Below are positions 1-64,000 of a stretch of DNA of 64,000 bases, in pieces. Below the pieces are notes generated by a model. It saw only the letters and a program-made list of their open reading frames with translations, did not search any database and had not been told where the DNA came from. The position numbers and the translations under genes are program-made. This stretch comes from Rhodoferax mekongensis (GTDB taxonomy: Bacteria; Pseudomonadota; Gammaproteobacteria; Burkholderiales; Burkholderiaceae_C). The stretch is taken from assembly GCF_032191775.1 (NCBI RefSeq), contig NZ_CP132507.1, forward strand, positions 3,249,001 through 3,313,000. Direction: 5' to 3'. Each line of letters starts with the position of its first letter. The stretch's first letter is position 1.

Positions 1-290
1 CGCATGGTTTCCAACTGTTGGTGAAGGGTGTGATCCCACGCCATGCGCATGACGAGGCTGTTGAGAAACTCCAACACCACTTCGGTGCCGATGCGCTCCA
101 GGCCATGGACGCCACCGAAGAAACCGATGGCGGGCACCTCCGGAGCAGGGTTGCCCATGGAGACCACATACACCGGCAAGGTGCTGCCATCGAGCGCGAC
201 TTCGTGGGCCACCCGCACGTCTACCCGGTCACCCGCGAGCTGAAGAATACGTTCAAGTTCTGCCAGAGCCGGCAAGGGGGAATGCAGCAA
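1..290 (-). CDS. M14-like zinc carboxypeptidase, N-terminal part (partial)
   Basis: The start of a gene running off the left edge of the window. The reading frame contains GGVHGLERIG, where HGLE fits the H-x-x-E zinc-ligand pair of the M14 carboxypeptidase/AstE superfamily, followed by a helix-like segment (EVVLEFLNSLVMR). About 97 codons are visible. I chose the TTG at 290 because AGGAG lies 6 bases upstream; an in-frame GTG at 329 is an alternative. The catalytic C-terminal part is outside the window, so the substrate (peptide or amidated small molecule) cannot be judged. The family call rests on one motif and the general sequence style. Confidence 0.5.
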   Translation of the reverse strand, partial: MLHSPLPALAELERILQLAGDRVDVRVAHEVALDGSTLPVYVVSMGNPAPEVPAIGFFGGVHGLERIGTEVVLEFLNSLVMRMAWDHTLHQQLETM

Positions 291-425
291 GAATGTCTCC
301 TGAAGGCCTGAGCTTACACAGCGGAACACTCAATTCAAAGGCCTGCATCGTTTACGCCACAGTGCCATCAAACAGTCACACAAAGGGCATAAATTCGTTT
401 CAGCAAAACGTAACCGGGAGCTGTC

Positions 426-515
426 ATGATCCTCAAACTGCTGGGCTTGCAACGACTGTTGGATGAACTCTTTGACGACGAATGGCTGGACCCCATTGCG
501 TTGATCGAAGTATGA
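426..515 (+). CDS. micro-ORF, 29 aa, unknown function
   Basis: A 29-codon frame with a good ribosome binding site (GGGAG about 7 bases before the ATG). The product is acidic and leucine-rich (MILKLLGLQRLLDELFDDEW...), probably an amphipathic helix. Its stop overlaps the start of the next micro-ORF by ATGA, the usual sign of translational coupling. It lies between divergent genes. I recognise no family. It could be a leader peptide, a small regulatory protein, or chance; the ribosome binding site and the coupling are the only support. Confidence 0.35.
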   Translation: MILKLLGLQRLLDELFDDEWLDPIALIEV

Positions 516-625
516 AAACGCGCCACTCGGCCACGCGCCGCAGCGCCAAAACATGGCTGGCCTTGACGCTGGCCATGCTGCAGGGTGCTTCCGAATTTCT
601 GGCACTTCGGCGTAAGCACCATTAA
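512..625 (+). CDS. micro-ORF, 37 aa, basic with one hydrophobic segment
   Basis: A 37-codon frame whose ATG overlaps the stop of the preceding micro-ORF (ATGA). The product has a strongly basic N-terminus (KTRHSATRRSAK), a short hydrophobic stretch (WLALTLAMLQGA) and a basic tail (LRRKHH). This resembles a small membrane-associated or nucleic-acid-binding peptide, but it matches no family I know. The acidic first and basic second peptide might pair. The next gene begins 31 bases downstream, so all three could share a transcript. Confidence 0.35.
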   Translation: MKTRHSATRRSAKTWLALTLAMLQGASEFLALRRKHH

Positions 626-656
626 CCGCCGGGCGCAGCGCGCCTAGACTGAGCGC

Positions 657-1667
657 ATGCGCAAACGACAACTTCTTTGGCTGATTCCCGCGACCCTGAT
701 AGCGGCAGCCGCCACCTTGGCGTGGCAACTGAGCCATCCCCCCGGACTCGCTGCAGTTCAAAGCCTTTTTTGGCAGAAGGCCGCTCCGGCCGGCTCTCCT
801 CTCAAAGTCAGTTTTCTGGGCGTCGCGACCGTCTTGCTGGACGATGGTGAGACGGCTCTGCTGACCGATGGCTTCTTCTCCCGCCCCGACAAAATGACCG
901 TCTTACTGCGCAAAGTGTCACCTGACACGCAGGCGATTGCAGACGGTTTGCAACGCGCACGAATCACGCTGGCTGGAGCCACAGGCAGCAAGTTGGCAGC
1001 AATCATCCCCCTGCACTCCCACTACGACCACGCCATGGATGCGCCCGAAGTTGCCAAACTTACCGGCGCTTTGTTGATGGGCTCCAGTTCCACCCTCATG
1101 GTGGGGAAAGGCTGGGGCCTCGACGACAAACAGATGCAACAGGCTGAACTGAGCAAGCCCTACCGCTTCGGCCGCTTCACCGTGACGCTCTACCCTGCCC
1201 TGCACACGCCCACCGGCTTCACAGGTGGCGTCATCGAGAGCCCCCTGGTCCCGCCTGTGCGAGCCACAGACTACAAAGAAGGACAAAGCTACGCGATGGT
1301 GGTAGAGCACGATGGACACACGCTGCTGATCACTGGCACCGCCGGCTTTGTGCCGGGCGCCTTGCAAGGCGTAAAGGCTGATGTGGTGCTGCTCGGAATT
1401 GGTGCCATGGGGCCGCGCAGCGCGGAGCACAAACTCGCCTACTGGAACGAAACGGTGGCTGCGGTCGGGGCCAAGCGCGTGATTCCCATCCATTGGGATG
1501 ATTTCTGGATTCCCTCCACCTTGCCCATGCAGCCTATGCCCAAACCACTGGATGACTTTGATGCATCCATGGCTTTCCTGCAAAACCAAGGCGCAACGCA
1601 AGGGGTCGATATCCGCATGCCCGCGGCTTGGACGCCGATGGACCTCTGGGAAGATTTGAAGCGCTGA
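657..1667 (+). CDS. exported metallo-beta-lactamase-fold hydrolase (UlaG-like)
   Basis: A 336-aa protein with a basic N-terminus and a hydrophobic segment (residues 7-25), so exported or membrane-anchored. The metal-binding motif HSHYDH (about residues 120-125) is the HxHxDH signature of the metallo-beta-lactamase fold. A later TGTAGF segment and the IPIHWDD segment (near residue 278) supply further ligands typical of the UlaG-like branch. This branch contains phosphodiesterases, lactonases and NAPE-PLD-like lipases; the substrate cannot be read from the sequence. The MRKRQ start is preferred because it gives a complete signal sequence. Confidence 0.75.
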   Translation: MRKRQLLWLIPATLIAAAATLAWQLSHPPGLAAVQSLFWQKAAPAGSPLKVSFLGVATVLLDDGETALLTDGFFSRPDKMTVLLRKVSPDTQAIADGLQRARITLAGATGSKLAAIIPLHSHYDHAMDAPEVAKLTGALLMGSSSTLMVGKGWGLDDKQMQQAELSKPYRFGRFTVTLYPALHTPTGFTGGVIESPLVPPVRATDYKEGQSYAMVVEHDGHTLLITGTAGFVPGALQGVKADVVLLGIGAMGPRSAEHKLAYWNETVAAVGAKRVIPIHWDDFWIPSTLPMQPMPKPLDDFDASMAFLQNQGATQGVDIRMPAAWTPMDLWEDLKR

Positions 1668-1683
1668 TGCGCGACAAGTTTGC

Positions 1684-2484
1684 TTATGCCAACTCCACCA
1701 AGGACCGTGTTTGTAACCCCGCACCCCGGGCTCCCTCCAGGAAGTCGGCGCCGGCGGTCTCAAAGCCGGAGACGGAACTCATGCAATCGATGAGGAGCAC
1801 CGTCTGACGCAGACGCTCTACTGGCAACTCTTGCATCAGATCCGTCACCGAAGCCGCCACGCAATGACTCAATGCCTCCCCCGCTACCAAAAGCGTAGCG
1901 CCTTGCGCAGACAGCGCCTGCATCAGCGGCCGATTGAGCAAGGTACGTTCGTCGTCCGGTCGCGGCACCTCGGCCTTGAAGGCACTGTACTGCTCAGTCA
2001 GCGGATTCTGGCCTTTGAGCACCTTGTGGCACACCCGCCCGGTCTGCAGTTCCCAGGCGGCGATGGCCTCGCTCAATCCACTGTGGATGTTGTGACCCCA
2101 GGTGCCCAGCACACAATGCACCGGCCAGACGATGAGTTGGCGCTGGCCTGTCGCCTCCAAAGCATGCAGATAACTGAGCACCTCATCGGTTAACGCAGCA
2201 TGCCGCGGACGGTACACACCCTGCTGAACCTGTGCGGCTGTGATCAGTGTGAATGGAGCCACATCACCGCCATCCGCCTGCTGCCAGAACGTGGTGCGCT
2301 CCACACCCACACTGGCGTGCGAATCGAGGGTTACGGTGATGTCGCGAACTCGCTCTGCGTGCTGGATCAGCCAGTCTGCGAGCCGGTGCATATCTGCATT
2401 TGCACCGGGCACCGGCAAAGCCGCACCCTCAATGTCCAAAAAGTCGTTCTGGGGGTCAATGATCAACAGGTCGTAATCAGACAT
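1684..2484 (-). CDS. cysteine hydrolase, isochorismatase/nicotinamidase-like
   Basis: A 266-aa cytoplasmic protein of the isochorismatase-like fold. The catalytic triad is visible: Asp10 in DPQNDF, a lysine in the CHKVLKG segment (near 157), and Cys208 in the loop GEALSHCVAAS. The preceding PVHCVLGTWG segment matches the nicotinamidase-type PxHC element. Family members deamidate nicotinamide or hydrolyse related amides; it is longer than PncA (~213 aa), so an exact substrate is not claimed. It lies 9 bases downstream of queG on the same strand and is probably co-transcribed with it. Confidence 0.75.
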   Translation of the reverse strand: MSDYDLLIIDPQNDFLDIEGAALPVPGANADMHRLADWLIQHAERVRDITVTLDSHASVGVERTTFWQQADGGDVAPFTLITAAQVQQGVYRPRHAALTDEVLSYLHALEATGQRQLIVWPVHCVLGTWGHNIHSGLSEAIAAWELQTGRVCHKVLKGQNPLTEQYSAFKAEVPRPDDERTLLNRPLMQALSAQGATLLVAGEALSHCVAASVTDLMQELPVERLRQTVLLIDCMSSVSGFETAGADFLEGARGAGLQTRSLVELA

Positions 2485-2493
2485 GGCGGAATC

Positions 2494-3624
2494 TCAGTCA
2501 GGTGAAACAGGTTGCAAGGCTTGCAAGGCCCACTGGACGTGCTCTTGCACCAGCGGGTCGGGATGATGGATGCGGTGTTGCAAGGACCGGACCAGCGTAT
2601 CGCGCTCCATGTCCCCCAAGCGCTCTGAACGCAGGGCGTTTCCCATCGCAACAGACACATTGCGCAACCAGCGCACATGGCCGATACGGCGTATAGGGCT
2701 GCCTTCCGTCCGCTTCAAAAACGTGTCTTCTGTCCAGTCCAGCAGAGTAGCCAGCGCCTGGCCGGCCAGCCCCTCGCGGGCATCAAAATCCGGCAGGCTG
2801 CTGCGCTTGGCGAATTTGTTCCAAGGGCAGACCAGCTGGCAATCGTCGCAGCCGTAAATGCGGTTGCCGATCAGCGGGCGCAGCTCCAGCGGAATAGGCC
2901 CGTCGTGCTCGATGGTGAGGTAAGAGATGCAACGCCGGGCATCCAAGCGGTGCGGCGCGATGATGGCCTGGGTGGGGCAGGCTGTGATGCAGGCATTGCA
3001 GCTGCCACAGTGCGCCTCGGTGGGCGCTGTCGCCGGTAGGGCCACGTCCACATAGATTTCACCCAGAAAGAACATGGAGCCGGCCTCGCGGTTCAGTAGC
3101 AACGTGTGCTTGCCGCGCCAGCCCTGGCCGCTGCGCGCAGCCAGCTCGGCCTCCAGCACCGGGGCGCTATCCGTGAACACGCGATAGCCCAAAGGGCCCA
3201 TGTGGGCGTAGAGTTGGTCGGCAAGCTTTTGCAGGCGGTTGCGCAGCACCTTGTGGTAGTCCCGCCCGCGGGCATAGAGCGACACAATGCCCTCCTGCGG
3301 ACGCTGCAGGCGGGCCAACTCCACATCCGCCCATCCGTCGGTCGTGCCCATGGGCAAGTAGTCCATGCGGGTGGTGATCACGCTCAATGTGCCGGGCACC
3401 AGCTCGGCGGGGCGGGCACGTTTGAGACCGTGGTGGGCCATGTAGCCCATCTCACCGTGGAAACCGTGCGACAACCACGCCAATAAACCGGCCTCCGCAG
3501 AGGACAAATCCACACCGGCCACGCCAATTTGGGAGAATCCAAGTTCCCGGGCCCAGCCCTGCATCAAGGCGACCACATGGTCGCCATCGAATTGAGCCTT
3601 GATTTGAGTGCTGTTGATCGTCAC
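2494..3624 (-). CDS. queG: epoxyqueuosine reductase
   Basis: QueG reduces epoxyqueuosine to queuosine in the wobble position of tRNAs for Asn, Asp, His and Tyr, using cobalamin and iron-sulfur clusters. The 376-aa product carries two ferredoxin-type cluster motifs, CGSCNACITACPTQAI and CDDCQLVCPWNKFA, and the conserved N-terminal GFSQIGVAGVDL. I chose the GTG at 3624 because it gives the standard N-terminus; a longer frame upstream would run antisense through tsaE. A TACAAT -10-like box ends 6 bases before this GTG, suggesting a leaderless or nearly leaderless mRNA. The first ~48 bases overlap the 5' end of tsaE on the other strand. Confidence 0.9.
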   Translation of the reverse strand: MTINSTQIKAQFDGDHVVALMQGWARELGFSQIGVAGVDLSSAEAGLLAWLSHGFHGEMGYMAHHGLKRARPAELVPGTLSVITTRMDYLPMGTTDGWADVELARLQRPQEGIVSLYARGRDYHKVLRNRLQKLADQLYAHMGPLGYRVFTDSAPVLEAELAARSGQGWRGKHTLLLNREAGSMFFLGEIYVDVALPATAPTEAHCGSCNACITACPTQAIIAPHRLDARRCISYLTIEHDGPIPLELRPLIGNRIYGCDDCQLVCPWNKFAKRSSLPDFDAREGLAGQALATLLDWTEDTFLKRTEGSPIRRIGHVRWLRNVSVAMGNALRSERLGDMERDTLVRSLQHRIHHPDPLVQEHVQWALQALQPVSPD

Positions 3625-4122
3625 GACCCCATTGTAGAAAGCGCTGCCCCCGCCCCTGTGCTGGTGTGGGCAGATGAAGCCGCCACCGCCGCCTTCGCTG
3701 CGCACTGGGCGACACAGCCCGAACTGGCCCATGCCTTCATCGCGCTGCATGGCGATCTGGGGGCCGGCAAAACTACGCTGGTGCGCCACCTCTTGCAGGC
3801 GCTGGGCGTGACCGGCCGCATCAAGAGCCCGACCTATGCGGTGGTGGAGCCCTACGAGCTGCCCGCCCTGAACATCTGGCATTTCGACTTCTACCGTTTC
3901 AACGACCCGCGCGAATGGGAAGAAGCGGGCTTTCGCGACATCTTCGCCAGCCCCGGCCTCAAGCTGGCGGAGTGGCCGGACAAGGCCGCCAGCGTGCTGC
4001 CCGCGGCCGATGTCACCCTGCACCTGCGCACCCTGGACGACCAGCGCCGCGAGGTCACCCTCATGCCCGGTACTGCCCGTGGTCAGACGCTGGTGCGCAG
4101 CGCGCTGGAGGCCCGCGCGTGA
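3577..4122 (+). CDS. tsaE: tRNA threonylcarbamoyladenosine biosynthesis ATPase
   Basis: TsaE is the ATPase that works with TsaB and TsaD to form t6A37 in ANN-decoding tRNAs. The Walker A motif GDLGAGKTT sits near residue 63, followed by KSPTYAVVEPY and the DFYRF segment typical of the family. The start is uncertain: ATG 3577 gives 181 aa, near the usual size, but further in-frame TTG codons lie downstream and an ATG lies at 3529. The stop overlaps the next gene's GTG by four bases (GTGA), so tsaE and amiC are translationally coupled, a common arrangement in betaproteobacteria. Confidence 0.88.
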   Translation: MVAIELSLDLSAVDRHDPIVESAAPAPVLVWADEAATAAFAAHWATQPELAHAFIALHGDLGAGKTTLVRHLLQALGVTGRIKSPTYAVVEPYELPALNIWHFDFYRFNDPREWEEAGFRDIFASPGLKLAEWPDKAASVLPAADVTLHLRTLDDQRREVTLMPGTARGQTLVRSALEARA

Positions 4123-5512
4123 AGCGCCGCACCCTGCTGCAAGCCGGTGGCCTGGTGCTCACGCTGGGCGCGGCCGAGATTGCCAAGGGTGCAGCCATCA
4201 TGACGGTACGCGTCTGGCCCGCGCCTGAGTATTCGCGGGTCACCATCGAGTCGGATACCGCGCTCAGCGCAAAGCAATTGTTTGTGCCCAGCCCCCCCGG
4301 CTGGCGGTGGACATTCAGGGCATCACCCTGAACCCCGCGCTCAAAGAGCTGGTGGCCAAGGTCAAACCTGATGACCCCAACATTGCCGGCATCCGGGTAG
4401 GTCAGTTCACCCCCGACATCGTTCGCCTGGTAGTCGACCTCAAGCACCCTATCCGCCCCCAGGTCTTCAGCCTCGCGCCGGTGGCGGCCTACCAGCACCG
4501 GCTGGTGCTGGATTTGTACCCTGTCGCCGAAATCGACCCGCTCGAAGCGCTGATTGCTGACCGGGCGGTAGAGAGCAAGGCTGCGCAGGCCGCCAAAGCT
4601 GCGGCCCAGGACCCGCTGGAACTGCTGATTGCGCAGCACAGCCAGCGCCCCGCTACCAACAGCCCCGCCATGGCCGCCAGTAGTCCCAAAGCGCAAGACG
4701 CTACAAAAACAGGAGCTACCCGCGCAGATTCCACGGGCGCTAGCAACCAAAAAGACTCCAATTCACCTGCAGCAGGCACCACCACCGACCGGCTCATCAT
4801 CATTGCCCTGGACCCCGGCCATGGGGGCGAGGACCCCGGTGCCATCGGCCCGGGCGGCACCAAAGAAAAAGATGTGGTGCTCAAGCTGGCACACCTGCTG
4901 CGAGCGCGTATCAACGCGGCCAGCGTCAACGGAAACGCCATGCGCGCTTTCCTGACACGGGATGCCGATTTTTTTGTCCCACTGGGCACCCGTGTTCAAA
5001 AGGCCCGCCGGGTACAGGCCGACTTGTTCATCAGCATCCACGCTGACGCATTTTTCACCCCGGACCCCCAAGGGGCCAGCGTATTCGCGCTCAGCCAGGG
5101 GGGAGCCACCAGCAGTGCAGCACGCTGGATGGCGGCCAAAGAAAACAAGGCGGACATGATTGGTGGCCTCAACGTCAAAGCCAAGGATGCGACGGTGCAA
5201 CGCGCCCTGCTGGACATGAGCACCACGGCCCAGATCAACGATAGCCTGAAGCTGGGCGGCAACCTGCTGGGCGAAATCAAGCGCGTGGGTAAGCTGCATA
5301 AACCCCGTGTGGAGCAGGCGTCGTTTGCGGTCCTCAAGGCACCGGACATTCCCAGTGTGCTGGTGGAGGCTGCCTTCATCAGCAACCCCACGGAAGAGAC
5401 CAAGCTCAACAGCGAGGATTACCAAAACCAACTGGCTGATGCCTTGATGCGGGGCATTGAGGCCTACTTCGCCAAGAATCCACCCCTGTCCCGTAACCGG
5501 ACCACGAGCTGA
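4119..5512 (+). CDS. amiC: N-acetylmuramoyl-L-alanine amidase, frameshifted as sequenced
   Basis: A periplasmic amidase that cleaves the amide between N-acetylmuramic acid and the peptide during daughter-cell separation. The frame opens with GTG 4119 (KRRTLLQAGGLVLTLG, a Tat-like signal with RR), runs into an AMIN domain and breaks at a C7 run (4292-4298). The rest continues in another frame from VDIQGITLNP. One extra C gives PSPPRLAVDIQG and a continuous protein of about 464 aa. The Amidase_3 domain follows a low-complexity linker: IALDPGHGGEDPGA holds the first zinc His and Glu, FISIHAD the second His, and VLVEAAFISNP the catalytic Glu. The linker contains a copy of the dispersed repeat (4697-4758). 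Probable assembly error rather than a pseudogene. Confidence 0.85.
4697..4758 (+). repeat. dispersed ~60-bp repeat, copy 1 (inside the amiC linker)
   Basis: Shares the core GAGCTnCnnGCGCAGAT...CACGGGCGC with the copies at 19742, 28061, 38774, 15334 and 61003. It is translated as part of the disordered linker between the AMIN and amidase domains, a place where an in-frame insertion would do no harm. Confidence 0.65.
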
Positions 5513-5663
5513 CCTCGAAATTCAATCAAATCGAAAAACAAATTATTGATTATTTTGTTTTTTGCGCGAAACTGCGGTCTGAATCAGGTATTGATTGACT
5601 ATTTGAGACCTAGTAGGAACCCTAGACTGACCTCTTCTTCAACACGTTGGAAGGGAGGTTGTC

Positions 5664-6407
5664 ATGGCTTTGGTGGAGAGAATTCAGGCAGCAGTCGCGC
5701 GCACCGAGACGCTGCCGTTCAGGGTTGAAATCGCCACGGAGGCACAGATGGATGGAGTCATCCAATTGCGGGCTGCTTCTTACGGGAAACATCTGCCGGA
5801 GCTCGGCGCCAAATTGAGAGAGGCCGAGGCCGCCGATTTTGAACTCGGCTGCGAAGTACTGGTCGCCACCTCCAAACTCGACGGCTCCGTACTCGGCACC
5901 TTGCGCACCCATGCCAATGTGGTGGCACCGCTGCCCTTGGAGGCTTCGATGACTCTCCCTGAAAAGTTCGACGATACATTGATGGTCGAAACTACTCGCC
6001 TTTGCATCAAAGGTAGTTCTCAGGGATCACTAGTCAGGTCCGCACTGTTTAAAGCACTTCATCAGTACTGCATGGAACAGGGCGTGAATTGGATGCTAGC
6101 TGCCGGCCGGAAACCCGTAGACAAGATTTATGACTGGCTACTTTTCTCTGACGTTACGGAAAAGTCGATGTTCTTTCCCATGCAACATGCCGGAATGGTT
6201 CCACACCGCGTGATGTATTTTTCACCTCAAGAAGCCAACGCACTTTGGCTGACCCATCAGCACCCGCTTCACAGCTTCGTATTTGAAACTGTTCATCCTG
6301 ATATCGATCTTTCCAAAGCGCGACCTTTAGCCATCACTCCCGAGTATTCAACTCTTTTTACACCCGCAATAGAGCCCGTTGCAGCGGCTTTCAACAGAGC
6401 CCAATGA
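5664..6407 (+). CDS. FeeM-like N-acyltransferase (GNAT superfamily)
   Basis: A 247-aa cytoplasmic protein resembling the N-acyl amino acid synthase FeeM group and the related PEP-CTERM/exosortase-associated acyltransferases. Visible landmarks are the N-terminal IQLRAASYGKHLPEL segment, the beta-strand VLGTLRTHANVV, the conserved VETTRLCIKGSSQGSLVRSAL segment, and GVNWMLAAGRKPVDKIYDW. Family members transfer acyl chains from acyl-ACP to amino acids, making signalling or surface lipids. The start has a strong GGGAGG site 6 bases upstream. A PEP-CTERM protein is encoded 15 kb away, which gives weak support to the exosortase-associated role. The gene stands alone, convergent with the GGDEF-EAL gene. 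Confidence 0.65.
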   Translation: MALVERIQAAVARTETLPFRVEIATEAQMDGVIQLRAASYGKHLPELGAKLREAEAADFELGCEVLVATSKLDGSVLGTLRTHANVVAPLPLEASMTLPEKFDDTLMVETTRLCIKGSSQGSLVRSALFKALHQYCMEQGVNWMLAAGRKPVDKIYDWLLFSDVTEKSMFFPMQHAGMVPHRVMYFSPQEANALWLTHQHPLHSFVFETVHPDIDLSKARPLAITPEYSTLFTPAIEPVAAAFNRAQ

Positions 6408-6420
6408 TTGCCGTCAGTAG

Positions 6421-9342
6421 CTACTGAATAGAAGAAAATGCCGAATCAGAAAACAAGCGCATGCTAGGTTCTTCTTGACTTTGCAATTGCTTCAGGAACG
6501 CGAGTATTTCAGGGTCTTCCACGAAATCTGCACCACTTCTTGCAGCTAGGATCTGGTCCCCCTCGACAGGCTTGCTGATGCCATAACCTTGGGCATAGTC
6601 AATGCCTGCCTCGTAGAGGACCTTGATGGTGGGGAGGTCCTCCGCGAATTCGCCGACCGACTTCATTCCCAGACTACGCACCAATCCGGCGATGGACACA
6701 ATAATGGCCTGTCCCGCCTGGCTTCTGACAGCATCGCGGACCAACGAACCATCGAGCTTTAGAGAATCGACCGACAGACCTTTGAGATAACCGAAAGACG
6801 AGTATCCGGCTCCGAAGTCATCCAGTGCGACCTTGCCCCCCATGGAGCGCACCCGGTCAATGAAACGCTGCATGTTGCGCATATCGGTGATAGCCACGGT
6901 CTCGGTAATCTCGATACAGATTTTCTCAAGTGCCACGGGGTGCTGCTTGAACAAAGCAAACAACTCTTCGGTGAACTGCTCGTCATTCAGTGAGCCCCCG
7001 GAAAGGTTCACCCCCACGAAATGGGTGTTGCGCAGTTCGTGCGTGTGAGCCTCTAGCCAACGGATCGCCGTATTCACTACCCATCGGTCAATGATGGCGG
7101 TTTTGCCATGAGCCTCTGCGGCTTCAATGATGGTGCCCGCAGGCACTATTAAGCCATCCGCCTTGCGAAGGCGAACCAGCATCTCAAAGTTCAAAGAGTC
7201 GAAGGGTCGGCTGAGCGACACCTCCGGTTGCATTACGAGGAACAAGCCTTCCGGAGTCTCTCCACGCTCCAGACAATTGATGAGGTCCAACTCGTCCTGA
7301 TGCTGTTGGAAAAACCGGTCGCCGGACTGCATCACCACCATGCGCTGATGCGGGCGCTTTTTGGCCATCCGACACAAGGTGTCAGCAGCGGAAACAATGT
7401 CTTTGAGTTCGGAGTTCTTGAACTGTTCAGTACCCACCAAGCCGGCAGACACATCCAACGCAAAACTTTGGCTTTCCATCTGGAAAGGTGCCGAGCCGAT
7501 CAGCGTCGTGATGGTGTTGCACTTGATCTCACACTCCGCCATGTAGCCTTGATAGAAAACAACAACGAATTCATCACCGCCTATGCGGGCCAACAAGTCT
7601 CCCGGCTGCAAAACACGCTGCATGCGCTCGGCCACCTGCTTCAGAACCAAGTCCCCTGCAGTGTGACCGTACAGATCATTGATCAGCTTAAACCTGTCCA
7701 GATCAAAATATGCCAAGGCCACCGGACGTTGTTGGGCGGCACCAGCTTTCAGCCCCAAGCCCCGCAAATTCAGGCACCCGGTAAGGGGATCATGGCTGGC
7801 CAAATATTCCAGCCGCTCTGTGGCGGAAACACGCTCTGTGATGTCCTGCAAGGAGCATTCGATAATGCTGCCGTCTACCGTGGATGCGCGGATCGCAAAC
7901 CAACGTCGTGTGAGACCGTCCTCGCTCTCAACGCTGGTTTGTAATTCGAGGGTTCCACCTGCTTTTTCAAGGTGCAGAGCAGCAATTCTTTCTACTGTCA
8001 CGGAATCAAAAAAATCCGACAACCGGATGTGGCTACTTTGTAGCTCTGCCCTCATCAATGATTCAAATGCGGGATTCATCTTGCTGATGAGGACGCCGTC
8101 ACCCACGGAAAACAAGCCTATTGGAGAGTCTTGGTAGGCTGCCTCAAGCAATTGCTGGGCTTTCAACGTCTGAAGACGATGCGTTCGCATGTGCTCGGCA
8201 ACTGCAGCGGATGCTAAAAGCGCAGAGGCGATCGCCGCAGAAACACTGTTTAGCCCAACAAGCAATGCCCGCTGGTCTAAAGCAGCGGCAACCACTTCGT
8301 TAAGGCTGGCGCCCAAGGTCACTGCCATAGAAGCGACATACCACCCAGCAACCCGTGAATGGTTGCCGACCAGAATGAGTATCAAGTAACAAAAAATGAC
8401 CGCGACACCAATCGCTGTACCCAGCCAGACCCCTACCAACATCACCTCAAATGGAAGAAGGGGGCCCAAGACAAGCGCAGCCAATGCAGACACTTGCAAG
8501 ATATTGAGTGGCTGCTGAAAAGCGAACTTTCTCAGCTCCTTGCTGAATAGCAAGTTGAACAAAACGATGGTGATTGCAAAGTACGAGCAAACCGTGAATT
8601 GTCTTATCGCTATCAAGTAGTCCGCAGGTATCTGATAACCGAAAAACTCGAAATCGGTTCCTGCAGAGATACCTGCCATCCGCATGTTCAGGAGCAACCA
8701 GCCCACAAACGTAAGGTACAACCGGCTTCTGTTGACTATCGCGGTCAAAAGCATGAAAACAGCCAGAATTCCAATCGCCGACTCAATCATGATTCCCGAG
8801 CGGTAATGCGCGAATTGGCTCCTTTCCAACGACTCATGCGTCCAGCCTTCAGCTGATATCTTCGCTGGCCCCCGGAAACTTGCTTTGCAAAGTAGCGAAT
8901 GGGTTGCTAGTCCTTCCAAGTCCAACGAGAAACCGGCTCTACTGATCGCCATGCGTCCGTCCGTTGAAGATCGATTTCCAGTTCCCAGAACCACGCCTGA
9001 TTCGGCATCCCAACAAGACAACGACATCGCATGCCGGGAGGGAAAATCAATCACAGGAGCATCGCTGTAAACGCTCAAAGCAATCCAGAATGGCCGTGCG
9101 GAAAGATGGGTCTCCAAGAGTTTTGAGGGCGAAACAGCATTCAGCATGGCTGAAGCCAATTGCGCACTCGAAGTGCCTGAGGGACTACTGTCCTCCCAGA
9201 CTCTCAACTCAAGCTGGCGACCCGCATTGTTTTCAAATCGGCCAGAATGCGTTAGCAACGCAACCGCGGCCAGTCCGATCAACAAGACAGGAAAGACGAA
9301 AGTCGTCAGTCGCTCCAGCAGAGGTCCAACAAGTTTTTGCAC
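6421..9342 (-). CDS. membrane-bound diguanylate cyclase/phosphodiesterase (PAS-GGDEF-EAL)
   Basis: A 973-aa c-di-GMP enzyme. An N-terminal hydrophobic helix (residues 14-32), a periplasmic region of about 150 residues and a cluster of transmembrane segments (about 180-370) form a sensor like the 7TM-DISM group. A PAS-like region (about 395-500) follows, then GGDEF with an intact ARIGGDEF signature. The autoinhibitory RxxD site is missing: QPGD stands in its place. The EAL domain has FEML instead of FEAL but keeps the catalytic elements CIEITET, DDFGAGYSS, KLDGS and QGYGISKP, so both activities look possible. What it senses is unknown. Confidence 0.88.
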   Translation of the reverse strand: MQKLVGPLLERLTTFVFPVLLIGLAAVALLTHSGRFENNAGRQLELRVWEDSSPSGTSSAQLASAMLNAVSPSKLLETHLSARPFWIALSVYSDAPVIDFPSRHAMSLSCWDAESGVVLGTGNRSSTDGRMAISRAGFSLDLEGLATHSLLCKASFRGPAKISAEGWTHESLERSQFAHYRSGIMIESAIGILAVFMLLTAIVNRSRLYLTFVGWLLLNMRMAGISAGTDFEFFGYQIPADYLIAIRQFTVCSYFAITIVLFNLLFSKELRKFAFQQPLNILQVSALAALVLGPLLPFEVMLVGVWLGTAIGVAVIFCYLILILVGNHSRVAGWYVASMAVTLGASLNEVVAAALDQRALLVGLNSVSAAIASALLASAAVAEHMRTHRLQTLKAQQLLEAAYQDSPIGLFSVGDGVLISKMNPAFESLMRAELQSSHIRLSDFFDSVTVERIAALHLEKAGGTLELQTSVESEDGLTRRWFAIRASTVDGSIIECSLQDITERVSATERLEYLASHDPLTGCLNLRGLGLKAGAAQQRPVALAYFDLDRFKLINDLYGHTAGDLVLKQVAERMQRVLQPGDLLARIGGDEFVVVFYQGYMAECEIKCNTITTLIGSAPFQMESQSFALDVSAGLVGTEQFKNSELKDIVSAADTLCRMAKKRPHQRMVVMQSGDRFFQQHQDELDLINCLERGETPEGLFLVMQPEVSLSRPFDSLNFEMLVRLRKADGLIVPAGTIIEAAEAHGKTAIIDRWVVNTAIRWLEAHTHELRNTHFVGVNLSGGSLNDEQFTEELFALFKQHPVALEKICIEITETVAITDMRNMQRFIDRVRSMGGKVALDDFGAGYSSFGYLKGLSVDSLKLDGSLVRDAVRSQAGQAIIVSIAGLVRSLGMKSVGEFAEDLPTIKVLYEAGIDYAQGYGISKPVEGDQILAARSGADFVEDPEILAFLKQLQSQEEPSMRLFSDSAFSSIQ

Positions 9343-9357
9343 AGTGGTCCGATAAAT

Positions 9358-10002
9358 TCAGGCAGGCCGTTTGACGCGGCTCTTGAGCGCTCCCAACATG
9401 ACGAAGAAACCGGGAATCAGGATCATGGCCCAGATGATTTTGTCCAAGTGCGCCTTCACCCAAGGGAAATTCCCGAAAAAGTAGCCTACCGTGACAATAC
9501 CGCCTACCCACAGGGCGCCACCAGCCACATCAAAAAAAGTGAACTTCGAGCGTGTCATTTGTGCCACTCCGGCCACAAAAGGCGCAAAAGTTCTCAGAAA
9601 AGGCATGAAGCGTGCTGCCACGATCGTGATGCCGCCGTACTTTTCATAAAACGCATGCGCCTGATTGAAAGCCTGCTTGTTGAAGAAGCGGGAGTCCTCC
9701 CACTGGAACACTTTGGGCCCGATAAAGCGCCCTATCGTGTAATTGCTCTGGTTGCCCAACACGGCCGCCGCGAACAATAGGCTGACGGACACGGTGTAGT
9801 CCATCAAGCCCACACCGCACATGGCGCCCACGACAAACAACAATGAGTCACCCGGCAGAAACGGCATGACCACCACGCCGGTTTCCACAAAAATGATGGC
9901 GAACAACAAGGCGTAGACCCACAGACCATAGGTCTGCACAAAGACCTCCAGGTGTTTGTCGACATGCAGGATGAAATCAAGAAGGGTCGTGATGATGTCC
10001 AT
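9358..10002 (-). CDS. DedA-family membrane protein
   Basis: A 214-aa inner-membrane protein of the DedA/VTT family, whose members include undecaprenyl-phosphate and phospholipid flippases and proteins needed for membrane-potential homeostasis. The family's E-x-G-[GV]...P-x-[LP]-PG-[DE] signature is present as ETGVVVMPFLPGDSLLF (about residues 41-57), followed by the re-entrant R-F-x-P motif as ARFMPFLRTFAPFVAG. Four or five hydrophobic helices are visible. It lies 15 bases upstream of the GGDEF-EAL gene on the same strand and could be co-transcribed with it. The particular lipid substrate cannot be assigned. Confidence 0.88.
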   Translation of the reverse strand: MDIITTLLDFILHVDKHLEVFVQTYGLWVYALLFAIIFVETGVVVMPFLPGDSLLFVVGAMCGVGLMDYTVSVSLLFAAAVLGNQSNYTIGRFIGPKVFQWEDSRFFNKQAFNQAHAFYEKYGGITIVAARFMPFLRTFAPFVAGVAQMTRSKFTFFDVAGGALWVGGIVTVGYFFGNFPWVKAHLDKIIWAMILIPGFFVMLGALKSRVKRPA

Positions 10003-10214
10003 GACCTGATTATGGCGGTGCCCTGCCGGTCACATCAGCAAAACGCAGATGTTGTTGCCCACGCTTCTGGCAGGGAGCGACCTAAACATCCAGCAACGCA
10101 CCTTGGCAGACACCTGCTGCCGATGCTTCATGCATAGCTTCCACAGTGAACCGCCCGGGAGGCTCACATTCCGGATAGAGACGACTGGACGCGCCCGCTA
10201 CAGGGCCGGGCGCC

Positions 10215-10220
10215 TAAAAT
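10215..10220 (+). promoter_or_regulatory. TAAAAT -10 box directly before mutL
   Basis: A consensus-like -10 hexamer ends 6 bases before the GTG at 10227 and 3 bases before the TTG at 10224. Transcription would start at about the first codon, so the mutL mRNA would be leaderless. No convincing -35 is visible. Confidence 0.4.
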
Positions 10221-10223
10221 GCC

Positions 10224-12272
10224 TTGGTGAACGCTCCACTGACCACTGCCCCCCGCCGCCCCATCCGCGAACTGCCCGACGAACTCATCAGCCAGATAGC
10301 GGCCGGTGAGGTGGTGGAGCGTCCCGCCAGCGTGGTGCGTGAGCTGGTGGATAACGCGCTGGACGCCGGTGCCACCCAAGTCACCCTGCGCCTGCTGGCC
10401 GGTGGTGTGCGCCTTATCAGCGTGGAAGACGACGGCCAGGGCATCCTGCGCGACGAGCTGCCCATTGCCTTCAAGCGCCACGCCACCAGCAAGATCGGCA
10501 ACCTGCAGGACTTGGAAAGCGTGGCCACCATGGGCTTTCGGGGTGAGGCATTGGCCGCTATTAATTCCATAGCTGATTGCGCAATCCTGTCGCGCGCCAG
10601 CGGCCTGAATGACGCCTATCTGCTCGATGGCCGGACCGGCGAACTGCGCCCGGTGGCGCGGGGCCAGGGCACCACCGTGGAAGTCAAAGAGCTGTTTTAC
10701 AGCACCCCGGCGCGCCGCAAGTTCCTCAAGACCGACGCCACCGAACTGGCCCATTGCATAGAGTCTGTGCGCCGCCATGCCCTCGCCCGTCCCGATGTGG
10801 GCTTTGCCATCTGGCATGAAGGCAAGTTGGTGGAGCAATGGCGCCGCTGCCTGGACACTCCGCTGGCCGAAGCCACGTCCGAAGCCGCACTCGCTGCTCT
10901 CGACCAACGTCTGTCTGATGTGTTGGGCCCCGAGTTTCTTGCCCAGAGCGTACGGGTCGATTGGCACAGCAAGCAAGCCAACGAATTCGGCCAACCGGCC
11001 CTTCGCGTCTGGGGCCGTGCCGGCGTGCCCGACGCCGCCCGCTCGCGCGCCGACCAGCAGTTCTGCTACGTCAACGGCCGCTTTGTGCGCGACAAGGTCC
11101 TCACTCACGCGGCGCGCAGCGCCTATGAAGACGTGCTGCACGGCAACCGCCAACCGGTCTATGCCCTGTATGTCGCCATGGACCCTACGCGCGTAGACGT
11201 GAACGTGCATCCCACCAAAATTGAAGTGCGCTTCCGCGACAGCCGCGAAGTGCACCAGGCCGTGCGCCATGCGGTGGAGGACACATTGGCCGCACCGCGT
11301 GCTGCAGCCGCAGCCGGCGCCACAGCCGGCCAGCCCCAAGCGCCCAGCCTTTTCGGCACCACCAGCGAAGCCAGCGCCCTACCCACACCGGGTACTTATG
11401 TGCCCAACAGGCCAGTAGCGCCCATGTACAGTGCGCAACCAGCTATCAAATTCGAAGCAGAAGAGGGTTTGATAGGCCACCGCGTCAACGACATCAGCCT
11501 GCTCTGGCAACGTAGCGCCAACCCAGAAGGCGGGATGGCTGAGCGTTTTGCGCAGGTCAAGGGGGAGCCCGCACAGCGGGCGGAGGACACGGAGCAAAGC
11601 GCTCAGCCATCCCGCCTTCCTGCAATCGAAAAAGCGTGGTCCGTGAGCCGCGACGGCAACGAAAATGCTTGGCCCTTAGGCCGCGCGATTGCCCAACTCC
11701 AAGGCGTCTACATCCTCGCCGAAAACAACCAAGGCTTGGTCATCGTGGACATGCACGCCGCCCACGAACGCATCGTTTACGAGCGACTCAAACAGCAAAT
11801 CAGCCTCACCGCCCCCGACGGCACCGTGCACCCACTGGCCAGCCAGCCCCTGCTGATCCCCGCCACCTTCGCCGCCACCCCCGACGAAGTAGCCACCGCC
11901 GAAGCCCATGTGGGCACGCTCAACACCCTGGGCTTGGAGATCAGCCCCTTCTCACCCAAAACCCTGGCCGTGCGCGCCGTACCCACCACCTTGGCACAAG
12001 GCGATGCGGTGGAACTGGCGCGCAGCGTGCTGGCCGAGCTGGCCCAGCACGACGCCAGCACCGTGATCCAGCGCGCCCAAAACGAAATCCTGGGCACCAT
12101 GGCCTGCCACGGCGCGGTGCGCGCCAACCGCAAGCTCACGCTGGAGGAAATGAACGCGCTCCTGCGCGACATGGAAGCCACCGAACGCAGCGACCAATGC
12201 AACCACGGCCGCCCCACCTGGCGACAGCTAACACTCAAAGAGCTGGACAGCCTGTTTTTGCGCGGACGGTAA
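10224..12272 (+). CDS. mutL: DNA mismatch repair protein MutL, endonuclease type
   Basis: MutL links MutS mismatch recognition to strand incision. The GHKL ATPase motifs are clear: ELISQIAAGEVVERPASVV, ELVDNALDAGA, DDGQGI and MGFRGEALAAI. The C-terminal region has the nicking-endonuclease motif DMHAAHERIVYE, fitting DxHA(x)2E(x)4E, and the companion ACHGAVRAN and CNHGRPT zinc-site motifs. So this is a self-nicking MutL, not the E. coli MutH-dependent type. Length 682 aa; the middle linker (about 360-470) is low complexity. The start is TTG 10224 or GTG 10227 close behind a TAAAAT box. The next gene begins on the base after the stop. Confidence 0.95.
   Translation: MVNAPLTTAPRRPIRELPDELISQIAAGEVVERPASVVRELVDNALDAGATQVTLRLLAGGVRLISVEDDGQGILRDELPIAFKRHATSKIGNLQDLESVATMGFRGEALAAINSIADCAILSRASGLNDAYLLDGRTGELRPVARGQGTTVEVKELFYSTPARRKFLKTDATELAHCIESVRRHALARPDVGFAIWHEGKLVEQWRRCLDTPLAEATSEAALAALDQRLSDVLGPEFLAQSVRVDWHSKQANEFGQPALRVWGRAGVPDAARSRADQQFCYVNGRFVRDKVLTHAARSAYEDVLHGNRQPVYALYVAMDPTRVDVNVHPTKIEVRFRDSREVHQAVRHAVEDTLAAPRAAAAAGATAGQPQAPSLFGTTSEASALPTPGTYVPNRPVAPMYSAQPAIKFEAEEGLIGHRVNDISLLWQRSANPEGGMAERFAQVKGEPAQRAEDTEQSAQPSRLPAIEKAWSVSRDGNENAWPLGRAIAQLQGVYILAENNQGLVIVDMHAAHERIVYERLKQQISLTAPDGTVHPLASQPLLIPATFAATPDEVATAEAHVGTLNTLGLEISPFSPKTLAVRAVPTTLAQGDAVELARSVLAELAQHDASTVIQRAQNEILGTMACHGAVRANRKLTLEEMNALLRDMEATERSDQCNHGRPTWRQLTLKELDSLFLRGR
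10557..10607 (+). repeat. possible repeat-like segment inside mutL
   Basis: This stretch of mutL, coding for AINSIADCAILSRASGL, matches the dispersed repeat over much of its length (GCTATnAATT...TAGCTGnTTGCGCAAT...GCGCGCCAG). It lies in a conserved part of the ATPase domain, so the match may be chance or may reflect past recombination with a repeat. Confidence 0.3.
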
Positions 12273-13013
12273 ATGCACACCCCGGTGCCAGGCCTGAGCT
12301 CTGAGGCTTGCGCGGCCCAGAGTGCCTTGTTCGCACTGGCCGACACCGGCAAAGCTGCCACGGCTGCACGCTACTTCCAAAGCGGACCGGGCCAGTATGG
12401 CGAAGGCGACCAGTTTCTGGGCATCCGCGTGCCGGTGATCCGCGAAACCGCACGGCAGTTCAACACCCTCACGCTAGCCGACTGCGCAGCCCTGCTGCAG
12501 TCCCCTTACAACGAGGTGCGCGTCCTGGCGCTGGACGTGATGGTGCGGCGCTTCGCCAAAGGCAAGGTGGATGTGCAGACCGCCGTGTATGCATGCTTCA
12601 TGCAGCACCGCGACCGCATCAACAACTGGAATCTGGTGGACGGCTCAGCGCCCTATATCAGCGGCCCGTATCTGCTGAAACGCGACCGGGGCATCCTATG
12701 GGAACTCGCAAACTCCCCCGTACTGTGGGACCGGCGCATCGCAGTGCTCAGCACCTTCGCCTTTATCCGTGCAGGCGACTTTGACGATGCGCTGAAACTT
12801 TACGCACAGCTTCTCACTGACCCGCACGACCTGATGCACAAGGCCTGCGGCTGGATGCTGCGAGAGCTGGGCAAACGGGACGAGGCGCGACTGTTAGGTT
12901 TCTTGCACACCCACTACGCCGCCCTGCCGCGCACCACGTTGCGCTACGCGATTGAGAAATTTCCCCCGGAGCAGCGTAGCGCGATGCTCAAGGGTGACTT
13001 CCCGATCCGCTAA
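12273..13013 (+). CDS. DNA alkylation repair protein (AlkD-like)
   Basis: A 246-aa all-helical HEAT-repeat protein of the AlkD DNA glycosylase family, which removes positively charged alkylated bases such as 3- and 7-methylpurines. Recognisable parts are QYGEGDQFLGIRVPVIR near residues 45-60 (the usual GVRVPDLR region), the repeats EVRVLALDVMVRRF and INNWNLVDGSAPYI, and DRRIAVLSTFAFIR with the characteristic Trp/Asp/Arg surface. The ATG immediately follows the mutL stop, so the two repair genes are probably one transcript. Confidence 0.85.
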   Translation: MHTPVPGLSSEACAAQSALFALADTGKAATAARYFQSGPGQYGEGDQFLGIRVPVIRETARQFNTLTLADCAALLQSPYNEVRVLALDVMVRRFAKGKVDVQTAVYACFMQHRDRINNWNLVDGSAPYISGPYLLKRDRGILWELANSPVLWDRRIAVLSTFAFIRAGDFDDALKLYAQLLTDPHDLMHKACGWMLRELGKRDEARLLGFLHTHYAALPRTTLRYAIEKFPPEQRSAMLKGDFPIR

Positions 13014-13080
13014 GCCGCACACCCAAGCTGCACCCTTACAACCACGGTATGCTAGACGTCTGACGTCTTCAGGCTACCCC

Positions 13081-15333
13081 ATGTACGCTTGCCTTTTCTT
13101 TCTCGCCGAGGGGCTCCGCCCCTTCCGAAAAGCCGCCCTCTGCGCACTCTTGTGCTGCACTCTGAGCAGCCACGCCCAGGACAGACGCAGCGTCACCGAA
13201 CCCACTCTGCCCACCACCGTGTGCACGACGCTGGAGCCTCGTAGCACCGGCAACGAGGCAGCAAGGCTGCAAGCCGCCCTCAACGCTTGCCCTGCCGGCC
13301 AGGCCCTGAAGCTGCAACGTGGACCGCTGGGCGACCGGTTCATGTCCGGCCCCTTGCGCATACCTTCCGGCGTCACCTTGTGGATCGATGCGGGCACCAC
13401 CTTGGCCGCCAGCACCCGGCCGGCGGACTTCGACACGGGCAGTGGCCAATGCGGCCGAATCGACGCGCTGGGCAAGGGTTGCCAGGCCCTGCTCACCCTG
13501 GAGAACACCGAGTACAGCAGCGTCATGGGCGAGGGAGAAATCCTGGGCCAGGGCGACCAGCGCATGGAGGGCAGCACCGAGACCTGGTGGCAGCTGGCGC
13601 GCCGCGCCCAGCGCGAAGGCGGCAAGCAAAACAATCCGCGTCTCATCCAAATCAACCAATCGCGCAATGTCGTGCTGTACAAAATCCGGCTGCGCAACGC
13701 GCCCAACTTTCATGTGGTGCTGGACCGGGTGCAGGGCTTCACTGCGTGGGGCGTGGTCATTGACACCCCGGCCGATGCCCGCAACACCGACGGCATAGAC
13801 CCCGGCGCGTCCGAAGACATCACCATCGCGCACAGCTTTATCCGCACGGGGGATGACAACATCGCCATCAAGGCACTGCGCGGCCCCAGCCGTTTCATCT
13901 CCGTGCTGGACAACCACTTCTACAGCGGGCACGGCATGTCCATTGGCAGCGAAACCAATGCCGGCGTCAGCGATGTGCTGGTGCGCGGCCTCACCCTGGA
14001 CGGCACCACCTGGGGCCTGCGCATCAAGAGCGATGCAGACCGGGGCGGGCTGGTCGAGCGGGTGCGCTATGAAGATGTGTGCCTGCGCAACAACCGCTGG
14101 CCCCTCAGCCTGACAACGCAATACGCCAAGGGCGCCGTGGGCACGTCCATTCCGCAGTACCGCGACATACGCTTCCAAAGCGTGCGCGGCCAGGGTGGCC
14201 AGCCCGAGCTGCAGGGCTTTGACGAGGCCCATGCGCACCAGGTGCTGCTGGACGGTGTACACATCGAGGGCGCGGCCCCCTGGAAGGTGAGGCACACCCG
14301 TCTGGACACCGCCACGCCCGCCAGCCCCCTGCCCGATTGCACTGCGCGCTGGCTCCCTTTTCCCGAAGCCAAAGACAGCGCGCTTCCTGCACCCACTGGC
14401 CAGGTGCTGCTGGTAGGCCCCGGCCGGCCCTATGCCAGCGTGACCGCAGCGCTGGCCGATGCGCGTGCTGGCGCCACGGTGCGCATTGCCCCCGGCACCT
14501 ACCGCGAAGTCGTACGCCTGCAGCTGCCGGGCCTGCGCTTGCTGGGCGAAGGTGCCACACCGCAGGACGTGGTGCTTGAAGAAAGCCGCAGTGCCGCAGA
14601 CACGGGCACCACCAGCAAGTCTGCCGTGGTGTTTGCGGAGGCCGATGGCATTGAGATCCACAACCTCAGCATCGCCAACCGCTTTCACGAAGAGCACCCG
14701 CAGGTCACCCAAGGCGCCCAAGCCGTGGCGCTGTACGCCAGTGGCGACCGCCAGCGTTTTGTGGGCCTGCGCCTGATCAGCTTTCAAGACACGCTGTATG
14801 CCGCACGCCGGGCCTGCAACAGCGGCGCGGCCTGCCCGCCGGCGCGCCAGTTCTACCGGGACACCGTCGTCATCGGTGCGGTGGATTTCATCTTTGGCAA
14901 CGCACTGGCCTACTTCGATGGCCTGGACATCTACGGCATAGAACGCCCCCAAGTCATCGTCACCGCCCAAAGCTGCCAAACGGAGGGCGAAGTCTGCGGC
15001 TATGTGTTCCGCAACAGCCGCGTCCACGCTGACGCGGCCGTCCAGCACATCGTGCTGGGGCGCCCATGGCGTGCCCTGTCGACGGTCACTTTTTTGGACA
15101 GCGAGCTGGATGGCCGGGTCATTTCCGCCGGCTTTATCGACTGGAACCAGGAAAACCGCTTGCCCACCACCCGCTATGCCGAAGTGAACTCACGGGGCGC
15201 AGGGGCTGTGCCGCCGGGCACCCGTCAGCCTCATATGCACACACTGGATGCAGCGCAGCTACACACTATCTCCAGCGCTAACCGCTACCTGGCTGGCAGC
15301 GACGGTTGGCAGCCGGAGCGCAGCGAACCGTAG
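13081..15333 (+). CDS. polygalacturonase-pectin methylesterase fusion, secreted
   Basis: A 750-aa exported enzyme joining two pectin-degrading domains. After a signal sequence (cleavage near SSHA-QD, about residue 33) comes a GH28 polygalacturonase with NTDGIDP (about 235), GDDNIAIK (about 257), GHGMSIGSE (about 283) and RIKSD (about 314), the full catalytic set. From about residue 440 a CE8 pectinesterase follows, with SFQDTLY (about 569), GAVDFIFGNA (about 599) and LGRPWR (about 659), holding both catalytic Asp residues and the Arg. One protein could thus demethylate and cut pectin. I chose ATG 13081; a longer frame lacks a signal sequence and overlaps the previous gene. No other pectin genes are adjacent. 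Confidence 0.9.
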   Translation: MYACLFFLAEGLRPFRKAALCALLCCTLSSHAQDRRSVTEPTLPTTVCTTLEPRSTGNEAARLQAALNACPAGQALKLQRGPLGDRFMSGPLRIPSGVTLWIDAGTTLAASTRPADFDTGSGQCGRIDALGKGCQALLTLENTEYSSVMGEGEILGQGDQRMEGSTETWWQLARRAQREGGKQNNPRLIQINQSRNVVLYKIRLRNAPNFHVVLDRVQGFTAWGVVIDTPADARNTDGIDPGASEDITIAHSFIRTGDDNIAIKALRGPSRFISVLDNHFYSGHGMSIGSETNAGVSDVLVRGLTLDGTTWGLRIKSDADRGGLVERVRYEDVCLRNNRWPLSLTTQYAKGAVGTSIPQYRDIRFQSVRGQGGQPELQGFDEAHAHQVLLDGVHIEGAAPWKVRHTRLDTATPASPLPDCTARWLPFPEAKDSALPAPTGQVLLVGPGRPYASVTAALADARAGATVRIAPGTYREVVRLQLPGLRLLGEGATPQDVVLEESRSAADTGTTSKSAVVFAEADGIEIHNLSIANRFHEEHPQVTQGAQAVALYASGDRQRFVGLRLISFQDTLYAARRACNSGAACPPARQFYRDTVVIGAVDFIFGNALAYFDGLDIYGIERPQVIVTAQSCQTEGEVCGYVFRNSRVHADAAVQHIVLGRPWRALSTVTFLDSELDGRVISAGFIDWNQENRLPTTRYAEVNSRGAGAVPPGTRQPHMHTLDAAQLHTISSANRYLAGSDGWQPERSEP

Positions 15334-15394
15334 CCAAAAATAAGCTCTGGCACACACCAGATGTGCACAAGCAGCTCCTAAAAATATAGCAATC
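15334..15394 (-). repeat. dispersed ~60-bp repeat, copy 2 (intergenic)
   Basis: Read on the minus strand, TTGCTATATTTTTAGGAGCT followed by GCTTGTGCACATCTGG matches the other copies base for base over most of the core. It starts right after the pectinase stop codon and fills much of the gap to the next gene. Confidence 0.7.
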
Positions 15395-15478
15395 TACCCT
15401 AGCGAAGCGGCTGATGCAGCTGGCGCGATCACGGTCAGGAAGCGTTCGGCGCGCCAGGGGCACATCAAGCAACGCACA

Positions 15479-16384
15479 ATGTCAGCACCCATGAAAACCA
15501 AATATTTCCTGCAGCTGCTGGCGCTGTCATCACTCTGGGGCGCGTCCTTCCTGTTTATCCGCATTGCCAGCCCGGTGTTCGGCCCCAACCTGCTCGCCCT
15601 GATGCGGGTGGCCATGGCGACTGCCACACTGGCTGTGCTGATGCGTTGGATGGGCCAGCGCTGGGCATGGCAACACTGGCGTTCCCTGGCCGCCATCGGC
15701 GCCTTGTCAGTGGCCATGCCGTTCTTGCTATTCGCGTGGGCCGGGCTGCAACTGCCTGCGGGCTACAGCGCGCTGCTGAACTCCACGGCGGTGATCTTTG
15801 GCATGTTTGCGTCCGCCCGCATGGGCGAGGACACCATCACCTTCAAAAAGCTCCTGGGCTGCGCCTGCGGCTTTACGGGGGTGGCGCTGATCGTGAGCCT
15901 GGGGCCTGTGGAGCCCTCGCTCAAAGTGGTGCTGGCGGTGCTGGCCTGTATAGCGGCGTCAGCCTGTTATGGCTTTTCCACCCCGATCACCAAACGCGCC
16001 GTGGGCCACATGCAGCCTCTGCAAATTGCAGCAGGCATTCACGTCTTGTCTTTGGCAATGCTGCTCCCCGGCGCGGCCTACAGCCTGCCGGATGCCCGCT
16101 TCAGCTGGCAGGCATTGGGCGCCGTGGCGGTGATGGGCATCGCCACCTCGGGCCTGGCCTACTGGGCCCATTTGCGGATCCTGCGTCACGTCACACCGGT
16201 CGCTGCGATGAGCCCCATCTTCATGGTGCCGGTGTTCGGAGTGCTGTGGGGACATCTCTTTTTGGGTGAAGAACTCGGGCACGGCTTGCTGCTGGGCGGC
16301 AGCCTGGTGCTGGTGGCCAGCGCGCTGATCACCGGCTTCAACCCGCTGCAACGTTGGCTGGACCTGATTGACGCCAAGCCCTAG
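15479..16384 (+). CDS. DMT-superfamily exporter (EamA)
   Basis: A 301-aa inner-membrane protein with about ten hydrophobic helices in two EamA repeats. The N-terminal half opens with [15 protein letters not shown], the family's typical SSxWGxSF motif, and the second repeat with [20 protein letters not shown]. Helix [19 protein letters not shown] matches the conserved P-x-x-x-x-x-G-x-x-x-LGE end of the family. Members export amino acids or other metabolites; no substrate can be assigned here. An in-frame MKTKYF start five codons further on is also possible. Confidence 0.85.
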
Positions 16385-16387
16385 GCC

Positions 16388-16405
16388 TTGTCACGCAACA
16401 GTCAT
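16388..16405 (+). promoter_or_regulatory. candidate Pho box (PhoB site) upstream of glpQ
   Basis: Two 7-base repeats with the 11-base period of a Pho box: TTGTCAC, GCAA, CAGTCAT, against the consensus CTGTCAT-N4-CTGTCAY. It lies about 50 bases before the GlpQ start, and GlpQ is a phosphate-scavenging enzyme under PhoB control in enteric bacteria. Confidence 0.55.
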
Positions 16406-16455
16406 CCGGCCCCACCATGATCCCGCGTTGGTTTATTTCACAACAAGGGACCTTC

Positions 16456-17631
16456 ATGAAAACCATCCGTTTTGCAGCAACTGCCGTCGCTGTGTCGATC
16501 GCGACCTTGCTCGCTGCTTGCACCACCATGGGTACAGCCACCAGCGGCTACCCCACCTTGAATGGCGCCAAGCCCCTGGTCATCGGCCACCGTGGTGCCA
16601 GCGGCTACTTGCCCGAACACACCCTGGCGTCTTACAAAAAGGCCATTGAAATGGGTGCCGATTTCATCGAGCCTGATCTGGTCGTCACCAAAGACGGTGA
16701 GCTGGTAGCCCGCCACGAACCCAACATCACCGCCACCACCGACGTCTCCACCCGCGCCGAATTTGCCAGCCGCAAAACCACTCGCAAGGTCGACGGCGTG
16801 AACGAGACCGGCTGGTTCGTCACCGACTTCACCCTGGCCGAACTGCGCACCCTGCGCGCCAAGCAGCCGAATGCTGCGCGCGACAAGTCGTTCGACGGCC
16901 AATTCCAGATCCCGACCTTCCGCGAAATTCTGGAGCTTGCCAAAACCGAGTCGGCCCGCACCGGCCGCACCATCGGCGTGTACCCAGAGACCAAGCACCC
17001 CACTTACCACGTGGATGCCGGTCTGCCCATCGAGCCGCGCTTGTTGGCCCTGCTGGCCGAATACGGTTACACCAAGAAAGACTCTCCGGTCATCATCCAG
17101 TCGTTTGAAGTCTCCAACCTCAAAGCCCTGCGCAAGCTCACCCAGGTGCGCCTGGTCCAATTGGTGGATGCGGACGATGTGGACTCCAAAGGCAATGTGA
17201 CCCTGGTCGCACCGTTCGACAAGCCGTATGACTTTGCTGTAGCCAAAGACAGCCGCACCTTCCCCGACCTGCTGACGCCCAAAGGTCTGGCGGAAGTCAA
17301 AACCTACGCAGATGGCATCGGCCCCTGGAAGCCCTATCTGGCCAGCGCCGCCCATGTGATGGGTGCTGACGGCAAACCCCGCGACCTCAATGGCGACGGC
17401 AAGATCACCGACGCTGATCGCGTGGCCCTGCCCCCGACTGACGTGGTGAAAAACGCCCACGCCGCCGGCTTGTTCGTGCACGCCTACACCTTCCGCAGCG
17501 AAGCCCCCGGCTTGCTGTCTGACTACAAGGGTGACCCCAAGGCCGAATACAAGCGTTTTTATGCCCTCGGCGTGGATGGCTTGTTCAGCGACTTCCCGGA
17601 TACCGCAGTGTCCGCGCGCGACGGCAAGTAA
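16456..17631 (+). CDS. glpQ: glycerophosphodiester phosphodiesterase, lipoprotein
   Basis: Hydrolyses glycerophosphodiesters from deacylated phospholipids to glycerol-3-phosphate and an alcohol. The ATG at 16456 (AGGGA upstream) starts a lipoprotein signal with lipobox LLAAC. The catalytic GDPD signature is complete: [12 protein letters not shown] (about residues 43-54), [15 protein letters not shown] and RHEPNI. An inserted loop [13 protein letters not shown] (about 314-326) has the spacing of an EF-hand or dockerin calcium loop. With 391 aa it fits the periplasmic GlpQ class. A Pho box upstream and a rho-independent terminator downstream make it a single-gene unit for phosphate starvation. 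Confidence 0.9.
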
Positions 17632-17652
17632 GCATCCGCCAGACCTCACAAA

Positions 17653-17678
17653 AACAGCGCTACGGCGCTGTTTTTTTT
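17653..17678 (+). terminator. rho-independent terminator of glpQ
   Basis: Stem AACAGCGC/GCGCTGTT with a TACG loop, followed by a run of T. It lies 21 bases after the glpQ stop codon. Confidence 0.88.
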
Positions 17679-17751
17679 GGCAGAAAAAGCTTCGAGGCAA
17701 GCGCGTCGAAAGGCCACTCATGCCGGCACCTACAAAGCGGAAGGTGCCCCG

Positions 17752-17757
17752 TAAAAT
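17752..17757 (+). promoter_or_regulatory. TAAAAT -10 box before the MATE gene
   Basis: A consensus-like -10 hexamer ends 9 bases before the ATG at 17767, implying a leader of only a few bases. No clear -35 is seen. Confidence 0.4.
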
Positions 17758-17766
17758 GGCCGGCAC

Positions 17767-19190
17767 ATGACCGCCCCGCTTGCAAGCCCCCTCCCGCCTG
17801 AATCAGTCCCCCCCGCACCAACACCCGCAGTGAACTCGCGGCTCTCTGGGCTTTGGCCTGGCCCATCCTGATCGGGCAGCTGGCGAATGTGGGCATGTCG
17901 GTGGTGGACGTGGCCATGGCAGGCCATGCGTCGGCCCACGATCTGGCGGGCATATCGCTGGGGGTGTCGATCTGGAACATCGTCATCATCACGCTCATGG
18001 GCCTGATGATGTCCGTGGCCCCCATGGTGGCCCACCATGTGGGTGCTCGAGAGTTCACGCTGGTGCCGCATCTGGTACGCCAAGGCATGTGGAAAGCACT
18101 GGGCGTGGGCACCGTGGCCATGGTGCTGACCCAGCTCTCCGCACTGGTGTTCGATTACATGGACATCGAGCCCCACGTGCACGAGGTGGCCTCCGGTTTT
18201 GTGTTCATCATCAGCTTCGCACTTCCGGCGTTTGCCTGCTACCGGGTGCTGTACGGCTACAGCGCCAGCCTGAACCAGACCAAGCCGCTCATGGTCTTGT
18301 CGGTGGCGGCACTGCTGCTCAACATTCTGGTGAACTGGCTGCTGGTGTTCGGCAGCTGGGGCTTCCCACGGCTGGGGGGCCTGGGCTGTGCCTGGGCCAC
18401 GCTCATCTGCGTGTGGTTCAACTTCCTGGGGCTGCTGGTGTGGATGCGCTTGGCACCCGCCTACCGCAGCACCTGGCCTTTCGCCCAATGGGAAGGCCCG
18501 CATCCCGAAAAACTTGCCGCTTTGTGGAGACTGGGCTTCCCCATCGGGGTGACCTACTTTGCCGAGACCAGTGCTTTCGGCCTGATCGCCCTGCTGATTG
18601 CCGGCTTCGGCAGCCGGGAAGTGGCCGCCCACCAGATTGCCCTGAACTTCACCTCACTGGTGTTCATGGCGCCCCTGAGTCTGGGCATTGCCCTGCTCAC
18701 CCGCGTCGGGCAAAGCCTGGGCGCCGGCGATCCAGTCGCTGCAAAGTTCCGGGCCTGGGTGGGCGTGAAGGCCGGGCTGGGCTTCGGGCTGATGTCTGCC
18801 ATCGGCATTGCAGCAGGCGCACACCAGATTGCTTGGGCTTACACGAACGATGCGAACGTGGCGGCTCTGGCTGCCCAGTTGCTGTTCTTGGCGGCAGTGT
18901 TCCAGATGTCGGACTCTGCGCAGGTCGTCATCAGCAGTGCCATCCGGGGCTACAAGGTCACCCGCAGCCCCATGGTGATTCACCTCACCGCGTTCTGGGG
19001 TTTCTCACTGCCCCTGGGTTGCGTGCTGGGTCTGGCGCCACAGTGGCTGCCATGGCGGCCTGCGCAGGCCATGGGCGCCCAAGGGTTCTGGATCGCGTTG
19101 GTGGTGGGTCTCACCGTGGCAGCCGTCGGACTGCTGCTCTTGCTGCAGCGCGTGACGCGGTCGCGTATCCAAGCGGGGGCCCGTGCATGA
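17767..19190 (+). CDS. MATE-family efflux transporter, frameshifted near the start as sequenced
   Basis: A multidrug/toxin extrusion protein using a Na+ or H+ gradient. From [21 protein letters not shown] onward the frame is a normal MATE carrier with about twelve helices, [10 protein letters not shown], and the second-half motif [24 protein letters not shown]. The start ATG 17767 is in another frame: translation begins [16 protein letters not shown] and meets a C7 run at 17808-17814. One more C gives [19 protein letters not shown] and a continuous protein of about 475 aa. Without the correction only an internal start at 17853 (445 aa) is open. The stop overlaps miaA by ATGA. Confidence 0.85.
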
Positions 19191-20160
19191 GCCAGGTTTT
19201 GCCTTTCTACCTGTGCCTGGCCGGCCCCACGGCTGCCGGCAAAACCGCCGCCGCATTGGCCATCGCAGCGGAGCATGACGCCGAAATCATCAGCGTAGAT
19301 TCCGCCCTGGTCTACCGGGGCATGGACATCGGCACTGCCAAACCCGAAGCCCATGAGCTGGCCGCCGTGCCCCACCACCTGATCAACATCCGCGATCCCT
19401 TGGAGGCCTACAGCGCCGCCGAGTTTGTCAAGGACGCGAAGGCATTGATCACAGACATCCACGTCCGCGGCAAACTGCCGCTGCTGGTGGGCGGCACCAT
19501 GCTGTACTTCAAAGCCTTGTTGGACGGGCTGGATGACATGCCCGCAGCCAGCCCCGAGGTCCGTGCCGCGCTGGAGGCCGAAGCTGCAGCGCTGGGTTGG
19601 CCTGCCATGCACGCCCAACTGGCTGCGGTAGACCCCGTAACCGCAGCCCGCTTGGCACCAGCCGACAGCCAGCGTATCCAGCGTGCGCTGGAGGTGTACC
19701 GTGTCTCGGGCAAGCCACTCTCCACCTTTCATGTGCAGCAGGACGCTATCAAAAAAGAAGCTGCTCGCGCAGATAACACGGGCGCCAGCGCCCTTTTTCC
19801 TTGGAACCGGAAGATCGCGCCTGGCTGCATGCGCGCATCGCCCAGCGCTTTGACCTGATGCTGCAAGGCGGTTTTCTGGATGAAGTCAAAACCCTCATGG
19901 CCCGGGGCGACCTGCACCCAGACCTGCCCAGCATGCGTTGTGTGGGCTACCGCCAGGCATGGGAAGCGTTGGCCGGCACCTCGCACATGGCCGAGCTGCG
20001 CGACAAAGGTATCTTCGCGACACGCCAGCTCGCCAAACGGCAGATTACGTGGTTGCGCTCCATGCCACAGCGCCAAGTGATTGCGGCAGACCGGTCCGAC
20101 GCGCAAAGCGCACTGCTGGCTGCTGTACGCGTCATGCTACGTCAACGGAAGACCCCATGA
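19187..20160 (+). CDS. miaA: tRNA dimethylallyltransferase, frameshifted as sequenced
   Basis: MiaA adds the dimethylallyl group to A37 of tRNAs reading UNN codons. The P-loop GPTAAGKTA and the catalytic segment [17 protein letters not shown] are intact, as is the tRNA-binding region [16 protein letters not shown]. The frame then passes through a copy of the dispersed repeat (19742-19800) and breaks at a T5 run (19794-19798). The C-terminal part continues in another frame from [18 protein letters not shown] through [13 protein letters not shown] and [16 protein letters not shown]. One added T gives [12 protein letters not shown] and a full-length protein. The stop overlaps the next ATG (ATGA). 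Confidence 0.87.
19742..19800 (+). repeat. dispersed ~60-bp repeat, copy 3 (inside miaA)
   Basis: GACGCTATCAAAAAAGAAGC, then TGCTCGCGCAGATAACACGG and GCGCCAG, closely matches copies 1 and 5. It encodes the variable loop between the tRNA-binding domains, where MiaA proteins differ in length. Confidence 0.7.
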
Positions 20161-20813
20161 TTCTGCGCATATCCGGTTTGGCCAAGCACTACGGCACCAT
20201 GCCGGTGTTCAAGAACGTCCATCTGGACGTGAAGCCTGGTGAGTTTGTCGCTATCGTGGGCGAATCCGGCGTGGGCAAGTCCACCTTGCTCAACTGCATG
20301 GCGGGCTTGGACAACTGGGACAGCGGTACTGTGGAGCTCGCGGGCCAGAACCTAGGCACCCTTTCCGACGACGGCCGCGCGCTGCTGCGCCGGGAGAGCG
20401 TGGGTTTTGTATTCCAGGCCTTCCATGTATTGCCGCACCTCGACGTCGCCCAGAATGTGGCTCTCCCGTTGCTGCTTCTGGGACGCCACGCCCCGGACCG
20501 TGTAAGCGCCATGCTGCAGGCCGTGGGCTTGGGCGATCTGGGCGCACGATTGCCCCAACAACTCAGCGGCGGGCAGTTACAGCGCGTGGCTATCGCCCGA
20601 GCTTTGGTGCATCAGCCGGCGCTTATTTTGGCGGACGAACCCACCGGCAACCTGGACCCCGGCACAGCCGCCAAAGTGATGGAGGCCCTGGTGCACCAGT
20701 CCCGCAAGCATGGCAGCGCACTGGTGCTGGTCACCCACTCACTGGCCGCAACTGAACAGGCCAACCGGGTACTGCATTTGCGCTCCGAAGGCATGACGGA
20801 CGCCCGTGGCTGA
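20157..20813 (+). CDS. ABC transporter ATPase (LolD/MacB type, AttE-like)
   Basis: A 218-aa ABC ATPase with Walker [10 protein letters not shown], signature [14 protein letters not shown], Walker [13 protein letters not shown] and the H-loop VTHS. The [10 protein letters not shown] motif and the short C-terminus place it in the o228/LolD/MacB family, which serves FtsX-like permeases. It is translationally coupled to miaA (ATGA) but has no permease next to it. The only FtsX-type permease in the window is at 26120-28783, which in turn has no ATPase, so the two are likely partners. Confidence 0.82.
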
Positions 20814-20881
20814 CAAACGCCGGGCGCTGAGTTAGACTGGTTTTCAAATTTGTAACAAAGCGCAACCAAGCAGTCCACATC

Positions 20882-21718
20882 TTGAAAAACCCCGCAGGCA
20901 TCAATCGTCGCGTCGCCATGGCAAGCGTGGGCATCAGCATGTCTGGCCTTGCATGGGCACATTGCAACCGCGCCATCCAAGTGCCTGTGTCTGCCACGGG
21001 TCAAAGCGTCGTGATTGATGGCGACACCGTGCGCGGCATTTACCCCGACATCCTCAAGGCCATCTCCGTCAAGGAGAACTGCCGCTTTGTGGTCACACCG
21101 GTCCCTCGCGCGAGACTTGAGAAGCTGTACGAGACCGGCAAAGCCGACATGATTGTGGCGAGCACCCGATCGGTAAGGCGGGATGAGTTCGGCGTATTCG
21201 TGCCTATGGTGCGGAGCCGGGCCATGGTGATTTCCTTGGGCGACATGCAACGCGCAGCGTTCAGAACGACCCAAGACGTACTCAACAACAAAGAGGTCCG
21301 CTTGGTGGTGGTGCGCGGCTACGACTACGGCAGTGCGTACCACGAACTGATCGAGGCCATGGCCAAAGAGAACCGGGTTCTTCTAGAGGCCGATCCCAAC
21401 GCGGTAGCGCGGCTCATGAAGACCAACCCCAACGATGTGACCATCATGGTGCCCACCATCATCTACGGTGCCATGCAAGAGGATGCACGGCTGGCAGATC
21501 TTCTGGACAAACTGCGTTTTGAACCGCTGGACAACATGCCTTGGGGCGAGAGTGGCGTGTACCTCTCCAAGACCTCACTGGAACCCGGCCTGATGAAGTT
21601 CCTACAGTCTGCTATGCAACGCACCGCACAGGCCGGTACCGTACACAAAGGCTTTGCGGCCTACTACCCCCCGCAGGTACTCAAAGACAGCATCAGACCC
21701 TTGGATAAAACACCATAA
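20882..21718 (+). CDS. periplasmic solute-binding protein, family 3 type
   Basis: A 278-aa exported protein of the type 2 periplasmic-binding fold, SBP_bac_3 group. The N-terminus carries a signal sequence (NRRVAMASVGISMSGLAWA), then the conserved GIYPDILKAISVKENCRF and RARLEKLYETGKADMIV segments of amino-acid-binding-like proteins. No transporter genes adjoin it, so it may be an orphan receptor or an outlying binding protein. The start is either TTG 20882 or ATG 20918; neither has a good ribosome binding site, and the TTG gives the better signal sequence. A strong terminator follows. Confidence 0.7.
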   Translation: MKNPAGINRRVAMASVGISMSGLAWAHCNRAIQVPVSATGQSVVIDGDTVRGIYPDILKAISVKENCRFVVTPVPRARLEKLYETGKADMIVASTRSVRRDEFGVFVPMVRSRAMVISLGDMQRAAFRTTQDVLNNKEVRLVVVRGYDYGSAYHELIEAMAKENRVLLEADPNAVARLMKTNPNDVTIMVPTIIYGAMQEDARLADLLDKLRFEPLDNMPWGESGVYLSKTSLEPGLMKFLQSAMQRTAQAGTVHKGFAAYYPPQVLKDSIRPLDKTP

Positions 21719-21719
21719 A

Positions 21720-21748
21720 AAAAGCCTCTGTGGTTCACAGAGGCTTTT
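21720..21748. terminator. bidirectional terminator between the binding protein and the PEP-CTERM gene
   Basis: Stem AAAGCCTCTGTG/CACAGAGGCTTT around a short loop, with A-run on the left and T-run on the right. It can serve both converging genes. Confidence 0.85.
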
Positions 21749-21764
21749 CGCATGCAAGAGGAAA

Positions 21765-22525
21765 TCAGACCTTCTTCTTGCGCCGCACCATCGCACCAAT
21801 GGCCGCCAGACCAGCCAACAACATGGCGTAGGTTTCGGGTTCGGGAACAGCAGCTGTGATGCTCATGAACGTGTAATCCGATTGGTTGGTGCATCCCTTG
21901 CAAGATGGCGTGCCGTAATCAGCGCCAAACGCGATGGATTTGACCAACTTGTTGCCGAACGGATTGACCACCGACCAAGCTCCGCCCTTGCCGAGGGTCG
22001 CTTGACTCAACATGTTGACGGTGGACCCGGAGACGCTCCATGTGGCATTGGTGTCACCAGTCGCAATCAGGCTGAACGATGCTTTGCTGTTGTCGGCATA
22101 GACCACCGAAACAACCGCTTTCTCTTTCACGTCCTTGTACTCAGGGCCATTGAACAGGAGACCAACCGAGAAATTCTTAATCTGAACGGCATGCGAGAAG
22201 GAGCCCTTGATGCTCTCGCCAATGTCGATTTCTCCGGGGGTTCGCTCGCTACCAGACAGAGGTGAAACGCCCACCCCTTGGAAGCCATCCTGCGCAGACT
22301 TGAAGCTGAACTTTGCAGCAGCATTGCCCTTCAGCGCAGAAAAGCTCGCAGTTACCCCCCCAAGAAACTGGTGGTGTAAGTGCTGGAAGTGCCGAAGTTG
22401 ACGCCATAGATGGTGTCGTAGGTATTGGGTTTGGTCAGCACGACAACCGGCGTGGCGTGTGCGACAAAGCTCGCTAAACCCATGATGAGCAAGGCGAGGC
22501 CTGTTTTTGCGGAGGAAATTTTCAT
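21765..22525 (-). CDS. PEP-CTERM sorting-domain exoprotein, frameshifted as sequenced
   Basis: An exported protein of unknown function with a C-terminal PEP-CTERM anchor: VPEPETYAMLLAGLAAIG then MVRRKKK, the tripartite signal cut by exosortase (EpsH/XrtA). The N-terminus at 22525 (AAGGGTG ribosome site) has a clear signal peptide ending SFVAHA-TP. The frame breaks at a G7 run (22355-22361 on this strand); one added G gives SFLGGVTASFSALKGN and a single protein of about 253 aa. The middle is beta-rich with a CKGC pair. Such proteins are surface or matrix proteins made with exopolysaccharide. No exosortase gene lies in the window. Confidence 0.8.
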
Positions 22526-22611
22526 TTTTACACCCTTAAATTTGTAACTGGAAGATACATTGACTCGGGCCACACTGCGATAGGCCGGTCGGACTACTCC
22601 CCGGAACTATT

Positions 22612-23271
22612 TCACCAAATTCGCAATAAAGTGCCTTCTAACAGCCGATACCCACGAGCGGCCATGGCACGCGCCTCCGATTCGTCATGCGTGACCCACA
22701 AAGTAGCCATGCGGTGTTCGGCGATATGGGCTTTGAACTCTTCCCGCAGTTGCAAGCGCAAGTCAGCATCCAGCGCTGAGAAAGGCTCGTCCAGCAGCAG
22801 GGCTCGGGGGCGGGTGATCAGCGCACGGGCGAGCGCCACGCGCTGCTGCTCGCCGCCAGAGAGTTGCCAGACTTTGGACAAAGCGTAGGCCGATAAGCCG
22901 AAGCGCGCCAGCATGGCCCGCGCTTGATCGCGCGCAGCCGCTTTGGGTATGCGCTGCTCGACCAGCCCGAACGCTACGTTGTCCTGCACGTTGAGGTGCG
23001 GGAACAGGGCGAAATCCTGGAACATAAGCGCAAAGCCGCGCCGCTCGGGCGGTGTGGCAGAGATGTCTGCGCCATCCATGCGCACCATGCCGGCATCCGC
23101 CTGCTCCAGCCCGGCGGCAATGCGCAACAGGGTGCTTTTGCCGCTGCCGCTGGGGCCCAACAAGGCCACGGTTTCGCCAGCACTTACCGATACTGTTGCG
23201 CCACGCAGCAAGGCCTTGGGCGCACCAGTCGGTGGCACCCATTGTTTGGAAATGTTCAGCAGCTCAAGCAC
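22612..23271 (-). CDS. thiQ: thiamine ABC transporter ATPase
   Basis: ATP-binding subunit for thiamine/thiamine-pyrophosphate uptake. Walker A GPSGSGKST, signature LSGGEQQRVALARAL, Walker B ALLLDEPFSALD and H-loop VTHD are intact. The assignment as ThiQ comes from its place as last gene after thiB and thiP under a TPP riboswitch. I chose GTG 23271, which overlaps the thiP stop by 8 bases; a longer frame from 23301 is possible. Length about 219 aa, near the usual 215-235. Confidence 0.88.
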   Translation of the reverse strand: MLELLNISKQWVPPTGAPKALLRGATVSVSAGETVALLGPSGSGKSTLLRIAAGLEQADAGMVRMDGADISATPPERRGFALMFQDFALFPHLNVQDNVAFGLVEQRIPKAAARDQARAMLARFGLSAYALSKVWQLSGGEQQRVALARALITRPRALLLDEPFSALDADLRLQLREEFKAHIAEHRMATLWVTHDESEARAMAARGYRLLEGTLLRIW

Positions 23272-24853
23272 GCGCTTCGTCCTCGCCAGTCGGCCATTCA
23301 ATCAACACAAAGGCCAGCAAAGCCAGCCCCATCAGCACACAGGCCAACACTTGCGCAGCTGCCAGATTGTCCGCCCCCGGTTTGCCCAGGTGCTGGTAGA
23401 TCAGGGTGGTGAGCGTGGCCCACTCAGGGCGCGACAGAAACAAGCTCACCGCAAATTCCCCCACTGCGGTGGCAGCGGCAAATGCCATTCCCCGGCGCAA
23501 GGCCGGTGCCAGCAATGGCAAGGTCACCCGCCAGAAGCAGCGCCACGGACTTGCGCCCAAGCTGCGCGCGGCCTCCAAGTAGTGCGCGGGCAGGCTGTCC
23601 AGCCTCGCGGCCAGCGACTTGGCGACGAAGGGATAAGCCAACAACGCATACGCCGCCACCAACACCCCGAAACTGCTGCTCCACTGCGGGTACAGCAGCA
23701 GCAAACCAAATGCCACCATCACCGGCGACACAATAAATGGCAGAAACACCAGCGTACGCAGCCACAGCACGCGCTGCGCGGCCAAGGCGTGTGCCAGCCC
23801 CAAGCCGGTAGCCAGCGCCAGCGCCAGTGCTGAGAATTGCGCGGTGTTGGACAAGGCCGAGAGCGTGTCTTCATCGGTCAACACGGCCCAAGCCATAGCT
23901 CCTGAATTCATAGCGCCTCGCGCAATGCTGACGAGCGGCGCAGCACAAATAAGCATCCAAATCAACACAACAGCGACCACTGCCCCCCAAGCGACCCAGC
24001 CTTGCGGGCAGCGGCGGAGTATGGCGTCGGCACGCGCGGGTGTAGCCAAACGGCGCTCCATGAAGGCATAGCCCCAGGCCACGATGGCGGTGAGTGCCAG
24101 CATCCACAAAGACAGCACACCGGCCTGCCCGAGCTGCAGCTCGTGGGCGACCAAGGTGTAGATCTCGACCTCGGCGGTGGCGTAGTTCTGCCCGCCCAGC
24201 ACCAAGGCCAGACCAAACCCCGAGAAGCAATACAGAAACACCAGGCACAGGGCGGAGGCCAACCACGGCGCAACGGCCGGCCACTCCACCCGCCAGAAAG
24301 CCCGCCAGGGTGTGGCCCCCAGACTGCGGGCCGCGGCCACTCGCGCGGCACTCACACTGGAAAGCGCATCGACGCCGGCACGCACCACCACACACAGGTT
24401 GAAGAACAGGTTGCCGTACAGCAGCAGCCAGGGTGTGCCTTGCAGGTCCGGCCCACCCCAGCGCGAGAGCCAACCGTTCGGTCCTGCAAACGCCAACACG
24501 CCCATGGCTGCCACCAAAGTCGGTACCACAAAGGGCAGCATCAGCCCTCGCAACAGGAGTGCCCGGCCGGGAAACTCCCAGCGTGCCAGCACCCAAGCCA
24601 TGGGCAAGCCGAGCAGCAAAGTAGCCACACAGGTCATGGCCGCTTGCGCCAGCGACCAGAGCAGACGCCCGCGCAAATAGTCGTCCTGCCAAGGTGCCCA
24701 CAAGCTCTCCGCACCCCAACCCTCTGCGAGCAAGCGCAGCGCCGGCGCTACCAAGACCACCGCGAGAAACGCCAAGGGCACTGCCGCCAGCCACCAGCGC
24801 GCAAAGACGCCGGTCCGCCTCGCTACAGCTTGCATCCCGCCTTTACGCTCCAC
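23264..24853 (-). CDS. thiP: thiamine ABC transporter permease
   Basis: A 529-aa inner-membrane protein with two fused BPD_transp_1 halves and about twelve helices, as in E. coli ThiP (536 aa). The EAA-type loops facing the ATPase are AARSLGATPWRAFWRVEWP in the first half and AARSLGASPWRCFWRVTLP in the second. The start at 24853 or the in-frame ATG six codons later (MQAVARR) are both possible. It sits between thiB and thiQ; thiB stops 22 bases upstream. Confidence 0.92.
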   Translation of the reverse strand: MERKGGMQAVARRTGVFARWWLAAVPLAFLAVVLVAPALRLLAEGWGAESLWAPWQDDYLRGRLLWSLAQAAMTCVATLLLGLPMAWVLARWEFPGRALLLRGLMLPFVVPTLVAAMGVLAFAGPNGWLSRWGGPDLQGTPWLLLYGNLFFNLCVVVRAGVDALSSVSAARVAAARSLGATPWRAFWRVEWPAVAPWLASALCLVFLYCFSGFGLALVLGGQNYATAEVEIYTLVAHELQLGQAGVLSLWMLALTAIVAWGYAFMERRLATPARADAILRRCPQGWVAWGAVVAVVLIWMLICAAPLVSIARGAMNSGAMAWAVLTDEDTLSALSNTAQFSALALALATGLGLAHALAAQRVLWLRTLVFLPFIVSPVMVAFGLLLLYPQWSSSFGVLVAAYALLAYPFVAKSLAARLDSLPAHYLEAARSLGASPWRCFWRVTLPLLAPALRRGMAFAAATAVGEFAVSLFLSRPEWATLTTLIYQHLGKPGADNLAAAQVLACVLMGLALLAFVLIEWPTGEDEARA

Positions 24854-24875
24854 GCACCGCGCGCCGCGACAGCAC

Positions 24876-25913
24876 TTACTTCAAGACCACCTTGGTCCAA
24901 CGTGCCACCCACTCTGCGCCCTTGGCCGCAATGTCCGCATCCGAAGGGGCACTAAACGCCGTGGGCTCAGGCGCGAACTTGAAGGCCTCAGCCTTGGCCA
25001 CACCCGCTTCGGCAGGGAACATCCACATTTCGGTTTGCATGCCGGTTTGAACGGGGGCAGAACGCATGAAGTCCACAAACTTCTCGGCGGCGGCGCGGTT
25101 TTTGCCGCCCTTGACCAGCGCCACGCCTTCGACTTGGCGGAACACCGCACCGGGCAAGCTCAAGGAGCCTGTGGGTGGTTCGGCCAATTTGGTCTTGCTG
25201 TAAAACAGCTCGGCCGCCGGGCTGGTGGCATAGCTGACCACGAGGGGGTGCTTGCCGCCGTTCTGGCTGAACTCGGTGTAGTAGGCCTCAGTCCAGCCTT
25301 TGGCCACTTTCAGGCCATTGGCGCGCAGCTTGGCCCAGAAATCAAAGGCCTTGTCTTCGCCCAAGGTGGCGATGGTAGAAAGCAAAAACGCATAGCCGGG
25401 GCTGCTGGTGGCCGGGTTTTGCACGACCAGCAATTTGGCATAGGCGGGCTGGGTCAAGTCGTCCAGCGTCTTGGGCAAGGCCACACCGTTTTTGGCGAAC
25501 CATGCTTTGTCGTAGTTCAGGGTGACATAGCCGTAGTCCACCGGCACCAGGGGCGCGGGCAGTTCAGCCACGGGTTTGCGGCCGGCCGCAGCGGGAGCAC
25601 CGGCTTCCAACACGTCAGCCGCCAGTGCCTTGGGGGCCAAAGCGTTGTCAATGCCATACACCACGTCGGCAATCGGGTTGGCCTTGGTGAGGATGAGCTT
25701 GTTGAGCATTTCGCCGGCATCACCCGCTTTGGTGATTCGCAGCTTTACACCGTTCTCTTTTTCAAACTGGGCCAGCAATGGCTTGGGGACGGTGAAGGAG
25801 CTGTGGGTCAGTACACGCAGCTCTTGCGCTTGCGCTTGCGTCGCAGACAGCCCCGCTGTCAGTAGCGCAACGCCCAAAGTGGTCTTCAGAAACGAAAAAA
25901 TCCCGTGTTGCAT
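24876..25913 (-). CDS. thiB: thiamine-binding periplasmic protein
   Basis: A 345-aa exported binding protein. Signal peptide ends ATQAQAQ (about residue 29). Family landmarks are LRVLTHSSFTVPKPLLAQFE, GDAGEMLNKLILTKANP, ADVVYGIDNALAPKAL, PVDYGYVTLNYDKAWF and NPATSSPGYAFLLS, matching TbpA/ThiB of enteric bacteria. First gene of thiBPQ; its leader holds a TPP riboswitch, so uptake is repressed when thiamine pyrophosphate is plentiful. Confidence 0.93.
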   Translation of the reverse strand: MQHGIFSFLKTTLGVALLTAGLSATQAQAQELRVLTHSSFTVPKPLLAQFEKENGVKLRITKAGDAGEMLNKLILTKANPIADVVYGIDNALAPKALAADVLEAGAPAAAGRKPVAELPAPLVPVDYGYVTLNYDKAWFAKNGVALPKTLDDLTQPAYAKLLVVQNPATSSPGYAFLLSTIATLGEDKAFDFWAKLRANGLKVAKGWTEAYYTEFSQNGGKHPLVVSYATSPAAELFYSKTKLAEPPTGSLSLPGAVFRQVEGVALVKGGKNRAAAEKFVDFMRSAPVQTGMQTEMWMFPAEAGVAKAEAFKFAPEPTAFSAPSDADIAAKGAEWVARWTKVVLK

Positions 25914-25985
25914 GGTGTGCTCTCTTTCAATGCGCCGGCGACGGCTGCATCAAAAACCGGCACCCGCAAACGGGACTCTGGCCTC

Positions 25986-26062
25986 TCACGCTTCCTACGC
26001 TGGCATAACCCAGATCAGGTACATGGGGTATTTCTCAGTCCTGTGACGGACACCCCCGGTGG
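25986..26062 (-). promoter_or_regulatory. TPP riboswitch (THI element)
   Basis: On the minus strand the leader of thiB reads CCACCGGGGGTGTC, then ACTGAGAAATACCCC and ACCTGATCTGGGTTATGCCA followed by GCGTAGGAAGCG. CTGAGA and the ACCTGATCTGG...TGCCAGCGTAGGAA block are the pyrimidine- and pyrophosphate-sensor cores of the TPP aptamer. About 70 bases separate it from thiB, enough for an expression platform that blocks translation or terminates transcription. Confidence 0.96.
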
Positions 26063-26119
26063 AAGCCGTGATTGTAGGCGCCGGCGTACATCCATCGCCA
26101 GCAGACGCACAATCGCCCC

Positions 26120-28783
26120 ATGTTCCAGAACTACCGGCGCCCCGCCGGGCCCTTGTGGCCCCTACTTTGCAGCTTCTCCTGGCAAGAGCTGCGCCAGCAC
26201 CCTTGGCGCAATGCGGCAGCGGTGGTGTCGGTGATGCTGGGGGTGGCGCTGGCGTTTTCGGTGCACCTGATCAACGCCTCTGCCTTGGACGAGTTTTCGC
26301 AGGCGGTGCGTTCGGTGGGCGGCCAGCCCGACCTGGAGCTGCGCAGCGCCAACAGCACCGAGGGCGTGCCTCTGGAACTATGGGGCCGCTTGCAGCGCGA
26401 TCCGGACATTGTGCTGGCCTCGCCAGTGCTGGAAATCAGCACGTACGCCCTGCCCGCCTCACCCATCCCCAGTACGAACACCAGCGCCGAGCCCAAGCGC
26501 ACGCTGCTGCGGGTGATCGGCATCGACCCTCTGCAAGTGGCCGCCATGGCCCCGGACTTGCTGCCGCGGCCGGACAAGGCCGAAGGCGCAGACAGACTGT
26601 CCTTCTTCGCGCCCGATGCCGTTTTTTTGAATCCGCTGGCACGCCAGTCTCTCGGTGACGACACGCTGCTATTGCAGATTGGCTTGCGCATGCAAGCGGT
26701 GCGGGTGGCGGGCAGCGTGGCGGCGGGCGGCGCCGCGCTGGCCGTGATGGACATTGCCGCGGTCCAAGACCTGTTCGGCTTGGGCGAACGCATCACGCGG
26801 GTCGACCTGCGTCTGCGCGCCGGGGTTGACCGCAAGGCTTTGGTGCAACGACTGCAAAGCGAGGCCGATTGGCCGGCAGGTGCCACACTGCGCGAGCCCG
26901 GCGATGCCGTCACCCGGGTCAGCAATCTCTCACGCGCCTATCGGGTGAACCTCACGGTGCTGGCGCTGGTGGCCTTGTTTACCGGCGGCTTTCTGGTGTT
27001 TTCGGTGCTCGCCTTGAGCGTGACGCGGCGCTCGCAGCAGTTTGCCTTGCTGGCGGTGCTGGGCCTGACCGGTCGGCAGCGCCTGCAACTGGTGTTGTGG
27101 GAAGCCGCTGCTTTGGGTGCCTTCGGCAGTGCGCTGGGCTTGCTGCTGGGCACTGCATTGGCGGCCCTGGCCCTGCGCTTGTTGGGTGGCGACTTGGGTG
27201 GCGGTTACTTCAGCGGCGCCACACCGGCCTTGCAATGGAGCCCTTGGGCTGCGCTGGTGTTCGGGGCACTGGGCACTGCCGCAGCTTTGCTCGGCGCATG
27301 GGGCCCTGCCCGACTGGCGCAAGCCTTGCCACCCGCCCAAACCCTGAAGGGATTGGGGCACAGCCAAGGCGGTGGCAGCGGTGTGCGTTGGGGCGTAGCG
27401 TTGCTGGCGGCCGGCGGTCTGCTGGCCCTCTTGCCCCCGGTGTGGGACATGCCGCTGGCCGCCTACCTGAGTGTGGCGGCCCTGCTGCTGGGCGGTATTG
27501 TGAGCCTGCCTGCGCTCGTGGGCGTGGTGCTCAACCGCGTGGCACCGCTTCTGGCACGCCAGCTGCTGCCTCTGCTGGCAGTAGAGCGCGCCCGGCGCGT
27601 GCGCGAGAGTGCGGCGGTTGCCGTGAGTGGCGTTGTCGCGGCCCTGAGCCTGGCGGTGGCACTTACCGTGATGGTGGCCAGCTTTCGCGGCTCGGTGATG
27701 GACTGGCTGGACCAGGTGCTGCCCGCCGACCTGTACCTGCGCACCGCCATCAGCAGCAGCGCGCTGGACACCGCGTATCTGGACCCCGCCTTTGTGGACC
27801 AAGCCAGCGCCCTGCCCGGCGTGGCACGCGCTACCACCCAACGTATCCAGAATCTTTCCCTGGACTCTGCCAAACCTCCCGTTGCGCTGATTGCCCGCCC
27901 CTTGCGGGACCCGCAGAGTAGCCAGCTGAATCTGCCCCTGGTGGGAGGCGTAGCCAAGGTCCCACAGGGGAGCATTGCCATTTATGTGAGTGAGGCGATG
28001 GTGGATTTGTACGGCGCCAGGGTCGGGGAACCTTTCCCGGCCCTTTCTCTGGCCTTCAAGCCAAATCAGGCCTTGGCGCCCGCGGAATATGCGCAAGCAG
28101 CTCCTTTTTTTGTAGCAGGAATCTGGCGGGACTATGCACGCCAGAGCGGCGCTATCACCCTGGACCGCGCGGATTACTTGCATTGGACCCGGGACACGCG
28201 GGTCAATGACATGGCCTTCTGGCTGGAGGAAGGCGCGTCCCCCGAGGCCCTGCAGAGCGCCATGCGCAGCCTGGCCGACCGCCTGGCCGGCACGCCCGGT
28301 GGCGAGGCCGGCAGGCTGCTGGAATTCGGCTCCGCCCGCGAGATACGCGCCACCAGCTTGAAGATTTTTGACCGGAGTTTTGCGGTGACCTACTGGCTGC
28401 AGGCTGTGGCCATTGCCATCGGGCTCTTCGGGGTGGCGGCCAGTTTCAGCGCGCAAGTGCTGGCGCGCCGCAAGGAGTTCGGGCTGCTGGTGCATCTGGG
28501 GCTCACACGCCGGCAGATTCTGCGGGTGGTGGCCATGGAGGGCGCTGCGTGGACATCACTGGGCGCATTGGCCGGCATTGCGCTTGGCCTGGCAGTCGCC
28601 GTGGTGTTGGTGCATGTGGTCAACCCGCAGAGCTTCCACTGGACCATGGAGCTGGCCCTGCCTTGGGGCCGGCTGGCAGCACTGGGGGCTGCCGTGATTG
28701 CGGCGGGGACGCTGACCGCCTGGTTGTCCGGTCGCGCTGCTGCCGGGCGGGACGCAGTGATGGCGGTGAAGGAAGACTGGTAA
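26120..28783 (+). CDS. large FtsX-like ABC permease (AttFG-like fusion)
   Basis: An 887-aa inner-membrane protein with duplicated MacB/FtsX architecture: an N-terminal helix (residues about 30-55, AAAVVSVMLGVALAFSVHLI), a large periplasmic MacB_PCD-like domain, a three-helix FtsX domain with LLAVLGLTGRQRLQLVLWE (about 305-325), a second N-terminal-type helix (AAVAVSGVVAALSLAVALTV), another periplasmic domain and a last FtsX domain with LGLTRRQILRVVAMEGA. Such permeases move lipids or lipoproteins out of the inner membrane. The ATPase at 20157 and the AttH-like protein at 36748 are probable partners. The second periplasmic domain contains a copy of the dispersed repeat. Confidence 0.82.
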   Translation: MFQNYRRPAGPLWPLLCSFSWQELRQHPWRNAAAVVSVMLGVALAFSVHLINASALDEFSQAVRSVGGQPDLELRSANSTEGVPLELWGRLQRDPDIVLASPVLEISTYALPASPIPSTNTSAEPKRTLLRVIGIDPLQVAAMAPDLLPRPDKAEGADRLSFFAPDAVFLNPLARQSLGDDTLLLQIGLRMQAVRVAGSVAAGGAALAVMDIAAVQDLFGLGERITRVDLRLRAGVDRKALVQRLQSEADWPAGATLREPGDAVTRVSNLSRAYRVNLTVLALVALFTGGFLVFSVLALSVTRRSQQFALLAVLGLTGRQRLQLVLWEAAALGAFGSALGLLLGTALAALALRLLGGDLGGGYFSGATPALQWSPWAALVFGALGTAAALLGAWGPARLAQALPPAQTLKGLGHSQGGGSGVRWGVALLAAGGLLALLPPVWDMPLAAYLSVAALLLGGIVSLPALVGVVLNRVAPLLARQLLPLLAVERARRVRESAAVAVSGVVAALSLAVALTVMVASFRGSVMDWLDQVLPADLYLRTAISSSALDTAYLDPAFVDQASALPGVARATTQRIQNLSLDSAKPPVALIARPLRDPQSSQLNLPLVGGVAKVPQGSIAIYVSEAMVDLYGARVGEPFPALSLAFKPNQALAPAEYAQAAPFFVAGIWRDYARQSGAITLDRADYLHWTRDTRVNDMAFWLEEGASPEALQSAMRSLADRLAGTPGGEAGRLLEFGSAREIRATSLKIFDRSFAVTYWLQAVAIAIGLFGVAASFSAQVLARRKEFGLLVHLGLTRRQILRVVAMEGAAWTSLGALAGIALGLAVAVVLVHVVNPQSFHWTMELALPWGRLAALGAAVIAAGTLTAWLSGRAAAGRDAVMAVKEDW
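28061..28120 (-). repeat. dispersed ~60-bp repeat, copy 4 (inside the FtsX-like permease)
   Basis: On the minus strand it reads TGCTACAAAAAAAGGAGCTG, then CTTGCGCATATTCCGCGGGC and GCCAAGG. It is read in frame by the permease gene as part of a surface loop (QALAPAEYAQAAPFFVA). Confidence 0.7.
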
Positions 28784-28811
28784 GCCGGCCTTCACCGCCC
28801 ACTGACAACAC

Positions 28812-29843
28812 TTACTTCTTGGCGCGGATTTTCACCAGCTCGGCCTGCGCTTCATTCCACAAATCCATGCCGATATCTGCGCCAATGGAGGCGTACACAC
28901 GGGTGAGCTTGTCGCGCATACGGGCAGACTCGGCGGGCGACAACTCGTTGATCTGCATGCCCTTGGCCTTCAAGTCAGCCACGGCCTTGGCGGCTTCCTC
29001 GCGGGTGTCTTTGCGCTCGAAGTCGCGGCTCAGTTTGGCAGCATCGCTCAGGATTTTTTGCTCATCCTTGGACAGCTGATCCCACCACTTTTTGCTCACC
29101 AGCACGATCCAGGGGCTGTAGACGTGGTTGGTCACGGTCACGTACTTCTGCACCTCGTAGAACTTGCTCGACAAGATGGTGTTGAAGGGGTTTTCCTGGC
29201 CGTCTACCGTGTTGGTTTCCAGCGCGCTGAAGAGCTCTGAGAAAGCCATGGGCACGGCGTTGGCACCCAGCGTCTTGAAGCTGTTGAGGAAGACGTTGTT
29301 CTGCATCACACGCAATTTGATGCCTTCCAGGTCTTCCACCTTGTTGATGGCGCGTTTGCTGTTGGTCAGGTTACGGAAACCATTTTCCCAATAGGCCAGA
29401 CCGACCAGGCCTTTGTCCTGGAGCTTATTGCGGATCTTGTCGCCGACCGGGCCATCCAGCAGTGCGTCCGCTTCCTTGGCGTTGCTGATCAGGAAAGGGG
29501 TGTCCCACAGTGCCATTTCTTTGGTGATGCCGACCAGCGTGGCGGTGGAACCGACCATCATTTCCTGCGCGCCACCGATCAGGGAGTTTTGCATCTGGAC
29601 GTCGGGTCCGAGGGCGGCGGCACCGATGGTGCGAACCTTCATTTTGCCGCCGGACGCTTTCTCCACGGCCTCGGCAAACACCTTGGCAGCGCGGCCCTGG
29701 TTGCTCTGCTCATTGAGGCCGTAGCCAAAGCGAATCAGGCGGGGCTTGATGTCTTGGGCCAGTGCAGGCAGCGCGGCACTGAATACCGCAGCACCAGCCA
29801 CGGCCAGAACGGCGCGACGGAACATTGAGGGGGAAGCTTTCAT
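28812..29843 (-). CDS. dctP: TRAP transporter substrate-binding protein
   Basis: A 343-aa periplasmic receptor of the DctP family. It has a signal peptide (ending PALAQD), the N-terminal IRFGYGLNEQSNQGRAAKVFAEAVEKA segment, and the conserved GIKLRVMQNNVFLNSF region, whose arginine binds the carboxylate of organic-acid ligands. It is followed by the PMAFSELFSALETNTVDGQENP motif. This TRAP set is co-oriented with gluconokinase, so the ligand is probably gluconate or a related sugar acid. It is the last gene of the gntK-dctQ-dctM-dctP operon. Confidence 0.92.
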   Translation of the reverse strand: MKASPSMFRRAVLAVAGAAVFSAALPALAQDIKPRLIRFGYGLNEQSNQGRAAKVFAEAVEKASGGKMKVRTIGAAALGPDVQMQNSLIGGAQEMMVGSTATLVGITKEMALWDTPFLISNAKEADALLDGPVGDKIRNKLQDKGLVGLAYWENGFRNLTNSKRAINKVEDLEGIKLRVMQNNVFLNSFKTLGANAVPMAFSELFSALETNTVDGQENPFNTILSSKFYEVQKYVTVTNHVYSPWIVLVSKKWWDQLSKDEQKILSDAAKLSRDFERKDTREEAAKAVADLKAKGMQINELSPAESARMRDKLTRVYASIGADIGMDLWNEAQAELVKIRAKK

Positions 29844-29891
29844 GGTATGTCTCCAGAGTAAGTGTTGTTGTGTTGCGAAAGGGAAGAACGC

Positions 29892-31184
29892 TTAGCGCAT
29901 CCACGCCACCGGCGCGGTCACGATCTGCGGGAAAAGCACGAAGAGAAACAAAATCAGCGTGTAGGTGATCAGGAACGGATTCACACCCTGCACCACGCGG
30001 TGCAGCGGCAAACGCCCTACCCCGGCCACCACGTTGAGCACCGTGCCCACGGGCGGTGTAATCAGTCCGATGGCGCCGTTGAGCACGAACATCAGCCCGA
30101 AGTACACGGGGTCAATACCGGCCTTGACGGCGATGGGCAACATCACCGGCGCAAAAATCAGGATGGTGGGCGTCAAGTCCAGTGCGGTACCCACGAGGAT
30201 CAACACCAACATCATCACCAGCATCAACAGGCGCGGGCTCTCCACCAAGGGGCCCAACCAGCCGGAAAGCACACTGGGCAAATCCGCCAGGGTGATCATG
30301 TAGCTGGCCACCTGAGCCCCTGCGCACAGGAACATCACGATGGCAGTGGTCTTGGCAGCCCGGACCAGCACCCCGTAGACCTCGGCGACCTTCATTTCGC
30401 GGTGAACAAACAAGGCCACCACCAGGGCATAAAACGCCGCCACGACGGCAGCTTCGGTGGGCGTAAACACACCCGACTTCATGCCGCCGATGATGATGAC
30501 GGGCATCAACATGGCCCAGAAGGCTTTCAGCGTGGCCTGCAGCCGTTCACGCATGGGCAGCGGCTGGCCTTCGGGCAACTCAATGTTGCGCAGCACCAGC
30601 TTCCAGGCCACGATCAATCCCGCGCCCATGATCAAACCGGGCACGATGCCGGAGAGGAACAGGGCCGAGATGGACGTGTTGGTAGTCACGCCATAAATCA
30701 CAAACGGCATGCTGGGCGGAATGATGGGCGCGATGATGCCGCCCGACGCCAACAGCCCCGCAGAGGTGTGCATGGGGTAACCCTGCTGGCGCATCATGGG
30801 CATCAGGATGGTGGCGAGTGCTGCAGTGTCGGCCAAGGCCGAGCCACTCATGCTGGCCATCATGACCGCCGCACCGATGGCCACAAAGCCCAAACCGCCG
30901 CGGATATGCCCCACCCACGCCTGGGCCATGGTGATGATGCGCCGGCTGATGCCGCCGCTGTTCATCAGCTCACCAGCCAGAATGAAAAAAGGCACCGCCA
31001 ACAGGGGGAAGCTATCCACCCCTGCCACCAGGTTTTGCGCGAGCAGCTGGGTGTCCCAGAAATCCAGCACCCAAGCCATGCCGGCACCAGTCAGTACCAG
31101 CGCCAAGCCCATGTTCATGCCGATACCCATGAGGGCCAGCATGCCTACGGAGAAAACAATAAATGAGAGTCCTTCGTTGCTCAT
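29892..31184 (-). CDS. dctM: TRAP transporter large membrane subunit
   Basis: A 430-aa inner-membrane protein with about twelve helices, the transport core of the TRAP system (DctM family). Landmarks are VPFFILAGELMNSGGISRRI near residue 60 and IIPPSMPFVIYGVTT near 145, with the duplicate LTPPVGTVLNVV near the C-terminus. I chose ATG 31184 over the ORF's upstream start because it gives the standard MSNEGLSF-type N-terminus and removes the overlap with dctQ. Works with DctP and DctQ as a sodium-driven importer. Confidence 0.93.
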   Translation of the reverse strand: MSNEGLSFIVFSVGMLALMGIGMNMGLALVLTGAGMAWVLDFWDTQLLAQNLVAGVDSFPLLAVPFFILAGELMNSGGISRRIITMAQAWVGHIRGGLGFVAIGAAVMMASMSGSALADTAALATILMPMMRQQGYPMHTSAGLLASGGIIAPIIPPSMPFVIYGVTTNTSISALFLSGIVPGLIMGAGLIVAWKLVLRNIELPEGQPLPMRERLQATLKAFWAMLMPVIIIGGMKSGVFTPTEAAVVAAFYALVVALFVHREMKVAEVYGVLVRAAKTTAIVMFLCAGAQVASYMITLADLPSVLSGWLGPLVESPRLLMLVMMLVLILVGTALDLTPTILIFAPVMLPIAVKAGIDPVYFGLMFVLNGAIGLITPPVGTVLNVVAGVGRLPLHRVVQGVNPFLITYTLILFLFVLFPQIVTAPVAWMR

Positions 31185-31188
31185 GGCC

Positions 31189-31707
31189 TTACTCCACGTC
31201 GGCGGTGTGGCCCAGGTCCAGCGGGGCACGTTGAATCAACTCCCACAGCGCCATGGCGCCGATGGACAAGGAGCACAAAAGCGCGGGCAGCGGCAGCAAT
31301 GCATTCGGATAGCCCAGCACGACCGAGGTGCTGTCCATCCCGACCACCACCTGCTGCCAGGCACCACGGCCCAACAACCCGCAAGCCAGCAACACCAACA
31401 GACGAATCAACAGGGTCATAAAGGCCAGTGCTTTGGGTCGTTTTTGCAATACTGCCAACAGACTGGTGAATGCCATGTGTTCACCGGCCGGGTAGGCCGC
31501 CGTGGCACCAATGAACACCATCCAGACAAACAGCAGGCGCGACAACTCTTCGCTCGCAGCCACCCCACTGCCAAAGCCATAACGCAATACGACGTTGACG
31601 AACACCGCCAAAGCCATAACACCGAGGCAGATCGCCATCAGCACATTGGTGGTACGGACAAAGCCGCTGTTGCGGACCGGTGTGTCCGGCGTATGGGGGG
31701 CACTCAT
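31189..31707 (-). CDS. dctQ: TRAP transporter small membrane subunit
   Basis: A 172-aa four-helix membrane protein of the DctQ family that holds DctM and receives DctP. The conserved VNVVLRYGFGSGVAASEELSR segment (about residues 40-60) and the FVWMVFIGATAAY helix are typical. The ATG at 31707 overlaps the stop of the gluconokinase gene by ATGA, showing translational coupling with the kinase. Confidence 0.9.
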   Translation of the reverse strand: MSAPHTPDTPVRNSGFVRTTNVLMAICLGVMALAVFVNVVLRYGFGSGVAASEELSRLLFVWMVFIGATAAYPAGEHMAFTSLLAVLQKRPKALAFMTLLIRLLVLLACGLLGRGAWQQVVVGMDSTSVVLGYPNALLPLPALLCSLSIGAMALWELIQRAPLDLGHTADVE

Positions 31708-32210
31708 AAAGTTTCCTCGTAGGTTGCGAGCCATGCAGTCACGGCAGCCTGCAAGTCGTCCAAGGGTTGCATGGCGTTCAGGGTCAACACACCGGCTTCA
31801 CCGGTGGGGGACTGCAAAGTGGCAAATTGGTTGTCCACCAGGCTGGTAGAGAAGAAGTGGCTGGCTGCCCGGGCGGTCACGCGGGCTTGGGCATCCGTGC
31901 GGCTGATCTCGAGAAATGCAAACAGCAAATCGGGGGCTGCCGCGCGCAGCCGGTCACGGTACGTGCGCTTGAGCGCAGAGCAGGTCACCACCGCACCCTG
32001 CGGGTGCAGGCGGATCTGCTCGCTCAAGGTGGCGAGCCAGCCTTCGCGGTCGGCATCCGTCAACGCAATGCCCTGCTGCATCTTGCTGCGGTTGGCCGGG
32101 CTGTGGTGGTCGTCCCCCTCCACCAACGGCATGCCGGTCGCCGCTGCCACCCGGGCACCGACGCTGGACTTGCCGCACCCGGCCACCCCCATGATCACAA
32201 TTGATTTCAT
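31704..32210 (-). CDS. gntK: gluconokinase
   Basis: Phosphorylates gluconate to 6-phosphogluconate, feeding the Entner-Doudoroff or pentose-phosphate route. The 168-aa product has the P-loop MGVAGCGKSSVG, the substrate motif EGDDHHSPANRSKM and the CSALKRTYRDRLR segment of the GntK family. I chose ATG 32210, which has GGAAG 4 bases upstream; an in-frame ATG at 32219 is the alternative. First gene of the operon with the TRAP transporter, 17 bases downstream of a palindromic operator. This links the transporter to a sugar acid. Confidence 0.9.
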   Translation of the reverse strand: MKSIVIMGVAGCGKSSVGARVAAATGMPLVEGDDHHSPANRSKMQQGIALTDADREGWLATLSEQIRLHPQGAVVTCSALKRTYRDRLRAAAPDLLFAFLEISRTDAQARVTARAASHFFSTSLVDNQFATLQSPTGEAGVLTLNAMQPLDDLQAAVTAWLATYEETL

Positions 32211-32224
32211 AGCTTCCATTTTTT

Positions 32225-32242
32225 TTGGATAGCGCTATCCAA
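32225..32242. promoter_or_regulatory. LacI-family operator, site 1
   Basis: An 18-base perfect palindrome, TTGGATAGCGCTATCCAA, just before the gluconokinase start. Its CG-centred form is typical of LacI/GntR-family operators. Site 2 repeats the central 14 bases exactly, 108 bases away. Confidence 0.85.
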
Positions 32243-32334
32243 TAGTCTTCAAAAAATGGCGGCATTCCACAAATACATGCGCAAAGTGCCGCTACATAGA
32301 ACGATGCGGGTTACTACCCTGATCCATCGCTTTC

Positions 32335-32348
32335 GGATAGCGCTATCC
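32335..32348. promoter_or_regulatory. LacI-family operator, site 2
   Basis: Perfect palindrome GGATAGCGCTATCC, 44 bases before the regulator's start codon. Its position suits autoregulation of the lacI-type gene, while site 1 suits repression of the transporter operon; a loop between the two is possible. Confidence 0.85.
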
Positions 32349-32391
32349 TATGAGAAGATTTCAAAAACCCATTCAGTAGTTTCCCTAGGCC

Positions 32392-33414
32392 ATGAACAAC
32401 CCTCTCCGGCCGCGCGCCACAGGCCGCGTCACCTTGTCCGATGTGGCGCAGTTGGCCGGCGTCAGCCCCATCACCGTGTCGCGCGCATTGCGGGGTGAGC
32501 GTGCGGTGGCGCCCGACCTGGTGGCCAAAGTGCGCGCTGCAGCAGACACGCTGGGCTATGTGCCCAACCCTGCCGCGCGCGCCCTCGCCTCAGGCCAGAG
32601 CAGCCATGTGGCTGTGCTTATCCCCATGCTGTCCAACGCCTTGTTTGTGGACTTGCTGGAGGCATTGCAGCAAACGCTCAGGCAAGCCGGTTTTCAAACC
32701 CTGATCGGTATTACCCACTACGACCCCAGTGAAGAAGAAAGTTTGTTGCGCGAGCAGCTGCTGCACCGCCCCGCCGGCCTGATCGTGACCGGACTGGAGC
32801 GCCATGACACCACCCGACAGTTGATCGCACAAAGCGGGGTGCCCTGCGTCCACCTGATGACCACCGAGGCCCCGCAAGGCGCCCATTGCGTAGGCTTTTC
32901 GCAAATGGATGCCGGCCGCGACATGGCCCGCCACCTGATAAGCAAGGGTTACCGGCGCATTGCCTTTGCCGCGGCCCAGCTGGACCCGCGGACCCTGCAA
33001 CGCCTGCAGGGCTGGCGCAGTGCCTTGCAAGAGGCCGGTCTGTATGACGAAGTACTGGAATGGCTCAACCCAGCCCCCTCTTCGTTGGGCTTGGGGGCTC
33101 GCATGTTTGAGCAGATCATGGGGCAGACGCCACCGGTGGACGCCATATTCTTCTGTAACGACGACCTGGCACAAGGCGCTTTGCTGGCGGCCATGCGTAC
33201 GGGCGTTGCAGTCCCGCAGCGTGTGGCCATTGCCGGCTTCAATGACCTGACCGGCAGTGACCAGATGGTGCCGCCACTCACCACCGTGCGCACCCCGCGT
33301 GCCGAAATCGGCCATGCAGCTGCGCAAATGCTGATCCGACTGATGCAGGGCGATACCGTGCCCAGCGAAGCGGTGAACCTGGGCTACGCGCTCCAGGTAC
33401 GGCAAAGCACCTGA
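32392..33414 (+). CDS. LacI-family transcriptional regulator (GntR-like)
   Basis: A 340-aa repressor. The helix-turn-helix and hinge helix are standard: VTLSDVAQLAGVSPITVSRALRG (about residues 13-35) and GYVPNPAARALASGQS. The sugar-binding domain follows (VAVLIPMLSNALFVDLLEAL, DAIFFCNDDLAQGALLA, VAIAGFNDL). It is divergent from the gluconokinase-TRAP operon with two identical operators between, so it almost surely controls that operon, with gluconate or a phosphorylated product as inducer (inferred). Confidence 0.92.
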   Translation: MNNPLRPRATGRVTLSDVAQLAGVSPITVSRALRGERAVAPDLVAKVRAAADTLGYVPNPAARALASGQSSHVAVLIPMLSNALFVDLLEALQQTLRQAGFQTLIGITHYDPSEEESLLREQLLHRPAGLIVTGLERHDTTRQLIAQSGVPCVHLMTTEAPQGAHCVGFSQMDAGRDMARHLISKGYRRIAFAAAQLDPRTLQRLQGWRSALQEAGLYDEVLEWLNPAPSSLGLGARMFEQIMGQTPPVDAIFFCNDDLAQGALLAAMRTGVAVPQRVAIAGFNDLTGSDQMVPPLTTVRTPRAEIGHAAAQMLIRLMQGDTVPSEAVNLGYALQVRQST

Positions 33415-33436
33415 AGCGCACCGGCGTCGCAAGCGC

Positions 33437-34003
33437 TCAGGGAGCGTTGGACTCCAAACCGCGCAACACCCGGCCGCGGCCTGCCGTCAGGTATTCGGCA
33501 TAACCGGCCAAACCTGCCACCAGTCGCCACATGGCACGAGCGACCAAAGCCATGCCATGACCGATGTCACGCACCGGGTCCACGACGGCCACTTGCCAAC
33601 GGCTGGCCGCGCAATTTTCCGGCGCTGGCACCCATTGCAGCTGAATGCCATCCTGCCCTTTGTAGGCCCAAGCTTCCACCACCACGCGCTGCCCGGCACG
33701 CAGTTGCAGATCATGGCCCAGCGCCACAAAGTGGTCACCGGTCTCTGTAAGCGGTGTGTTGCGCGACACGTCCAGCGTCGCCCAGGCGCGACCACTGATA
33801 ACGCGCAGCACGCCGGCGGTGCGGGGCTTCAAGGTCACCGCGCGGCCTTGCGGCAGAGTCCAGGGGGTGTTCTCGCAGAGCGCTACCTTGCCCATTTCGA
33901 CATCCACACCGGGTGCTGCCGGTGCGCCGAGGTTCACGCCGGACAGGGAGGCAGACACGAATGCTTGCAGCGAGGAAGGGGAAAACGGGCTTTGCGATGA
34001 CAT
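33437..34003 (-). CDS. DUF2917-containing protein
   Basis: A 188-aa protein with a DUF2917 core (about residues 35-110: LPQGRAVTLKPRTAGVLRVISGRAWATLD...GDHFVALGHDLQLRAGQRVVVEAW), a cupin-like beta domain of unknown function found in Burkholderiales. The start at 34003 has AAGGAG upstream. It is divergent from a LysR regulator, a pairing I regard as usual for this family, and is probably that regulator's target. No enzyme motif is visible. Confidence 0.8.
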   Translation of the reverse strand: MSSQSPFSPSSLQAFVSASLSGVNLGAPAAPGVDVEMGKVALCENTPWTLPQGRAVTLKPRTAGVLRVISGRAWATLDVSRNTPLTETGDHFVALGHDLQLRAGQRVVVEAWAYKGQDGIQLQWVPAPENCAASRWQVAVVDPVRDIGHGMALVARAMWRLVAGLAGYAEYLTAGRGRVLRGLESNAP

Positions 34004-34086
34004 GGAGAACTCCTTGAAAAGTGTGGATGGGCAAACGGATGATCCTCCCGCCCCGCCTTCCCCGTCCAATGAAATCGGGCTATGCT

Positions 34087-34109
34087 ATTCATTCCATTTA
34101 CGCATGAAT
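34087..34109. promoter_or_regulatory. LysR-type dyad (ATTCAT-N11-ATGAAT)
   Basis: Perfect 6-base inverted repeats spaced by 11 bases, the T-N11-A form of LysR-type operators, placed 22 bases before the LysR gene and in the shared region with the DUF2917 gene. Confidence 0.65.
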
Positions 34110-34131
34110 TGCATTTTGCGAGCCTGCTGCC

Positions 34132-35133
34132 ATGTCTGATGCCATCGCCCCGAATACCGAGATCCGCCTGCGTACCCGCCCGATCGCTGTCGGCCACCTG
34201 CGCGCACTGGAAGCCGTGGCCCGACACCTGAATTTCAGGGCGGCTGCCGAGGAATTGGCACTCACGCAGAGTGCCGTGAGCCGGCAGATCCAGGCACTGG
34301 AGGATGAGGTGGGGGTACCCCTGTTTTTGCGCCACACGAGGGCTGTGGAGCTCACCGGAGCGGGGGGGCAATTGTTGCGTGCAGCAGTGCCTTCCCTGGA
34401 GCGCATCGACTCCGCCGTGCGGCAAATCCGGCGCACCGCGGGGCGCAAAAGTGTGGCCATTTCGACGTGGGCCTCATTCGCCTCCATGTGGCTCATTCCG
34501 CGTCTGGAGGCCTTTCAGGCGGAATATCCCGACATCGACATCCGCATCGACGCCACGGACAACCCCGTGGATCTGGACACCAGCGATGTGGACCTCGCCA
34601 TCCGCTACACCCAGCCTGGCGGGGTGAACTCCGACGCAGTGCGCCTGTTCGGCGAGCAGCTCACCCCGGTAGCCAGCCCATGGTTGCTAAAAAGCGGCGC
34701 TCCCTTGCGCAAGGCGGCGGACCTGGCCCGCTTTGCCCTGCTGGAGGCCAGCGACACCCACCGCGTGCAAAACCTGGAGTGGCTCACTTGGAGGCGTTGG
34801 CTGGAGCTCAACCAACAACCCCGGCTGGAGCCCAAGCGCTGGATGTATTTCAACTACGCCCACCAGATCGCTCAGGCCGCACTGACCGGACAAGGCATCG
34901 CGCTGGCACGCATGCCGCTGGTGGCGGACAGCCTGGCGAGTGGCGACTTGGTGGAGGTACTGCCCGGCGGCCGCATTGACACGCCCATGGTCTATTGGCT
35001 TCTGGTGGGCGCTCGCAACAGCAGCCGTCCGGAGATTCAGGCTTTTTGCGACTGGCTGCTGGCCCAAGCCGCTATTACGCGCAAAGCCATCGGCGAGGTA
35101 CCGGACCCCGAAACCCAGGCGCACCCTGACTGA
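34132..35133 (+). CDS. LysR-family transcriptional regulator (GcvA-like)
   Basis: A 333-aa regulator. The winged helix-turn-helix spans about residues 20-75 (LRALEAVARHLNFRAAAEELALTQSAVSRQIQALEDEVG, LFLRHTRAVELTGAG). The effector domain has WLIPRLEAFQAEYPDIDIRI and DVDLAIRYTQPG, the latter typical of the GcvA group. A G7 run at 34363 is read correctly here (TGAGGQLL), unlike the G/C runs in the broken genes. Divergent from the DUF2917 gene with a LysR-type dyad between them. Confidence 0.9.
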   Translation: MSDAIAPNTEIRLRTRPIAVGHLRALEAVARHLNFRAAAEELALTQSAVSRQIQALEDEVGVPLFLRHTRAVELTGAGGQLLRAAVPSLERIDSAVRQIRRTAGRKSVAISTWASFASMWLIPRLEAFQAEYPDIDIRIDATDNPVDLDTSDVDLAIRYTQPGGVNSDAVRLFGEQLTPVASPWLLKSGAPLRKAADLARFALLEASDTHRVQNLEWLTWRRWLELNQQPRLEPKRWMYFNYAHQIAQAALTGQGIALARMPLVADSLASGDLVEVLPGGRIDTPMVYWLLVGARNSSRPEIQAFCDWLLAQAAITRKAIGEVPDPETQAHPD

Positions 35134-35187
35134 GGGCGAGCAAAAGGAATCAACCGCGGATTGCGGTGCAGCAACGCATCCCTGACA

Positions 35188-35787
35188 ATGCTTTCCATGT
35201 CACACATCACATTCGTACGCGCATTGCTACTGGCCTTGGCCGGTGCAATCGCATTCCCGACCCTGGCGCAGAACGACGCACTGATCACCAAGCGGCCCAG
35301 CACCTTGCGGGATGCGCCCGCAGATACTGCGGGCACTTTGGCCAGCCTGCCTGCACAAACCCCACTCACACGCCTGCCGGTACGCCAAGGCCCCTATGTG
35401 CAAGTACGCACGGCCAATGGCACCACCGGTTGGATGCATTTGTTTGATGTGAGCAGCCCTTCCGAACAAAGCAGCGTGGCCGCCACTGCAACGGGCGCGC
35501 TACGGGGGCTGACCAACTTTTTCAACCGCGGTAGCGCGCAGTCCCACAACAGCACCGCCTCGACCACCGTAGGTATCCGGGGATTGGGCGCAGAAGATAT
35601 TGCCAACGCACAGCCCAACACGGCGGCGCTGGCACAGCTGGAAGGCCAGCGCCAGGACGCCACCCAAGCCCGGAGATTTGCGGACAGCGCTGCCTTGCAG
35701 GTGCAAGCGGTAGAACCCTTGCCAATCCCCGCTCCGCCGGCACCACCGGCAGGTCCTGCAGGCCGTCGTATGGAGAGCAACAACTGA
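35188..35787 (+). CDS. exported SH3-domain protein
   Basis: A 199-aa protein with a signal peptide (ending FPTLAQ) and a bacterial SH3 domain (about residues 30-85: LRDAPADTAGTLASLPAQTPLTRLPVRQGPYVQVRTANGTTGWMHLFDV, given here as its landmarks DAPAD, RQGPYVQVRT and GWMHLFDV). The C-terminal half is low complexity and ends in a proline-rich tail. The stop overlaps the M48 protease start by one base (TGATG), so the two are a unit. It may target the protease or bind cell wall. The start could also be ATG 35197. Confidence 0.8.
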   Translation: MLSMSHITFVRALLLALAGAIAFPTLAQNDALITKRPSTLRDAPADTAGTLASLPAQTPLTRLPVRQGPYVQVRTANGTTGWMHLFDVSSPSEQSSVAATATGALRGLTNFFNRGSAQSHNSTASTTVGIRGLGAEDIANAQPNTAALAQLEGQRQDATQARRFADSAALQVQAVEPLPIPAPPAPPAGPAGRRMESNN

Positions 35788-36734
35788 TGCGCACGACTCA
35801 CTACGGCACCATCGCGCGCGCGCTCGGCGTGGCGGCTCTTTCGTTACTTTGTGCCCTGCCTGCTGTACATGCTGAGGAGCCCGGAAAGGCGCTGGGCAAT
35901 CTGTTTCAAAACCTGCTGAAGCAAGGCACTGCGGCACCTGCCCCTGCAACGGGGGCCCAACACTCAGTAGCGACCAACTCAGGGGATCTTGCAAGTCTGT
36001 TCAGCCAATCCATCGAGCAGATTGACGAAGCCAAAGAAATCGAAATGGGCAAGCAACTGGCTGCTGTTTTGCTTGGCGCGAAACCACTGCTACCCAACTT
36101 GGCGTTGCAACGCTACGTGAACCGGCTGGGTCGCTGGATTGCCCTGCAATCTGCCCGGCCGGACCTGCCTTGGACTTTCGGGGTACTGGACGACGCGGGC
36201 TTCAATGCCTTCGCGGCTCCCGGGGGCTATGTGTTTGTGACCAAAGGACTGGTGGACGCCCTGAACGACGAGTCCGAACTGGCCGGCATTCTGGCGCATG
36301 AAATCCAGCACGTGGTGGGCAAGCACCACCTTAAAGCCATGCGCAAAAGTGCCCAGGCAGGTTTGCTGACCAGCCTCATCGCTGCCCGCCTCAGTGAGCG
36401 AAGCAATGGTGCGTTGCACGGGCAGCTGTTGATGTTGGGCAAAGACATGTATTCCAAAGGCCTGGACCAGAGTGACGAACTCGAAGCCGACCGCGTGGGC
36501 GTCGCATTGGCTGCGCGCGCAGGCTTTGATCCTTATGGTTTGGTGGCCGTCTTGCAGGGACTGCGAACCGCTGCACCGGACAACCCGATCTTCAGCCTGC
36601 AGCTCAGCACCCACCCGCCCACCCAGGTGCGCCTGGACCAACTGGAACTGGCCATGGGGCAGCGTCTGGATGCCTATTCCGGCAAGCCCTCGCTCACCAT
36701 CGCCCAGCGCCTGGCGCGGGGCGTAGGGCGGTAA
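35787..36734 (+). CDS. M48-family metalloprotease, exported
   Basis: A 315-aa periplasmic zinc protease. After a signal peptide (ending AVHAEE) comes a variable segment with a Pro/Ala stretch, then the peptidase domain. The zinc motif HEIQHVVGKHH (about residues 171-181) is HExxH; the third ligand is in SDELEADRVGVALAARAG (about 229-246). FNAFAAPGGYVFVTKGL is the conserved substrate-side segment. It resembles the LoiP/BepA group, which controls outer-membrane protein quality. Translationally coupled to the SH3 protein. Confidence 0.9.
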   Translation: MRTTHYGTIARALGVAALSLLCALPAVHAEEPGKALGNLFQNLLKQGTAAPAPATGAQHSVATNSGDLASLFSQSIEQIDEAKEIEMGKQLAAVLLGAKPLLPNLALQRYVNRLGRWIALQSARPDLPWTFGVLDDAGFNAFAAPGGYVFVTKGLVDALNDESELAGILAHEIQHVVGKHHLKAMRKSAQAGLLTSLIAARLSERSNGALHGQLLMLGKDMYSKGLDQSDELEADRVGVALAARAGFDPYGLVAVLQGLRTAAPDNPIFSLQLSTHPPTQVRLDQLELAMGQRLDAYSGKPSLTIAQRLARGVGR

Positions 36735-36747
36735 AGCGGCACACCGC

Positions 36748-37869
36748 ATGAAGCACCACGGATTGTGTCGCCGGCAACTGCTGCTGGCACCTGCGTTGGC
36801 TGGCCTGTTGCCCGCCGCACAGGCATTGCCGCGGACCACCCTGCGCTTTCCGCGGGACGCCGGCAGCCACAACGATTTCAAGACAGAGTGGTGGTACGTG
36901 ACCGGGGTGGCTCAGGTGCCCGGCACTCCAGGCGACGCTAAAGGCAAGCCACGCCTTCTGGGCTTTCAGGTCACTTTCTTTCGCAGCCGGGTGAACCCGA
37001 CCCAAGGCATGCAGTCGCGACTCGCTGCACGGCAACTGCTGTTTGCCCATGCGGCGGTGACGGATGTGGACGGGAAAAAACTCTGGCACGACCAGCGCAT
37101 TGCTCGATGGTCCGGCGACGCGCCGGGCACCAACCCGGCAGACACGGCGCACGCCAGCAGCACAGACACCAACGTGACCCTGCGCGACTGGAGCCTTAGA
37201 CGCACCGGGACTGGTTTGCAGGCGGACATTGCGGGCAAAGACTTTGCGATCCAACTCCGCTTTCAGGCTACCCAGCCTGTTCTCCTGCAAGGGGTGGACG
37301 GGCTGTCCCGCAAGGGCCCGGAAGAGAAACAAGCCAGCTACTACTACAGCCAGCCGCAGTTGCAAACCAGCGGCAGCATCCGAGTGCAGGGCCAGGCCCA
37401 CACGCTGCAAAGCGGTAGCGTCGCCTGGATGGACCACGAGTGGAGCCAGGAAGTGCTGCACCCGCAGGCGGTAGGCTGGGATTGGATAGGCATCAACCTC
37501 TTTGACGGAAGTGCACTCACCGCCTTTCAACTCAGGGACCAGGCAGGCAACGCGATGTGGGATGGCGGGTCGTTTCGCAGCGGGAGCGGACAGCGCTTTG
37601 GATTCACACGTGGAGAAGTAATGTTCAAGCCGCTGAGGCGCTGGACCAGCCCTCTCAGCCAGGCCAGCTATCCGGTGGAGTGGATGGTGCGTACGCCGGC
37701 GGACTACTACACCGTGAGGGCTGTGTTGGACAACCAGGAGCTTGACAGCCGGGGCTCCACCGGCGCCATTTACTGGGAAGGCCTGAGCGAGGTGTGGGAC
37801 AGTAACAACCGCTTGGTCGGCCGCGGTTACCTGGAAATGACGGGTTACGCCGCCACCTTGAAGCTGTAG
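36748..37869 (+). CDS. AttH/CrtC-like lipocalin protein, exported
   Basis: A 373-aa exported protein with an RR-containing signal (HGLCRRQLLLAPALAGLL). The two lipocalin-like halves carry the family landmarks FKTEWWYVTGVA, LLGFQVTFFRSRV, the Asp/Trp-rich WDWIGINLFDGSALTAFQLRD segment, and MDHEWSQE. The family includes carotenoid 1,2-hydratase-like proteins and AttH, which is normally encoded with an ABC ATPase and FtsX-like permeases. Here those partners are 8-16 kb away. There are no carotenoid genes nearby, so the AttH role is more likely than CrtC. It is 13 bases after the protease gene. Confidence 0.8.
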   Translation: MKHHGLCRRQLLLAPALAGLLPAAQALPRTTLRFPRDAGSHNDFKTEWWYVTGVAQVPGTPGDAKGKPRLLGFQVTFFRSRVNPTQGMQSRLAARQLLFAHAAVTDVDGKKLWHDQRIARWSGDAPGTNPADTAHASSTDTNVTLRDWSLRRTGTGLQADIAGKDFAIQLRFQATQPVLLQGVDGLSRKGPEEKQASYYYSQPQLQTSGSIRVQGQAHTLQSGSVAWMDHEWSQEVLHPQAVGWDWIGINLFDGSALTAFQLRDQAGNAMWDGGSFRSGSGQRFGFTRGEVMFKPLRRWTSPLSQASYPVEWMVRTPADYYTVRAVLDNQELDSRGSTGAIYWEGLSEVWDSNNRLVGRGYLEMTGYAATLKL

Positions 37870-37871
37870 GC

Positions 37872-38702
37872 TCAGCGGCTGGATTTGCGGCGCTCGCGTC
37901 CTGCCAGCCAACGCAATAGCAAGGCATGGAAGGCCTCAGGCTGGTCCAGCATGACCCAGTGACCGCAACGCAGTGCGTGCGCCGCACCATCCTCCGAGGC
38001 ACGCAGGGTGTGCACCCAGCGTGGTGAGTGGAACATAAAGGGCTTGCGCTCCCCGAATACGTAGAGCACCGGGCACGTGGGTTTCACCGGACTCGTTTTG
38101 AGACCGCCGCGCAGACCAAACCAGCTCATGGCGTAGGGAAAATTCATGGTCCAGCGCAGCTGATCGGGAGGCACAGGGCAGCGCATGGTCCGCGCCATAA
38201 AGCGGGTCATGCGGTCGGCCAAGCCGCCATGAACATAGCGGCCAAGGGCCCATGCGGTCGCCAACCAGAGCTGGTAACTGGCGACAAACAGCTTTTGACG
38301 GACTGACAGCGACGCCAGAAAAGCACCTGCGTTGTAATCACCGATGTCCACCGCCACGATGGCAGCCACCCGCTCCGGATGGCGCATGGCCAGTTCATAG
38401 CCGAAGATACAACCCCAGTCGTGCAGCAGCAGTGTCACAGGCTCGCCGGGGCTGACGGCGTTGATAACTGCCAGCAACGAGGCCACCATCTCGTCCACCG
38501 TGGGTGTAGGTGCCGCACCTTCGGCGGTACCAAATCCCGGCAAGGTCAAGCGCACACAGCGATGGTGGGCCTGCAGAGCTTGTACCGTGCCGTCCCAGAC
38601 ACGCAAAGTGTCAGGCCAGCCATGCAGCATCAGCACGGTACGCGGCCCCTGACCTTCGATGTGTACGGTGATGCCGTTAACTTGGATTTCCTGGGATGCC
38701 AT
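37872..38702 (-). CDS. alpha/beta-fold hydrolase (epoxide hydrolase/dehalogenase-like)
   Basis: A 276-aa enzyme. The oxyanion-hole motif HGWPDT (about residue 27), the nucleophile elbow LLHDWGC with Asp rather than Ser (about residue 94), and a C-terminal histidine in GHWVMLDQPEAF fit the epoxide hydrolase/haloalkane dehalogenase branch. The TP53-like cap is mostly helical. Substrate unknown. Convergent with the AttH-like gene, two bases between their stops. Confidence 0.8.
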   Translation of the reverse strand: MASQEIQVNGITVHIEGQGPRTVLMLHGWPDTLRVWDGTVQALQAHHRCVRLTLPGFGTAEGAAPTPTVDEMVASLLAVINAVSPGEPVTLLLHDWGCIFGYELAMRHPERVAAIVAVDIGDYNAGAFLASLSVRQKLFVASYQLWLATAWALGRYVHGGLADRMTRFMARTMRCPVPPDQLRWTMNFPYAMSWFGLRGGLKTSPVKPTCPVLYVFGERKPFMFHSPRWVHTLRASEDGAAHALRCGHWVMLDQPEAFHALLLRWLAGRERRKSSR

Positions 38703-38773
38703 CTGTCCTCCTGAATTTTTTTCCTAGAGCTTACCTCGGCAGTTATGCAACAAAGTGAAACAAACCGAAAATC

Positions 38774-38830
38774 AGGCGCTATAAAACCAATAGCTACTTG
38801 CGCAATACTTACGGGCGCCAGGCACGCATA
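38774..38830 (+). repeat. dispersed ~60-bp repeat, copy 5 (intergenic)
   Basis: Reads AGGCGCTATAAAACCAATAG, then CTACTTGCGCAATACTTACG and GGCGCCAGGC. It fills the gap between the hydrolase gene and the ABC exporter and may sit in the promoter region of either. Confidence 0.7.
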
Positions 38831-38887
38831 CTCTTTATTTTTTCGCCCCGCCTTGCAGCCGTGCCTCCCACCCTCACCTGAATCTCC

Positions 38888-40666
38888 ATGAGCTCCTCCG
38901 ACCGCCCCAAATCGACTAACCCCAAATCGCTCTCCGGCTTGCTGCCCTTTTTGCGGCCATACCGGGCCCGCATTGGCATGGCACTGGTGTTTCTGGTGCT
39001 GGCGGCCGGTGCGACGCTGGCGTTTCCGGTGGCCCTGCGCAGCCTGATCGACGGGGGCCTGGTGCAGACCGACAAGGGCGCTCAGATGATGGCGCTGCGT
39101 GGCCACTTTGCAGCCCTGTTCGGGGTAGCGGTGGCCCTGGGCCTGTTTTCGGCGGCGCGCTTCTACATGGTGAGCTGGTTGGGCGAGCGGGTAACGGCTG
39201 ACCTGCGCAACGCGGTCTACGGCCACGTGCTCCAACAAAGCCCCGAGTTTTTTGAGACCACCCAGACCGGCGAAGTGCTCTCCCGCTTGTCGGCCGACAC
39301 CACCCTGGTGCAAACCGTAGTGGGGTCTTCCCTGTCCATGGGCTTGCGCAATGCGGTGATGGGCATAGGCGCGCTAGGAGTGCTGGTGTGGACCAACCCG
39401 GTGGTCATGTTGCAGGTCTTGGTGGTGTTGGTACTCATCGTGCTGCCCAGCTTGTGGTTCGGCCGGCGGGTGCGCAAGCTCTCCCGCGCGTCGCAGGACC
39501 GCGTGGCAGACTCCAGCGCGATTGCCGCTGAGGTGCTTAACGCCATCCCCGTGGTGCAAAGCTACACCGCCGAGGGCCGTGAAACCGGGCGCTTTGTGGC
39601 ATCTACCGACAACGCGTTTGCCACTGCCACCAAGCGCAGCTTGATGCGCTCAGGCCTGGTGGCATTCATCATCATTGCCACTTCCGCAGCTTTGTTGTGG
39701 GGCTTGTACCAGGGCACGCAAGCGGTAGCCGAAGGGCGCATTACCGCGGGCCACTTGGGACAGACAGTGGTGTACGTAATCATTCTGGCCAGTGCTTTCG
39801 CCGTGCTGGGCGAGGTCTATGGCGACCTGCTGCGTGCCGCGGGTGCGACAGAGCGGCTCATGGAACTTCTGGGGACCCAGTCGCCCATCACTTCACCTTC
39901 AAATCCTGTGCTGGCGCCCATGCCTTCTGCGGGAAGCGCTATTAAATTTGAAGCAATCAATTTTCACTACCCCTCTCGACCGCACCAGCAAGCTTTGCAG
40001 AACTTCAGCCTCGATGTGAAGCCCGGCCAGACCGTGGCCATCGTGGGCCCAAGCGGTGCCGGCAAGAGCACGGTGTTCCAGCTACTGCTGCGCTATTACG
40101 ACCCGCAAAGCGGAAGCATCGCCTTGGATGGCGTGGAGACGCGTTCGCAAGCACTGGACGCCTTGCGACAACGCGTGGGCATCGTGCCGCAGGATGCGGT
40201 CATTTTTTCCAGCTCTGCGATGGAGAACATACGTTACGGCAAGCCTGACGCTAGCGATGCCGAGGTGAAGGCCGCCGCACATGCTGCCTTTGCACACGAG
40301 TTTATTGAAGCATTGCCTGAGGGATACGACACCTTCCTGGGTGAGCGAGGGGTGCGTCTGTCAGGTGGTCAGCGCCAGCGCATTGCCATCGCTCGCGCGA
40401 TGCTGAAGAACCCTCCCCTGCTGTTGTTGGACGAAGCGACCAGCGCGCTGGACGCTGAGAGCGAACGCATGGTGCAAGCCGCATTGGAGAGCGCCATGCG
40501 CGACCGCACCACTCTGGTCATTGCCCACCGCTTGGCTACGGTGCAAAAGGCAGACCTGATCGTGGTGCTGGACCACGGCGTGCTGGTCGAACAAGGCACA
40601 CATGCCGAGTTGGTGGCCCGTGGGGGCGTGTATGCAGGACTGGCAGCGCTGCAATTCAACGCCTGA
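38888..40666 (+). CDS. ABC exporter, fused permease-ATPase (MsbA/ABCB type)
   Basis: A 592-aa half-transporter. Six transmembrane helices (about residues 20-310) are followed by an ATPase domain with Walker A GPSGAGKST (about 387), Q-loop VPQDAVIFS, signature LSGGQRQRIAIARAM, Walker B LLLLDEATSALD and H-loop IAHRLATVQ. This is the ABCB-BAC group close to MsbA, which flips lipids or exports drugs; no substrate is indicated. Homodimer expected. A partial repeat-like stretch lies at 39942-39960 between the two domains. Confidence 0.9.
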   Translation: MSSSDRPKSTNPKSLSGLLPFLRPYRARIGMALVFLVLAAGATLAFPVALRSLIDGGLVQTDKGAQMMALRGHFAALFGVAVALGLFSAARFYMVSWLGERVTADLRNAVYGHVLQQSPEFFETTQTGEVLSRLSADTTLVQTVVGSSLSMGLRNAVMGIGALGVLVWTNPVVMLQVLVVLVLIVLPSLWFGRRVRKLSRASQDRVADSSAIAAEVLNAIPVVQSYTAEGRETGRFVASTDNAFATATKRSLMRSGLVAFIIIATSAALLWGLYQGTQAVAEGRITAGHLGQTVVYVIILASAFAVLGEVYGDLLRAAGATERLMELLGTQSPITSPSNPVLAPMPSAGSAIKFEAINFHYPSRPHQQALQNFSLDVKPGQTVAIVGPSGAGKSTVFQLLLRYYDPQSGSIALDGVETRSQALDALRQRVGIVPQDAVIFSSSAMENIRYGKPDASDAEVKAAAHAAFAHEFIEALPEGYDTFLGERGVRLSGGQRQRIAIARAMLKNPPLLLLDEATSALDAESERMVQAALESAMRDRTTLVIAHRLATVQKADLIVVLDHGVLVEQGTHAELVARGGVYAGLAALQFNA

Positions 40667-40738
40667 ACCTCTGACGGGTGCGCATGCATAGCATGAAGCG
40701 CCCTCCTTTATTCGGTTGATCAACGGGGCATACACCTC

Positions 40739-40744
40739 CTAAAA
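40739..40744 (+). promoter_or_regulatory. TAAAAT -10 box for the small-protein pair
   Basis: A -10 hexamer 27 bases before the ATG at 40772, leaving room for the AGGAGG ribosome binding site. Confidence 0.35.
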
Positions 40745-40771
40745 TCGGGCTTTCTGACCCAGGAGGCCCGT

Positions 40772-40969
40772 ATGGAAATTACCCGCGCCAAAGTGCAGCA
40801 ACCCGAACAGGTGCAAGCTGCCAAGCGAACCGAGGCTATCCAACGCGAAGCCGTACGTGAGGCTGCAGCCCGCGAGCAGAAGCCTCCCAAGCCACAAGAG
40901 GCGGAACGCAAGCCAGTCGTCAATGGCCAAGGGCAGGTCATCGGCACCCGCCTCAATGTAAGCGCCTGA
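40772..40969 (+). CDS. small charged protein, unknown (65 aa)
   Basis: A 65-aa protein with an excellent ribosome binding site (AGGAGG 6 bases before the ATG). It is almost wholly Glu/Lys/Arg/Gln/Ala and would form a long charged helix (MEITRAKVQQPEQVQAAKR..), ending in a short GTRLNVSA tail. I recognise no family. The following gene ends in a similar IVNLSI tail and is also helical, so the pair may share an origin or act together. Confidence 0.65.
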   Translation: MEITRAKVQQPEQVQAAKRTEAIQREAVREAAAREQKPPKPQEAERKPVVNGQGQVIGTRLNVSA

Positions 40970-40987
40970 AAGCCCTTTGCTCGCGCC

Positions 40988-41389
40988 ATGGCGATAACTG
41001 CAACCACCAGCGCAACACCGTCGCTACAGGCGACGCTGAGCAAGGCGCGCTTGGAGCAGGCCAAGCGCGAGGCTGAAAACGCCGAATCCAAGGTGGAGGC
41101 GTTGCAGCAGCAAACAGAGCAAGCTGAGCGGGAAGTGCAGGCAAAAAGGGAAAACGTGCGCGAGCTCAGCACCCGCACTGCACTGGAAGACACCACGTAC
41201 ATGGGCCAGCTGCGCGCCGCACGTTCGGCCGTAGCGCCGGCCACCCAGGATTTTTTGGTACGGATGTATGCAGCTACCTCTGCGAAGTTTGCCGCCAGCG
41301 GGAATGCACTCAAGTCCAGCCTCCATGGGCGGCCATTTATCAACACCCTGGGAGAGCCCACCGGTCGCATCGTCAACCTGAGCATTTGA
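40988..41389 (+). CDS. coiled-coil protein, unknown (133 aa)
   Basis: A 133-aa protein 18 bases after the previous gene. Residues about 15-65 form a heptad-rich coiled coil (ARLEQAKREAENAESKVEAL, QQTEQAEREVQAKRENVREL), followed by a compact region ending PFINTLGEPTGRIVNLSI. No signal peptide or membrane segment is seen. No family is recognised. The arrangement suggests a two-gene unit of helical proteins, perhaps a structural or secretion-related pair, which is only a guess. Confidence 0.65.
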   Translation: MAITATTSATPSLQATLSKARLEQAKREAENAESKVEALQQQTEQAEREVQAKRENVRELSTRTALEDTTYMGQLRAARSAVAPATQDFLVRMYAATSAKFAASGNALKSSLHGRPFINTLGEPTGRIVNLSI

Positions 41390-41492
41390 CGAGCTATTAA
41401 TTTTTTGCATAGTTTGCATATGAAGCGGCCTTGGACAGGTCGTCGGCGCAGGCCTACATTGCGGGCCTTGACGACAACCATAAGGAGCATTC

Positions 41493-42821
41493 ATGTCGCA
41501 ACACCCCGGCGTCCACCCGACGCTTCCCGTGCAACCCGCAGCCACTACCCATGCGCTGCCTTCCTACCTTCAGGCCGATCACCTCGGTCCTTGGGGCATC
41601 TACCTCCAGCAGGTGGATCGCGTCACACCTTACCTGGGACACCTCGCCCGTTGGGCTGAGACGCTCAAGCGCCCCAAGCGCGCGCTGATCGTTGACGTAC
41701 CCATCCAACTGGACAATGGCACCGTGGCCCACTTTGAAGGCTATCGTGTTCAGCACAATACTTCCCGCGGACCCGGTAAAGGTGGCGTACGTTTCCATCA
41801 GGATGTCACGCTGTCTGAAGTCATGGCCCTGTCGGCCTGGATGTCGGTGAAGAACGCGGCAGTCAATGTGCCCTACGGCGGTGCCAAGGGCGGCATCCGT
41901 GTCGATCCCAAGACCCTGTCCATGGGAGAACTGGAACGCCTGACCCGCCGCTACACCAGCGAGATCGGCATCATCATCGGACCGTCCAAAGACATTCCAG
42001 CTCCGGACGTGAACACCAATGAGCAGATCATGGCGTGGATGATGGACACCTACTCCATGAATGAAGGCGCCACCGCAACGGGCGTGGTGACCGGCAAACC
42101 GATTGACCTGGGCGGCTCGCTGGGTCGTCGGGAAGCCACCGGACGCGGTGTGTACACCGTGGGCGTAGAAGCGGCGCGCCACCTCGGGATGGATATCAGC
42201 ACGGCCCGTGTGGCTGTACAAGGCTTCGGCAACGTGGGCGGCATTGCGGCCAAACTGTTCGCACAAGCCGGTGCCAAGGTAGTTGTCGTGCAAGACCATG
42301 GCGGCACGGTCTATCGCGAAGCAGGGATTGATGTGCCCGCCCTGTTGACCCACGTTTCCCGTCACGGCACGGTGGGCGGCTTTGCCGGCGCGGAAGCGTT
42401 GGATGCCAACGCGTTTTGGGATATTCCATGCGAAATCCTGATCCCTGCCGCCTTGGAGCAACAGATCACAGCAGCCAATGCCAATCGCATCCAGGCCAAA
42501 CTGATCATCGAAGGTGCAAATGGCCCTACGACGCCTGCAGCAGACGACATCCTCCAGGAACGCAATATTCTGGTGGTACCGGATGTGATTGCCAACGCCG
42601 GGGGGGTGACGGTGAGCTATTTCGAGTGGGTGCAGGATTTCTCCAGCTTCTTCTGGAGTGAGGATGAAATCAATGCACGCCTGGTGCGCATCATGAAAGA
42701 TGCGTTTGCAGCCGTCTGGGAAGTGGCCCAGGACTACAAGGTGAGCCTGCGCACCGCTACGTTCATTGTCGCGTGTAAGCGGATTCTGCACGCCCGCGAA
42801 TTGCGCGGTCTGTACCCCTGA
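41493..42821 (+). CDS. gdhA: glutamate (Glu/Leu/Phe/Val) dehydrogenase
   Basis: A 442-aa hexameric dehydrogenase interconverting glutamate and 2-oxoglutarate. The catalytic lysine motif [14 protein letters not shown], the substrate segment [13 protein letters not shown] and the NAD(P)-binding [17 protein letters not shown] are complete. Ribosome binding site AAGGAG 6 bases upstream. The gene is monocistronic and convergent with the DUF1178 gene. Coenzyme preference (NAD or NADP) is not clear from sequence alone. Confidence 0.94.
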
Positions 42822-42850
42822 TAAGCGCGAAGAAGCCCTTGCGGTGAAGC

Positions 42851-43339
42851 TTACTGCAGCGGCTTTTTGAGGTGTTCAGGAATGGGGAGGGCCACCAGAT
42901 CGATGCCCTCCTCCATCAATTCACGCGCTTCGGTGGGCGTTGTCTTGCCGCGAATGCCGCGCTCTTCGACCTCACCGTAATGGATGCGCCGGGCTTCATC
43001 GGCGAACCGGTCGCCCACATCCTCGGTATTGGCCAGCACCTGCTTGGCCATATGAACCCATGCTTGATGCAACGCATTTTGCAACTCCGGATTCAGGGCC
43101 GGGGGGGCGCCGGCTGCGACCGTATCCGAAGCCGGAACATTCGATGTTGTTGGCTCCAGCGGAGGTTTGGCACCCGATAGATTCAACCTCGGAGCACTGA
43201 GTTTTTTTTGAACCGAAGCATCCCCACACAGCGGACACTGAACCAGTGCGCGCTGCAATTGCGAGAGAAAATCTTGCTCCGAGCCGAACCACCCTTCAAA
43301 GGAGTGTCCGGCGGAACACTGCAAGTCCAACACTTTCAT
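42851..43339 (-). CDS. DUF1178-family protein
   Basis: A 162-aa protein opening with MKVLDLQCSAGHSFEGWFGSEQDF and a zinc-ribbon-like C...CPLCGDASVQKKLSAPR, the whole of the DUF1178 family signature. Function unknown; the family is conserved in alpha- and betaproteobacteria. It is the last gene of the complex I block, 15 bases after the NUDIX gene. Confidence 0.9.
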   Translation of the reverse strand: MKVLDLQCSAGHSFEGWFGSEQDFLSQLQRALVQCPLCGDASVQKKLSAPRLNLSGAKPPLEPTTSNVPASDTVAAGAPPALNPELQNALHQAWVHMAKQVLANTEDVGDRFADEARRIHYGEVEERGIRGKTTPTEARELMEEGIDLVALPIPEHLKKPLQ

Positions 43340-43354
43340 AGCGTTGCAAAAACT

Positions 43355-43960
43355 CTAGTTTGCGGTGGATGACGACCAAACCGGCTTCCAAGTTCCCGCT
43401 TGATAACCCTGAAGCCATAGGGCAGCGGCTACTGTCTTGGTATCCGTCACCCTGCCATCCAGACACCATGCGATTAATTCGTTTGCGGTTGCTGTAAAGA
43501 CATCCAAAAACTCGCCTTTGTCCAATTTGCGCTCGCCGGCAACAAGTCCTTTGGCAAACCAAACTTCAATGAATTCGGTCGAATAAGCGATGACGGGGTG
43601 AATAACTCCTGCCTTGGACCACTCTGAAGCTCGATAGCCGGTTTCTTCAAAAAGCTCCCGCTGTGCACAGTGGGCTGTACTCTCACCGGCATCCAATTTA
43701 CCCGCAGGAAACTCAATCATGACCCGTTGCACGGGGTATCGATACTGGCGCTCCAGCACTACGCGCAAATCTTGTCCTGGAATCTCGAGCAATGGGACGA
43801 CCATGACAGCCCCAGGATGCACCACATACTCACGAGTAGCGTGGTTCCCATCTGGCAAGGAAACTATGTCACGCCGAGCATGCAAGAAGCTGCCCCGGAC
43901 CATATCTTCACTTGATACCTGAGTTTCCAGCAGGTGGGAAATCCCACTGACATCAGTCAT
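43355..43960 (-). CDS. NUDIX hydrolase (ADP-ribose pyrophosphatase-like)
   Basis: A 201-aa hydrolase. The NUDIX box GKLDAGESTAHCAQRELFEETGYRA fits GX5EX7REUXEEXGU, and the preceding RYPVQRVMIEFPAG segment is typical of the ADP-ribose/NADH pyrophosphatase group, with a Pro (VIHPVIAYSTEFIEVWFA) placed as in the ADP-ribose-specific members. It starts 8 bases inside the DUF2818 gene, so it belongs to the complex I operon; the link to NAD metabolism is suggestive. Confidence 0.9.
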   Translation of the reverse strand: MTDVSGISHLLETQVSSEDMVRGSFLHARRDIVSLPDGNHATREYVVHPGAVMVVPLLEIPGQDLRVVLERQYRYPVQRVMIEFPAGKLDAGESTAHCAQRELFEETGYRASEWSKAGVIHPVIAYSTEFIEVWFAKGLVAGERKLDKGEFLDVFTATANELIAWCLDGRVTDTKTVAAALWLQGYQAGTWKPVWSSSTAN

Positions 43961-44255
43961 GGTGCTTGAGGAGGTAACGATAAACAAATCCCGGAAACGA
44001 GAAAGTAAGGAAAAGCGTCGCGGTGATGGCATAAAACTCCCAGCCTTGGGGAGCAATCTGACCGGCATTCTTTTCCAGAAGCAGCCCCAAACCACCGACC
44101 AAAAAATAGAGGACCACCAATTCGACCAAACGCAGAGCGAGCGACTTGGAAGCTGAACCAAAGAAGCCGAAAAAGCGGGAGGTCGCGAACGGCAAATTCG
44201 CCGCGATCAGCCCGGCCGACAACAGGACCAGGACGTACGGCGAATTACCCATCAT
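43953..44255 (-). CDS. DUF2818-family membrane protein
   Basis: A 100-aa protein with three hydrophobic helices (VLVLLSAGLIAANLPF, ALRLVELVVLYFLVGGLGLLLE, ITATLFLTFSFPGFVYRYLL). DUF2818 proteins follow nuoN in betaproteobacteria, as here (31 bases after its stop). They may be an accessory subunit or assembly factor of complex I, which is inference from position. I chose ATG 44255; an ATG one codon later is equally possible. Confidence 0.88.
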   Translation of the reverse strand: MMGNSPYVLVLLSAGLIAANLPFATSRFFGFFGSASKSLALRLVELVVLYFLVGGLGLLLEKNAGQIAPQGWEFYAITATLFLTFSFPGFVYRYLLKHHD

Positions 44256-44286
44256 TTGCAAGACCCGGGAGGAAAACTGGCTGCGA

Positions 44287-45777
44287 TCACATGCCCAGCA
44301 TTTGCCGCACCGATGATGCACACAGGGCCATCAGGCTGCCAGGGGCCAATCCGAGAACCAGGACCAATGCACCATTGATGGAGAGCACTACGCGCACGTC
44401 AGCGGGCGCGTTAACCGTTGTCGCGGTAATCGGCTCATCGAAATACATGACCTTGACCAAACGCAGGTAGTAGAAAGCACCCACTAGCGACATCAAGACT
44501 GCAAAGACCGCCATTCCCACATAAAGTGGCTGACCGGAAACCACCAAGGCTTGCAACACTGAGAGCTTGGCATAGAACCCGACCATCGGAGGAATACCTG
44601 CCAGAGAGAATGCGCAAATCGCCATGACGGCGGCATACAGCGGGCTACGCTGATTCAAGCCTGCAAAGTCAGAAATTTCTTCGCTTTCGAAACCTTCACG
44701 GGACAAGAGCAGGATGACACCAAAAGTAGCCAGCGTAGTCAGCACATAAGTGATGACATAAAACATCGAAGAGCTGTAGGCGTTGGCGGCAAAGGTCACT
44801 GCATCACCGTTCACTACGCCGGACATCAAACCCAACAATACGAAACCCATTTGGGAAATCGTGGAAAACGCCAACATGCGTTTCAGGTTGGTCTGGGCAA
44901 TGGCAGCCAAGTTGCCGATCAACAAGGAGCCTACCGACAGAACCATCAACATCTGCTGCCAGTCGCCAGCCAATGGACGCATGCCTTCCACCAACAAACG
45001 GATGCAGATAGCAAAAGCGGCTAGTTTGGGTGCACCACCGATCATCAAGGTGACTGCCGTAGGCGCCCCCTGATAAACGTCGGGAATCCACATGTGGAAT
45101 GGCACTACACCCAACTTGAACGCGAGACCGGCAACGATGAACACCAAACCGAAAACCAAAACATCCGGACGGATCTGCCCACTGGAGATGGACTTGAACA
45201 ACTGTGTGATATCCAGCGTGCCGGTGGCACCATACAACATGGACATGCCGTACAGCAGAAAACCGGAAGCCATGGCACCCAGAACAAAGTATTTCATCGC
45301 CGCTTCAGTGGCCGCCACATGGTCCCGACGTAAGGCAACCAATGCATAGCTGGACAAAGTCAACAACTCCAAACCCATGTACGTCAACAACAGATTGTTA
45401 GACGAAATCATGATGAACATGCCGAGCAGAGATAGCATGTTCAGTGTGAACAATTCGCCGCCACGAAGCATGTCGCGATGGCCTGCGTAAGGACGCCCGT
45501 ACACCAGAGACACCATGACGGCAATCGCTGCGAAGCACTTCAGCCAATTGCCCATTGCATCGCTCACGACCATGTTTCCAAAACCATAGTAGGTCTGTCC
45601 GGCCATCGCCAAGTGAGCTTCCAAGGCGGCAACCACCGCCAGCGTCAACATGGTCAGGACATAGGTGAGGTTGCGCAGGGGCGTCTTTACTCCCAGATCG
45701 ATCAACAGGATGGCGCACGCCATCACCATCAAAACGATCTCTGGATACACCGTGATCCAACTGATTGTGTCAATCAT
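44287..45777 (-). CDS. nuoN: NADH-quinone oxidoreductase subunit N
   Basis: A 496-aa, about 14-helix antiporter-like subunit of the complex I membrane arm. The conserved lysine-bearing helices ([22 protein letters not shown], with [15 protein letters not shown]) identify the proton-channel core. Last of the nuo genes. Confidence 0.96.
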
Positions 45778-45801
45778 CTTTCGTCTCTCAATTCAGTTTG
45801 A

Positions 45802-47277
45802 TCAGTTCAATTTGGAAATGGCAACATGCTTCAGCAGTTCTGCCACCGACACGTCCATCACATCCGTGAAGGGCTTGGGATACAAGCCCATGACGAGCAC
45901 CGCAATCGCCAGCAAGCCGAGCATCAGAAATTCACGGGCGTTGATGTCTGTGAGTTCTTTGACATCATCGTTGGTCACAGGGCCCAGGTACACGCGTTTG
46001 AACATCCAAAGCGTGTATGCCGCACCGAAAATAAGGGCACTGGCTGCCGCAAAACCAATCCAGAAATTGAACTTGACTGCACCCAGAATGACCATCCACT
46101 CACCGACGAAACCTGCAGTTCCCGGCAAGCCGCAGTTCGCCATGGCAAACAGCAAAGCAAAAGCTGCAAACTTGGGCATGGTGTTCACTACACCGCCGTA
46201 GCTGGCAATTTCGCGGGAGTGAACACGGTCGTACAACACACCAATAGACAAGAACATGGCGCCGGACACAAAACCGTGCGCAATCATCTGCACCAATCCG
46301 CCTGAAACGCCCAAGTCATTGAAGATGAAAAAGCCGAGAGTCACGAAACCCATGTGCGCAACTGACGAATAGGCTACAAGCTTTTTCATGTCCTGTTGCA
46401 CCATCGCGACCAGGCCCACATACACGACGGCAATCAACGACAGCGCCACCATGAAGCCGCCATAGGCATGCGCAGCATCAGGAGCGATAGGCATTGAAAA
46501 ACGCAAGAAACCGTAGGCGCCAAGCTTCAACATGATCGCCGCTAGCACTGCAGAGCCTCCCGTAGGAGCTTCCACGTGCACGTCAGGCAGCCAAGTGTGG
46601 ACGGGCCACATGGGGACCTTCACTGCGAAGGCCGCAAAAAATGCAAAGAACAGCAACGTTTGGGCCGTCTGCCCCAAGGGCAGCGCATGCCACTTCGTCA
46701 GATCAAAACTACCGCCGGACTGGGTGTACAGGAAAATCAACGCAATCAGCATCAACAATGAACCCAGAAGCGTGTACAAGAAAAACTTGAACGCTGCATA
46801 GATCTTGTTGGGACCACCCCAGATACCGATGATCAGGTACATCGGGATCAAGGTTGCCTCAAAGAACACATAAAACAGCATGCCGTCCAACGCGGAAAAC
46901 ACACCGATCATGAGCCCACTCAATATGAGGAACGCGCCCATGTATTGATTGACGCGGTGGGTAATCACTTCCCATGCGGCAATCACGACGATCACCGTGA
47001 TGAATGCGGTCAAGGGCACAAACCAGAACGAAATGCCATCCAACCCGAGGTGGTAATTGACATTGAAACGTTCAATCCAAGGAACGTTTTCGACAAACTG
47101 CATGGCAGCTGTGCTGTTGTCGAACTGTCCGTACAAAGGCAGGGTCAACAACAAGCTCACAACAGCACCGATCAACGCCACCCATCGCACTGCATTGGCC
47201 TGCTCATCACGCCCGAGCGCAAGCAGCAAGACACCAAAGGCAATCGGCACCCAAATAGAAAGGCTCAACAAACCCAT
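45802..47277 (-). CDS. nuoM: NADH-quinone oxidoreductase subunit M
   Basis: A 491-aa antiporter-like subunit. It has VPMWPVHTWLPDVHVEAPTGGS and DMKKLVAYSSVAHMGF, the conserved Glu/Lys channel residues and broken helices. Lies 12 bases after nuoL. Confidence 0.96.
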   Translation of the reverse strand: MGLLSLSIWVPIAFGVLLLALGRDEQANAVRWVALIGAVVSLLLTLPLYGQFDNSTAAMQFVENVPWIERFNVNYHLGLDGISFWFVPLTAFITVIVVIAAWEVITHRVNQYMGAFLILSGLMIGVFSALDGMLFYVFFEATLIPMYLIIGIWGGPNKIYAAFKFFLYTLLGSLLMLIALIFLYTQSGGSFDLTKWHALPLGQTAQTLLFFAFFAAFAVKVPMWPVHTWLPDVHVEAPTGGSAVLAAIMLKLGAYGFLRFSMPIAPDAAHAYGGFMVALSLIAVVYVGLVAMVQQDMKKLVAYSSVAHMGFVTLGFFIFNDLGVSGGLVQMIAHGFVSGAMFLSIGVLYDRVHSREIASYGGVVNTMPKFAAFALLFAMANCGLPGTAGFVGEWMVILGAVKFNFWIGFAAASALIFGAAYTLWMFKRVYLGPVTNDDVKELTDINAREFLMLGLLAIAVLVMGLYPKPFTDVMDVSVAELLKHVAISKLN

Positions 47278-47289
47278 ATTCTTTTTCTC

Positions 47290-49308
47290 CTACTTGAGCC
47301 AGACGAAATATGTCATCAACACAAACACGCCGATAATCATGATCAGCGCGTAGTGGTACAGATATCCGGACTGAGCCTTGCGCACTACACCGGAAAAGAG
47401 CCCCACCAGCTTCCAGGAACCATTGACAACAGCACCGTCAATCAACGCCTGGTCACCAACCTTCCAAAGCCCGGTACCGAGCAAGCGCGCACCACGTGCC
47501 AGAATGTTTTCGTTGATCCAGTCGAGGTAATACTTGTTCTCCAACAGGGTGTAGACCGGCTGGACCGCACGCTTGATGGCCGCAGGTATGGCTGGAAACA
47601 TCATGTAAAAAACATACGACGTCACCACACCGGCAATCGCCAACCACAGTGGCAGGGTTGTGAGCGAGTGCATCGCCATCGCTGCGGCTCCATGGAACTC
47701 GGCGGACAATTCTTCCATTGCAGGATGCAGCTCGTGGTTAACAAAAATCACACCCTTGAAGAAGTCCCCATGCAACATGGGCTCAATCGTGAAATAACCA
47801 ATCAAGACTGACGGAATCGCCAGTAGCACAAGAGGTACCCACACCACCCAAGGAGATTCATGTGGCTTCGCGTCATGGTGATGATCATGGCCGTGATGGT
47901 CATCATGGTGCGCGTCGGGGTTCTGGTCGAATCTTTCCTTGCCATGAAACACCAAGAAATACATCCGGAAGGAATAGAACGCTGTCACGAACACACCGGC
48001 GAGGACAGCGAAATTCGCAAATCCAGCTCCTGGCAAGTGACTTGCATGGACAGCCTCAATGATGCTGTCCTTGGAGTAGAAGCCCGAGAAGAAAGGCGTA
48101 CCAATCAAGGCCAGCGATCCCAGCAAGGAAGTGATCCAAGTCACAGGCATGTATTTACGCAGACCACCCATCCAACGAATGTCCTGATTGTGGTGGACGC
48201 CCATGATCACAGAACCCGCACCCAAAAATAGTAACGCCTTGAAGAACGCGTGGGTCATCAAATGGAATACGGCAACCGAGTAGGCCGAGACGCCAAGGGC
48301 AACCGTCATGTACCCGAGCTGGGAAAGCGTGGAATAGGCCACCACACGCTTGATATCGTTTTGGATGATCCCGAGGAAACCCATGAAAAGCGCAGTGATG
48401 GATCCGATCACCAAGATAAAGTTGAGGGCCGTATCGCTTAGCTCGAACAAAGGAGACATGCGGGACACCATAAAGATGCCGGCGGTCACCATGGTTGCCG
48501 CGTGAATCAACGCAGAAATGGGTGTGGGACCCTCCATGGAGTCAGGCAACCACACATGCAGTGGAAACTGCGCAGATTTACCCATGGCCCCAATGAAAAG
48601 GCAGATGCAAATCACCGTGACCAACATCCAATCGGTACCCGGAAACACCAGCGCTGACAGATCAGCTGATTTTGCGAATACCTCAGAGTAATTGAGGCTA
48701 CCGGTATAGGCACCAATCAAACCAATGCCAAGAATGAAGCCAAAGTCGCCTACCCGGTTGACCAGGAAGGCCTTCATGTTGGCAAAGATGGCTGTCGGCT
48801 TGTTGAACCAGAATCCGATCAACAAATAAGACACCAGGCCCACTGCTTCCCAACCGAAAAACAACTGCAACAGGTTGTTGCTCATGACGAGCATCAACAT
48901 GGAGAAAGTGAACAGGGAAATGTAGGCAAAGAAGCGGTTGTATCCCTCATCCTCCTCCATGTAACCGACGGTGTAGAGGTGCACCATCAGCGAAACGAAG
49001 GTAACCACACACATCATCATGGCAGTCAAGGAGTCGATCAGGAAGCCGATCTCCATCTTCAAACCGCCGACGACCATCCACGTATAGATCGTTTCGTTAA
49101 AACGTGCACCGTCGTTCACCACAGACATCAAGGTCATGACAGACAAGACGAATGCAACGAAAACACCCAGAATGGTGAGGCTGTGACTGAGCTTGCGGCC
49201 AATCCAATTACCACCAAATTTAGTACCGAACACACCGGCGAGAACCGCACCTGCCAACGGTGCAAGAGGCACCGCCAGCAATGTGGAAGCAGAAAGGGTC
49301 TGGCTCAT
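47290..49308 (-). CDS. nuoL: NADH-quinone oxidoreductase subunit L
   Basis: A 672-aa distal proton pump with the long lateral C-terminal helix. Signatures are GWEAVGLVSYLLIGFW, SAQFPLHVWLPDSMEGPTPIS and DIKRVVAYSTLSQLGYM. A His/Asp-rich stretch (DAHHDDHHGHDHHH, about residues 475-490) lies in a loop, common in betaproteobacterial NuoL. Confidence 0.96.
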   Translation of the reverse strand: MSQTLSASTLLAVPLAPLAGAVLAGVFGTKFGGNWIGRKLSHSLTILGVFVAFVLSVMTLMSVVNDGARFNETIYTWMVVGGLKMEIGFLIDSLTAMMMCVVTFVSLMVHLYTVGYMEEDEGYNRFFAYISLFTFSMLMLVMSNNLLQLFFGWEAVGLVSYLLIGFWFNKPTAIFANMKAFLVNRVGDFGFILGIGLIGAYTGSLNYSEVFAKSADLSALVFPGTDWMLVTVICICLFIGAMGKSAQFPLHVWLPDSMEGPTPISALIHAATMVTAGIFMVSRMSPLFELSDTALNFILVIGSITALFMGFLGIIQNDIKRVVAYSTLSQLGYMTVALGVSAYSVAVFHLMTHAFFKALLFLGAGSVIMGVHHNQDIRWMGGLRKYMPVTWITSLLGSLALIGTPFFSGFYSKDSIIEAVHASHLPGAGFANFAVLAGVFVTAFYSFRMYFLVFHGKERFDQNPDAHHDDHHGHDHHHDAKPHESPWVVWVPLVLLAIPSVLIGYFTIEPMLHGDFFKGVIFVNHELHPAMEELSAEFHGAAAMAMHSLTTLPLWLAIAGVVTSYVFYMMFPAIPAAIKRAVQPVYTLLENKYYLDWINENILARGARLLGTGLWKVGDQALIDGAVVNGSWKLVGLFSGVVRKAQSGYLYHYALIMIIGVFVLMTYFVWLK

Positions 49309-49312
49309 TCGA

Positions 49313-49621
49313 TTAGCCCTTCAAGGTATTGAGCTCATCCACGCTGATACTGGACTTGTTACGAAACAACAAGACCAAAATCGCAAGTCCGATGGCAGAC
49401 TCAGCAGCAGCAACGGTCAAGATGAAGAAAACAAAAATCTGACCGTGCATGTCATGCAGGTAGTGAGAGAAAGCCACAAAGTTGGTATTGACAGCCAACA
49501 ACATCAGTTCGATTGCCATCAGCAACACGATCAGGTTCCGCCGATTCAGAAAAATTCCGACCACGGACAGCGCGAACAGCATCGCGCCCAACGAAAGAAA
49601 ATGTCCAAGGGTCAAGATCAT
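49313..49621 (-). CDS. nuoK: NADH-quinone oxidoreductase subunit K
   Basis: A 102-aa, three-helix subunit (MRP-MrpC-like). It has the conserved buried Glu in [14 protein letters not shown] and a second Glu in [13 protein letters not shown]. The start overlaps the nuoJ stop by 4 bases. Confidence 0.96.
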
Positions 49622-50256
49622 GCTTTTGGCTCCGAAACTTCAGCAACTGGCGCAACCGCTGCTTGGGTTGCGTCCATTTTGACGACGGTCATACGGTCTG
49701 CAGAACGAACACGGACCTGATCGCCAGGGGAGACGTATTTGCTGTCCTTGCGCGCACGCAATGTCAAAGCGATCGCAGCAATCATCGCTACCAACAAAAT
49801 GGCAGCTGCCACCTCAAGCTGCACCAGATATTGCGTGAAAAGCAACTTGCCCAGTTCCTTGGCATTGTTCGCTTCGGCAGCGGCCGCTACAGCATTGGGA
49901 TCATCGACGACGCGGAATCCGCCCATCAAGACTGCGGCCATTTCCAGTGCGATCACTACACCGACGATGGCAGCCAGAGGGAAATGCTTCCAGAAGCCGA
50001 CGCGCAGGTTCTCAACGTTGATATCCATCATCATCACGACGAACAGGAACAACACCATGACAGCACCCACGTATACCAGCACCAGCGTGATGGACAGGAA
50101 CTCGGCCTTCAACAGCATCCAGATCATGGCGGCTTGGAAAAAGGTCAGGACCAGATACAGGGCTGCATGCACCGGATTCCGCGCTGTAATTACGCGGAAC
50201 GCGGCGAATAGCAACACCGCAGAAAAGACGTAAAAAAGTCCAGTCGTTACGTTCAT
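49618..50256 (-). CDS. nuoJ: NADH-quinone oxidoreductase subunit J
   Basis: A 212-aa membrane subunit with five helices. The family landmark is [20 protein letters not shown]. The C-terminus is longer than in E. coli (184 aa) and Ala/Val-rich. Confidence 0.95.
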
Positions 50257-50281
50257 GATTCAAGGGCTTTCTTGCGGCAAT

Positions 50282-50800
50282 TCATCGGTATTTGGCGTCA
50301 GCCTGCTTGTTGGCAGCAATCTCGGATTCGTAGCGATCACCGACTGCCAGCAACATGTCCTTGGTGAAGTACAAGTCGCCACGCTTCTCGCCGTGGTATT
50401 CCAAAATGTGGGTTTCCACAATGGAGTCGACTGGACAGCTTTCTTCACAAAAGCCGCAGAAGATGCACTTGGTCAAGTCGATGTCGTACCGTGTTGTACG
50501 ACGGGAACCGTCATCGCGAACATCCGATTCAATCGTGATCGCCATGGCTGGACAAACAGCCTCACACAGCTTACATGCGATGCATCGCTCTTCGCCGTTT
50601 TCATAGCGTCGCAAAGCGTGCAATCCGCGAAAACGTGGAGAAAGAGGAGTTTTCTCTTCAGGGAATTGAACGGTTACCTTGCGACGGAACAAGTAGCGGC
50701 CCGTTAAAGCCATTCCCTTCATCAGTTCCAACAAAAGGAAGCTGCTCAGGAAATCCTTCAAAGAAAACGCAGGTGTAGAACGTTGAATAGTTGCGGTCAT
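50282..50800 (-). CDS. nuoI: NADH-quinone oxidoreductase subunit I
   Basis: A 172-aa peripheral subunit carrying clusters N6a and N6b. Two 4Fe-4S motifs are visible, [12 protein letters not shown] and [13 protein letters not shown] chose the MTATIQR start, which leaves a 13-base gap after nuoH; the longer frame would overlap it. Confidence 0.96.
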
Positions 50801-50813
50801 TTCGATTGCCCTT

Positions 50814-51890
50814 TCAATTCCAGATGTTGAAAGGTGTCTGCATCCAGACGCCAACCACCAGCAGCCAGACCAGAGTCACAGGAATAAACACTTTCCAGCC
50901 CAGACGCATGATTTGGTCGTACCGGAATCGGGGAAAAGTCGCGCGAATCCAGATGAACAGGCTAACCATGAAAAATGTTTTGGCACCCAACCAGATCCAT
51001 CCGGGGATGAAATCCAGGGCAGCCACCGGTGAATACCAGCCGCCCAAGAACATCACCACCGCCAAAATGGAGACCAGCCACATGTTGACGTACTCGGCCA
51101 AATAAAACATGGCAAAGGACATACCCGAATACTCGACCATGTGTCCCGCAACGATCTCAGCCTCACCTTCGACGACGTCAAACGGGTGGCGGTTGGTCTC
51201 GGCCAGGCCGGAAATGAAATACACCACGAACACTGGCAGCAAAGGCAGCCAATTCCAAGACAAGAAACTCAGACCTTTGTCGGCGAAATAACCTTTGCCT
51301 TGACCCAGCACGATTTCAGTCATGTTCATGGAACCCGCGACCATCAGCACGATGACCAAGCAAAACCCCATCGCGATTTCATAGCTCACCATTTGCGCAG
51401 ACGCGCGCAAAGCCCCCAGAAAGGAGTACTTGGAGTTGGAGGCCCACCCGGCGATTACCACACCGTACACCTCAAGCGAGGTGATGGCCATCAAGAAAAG
51501 TAAGCCGGCATTAATATTTGCCAGGGCCACATCGGGACCAAACGGAACCACCGCCCAGGCAGCCAAAGCGGGCATGATAGTGAGAATGGGGCCGATGAAA
51601 AACAACCCCTTGCTCGCAGCGGTCGGCACCAAGATTTCCTTGGTCAGGAGCTTGAGGGCGTCGGCAATAGGTTGTAACAGACCACCCGGGCCCACACGGT
51701 TCGGCCCGAGACGTACCTGCATCCATCCCAAATATTTTCGCTCCCACAAAGTGAGATACGCGACGGCACCCATCAGCGGCAAAACCAACACGACAATCTT
51801 GATGAGTGTCCAAATTACCGGCCATATCGCAGCAGCCCAGGCAGGAGCCGCAAACAAGCCCAATCCGAAGTTGTAGATTGCATCGATCAT
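50814..51890 (-). CDS. nuoH: NADH-quinone oxidoreductase subunit H
   Basis: A 358-aa subunit forming the quinone channel at the arm junction. It has [21 protein letters not shown] near the N-terminus and [29 protein letters not shown], both hallmarks. Overlaps nuoG by 4 bases. Confidence 0.97.
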
Positions 51891-54010
51891 GCGGCCACCT
51901 CTTGTACAGCGCGCGCATCGGCAGTCAACTGCAATGATCCGGAGCGGCGCACCATGCCGTCCAACTGATAAATACTGGCAACCGCCGGTCGGACTTCAGC
52001 AGGAGTCAAATCGATACTGCCGTTGAAGGTATTGTTGAGCCGATCTGAGGCGACGGCTTTGCTATCAATTCCGGTCGTGGCCATCGCAGACAGTACGTCC
52101 TGCGTAGATTCAAAACTCATTCCCGGCACATCCAGCAAATTAGCCAACACGCGCAAAACCTTCCATGCGGGACGGGTCTCACCCAGCGGTTTGACTACCG
52201 CATGGAAGCTTTGAACACGTCCTTCAGCATTTGCGAAAGAACCGGATGTCTCAGTGAAGGGCGCAATGGGGAGCAACACATCACTGAAGGACATGTTCGA
52301 TTTGAAAGGGCTCAAAGTCACAACCATTTCAGCACCCATCAGACCTTGCTTCGCAGCTGCACCGGTTGCTGAATCAAACTCAGGCTCCACATTCAACAAG
52401 ATTGCTGCCTTGAGTGCACCGGTCAGCATCTGGCCTGCACTAAAGCCATCAGCAGCTGGCAATGCACCAACGGCATAGGCACCCACTGTGTTGGCGGCTT
52501 CCGTCAAGAACCCAACTGTCGCACCTGTCTGAGCACCAATCCAATTGGCAATGGTCGCCAAGCTGCTGGATTTGGCATGGTGCGCAACCGCATTGCCCAG
52601 AAGAATAGCCTTGCGTTCCCCACCCAACAGCGAAGCAGCAACAGCTCGCGCAGCGTCTGTTGCGGTTCCCGATACGGGTGCTTGTACGCCAGCCTGCTCG
52701 CCGACTGCTGTAGCAATGTCGGCCAGGGCTTGAGCCCACACCGCGGACTCAATCACTTGCATGGAAGCAAGTGGCATAGCCCAGTCTTGAACAGAATCTG
52801 CAATCGCATGTACACGGGCTCCTGCCTTGCAAGCTTGGCGGATGCGTTGAGCAAACAAGGGGTGATCCTTGCGGAGATTTGCGCCCACAACTAACACACG
52901 CTGCAAAGTGCTCAAAGCCGAGATAGAGGTACCCAAATAAGGAACACCATTTGGACGTGCAAACTCTGCGTGGCGCAAACGGAAATCCACACTGTCGGAT
53001 CCGAAGCCATTCATGAGGCTTTTCGCCAAGAAAAGCTCCTCCAGCGTGCTATGCGGGCTTACCAAAGCGCCCACAGTGTTCGCTCCATGGTTAGCCTTGA
53101 TCTGCTTCATGCCATTGGCGACATACTCGAGGGCGGTCTGCCAGTCGACCGCCTTCCATTCACCACCCTGCTTGATCATGGGCGATGTCAAACGGTCAGC
53201 ACCGTTCAAAGCTTCGTAAGAAAACCGATCCCGATCCGCTATCCAGCACTCGTTGACCGCTTCGTTTTCCAGCGGGACTACCCGCATTACCTGGTTATTC
53301 TTGACCTGAACAATCAGATTGGCACCCGTCGAATCATGGGGACTCACTGATTTGCGTCGAGACAATTCCCACGTCCGTGCGCTGTATCTGAACGGCTTGC
53401 TGGTCAATGCACCGACAGGGCAGATATCGATCATGTTGCCGGAAAGTTCGGAATCAACACTTTGACCGATGAACGTTTCAATTTCGGCATGTTCCCCGCG
53501 GTGTGACATACCCAATTCCATGACGCCGGCCACTTCCTGACCGAAGCGCACGCAACGTGTGCAATGGATGCATCGGCTCATTTCTTCCATAGAAATGAGG
53601 GGGCCCACGTCTTTGTGGAACACGACACGTTTCTCTTCTTCGTATCGGGAAGATGAACCACCGTAACCTACAGCCAAATCCTGCAGTTGGCATTCACCAC
53701 CTTGATCGCAGATCGGGCAATCCAGCGGGTGATTGATCAAGAGGAATTCCATCACAGACTTCTGCGCCTTGATAGCTTTGTCACTCTTGGTTCGGACGAT
53801 CATTCCATTGGTGACAGGCGTTGCACATGCCGGCATGGGCTTGGGCATTTTTTCCACGTCCACCAGACACATACGGCAGTTCGCCGCAATGCTCAGCTTT
53901 TTGTGATAACAAAAATGGGGGATATAGGTGCCAGCCTTGTCCGCAGCATGCATCACCATGCTGCCTTCAGCAATTTCCACCTTTTTGCCGTCGAGTTCGA
54001 TTTCAATCAT
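51887..54010 (-). CDS. nuoG: NADH-quinone oxidoreductase subunit G
   Basis: A 707-aa iron-sulfur subunit. N-terminal 2Fe-2S ligands ([18 protein letters not shown]), the N5 His/Cys cluster region ([11 protein letters not shown]), N4 ([14 protein letters not shown]), then a degenerate molybdopterin-oxidoreductase domain. Gap of 13 bases to nuoF. Confidence 0.97.
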
Positions 54011-54023
54011 CTTGTGGACTCGC

Positions 54024-55376
54024 TCAAACGTAAGCCGGGACCATGCAGGTCTTGTGCTCTACGTGATACTCAAATTCATGACGGAAATGCTTGATCATGG
54101 CGCGCACAGGCATCGCCGCAGCATCACCCAACGCACAAATCGTTCGGCCTTGGATGTTCTCTGCAACGTTATCCAGCAAATCCATATCGCTAGGACGACC
54201 TTGTCCACCTTCGATGCGGTCAACCATGCGAGATAACCAACCCGTACCTTCGCGGCAAGGCGTACATTGTCCGCAAGATTCATGCATGTAAAAGTAGCTC
54301 AGACGCTGAAGCGCTTTGACCATACAACGGGTCTCATCCATGACGATCACAGCACCTGAACCCAACATGGATCCGGCTTTTGCAATCGAGTCATAGTCCA
54401 TTGTGCAATCCATCATGATGGAGGCTGGCAATACCGGCGATGAAGATCCCCCGGGAATAACAGCCTTAAGCTTTCTACCACCGCGCACACCGCCGGCTAA
54501 CTCCAATAGTTTGGAAAACGGGGTTCCCATCGGAATTTCGTAGTTTCCGGGGCGCTCCACGTCACCACTCACAGAGTAAATCTTCGTGCCACCGTTATTG
54601 GGCTTTCCACACTCGAGGTAGGCCTGGCCACCATTGCGAATGATCCAAGGTACAGCCGCAAATGTCTCTGTGTTGTTAATGGTCGTCGGCTTGCCGTACA
54701 AACCAAAACTGGCCGGGAACGGTGGCTTGAATCGTGGTTGGCCCTTTTTCCCTTCCAAGGACTCCAGCAACGCGGTCTCCTCGCCGCAAATGTAAGCCCC
54801 GAATCCGTGGGCCGCATGCAACTGAAAGCTGAAGTTGCTGCCGAGAATGTTGTCGCCCAAAAAGCCTGCTGCCCTTGCTTCTTCCAAAGCCGCTTCGAAG
54901 CGATCATAGGAAGCGAAGATTTCACCGTGGATATAGTTGTAACCCACCGTGATGCCCATCGCATAAGCGGCAATGGCCATACCTTCAATCACAATGTGCG
55001 GATTGAATTGCAGGATGTCTCGATCCTTGCAGGTGCCGGGCTCGCCTTCATCCGAATTACAAACCAAGTACTTCTGCCCAGGGAATTGGCGGGGCATGAA
55101 GCTCCATTTCAGTCCAGTCGGGAAACCGGCTCCGCCTCGACCGCGCAAGCCGGACTCTTTGACAGTGGCAATGACCTGGTCTTGTGTCAGACCCTCACCG
55201 CCATCCTTGCCCAGAATCTTGCGAAGCGCCTGATAGCCACCACGTGCAACGTAGTCCTGTAAGCTCCAATTGGATCCATTCAATCCTGCATAAATTTGTG
55301 GATTGATGTGCCGGTCATGAAAACAGGTTTCAGTACCCTTGGCACTGAACTTTGCCAATATCGTATCTGCGCTCAT
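54024..55376 (-). CDS. nuoF: NADH-quinone oxidoreductase subunit F
   Basis: A 450-aa NADH-binding flavoprotein subunit. FMN/NADH site [13 protein letters not shown] and [13 protein letters not shown], and the N3 cluster motif [15 protein letters not shown]. The MSADTIL start overlaps the nuoE stop by ATGA; the long upstream frame is out of register with that coupling. Confidence 0.97.
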
Positions 55377-55864
55377 GCTTGTCCTTCCGAGGCACGCAGT
55401 TCGTCGACCAGTTGGTCCAGCTTGTCGTTCGACATAAAGCTGCACATTGCACGATCGTTCACCAACATCACTGGGGAATCTGCGCAGGCACCCAAACATT
55501 CACTCTGTTGCAGAGTGAACAGACCGTCGGGTGTTGTCTCTCCCATTTGAATACCCAATTTGGATTCCAGATGGTGCAGTGCCTTTTGCCCGTCACGCAG
55601 TTGACACGGCAGGTTTGTGCAAACGTTCAGTTTGAATTTACCAACGGGACGTTGGTTGTACATGTTGTAAAAAGTGGTCACCTCATGGACAGCCATAGGT
55701 GCCATGCCGAGATGCTCGGCAATCACTTTCTCGCTCTCGGCACTGACGAAACCCAGTTCTTGTTGAACGATGGCCAAACAAGCCATCACTGCAGATTGCT
55801 TTTGATCTGCAGGGTACTTGGCGACTTCGCGATCAAAGCGCGATTTGGTGGCAGCGGAGATCAT
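55373..55864 (-). CDS. nuoE: NADH-quinone oxidoreductase subunit E
   Basis: A 163-aa thioredoxin-fold subunit binding the N1a 2Fe-2S cluster through CTNLPC and CLGACADSP. Overlaps nuoD by 4 bases. Confidence 0.96.
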
Positions 55865-57114
55865 CGATCAATCTCTCCAAAAACGATATCCATGGTTCCA
55901 ATAATGGAAACGGCGTCAGCGATCATGTGACCCTTGGCCATCTCGTTCAAGGCGGCGAGATGCACAAAGCCCGGTGGACGGATCTTCAAACGATAGGGTT
56001 TGTTGGCTCCATCGCTCACGATGTAGATGCCAAATTCACCCTTCGGGTGTTCTACAGCTGCGTAGGCCTCACCTTCGGGAACGCGGAAGCCTTCGGTGAA
56101 CAACTTGAAGTGGTGAATCAGCTCTTCCATGCTGGTCTTCATCGCTTCGCGCGATGGAGGTGCAACCTTGTGGTTGTCAGTAATCACCGGACCGGGGTTG
56201 GCTTTCAACCAATCGACGCATTGCTTGATGATGCGATTGGATTGCTTCATTTCTTCCATGCGCACGAGGTAACGGTCGTACACGTCACCTGTTTTCCCCA
56301 CTGGAATATCAAATTCCACTTTGTCGTAGGCATCGTACGGTTGCTTCTTGCGCAGATCCCAAGCGATGCCGGAACCACGCAACATCGGGCCGGAAAAGCC
56401 CATGTTCAAAGCGCGCTCTGGCGCAACGATACCAATATTGACGGTACGCTGCTTCCAGATACGGTTCTCGGTCAGTAGCGTGTGGTACTCGTCTAGGCAC
56501 GCTGGGAAGCGTTGAGCGAAGTCATCGATGAAGTCCAACAGCGAGCCTTGGCGGTTGCGGTTGAGTTCCTCAACTCCTTTCGCATTCCGCACCTTGCTGG
56601 CCTTGAATTGCGGCATCGTTTCAGGCAGATCACGATAGACGCCGCCCGGGCGGAAATACGCCGCATGCATACGGGCGCCACTGGCTGCCTCGTACATGTC
56701 AAACAGGTCTTCGCGCTCACGGAAGGTGTAGATGAGGATGGTCGAGCTGCCACAGTCATTTCCGTGCGAACCCAACCACATCAGATGGTTCAGCAAACGG
56801 GTGATTTCGGAATACATGACGCGGATGTACTGCGCACGAATAGGCACTTCAATACCCAGCAACTTTTCGATGGCCAGGCAATAAGCATGCTCATTGCACA
56901 TCATTGACACGTAATCCAATCGGTCCATGTAGGGAAGCGATTGGATATAGGTCTTGCTTTCGGCCAGCTTTTCAGTAGCCCGATGCAACAAGCCAATGTG
57001 CGGATCAGCGCGCTGGATAACTTCGCCATCCAACTCGAGCACCAAGCGCAAAACTCCGTGCGCCGCAGGGTGCTGCGGGCCGAAGTTCAATGTGTAGTTC
57101 TTAATTTCAGCCAT
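55861..57114 (-). CDS. nuoD: NADH-quinone oxidoreductase subunit D
   Basis: A 417-aa subunit with the quinone-site segments [21 protein letters not shown] and [17 protein letters not shown], and a C-terminal [12 protein letters not shown]. Separate from nuoC, unlike the fused nuoCD of E. coli. Confidence 0.97.
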
Positions 57115-57125
57115 GCGTCAACTGC

Positions 57126-57734
57126 TTACTGCAGGCCTCCGTATTTGTCTTCACGAATGATGCGAGGTGTGATTTCACGCGCTTCAATCGTGACCGGCTG
57201 ATACACCACTCGCGCCTGCTCCGCGTCATAGCGCATTTCCACGTGACCGGTCATAGGAAAATCTTTACGGAAGGGGTGACCAATGAAGCCGTAATCCGTC
57301 AGGATACGGCGCAAGTCGTCATGCCCTTCAAAAATGATGCCAAACAGATCGAATGCCTCGCGCTCAAACCAGTTGGCCGAATTCCAGATATCGTTCACGG
57401 AAGCCACCAAGGGCATGTCGTCATCAGACGCCATCACTTTGAGGCGCAGTCGCTGGTTCAAGCTGATGGACAGCAAGTGACTGACGACTGCATAGCGGGG
57501 ACCATCATAGGCACCCTCTTTGTATTCAGAGTAATCGACGCCGCAGAGGTCTATCAATTGCTCAAACTGGCATCCTGGCGCAGTACGCAGAATTTCGGCA
57601 GCGGCGTGGTAGTTCTGGGCAGAGACCAGAACCGTCACCTCGTTCAGCGCGATATCAATGTCCTTGACTTTGTCGCCCAAGGCCGCTTCCACAGCGGCCT
57701 TGGTGACTTCGGGATGAATTGCAAAAGTAGTCAT
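57126..57734 (-). CDS. nuoC: NADH-quinone oxidoreductase subunit C
   Basis: A 202-aa, 30-kDa subunit. The conserved [28 protein letters not shown] and [19 protein letters not shown] are present. I chose the MTTFAIHP start at 57734, 8 bases after nuoB; the longer frame runs into nuoB. Confidence 0.96.
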
Positions 57735-57742
57735 TGGCAGCC

Positions 57743-58222
57743 TCAAGCGCGGGCAATCGTCTGAGTACGACGAATTTTTTGCTGCAATTGCAAAATGCCG
57801 TAAAGCAGTGCCTCTGCAGTGGGGGGACAGCCGGGCACGTACACATCCACCGGAACGATACGATCGCATCCGCGAACAACTGAGTAGCTGTAGTGGTAGT
57901 AGCCACCGCCATTGGCACATGAGCCCATGCTGAGAACCCAACGGGGTTCCGACATCTGGTCGTACACCTTGCGCAGCGCTGGAGCCATCTTATTGCAAAG
58001 CGTACCCGCCACGATCATCAAATCGGATTGACGGGGGCTCGCGCGAAACACTTCAGAGCCGAAACGGCTGATGTCATAGCGCGCTGCAGCGGCATGCATC
58101 ATCTCCACAGCACAGCAGGCCAAGCCGAAGGTCATGGGCCAGATAGAACCGGTTTTTGCCCAATTCACAACCGAGTCGTAACTCGTCGTGACGAAGCCTT
58201 CATTCAAAACGCCTTCAATCAT
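57743..58222 (-). CDS. nuoB: NADH-quinone oxidoreductase subunit B
   Basis: A 159-aa subunit carrying cluster N2, the last electron carrier. Ligands: [20 protein letters not shown] and [13 protein letters not shown]. Confidence 0.97.
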
Positions 58223-58226
58223 TGCG

Positions 58227-58586
58227 TTACTCCCAGTCCAGAGCGCCTTTTTTCCACATGTAGACGAATCCGATGGTCAAGATAACCACAAATTCGACAC
58301 CGATCAGGAACCCGAATAAACCAAGCTCCTTGAGAGATACTGCCCATGGAAACAGGAAGGCTGTCTCCAAGTCAAACAAGATGAACAGGATGGCGACGAG
58401 GTAGTACCGAACGTCGAACTTCATCCGGGCATCTTCAAATGCCTCGAAACCACATTCGTAGGGGGAGTTTTTTGCCGCATCGGGCTTGTTGGGCCCGAGT
58501 ATGTAGCCGAGCACCTGGGGCAACACACCGATGCCGATACCGACCAAGATGAACAGCAGAACGGGGAGATATTGATCGAGGTTCAT
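58227..58586 (-). CDS. nuoA: NADH-quinone oxidoreductase subunit A
   Basis: A 119-aa, three-helix subunit and first gene of the 14-gene nuo operon. The [34 protein letters not shown] segment is diagnostic (key motifs YECGF and RYYLVA). The tRNA-Leu gene lies 64 bases upstream. Confidence 0.96.
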
Positions 58587-58650
58587 CTTGAAATTCTGAT
58601 CACCGTGAAGACCTGCTACAGGAGTGGAACCTGTGCAAGCTGATTTTTTC

Positions 58651-58735
58651 TGGTGCCGTCGGCGAGACTCGAACTCGCACAGCTTTCGCCACTACCCCCT
58701 CAAGATAGCGTGTCTACCAATTTCACCACGACGGC
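58651..58735 (-). tRNA. tRNA-Leu (anticodon GAG)
   Basis: Read on the minus strand: acceptor GCCGTCG pairs with CGACGGC before an encoded CCA, D-arm AAATTGGTAGACAC, anticodon loop CTTGAGG, long variable arm, T-arm with GAGTTCGAGTCTC. 85 bases with CCA. The layout parallels E. coli tRNA-Leu(GAG). Confidence 0.96.
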
Positions 58736-58814
58736 GGCTCTCAGCTGATGAATTTGCGTGAGGAGCCTTTCGGCATTTGCTTATTCACCAGCCCTAGAGT
58801 TTACCCTGAATTTC

Positions 58815-58838
58815 CCCCCTTCACAGCGGGGGGATGGG
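58815..58838 (-). terminator. possible hairpin downstream of secG
   Basis: CCCCCC...GGGGGG inverted repeat about 15 bases past the secG stop, followed on the minus strand by a short A/T stretch. No real T-run, so it may stabilise the message end or only weaken read-through. Confidence 0.35.
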
Positions 58839-58852
58839 ATTTAAAGGGAGGT

Positions 58853-59212
58853 TTATTTCGCTGGAATCTGTGCTGCGCCGGATGCAGGTGTGGCAGGCAC
58901 CGTCTGAGCAGCGGGCACAGCGGCTGGAGCCACCACAGCAGCGCCCTCCAACACCGAGCCGGAGCTGGTTGGGCGCAAATTGCCAAAGTACGCCAGCGCC
59001 AGCGTGCAGACAAAAAACACTGTTGCCAATACGGCGGTGGTGCGGGAAAGGAAGTTGGCACTTCCACTGGCACCAAACAAGCTGCCGGAGCCGCCGCTGC
59101 CAAAAGCAGCACCCATGTCAGCACCCTTGCCGTGCTGTACAAGGATCAACCCAATCATGGCTACTGCAGCCAGCAATTGGACGGTTAAAATGATGGTGAT
59201 AACGATGTTCAT
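58853..59212 (-). CDS. secG: preprotein translocase subunit SecG
   Basis: A 119-aa, two-helix SecYEG subunit. The first helix (IILTVQLLAAVAMIGLILVQ), the loop HGKGADMGAAFGSG-GSGSLFGASGSANFLSRTTA and the second helix are standard; a Pro/Ala-rich tail follows. Lies 25 bases after tpiA. Confidence 0.95.
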   Translation of the reverse strand: MNIVITIILTVQLLAAVAMIGLILVQHGKGADMGAAFGSGGSGSLFGASGSANFLSRTTAVLATVFFVCTLALAYFGNLRPTSSGSVLEGAAVVAPAAVPAAQTVPATPASGAAQIPAK

Positions 59213-59237
59213 AAACTACTCCTAAATTCAAATTCAA

Positions 59238-59990
59238 TCAGACTGCCGACGCGGCAGTGATGATGGTCAAAAAGTCAGCCGCTTTGAGCGAAGCGCCGCC
59301 CACCAAGCCGCCGTCAATATCTTTCTGTGCAAGAAGTTGCTGCGCGTTTGCTGCGTTCATGCTGCCACCGTACAGAATGTGAACGCGATCTGCGTGCGGC
59401 GTGGCAGCAGCCAGTTGCCCACGCAACACGGCATGGACTTCTTGCGCCTGCTCAGGTGTGGCTGTCTTGCCCGTGCCAATGGCCCAAACAGGCTCGTAAG
59501 CGACCACGATTTCGCTGATGCAATGGCCATTGGCATGAATCACAGCAGCCAATTGACGTTTCACCACATCCACTGTTTTGCCGGCTTCACGCTCTTCCAA
59601 TGTTTCGCCCACGCACACAATGGGCGTCACACCACAGGCCAGGGCTTTTTGCGCTTTGGTCGCAACGAGAGCATCGCTTTCACCATGGTACTGGCGACGC
59701 TCAGAGTGACCGACAATGGCATAACGGACACCGAGATCACGCAACATGGCTGCAGAAATCTCACCGGTATACGCGCCAGAGTCAAAAGCTGATACGTCCT
59801 GCGCCCCCACAGCAATAGCACCTACGGGCTTGACGGCAGCCGCGACCTGATGCAAATAAGCCGCAGGTACACATACGGCCACAAGACATGGGGCCACCGG
59901 CATACCAATGTGCAGTTGCTCCAGAAGAGCAGTATTCGCAGCCAGGCTGCCATTCATCTTCCAGTTGCCGGCAATCAGTTTCTTTTTCAT
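59238..59990 (-). CDS. tpiA: triosephosphate isomerase
   Basis: A 250-aa TIM-barrel enzyme of glycolysis. N-terminal GNWKMNG (Lys), catalytic His in IVGHSERR and Glu in [13 protein letters not shown], and [13 protein letters not shown] near the end. The ATG overlaps the stop of the preceding oxidoreductase (ATGA). Confidence 0.97.
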
Positions 59991-61000
59991 GCAGGTTCCC
60001 AATTCAAAACAAGCTTCCCGATATGTTCATTGCTCTCCATCACTGCGTGCGCCTGAGCCGCTGCATCTGACGTTTGCGAAGAGCCCACCGTGAACACCTG
60101 ATGCACGACCGGATTCACGCGTGCGCCAGACAAGAGTGGCCAGACACGTTCGCGTAATGCGCTTGCAATCGCAGCCTTGAAAGCAACCGATCGCGCGCGC
60201 AGAGTGGAACCCGTGACTGTCAACCGCTTGCGCAGTATCAAACCGGCATTGACTTCAGACTGCACACCACCCTGCACGGCGATGATGACCAAACGACCAT
60301 CATCAGCGAGGCACTGGACCTCCTTGGCCACATAAGCGCCGGCCACCATGTCCAGGATGACATCAACACCGCGCCCATCCGTGATTCGCATTGCTTCCGC
60401 CTCGAAATCCTGGGTGCGATAGTTGATCGCCCAGTCGGCACCCAGTTTGAGGCACGCCGCGCACTTCTGATCCGATCCGGCGGTTGCTATAACGGTGGCA
60501 CCCAGGGCCTTGGCCAGCTGGATTGCCGTAACGCCAATGCCACTGGTACCGCCCTGCACCAGCAAGACCTCACCGGATTGCAAGCGGCCACGCTCGAACA
60601 CGTTGCTCCACACCGTGAAGTAGGTTTCCGGTAGACCCGCTGCCTCCACGTCAGACCAACCCTCCGGCACGGGCAGACACTGGGCCACGGGTGCTACACA
60701 TAACTCTGCGTAGCCTCCACCCGCGACCAGCGCACACACACGATCTCCGAGACGAAAACCGGCTCGCTCCAACGCCTCAGCATCCCCTTCGACAATCGTG
60801 CCCGCCACTTCCAGACCCGGGATGTCGGATGCGCCTGCTGGTGCCGGGTACTTGCCTAATCGCTGCAACACATCCGGCCGGTTGACGCCACTGGCGCTCA
60901 CACGGATGCACAACTCCCCTGCCCCGAACTTCGGCGCAGGACGATCCACCAGACGCAAAACGTCCGGTGCACCGGGAGATGTGATTTCAAATGCTCTCAT
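59987..61000 (-). CDS. NAD(P)H quinone oxidoreductase (zinc-independent MDR)
   Basis: A 337-aa reductase of the quinone oxidoreductase/PIG3 branch of the MDR family. It has the N-terminal [17 protein letters not shown], the cofactor site [21 protein letters not shown] and the [20 protein letters not shown] segment, with no zinc ligands. I chose ATG 61000 because the longer frame would read through the dispersed repeat, which ends just before it. Translationally coupled to tpiA. Confidence 0.9.
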
Positions 61001-61002
61001 AT

Positions 61003-61060
61003 CGAATTGACCGGTAGCGCGCGCCAAATGTGCGCGAGCAGCTACCAAATCAATAGCAGA
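61003..61060 (-). repeat. dispersed ~60-bp repeat, copy 6 (before the oxidoreductase start)
   Basis: On the minus strand: TCTGCTATTGATTTGGTAGC, then TGCTCGCGCACATTTGGCGC and GCGCTAC. It fills most of the 68-base gap between pnp and the oxidoreductase, ending about 3 bases before the ATG, so the leader and ribosome binding site come from the repeat. Confidence 0.65.
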
Positions 61061-61068
61061 CGAAAGGT

Positions 61069-63174
61069 TTACTCTTGCGCAGGACGCTCGATCAAAGCCT
61101 TCATGGACAGCTTGATGCGGCCTTTTTCATCGGTTTCCAGAACCTTGACCTTCACGATCTGGCCTTCTGACAGGTAGTCAGTGACCTTCTCGACGCGCTC
61201 ATGGGCGATCTGGCTGATGTGCAACAAGCCGTCCTTGCCGGGCAGCAGGTTCACCAGTGCACCGAAGTCCAGGATCTTGGTGATCGGGCCTTCGTACACC
61301 TTGCCGATTTCGACTTCTGCGGTGATCTGCTCGATGCGGCGCTTGGCTTCTTCAGCCTTGGCTGGATCGCTGGAAGCGATGGTGATGGTGCCGTCTTCTT
61401 CGATGTTGATCTGGGTGCCGGTTTCTTCGGTCAGCGCACGAATTACAGAGCCGCCCTTGCCGATCACGTCGCGGATCTTTTCAGGGTTGATCTTGAAGCT
61501 GAACAAACGGGGCGCGAAGTTGGACACTTCGGTACGAGCTTCCGCCATGGACTTTTGCATTTCGCCCAGGATGTGCACGCGCGCTTCCTTGGCCTGAGCC
61601 AACGCCACTTGCATGATTTCCTTGGTGATGCCCTGGATTTTGATGTCCATCTGCAGCGCGGTAATACCGTTGGTGGTACCAGCCACCTTGAAGTCCATGT
61701 CGCCCAGGTGATCTTCATCACCCAGAATGTCGGTCAACACCGCGAAGCGGTTGTCTTCCTTGATCAGGCCCATGGCGATACCAGCCACGTGCGCCTTCAA
61801 AGGCACACCTGCGTCCATCAGGGACAAGCAGCCGCCGCACACGGAAGCCATGGAAGACGAACCGTTGGACTCAGTGATTTCCGACACGACGCGCAGGGAG
61901 TAAGGGAACTCTTCTTTGGTCGGCAAAACGGCGACCAAAGCGCGCTTGGCCAAACGGCCGTGACCGATTTCGCGGCGCTTGGGCGTACCCACGCGGCCAG
62001 TTTCGCCAGTGGCGAAGGGAGGCATGTTGTAGTGCAGCATGAAACGGTCTTCGTACTCGCCGCTCAAGGCGTCGATACGCTGTGCATCACGCTCGGTACC
62101 CAAAGTGGCGATCACCAAAGCCTGGGTTTCGCCACGGGTGAACAAGGAGGAACCGTGGGTGCGGGGCAGCACGCCGTTACGGATTTCGATAGCGCGCACA
62201 GTGCGTGTATCGCGACCATCGATACGGGGTTCGCCTGCCAGAATTTGGCCGCGCACGATCTTGGCTTCAATGTCGAACAGCAGTCCTTCGACCTTGACGC
62301 TGTCGAACTCAACGCCGTCAGCCTTCAAACCGGCAAACACGTCTGCATAGGCAGCGCGGCAGGCTTGGGTACGGGCTTGCTTGTTGCGGATCTGGTAGGC
62401 AGCAACCAGCTTGTCTTTGCCCAAGGCTTCTACCTTGGCAATCAGGGCCTCGTCACGGGCAGGCGCCTTCCAGTCCCACACGGGCTTGCCGGCGTCTCGC
62501 ACCAGTTCATGGATGGCATTGATCGCAATCTTGCTCTGCTCATGGCCGTAAACCACGGCGCCCAGCATCACCTCTTCAGACAGCTGTTGCGCTTCAGACT
62601 CCACCATCAACACAGCGGCCTCGGTACCTGCAACCACTAGGTCCATCAAGGAATCTTTGCGTGCAGACTGGCCGGGGTTCAACACGTACTCACCATTGAC
62701 GTAACCCACGCGGGCAGCGCCGATAGGGCCGTTGAACGGGATGCCGGAGATGGACAGGGCCGCGCTCACCGCGATCATGGAGGCAATGTCCGCATCCACT
62801 TCGGGGTTCAGGGACACGGTGTGCACCACCACGTGAACTTCGTTGAAGAAGCCTTCGGGGAACAGGGGACGAATGGGACGGTCAATCAGACGGCTGGTCA
62901 GCGTCTCGTACTCGCTGGGACGGCCTTCGCGCTTGAAAAAGCTGCCGGGAATCTTGCCGGCGGCATAGGACTTTTCGAGATAGTCAACTGTCAGAGGGAA
63001 GAAATCCTGTCCGGGCTTGCCTTCAGTTTTGCCGACCACAGTGGCCAAGACGACGGTACCGTCCATATCCAGCAACACGGCGCCTGTGGATTGGCGAGCG
63101 ATTTCGCCGGTTTCCATGGTTACAGTGTGCTGACCCCATTGGAAGGTCTTGGTAACTTTGTTGAAAATGCTCAT
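61069..63174 (-). CDS. pnp: polynucleotide phosphorylase
   Basis: A 701-aa 3'-5' exoribonuclease and degradosome component. Two RNase PH cores (second with [30 protein letters not shown] and the [17 protein letters not shown] segment), then KH ([21 protein letters not shown], given as the GKGG loop) and S1 ([30 protein letters not shown]) domains. The MSIFNKV start at 63174 has GGAG upstream. Follows rpsO as in most bacteria. Confidence 0.97.
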
Positions 63175-63337
63175 GGTGAATCTCCTGTGAGTTTCGGATT
63201 TATTGGGGGATGCAGGCCATCCCGCCACAGCCCGGATTCCACAACACAGTCCACGATGCCATTCCAGAAACACTGCCCTTTTCCGGGCAACGGCTTTGGA
63301 ATGACACAGCTTCGTTCTGTTTTTGCAGTCTCCGAAG

Positions 63338-63374
63338 TAAAAAACGCCTGAGCTAGTGACCTAACTCAGGCGTT
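63338..63374 (-). terminator. terminator between rpsO and pnp
   Basis: On the minus strand: stem AACGCCTGAG/CTCAGGCGTT with a 12-base loop, then TTTTTT. It is 19 bases past the rpsO stop; partial read-through into pnp is likely, as in other bacteria. Confidence 0.85.
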
Positions 63375-63392
63375 CGTCATTCAGTCAGTCGC

Positions 63393-63659
63393 TTACTTGC
63401 GCAGACCCAACTTGGTGATCAGGGCCACATAACGGTCGTGGTCCTTGGAGTTCAAGTAGTCCAACAACTTGCGGCGACGGCTCACCATGCGCAGCAAACC
63501 GCGACGACCATGGTGGTCTTTGGCGTGGGTCTTGAAGTGAGGAGTCAGCTCGTTGATACGGGCTGTCAGCAGTGCCACTTGCACTTCTGGGCTACCTGTG
63601 TCGGCAGCGGAACGGGCGTTGTCTTTGACAACAGCAGCTTTGATGCTGGAAGCGATCAT
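63393..63659 (-). CDS. rpsO: 30S ribosomal protein S15
   Basis: An 88-aa ribosomal protein. [35 protein letters not shown] and [11 protein letters not shown] are the standard S15 segments. ATG 63659 has AAGGAAA upstream; the longer frame is not used. Confidence 0.97.
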
Positions 63660-63979
63660 GTGTTTTTCCTTATGGTGTTTTGACTTGCGCCAGGTGCTGG
63701 AACGGCTCTTGGCGTGCGCCTTGCCCAATGCAAAGCCCGTCGATTATATCCCGAAGCGAGCTACAGGCGAAATCAGCCTCCTACCCCTTAAGCCATCCCG
63801 GTGCAGGCTGCACGGTTCTCCCCCCCGAAGCCCGCACCAAATAACGGCTCTGCGCGGTTTTTCAAGGGCTTTGGGCCAAGAATAAAGTTGCCATTTTTTG
63901 CTTGAAATGCCGGCAGGGGAACACAGTTAGGGTCCATACGGTGATCACAGTGAACGCCGCCCTCAAAAAGGAATCCACC
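63660..63979. other. intergenic region before the rpsO gene, no gene seen
   Basis: About 320 bases between rpsO and the gene entering at the right edge. It should hold the rpsO promoter (minus strand) and one for the next gene (plus strand). A C7 run lies at 63824. I see no RNA gene, repeat or convincing promoter. Confidence 0.5.
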
Positions 63980-64000
63980 ATGTTTTTCGCTACTGCCCCT
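63980..64000 (+). CDS. start of an unknown gene (partial)
   Basis: ATG TTT TTC GCT ACT GCC CCT follows AAAGGA 7 bases upstream, a good ribosome binding site. Only seven codons are inside the window, so no product can be suggested. Confidence 0.4.

Follow-up and report, generated by a model that had tools for sequence, protein, structure and literature searches.

The closest described polygalacturonase, PehA of Erwinia (Pectobacterium) carotovora (GH28; PDB 1bhe), is a single-domain protein, and the solved pectin methylesterases of family CE8 (5c1c from A. niger, 1gq8 from carrot, the tomato-type 1xg2 and PemA, 1qjv) are chains without a polygalacturonase domain. CE8 is joined to a pectin-depolymerising domain in the multidomain enzymes of Butyrivibrio fibrisolvens, which carry a PL9 lyase and wall-binding domains in chains of ~2000–2200 residues; the same work names a D/D/R site for the CE8 enzyme PmeC5 (PMC12109409). 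A GH28 domain followed by a CE8 domain is found in WP_209160125.1, a ‘pectinesterase family protein’ encoded on the Ti plasmid pTiAB2/73 of Rhizobium sp. AB2/73. Among the open-licence papers listed, none was recognised as describing a GH28-CE8 protein.

Here we analyse a GH28-CE8 fusion gene in a 64,000-nucleotide stretch of the Rhodoferax mekongensis genome (contig NZ_CP132507.1, positions 3,249,001 to 3,313,000; ‘the window’). Its product has the site residues of PehA and adds CE8 after the GH28 domain; its CE8 domain shares the fold and the D/D/R site of the solved pectin methylesterases but, unlike them, sits in one chain with a polygalacturonase domain. It is ~50% identical along its length to WP_209160125.1, which has a longer linker.

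Architecture and surroundings of the fusion gene

The fusion gene (Table 1) is a single uninterrupted reading frame of 750 codons and a stop. Its product matches two Pfam models above their curated cut-offs: GH28 (PF00295) at residues 131–398 (E-value 3.9e-51, 174.5 bits, cut-off 22.9) and Pectinesterase/CE8 (PF01095) at residues 459–709 (6.3e-38, 130.6 bits, cut-off 27). The frame and both matches confirm that the two domains form one chain, as the initial annotation had proposed. The window also offers a longer frame starting at TTG 12952. The ATG at 13081 is nevertheless the likely start, because the equivalent ATG of Comamonadaceae bacterium OS-4 is preceded, six codons upstream, by a stop in the same frame. 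Judged by eye, the N-terminus resembles an export signal that ends in SSHA before QD.

Table 1. Features of the fusion locus (window positions) and of the galacturonate operon (genome positions)
Feature	Position	Strand	Remarks
27-base block with TATGCT and near-palindrome AGACGTCTGACGTCT (13054–13068)	13045..13071	+	identical in OS-4
GH28-CE8 fusion gene	13081..15333	+	750 aa; same fused protein in OS-4
Putative N-terminal export signal, residues 1–33	13081..13179	+	by eye; model helix 13–26, low pLDDT
GH28 endo-polygalacturonase-like domain, residues 34–430	13180..14370	+	closest solved relative 1bhe
Short linker, residues 431–439	14371..14397	+	pLDDT <50
CE8 pectin methylesterase domain, residues 440–750	14398..15330	+	Pfam, PDB and fold matches
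Galacturonate operon (L101)	roughly 3,567,600–3,578,500 of the genome (G000)		uronate dehydrogenase, SMP-30/gluconolactonase-type protein, TRAP binding protein, large permease, TctC protein
Galacturonate operon (L101), further genes			GarD, GarL, tartronate semialdehyde reductase, another DctP
GntR-FCD regulator (L101)		opposite to operon	

The best solved relative of the GH28 part is 1bhe (E-value 2.6e-93, residues 34–406), and those of the CE8 part are the fungal pectin methylesterases 5c1e and 5c1c (6e-25 to 7e-25, residues 435–710). Alignment to these structures places the GH28 active-site set (three Asp, His, R-x-K) at D237, D258, D259, H284, R314 and K316, and the CE8 set (two Asp, Arg, Gln) at Q547, Q569, D570, D602 and R661. 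Both sets are complete, and the earlier claim of intact catalytic residues holds for each domain. The equivalent positions are catalytic or site residues in PehA and PemA.

A structure model built on 20 aligned sequences (mean pLDDT 86.4, pTM 0.59) contains two well-predicted domains connected by the poorly predicted linker and does not fix their mutual placement. Folds were compared by re-examining Foldseek matches only, a procedure in which absent matches carry no claim. The GH28 domain matched 1bhe with a Z-score of 57.0 (45% identity, 372 aligned residues), and the CE8 domain matched the best pectin methylesterases with Z-scores of 35–37 (36–37 for 1xg2, 5c1c and 1gq8). The GH28 domain is nearer to 1bhe than to the exo enzyme 3jur (Z 39.2); it would most likely cut in endo mode.

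In our alignment, unfused GH28 relatives (for example L004, L010 and L015) terminate shortly past a C....F/W..FPE-type motif. The window protein has the equivalent ending, DCTARWLPFPE, followed by the linker and CE8. The GH28 product seems to have been retained whole and CE8 appended without a signal of its own, which would make this an end-to-end joining.

OS-4 encodes the same fused protein at 93% identity, with 750 residues and zero stops. The dN/dS ratio between the two genes is 0.113 overall, 0.084 in GH28 and 0.060 in CE8; both domains evolve under purifying selection. The two genomes align around the fusion gene, over mutL upstream and over the stretch from 15461 downstream. A gene for an AlkD-type DNA alkylation repair protein (PF08713; 12273–13013) lies between mutL and the fusion gene and has no counterpart there in OS-4. 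The neighbours scanned, which are a subset of the window's genes, encode QueG, a GGDEF-EAL protein, MutL, AlkD, EamA and GDPD; within this subset the earlier remark that no other pectin genes surround the fusion holds. Elsewhere in the window, G+C content is 52–55% at 44000–60000 and 52–53% at 6–10 kb, against 57–67% in most other 2-kb steps. The low value at 44000–60000 need not mark foreign genes because NuoN, L, H, G and D are present.

The conserved 27-base block before the gene is a possible promoter or operator, for a regulator of whatever kind. With up to two mismatches allowed, 0.09 chance matches to its near-palindrome are expected in the window. A consensus scan for sigma-70-type promoters listed no site before the fusion gene. 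At the same tolerance the near-palindrome was not found in two galacturonate-operon stretches (L101 and L102); thus, no operator common to the fusion gene and the galacturonate operon was detected there.

Distribution and origins of GH28-CE8 fusions

Eleven further distinct fusions came to light, giving 12 with that of the window (duplicates counted once; G689 and L017 taken as one fusion). GH28 precedes CE8 in all 12. Among 61 genomes drawn from the genus, full-length matches were found in two and any match at 1e-3 in 13. The counts for the family, order and phylum draws are lower bounds, since scoring was limited to two candidate stretches in any one genome: at least 8 of 399 genomes matched at 1e-20 in the family draw (three fused: the window's genome G000, G376 and G152), at least 4 of 399 at 1e-50 in the order draw (G000, G511 and G689 fused, G630 unfused), and at least 6 of 398 at 1e-50 in the phylum draw (two fused: G000 and G511). 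Both domains matched in one frame at 7 of 41 relative loci (L003, L005, L012, L013, L014, L016 and L017), in a scan that used six short query words and is biased to near relatives; locus L018, which runs off its contig, is not among the seven. The Undibacterium fusions and related ones (L013, L016, L017, L104, L105 and L115) adjoin other GH28-like frames of ~630–670 residues, unlike the window fusion, which is a lone gene.

Matches were also present in 214 plasmid records, four of them with query coverage of at least 80%; among the matches listed, such coverage was seen for two records of AB2/73 and one of Agrobacterium sp. S7/73. The pTiAB2/73 fusion (L063, 7830–10130; 766 residues, zero stops) is located after repC and before transposase genes. 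The fused relatives that bear names include Undibacterium species, whose name has an aquatic ring, an isolate of unstated origin and a plasmid linked to plant tumours; as a group they favour neither land plants nor algae.

Unfused GH28 and CE8 genes can be neighbours as well. In G877, a genome of the same phylum, they adjoin on one strand, GH28 first, with ~215 bases between the frames, and the CE8 frame starts with a signal-like stretch. They adjoin on one strand with CE8 first on a Bryobacterales contig (L040), and on opposite strands on a plasmid of Bradyrhizobium guangxiense that also bears nifA.

The tree of CE8 domains groups the proteins of the window, OS-4 and pTiAB2/73 in one clade (100/100), with the unfused enzymes of Bradyrhizobium and G877 as its neighbours (90/89). 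Eight other fusions use a different CE8 group: three from Undibacterium, those of a Rhodoferax MAG and a betaproteobacterial MAG, and G376, G152 and G511. By their GH28 domains, however, the pTiAB2/73 and window proteins are not sisters. An AU test on 21 chosen GH28 rows, with groups picked after viewing CE8 scores and deep branches unsure, rejected a single clade of ten fusions against 11 unfused rows (p-AU 0.000468) as well as a clade of window, OS-4 and pTiAB2/73 (p-AU 0.000481). A single origin is thus rejected for ten of the twelve fusions, L005 and L017 being outside the tree. The CE8 tree was built on 23 rows and a companion GH28 tree on 54, some identical pairs included, after removal of GH28 rows below 220 bits and of several duplicate or weak CE8 rows. 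Taken together, the trees call for two or more joinings, or else for joinings combined with swaps or splits of domains; replacement of a domain, or a later split, could look like separate fusions. The acidobacterial fusion L005 may represent a third joining.

Genes for secretion and predicted galacturonate use in the same genome

The fusion gene provides the only GH28 match and the only CE8 match in the complete 3.89-Mb genome. PL1 lyases gave no match in this genome or in OS-4 and five in the genus-mate G046. The search for pectin-degrading families covered GH28, CE8 and PL1. The genome contains a type II secretion cluster with GspD, GspE, GspF, GspK and GspL above curated cut-offs and a GspH-like protein below its cut-off. 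The signal-like N-terminus of the fusion protein and its likeness to PehA point to this system as the putative export route.

A galacturonate operon (Table 1) lies in a stretch that is 88% identical in OS-4. GarD scores 898 bits against a threshold of 731 and GarL 435 bits against 407, uronate dehydrogenase matches 6mfh at 1.2e-93 and 3rft at 7.1e-87, and tartronate semialdehyde reductase matches 1yb4 at 2.1e-119. The lactonase-like protein has regucalcin-type matches at 1.8e-29 only, so its substrate is a guess. The TRAP binding protein is of the hexuronate type, with the best match to 4mhf, which binds D-glucuronate and D-galacturonate (PMC7660916). The set for the oxidative GarD/GarL route (uronate dehydrogenase, GarD, GarL and tartronate semialdehyde reductase) is therefore present together. 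Uronate dehydrogenase performs the first step of oxidative galacturonate use, and a cycloisomerase bypasses galactarate in Agrobacterium (PMC6353982). The galactarate branch is suggested here because GarD and GarL are both above their cut-offs.

Other routes were considered. UxaC had no match in the window's genome or OS-4 (G001), while 7 of 14 control genomes were positive; the isomerase route is rejected for these two genomes. KdgD was above its curated cut-off in neither of them; all four matches in the window's genome fit the DapA model best, two above its cut-off and two below. The galacturonate case consequently rests on the GarD/GarL route. A PQQ alcohol dehydrogenase for methanol use was not found above the cut-off, and none of the 14 control genomes had one either, so this search lacks a positive control. 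In L100 (6050–10410) a second GarD-like protein scores 389 bits, short of the 731 required; next to it are a ManD mannonate dehydratase, TRAP parts and, under its own cut-off, a protein resembling fructuronate reductase. This cluster, in a genome with no UxaC match, is perhaps another sugar-acid route.

Proposed function and its alternatives

We consider it likely that the fusion is a secreted bifunctional demethylase and polygalacturonase that feeds galacturonate use; its activity, its route and its link to the operon are what we infer from sequence. The CE8 domain would strip homogalacturonan of its methyl esters, with methanol as a product, and the polygalacturonate laid bare would then be hydrolysed by the PehA-like GH28 domain next to it in the chain, in this presumed order. 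Export would proceed by Sec, and the type II system would carry the protein across the outer membrane. Galacturonate would be taken up by the TRAP transporter, oxidised by uronate dehydrogenase towards galactarate, and converted by GarD, GarL and tartronate semialdehyde reductase to pyruvate and glycerate. The steps past uronate dehydrogenase follow general knowledge of these families. Thus, a route can be drawn from methylated pectin to central metabolism with one predicted extracellular enzyme. Its weakest step is the finishing of oligogalacturonates, because neither a second GH28 nor a PL1 lyase was found. The fusion gene and the operon, ~303 kb apart and with no common operator detected, would have to act together.

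One alternative is that the fusion serves plant colonisation, by loosening the middle lamella, and not carbon supply. The full-length relative on pTiAB2/73, the unfused GH28 and CE8 neighbours on the Bradyrhizobium plasmid with nifA, and the recurrence of GH28 relatives on rhizobial plasmids speak for such a role. However, the genome has a galacturonate route, and none of five pectin-related terms occurs in the AB2/73 genome paper, which hence records no role for the Ti-plasmid fusion; we regard colonisation as unlikely. It is still harder to argue that one half alone is active, with the other binding substrate or being a relic. Fused domains sometimes lose activity, but site residues are intact in both halves and purifying selection on them is similar, making this reading highly improbable. 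A sequencing or assembly artefact, such as a frameshift joining two genes, can be dismissed because the separate OS-4 genome carries the fused protein in an equally long frame with both domains under purifying selection, and neither there nor in pTiAB2/73 does a stop separate the domains, the sign of an artefact named by the initial annotation.

Returning to the bifunctional enzyme, both sequence and fold give good support to a single exported chain that would demethylate and cut pectin. The earlier interpretation is, overall, partly supported: the predicted bifunctional exported chain and the exclusion of a frameshift stand, and the operon elsewhere in the genome, beyond the reach of the initial annotation, supports use of the galacturonate set free. 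Its suggestion of plant-debris or algal pectin use in an aquatic bacterium is a conjecture.

Both families are well known and each half is ordinary, but their combination is uncommon in the genome draws, recurrent, and undescribed in the papers found. A more speculative idea, to which we give little credence, is that GH28 and CE8 were joined several times because coupling in one chain matters. The fusion would then be a locally coupled demethylate-and-cut machine allowing growth on methylated pectin with no other GH28, CE8 or PL1 enzyme, and the Ti-plasmid version would act in infection. The fusion would be a compact natural design in which methylated pectin is broken by one protein. The genome is simple in this respect (one GH28, one CE8 and one galacturonate operon found), and the role of the fusion is open to a single-deletion test. 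If true, the repeated joining of GH28 and CE8 would offer a testable example, on a small scale, of selection favouring physical coupling.
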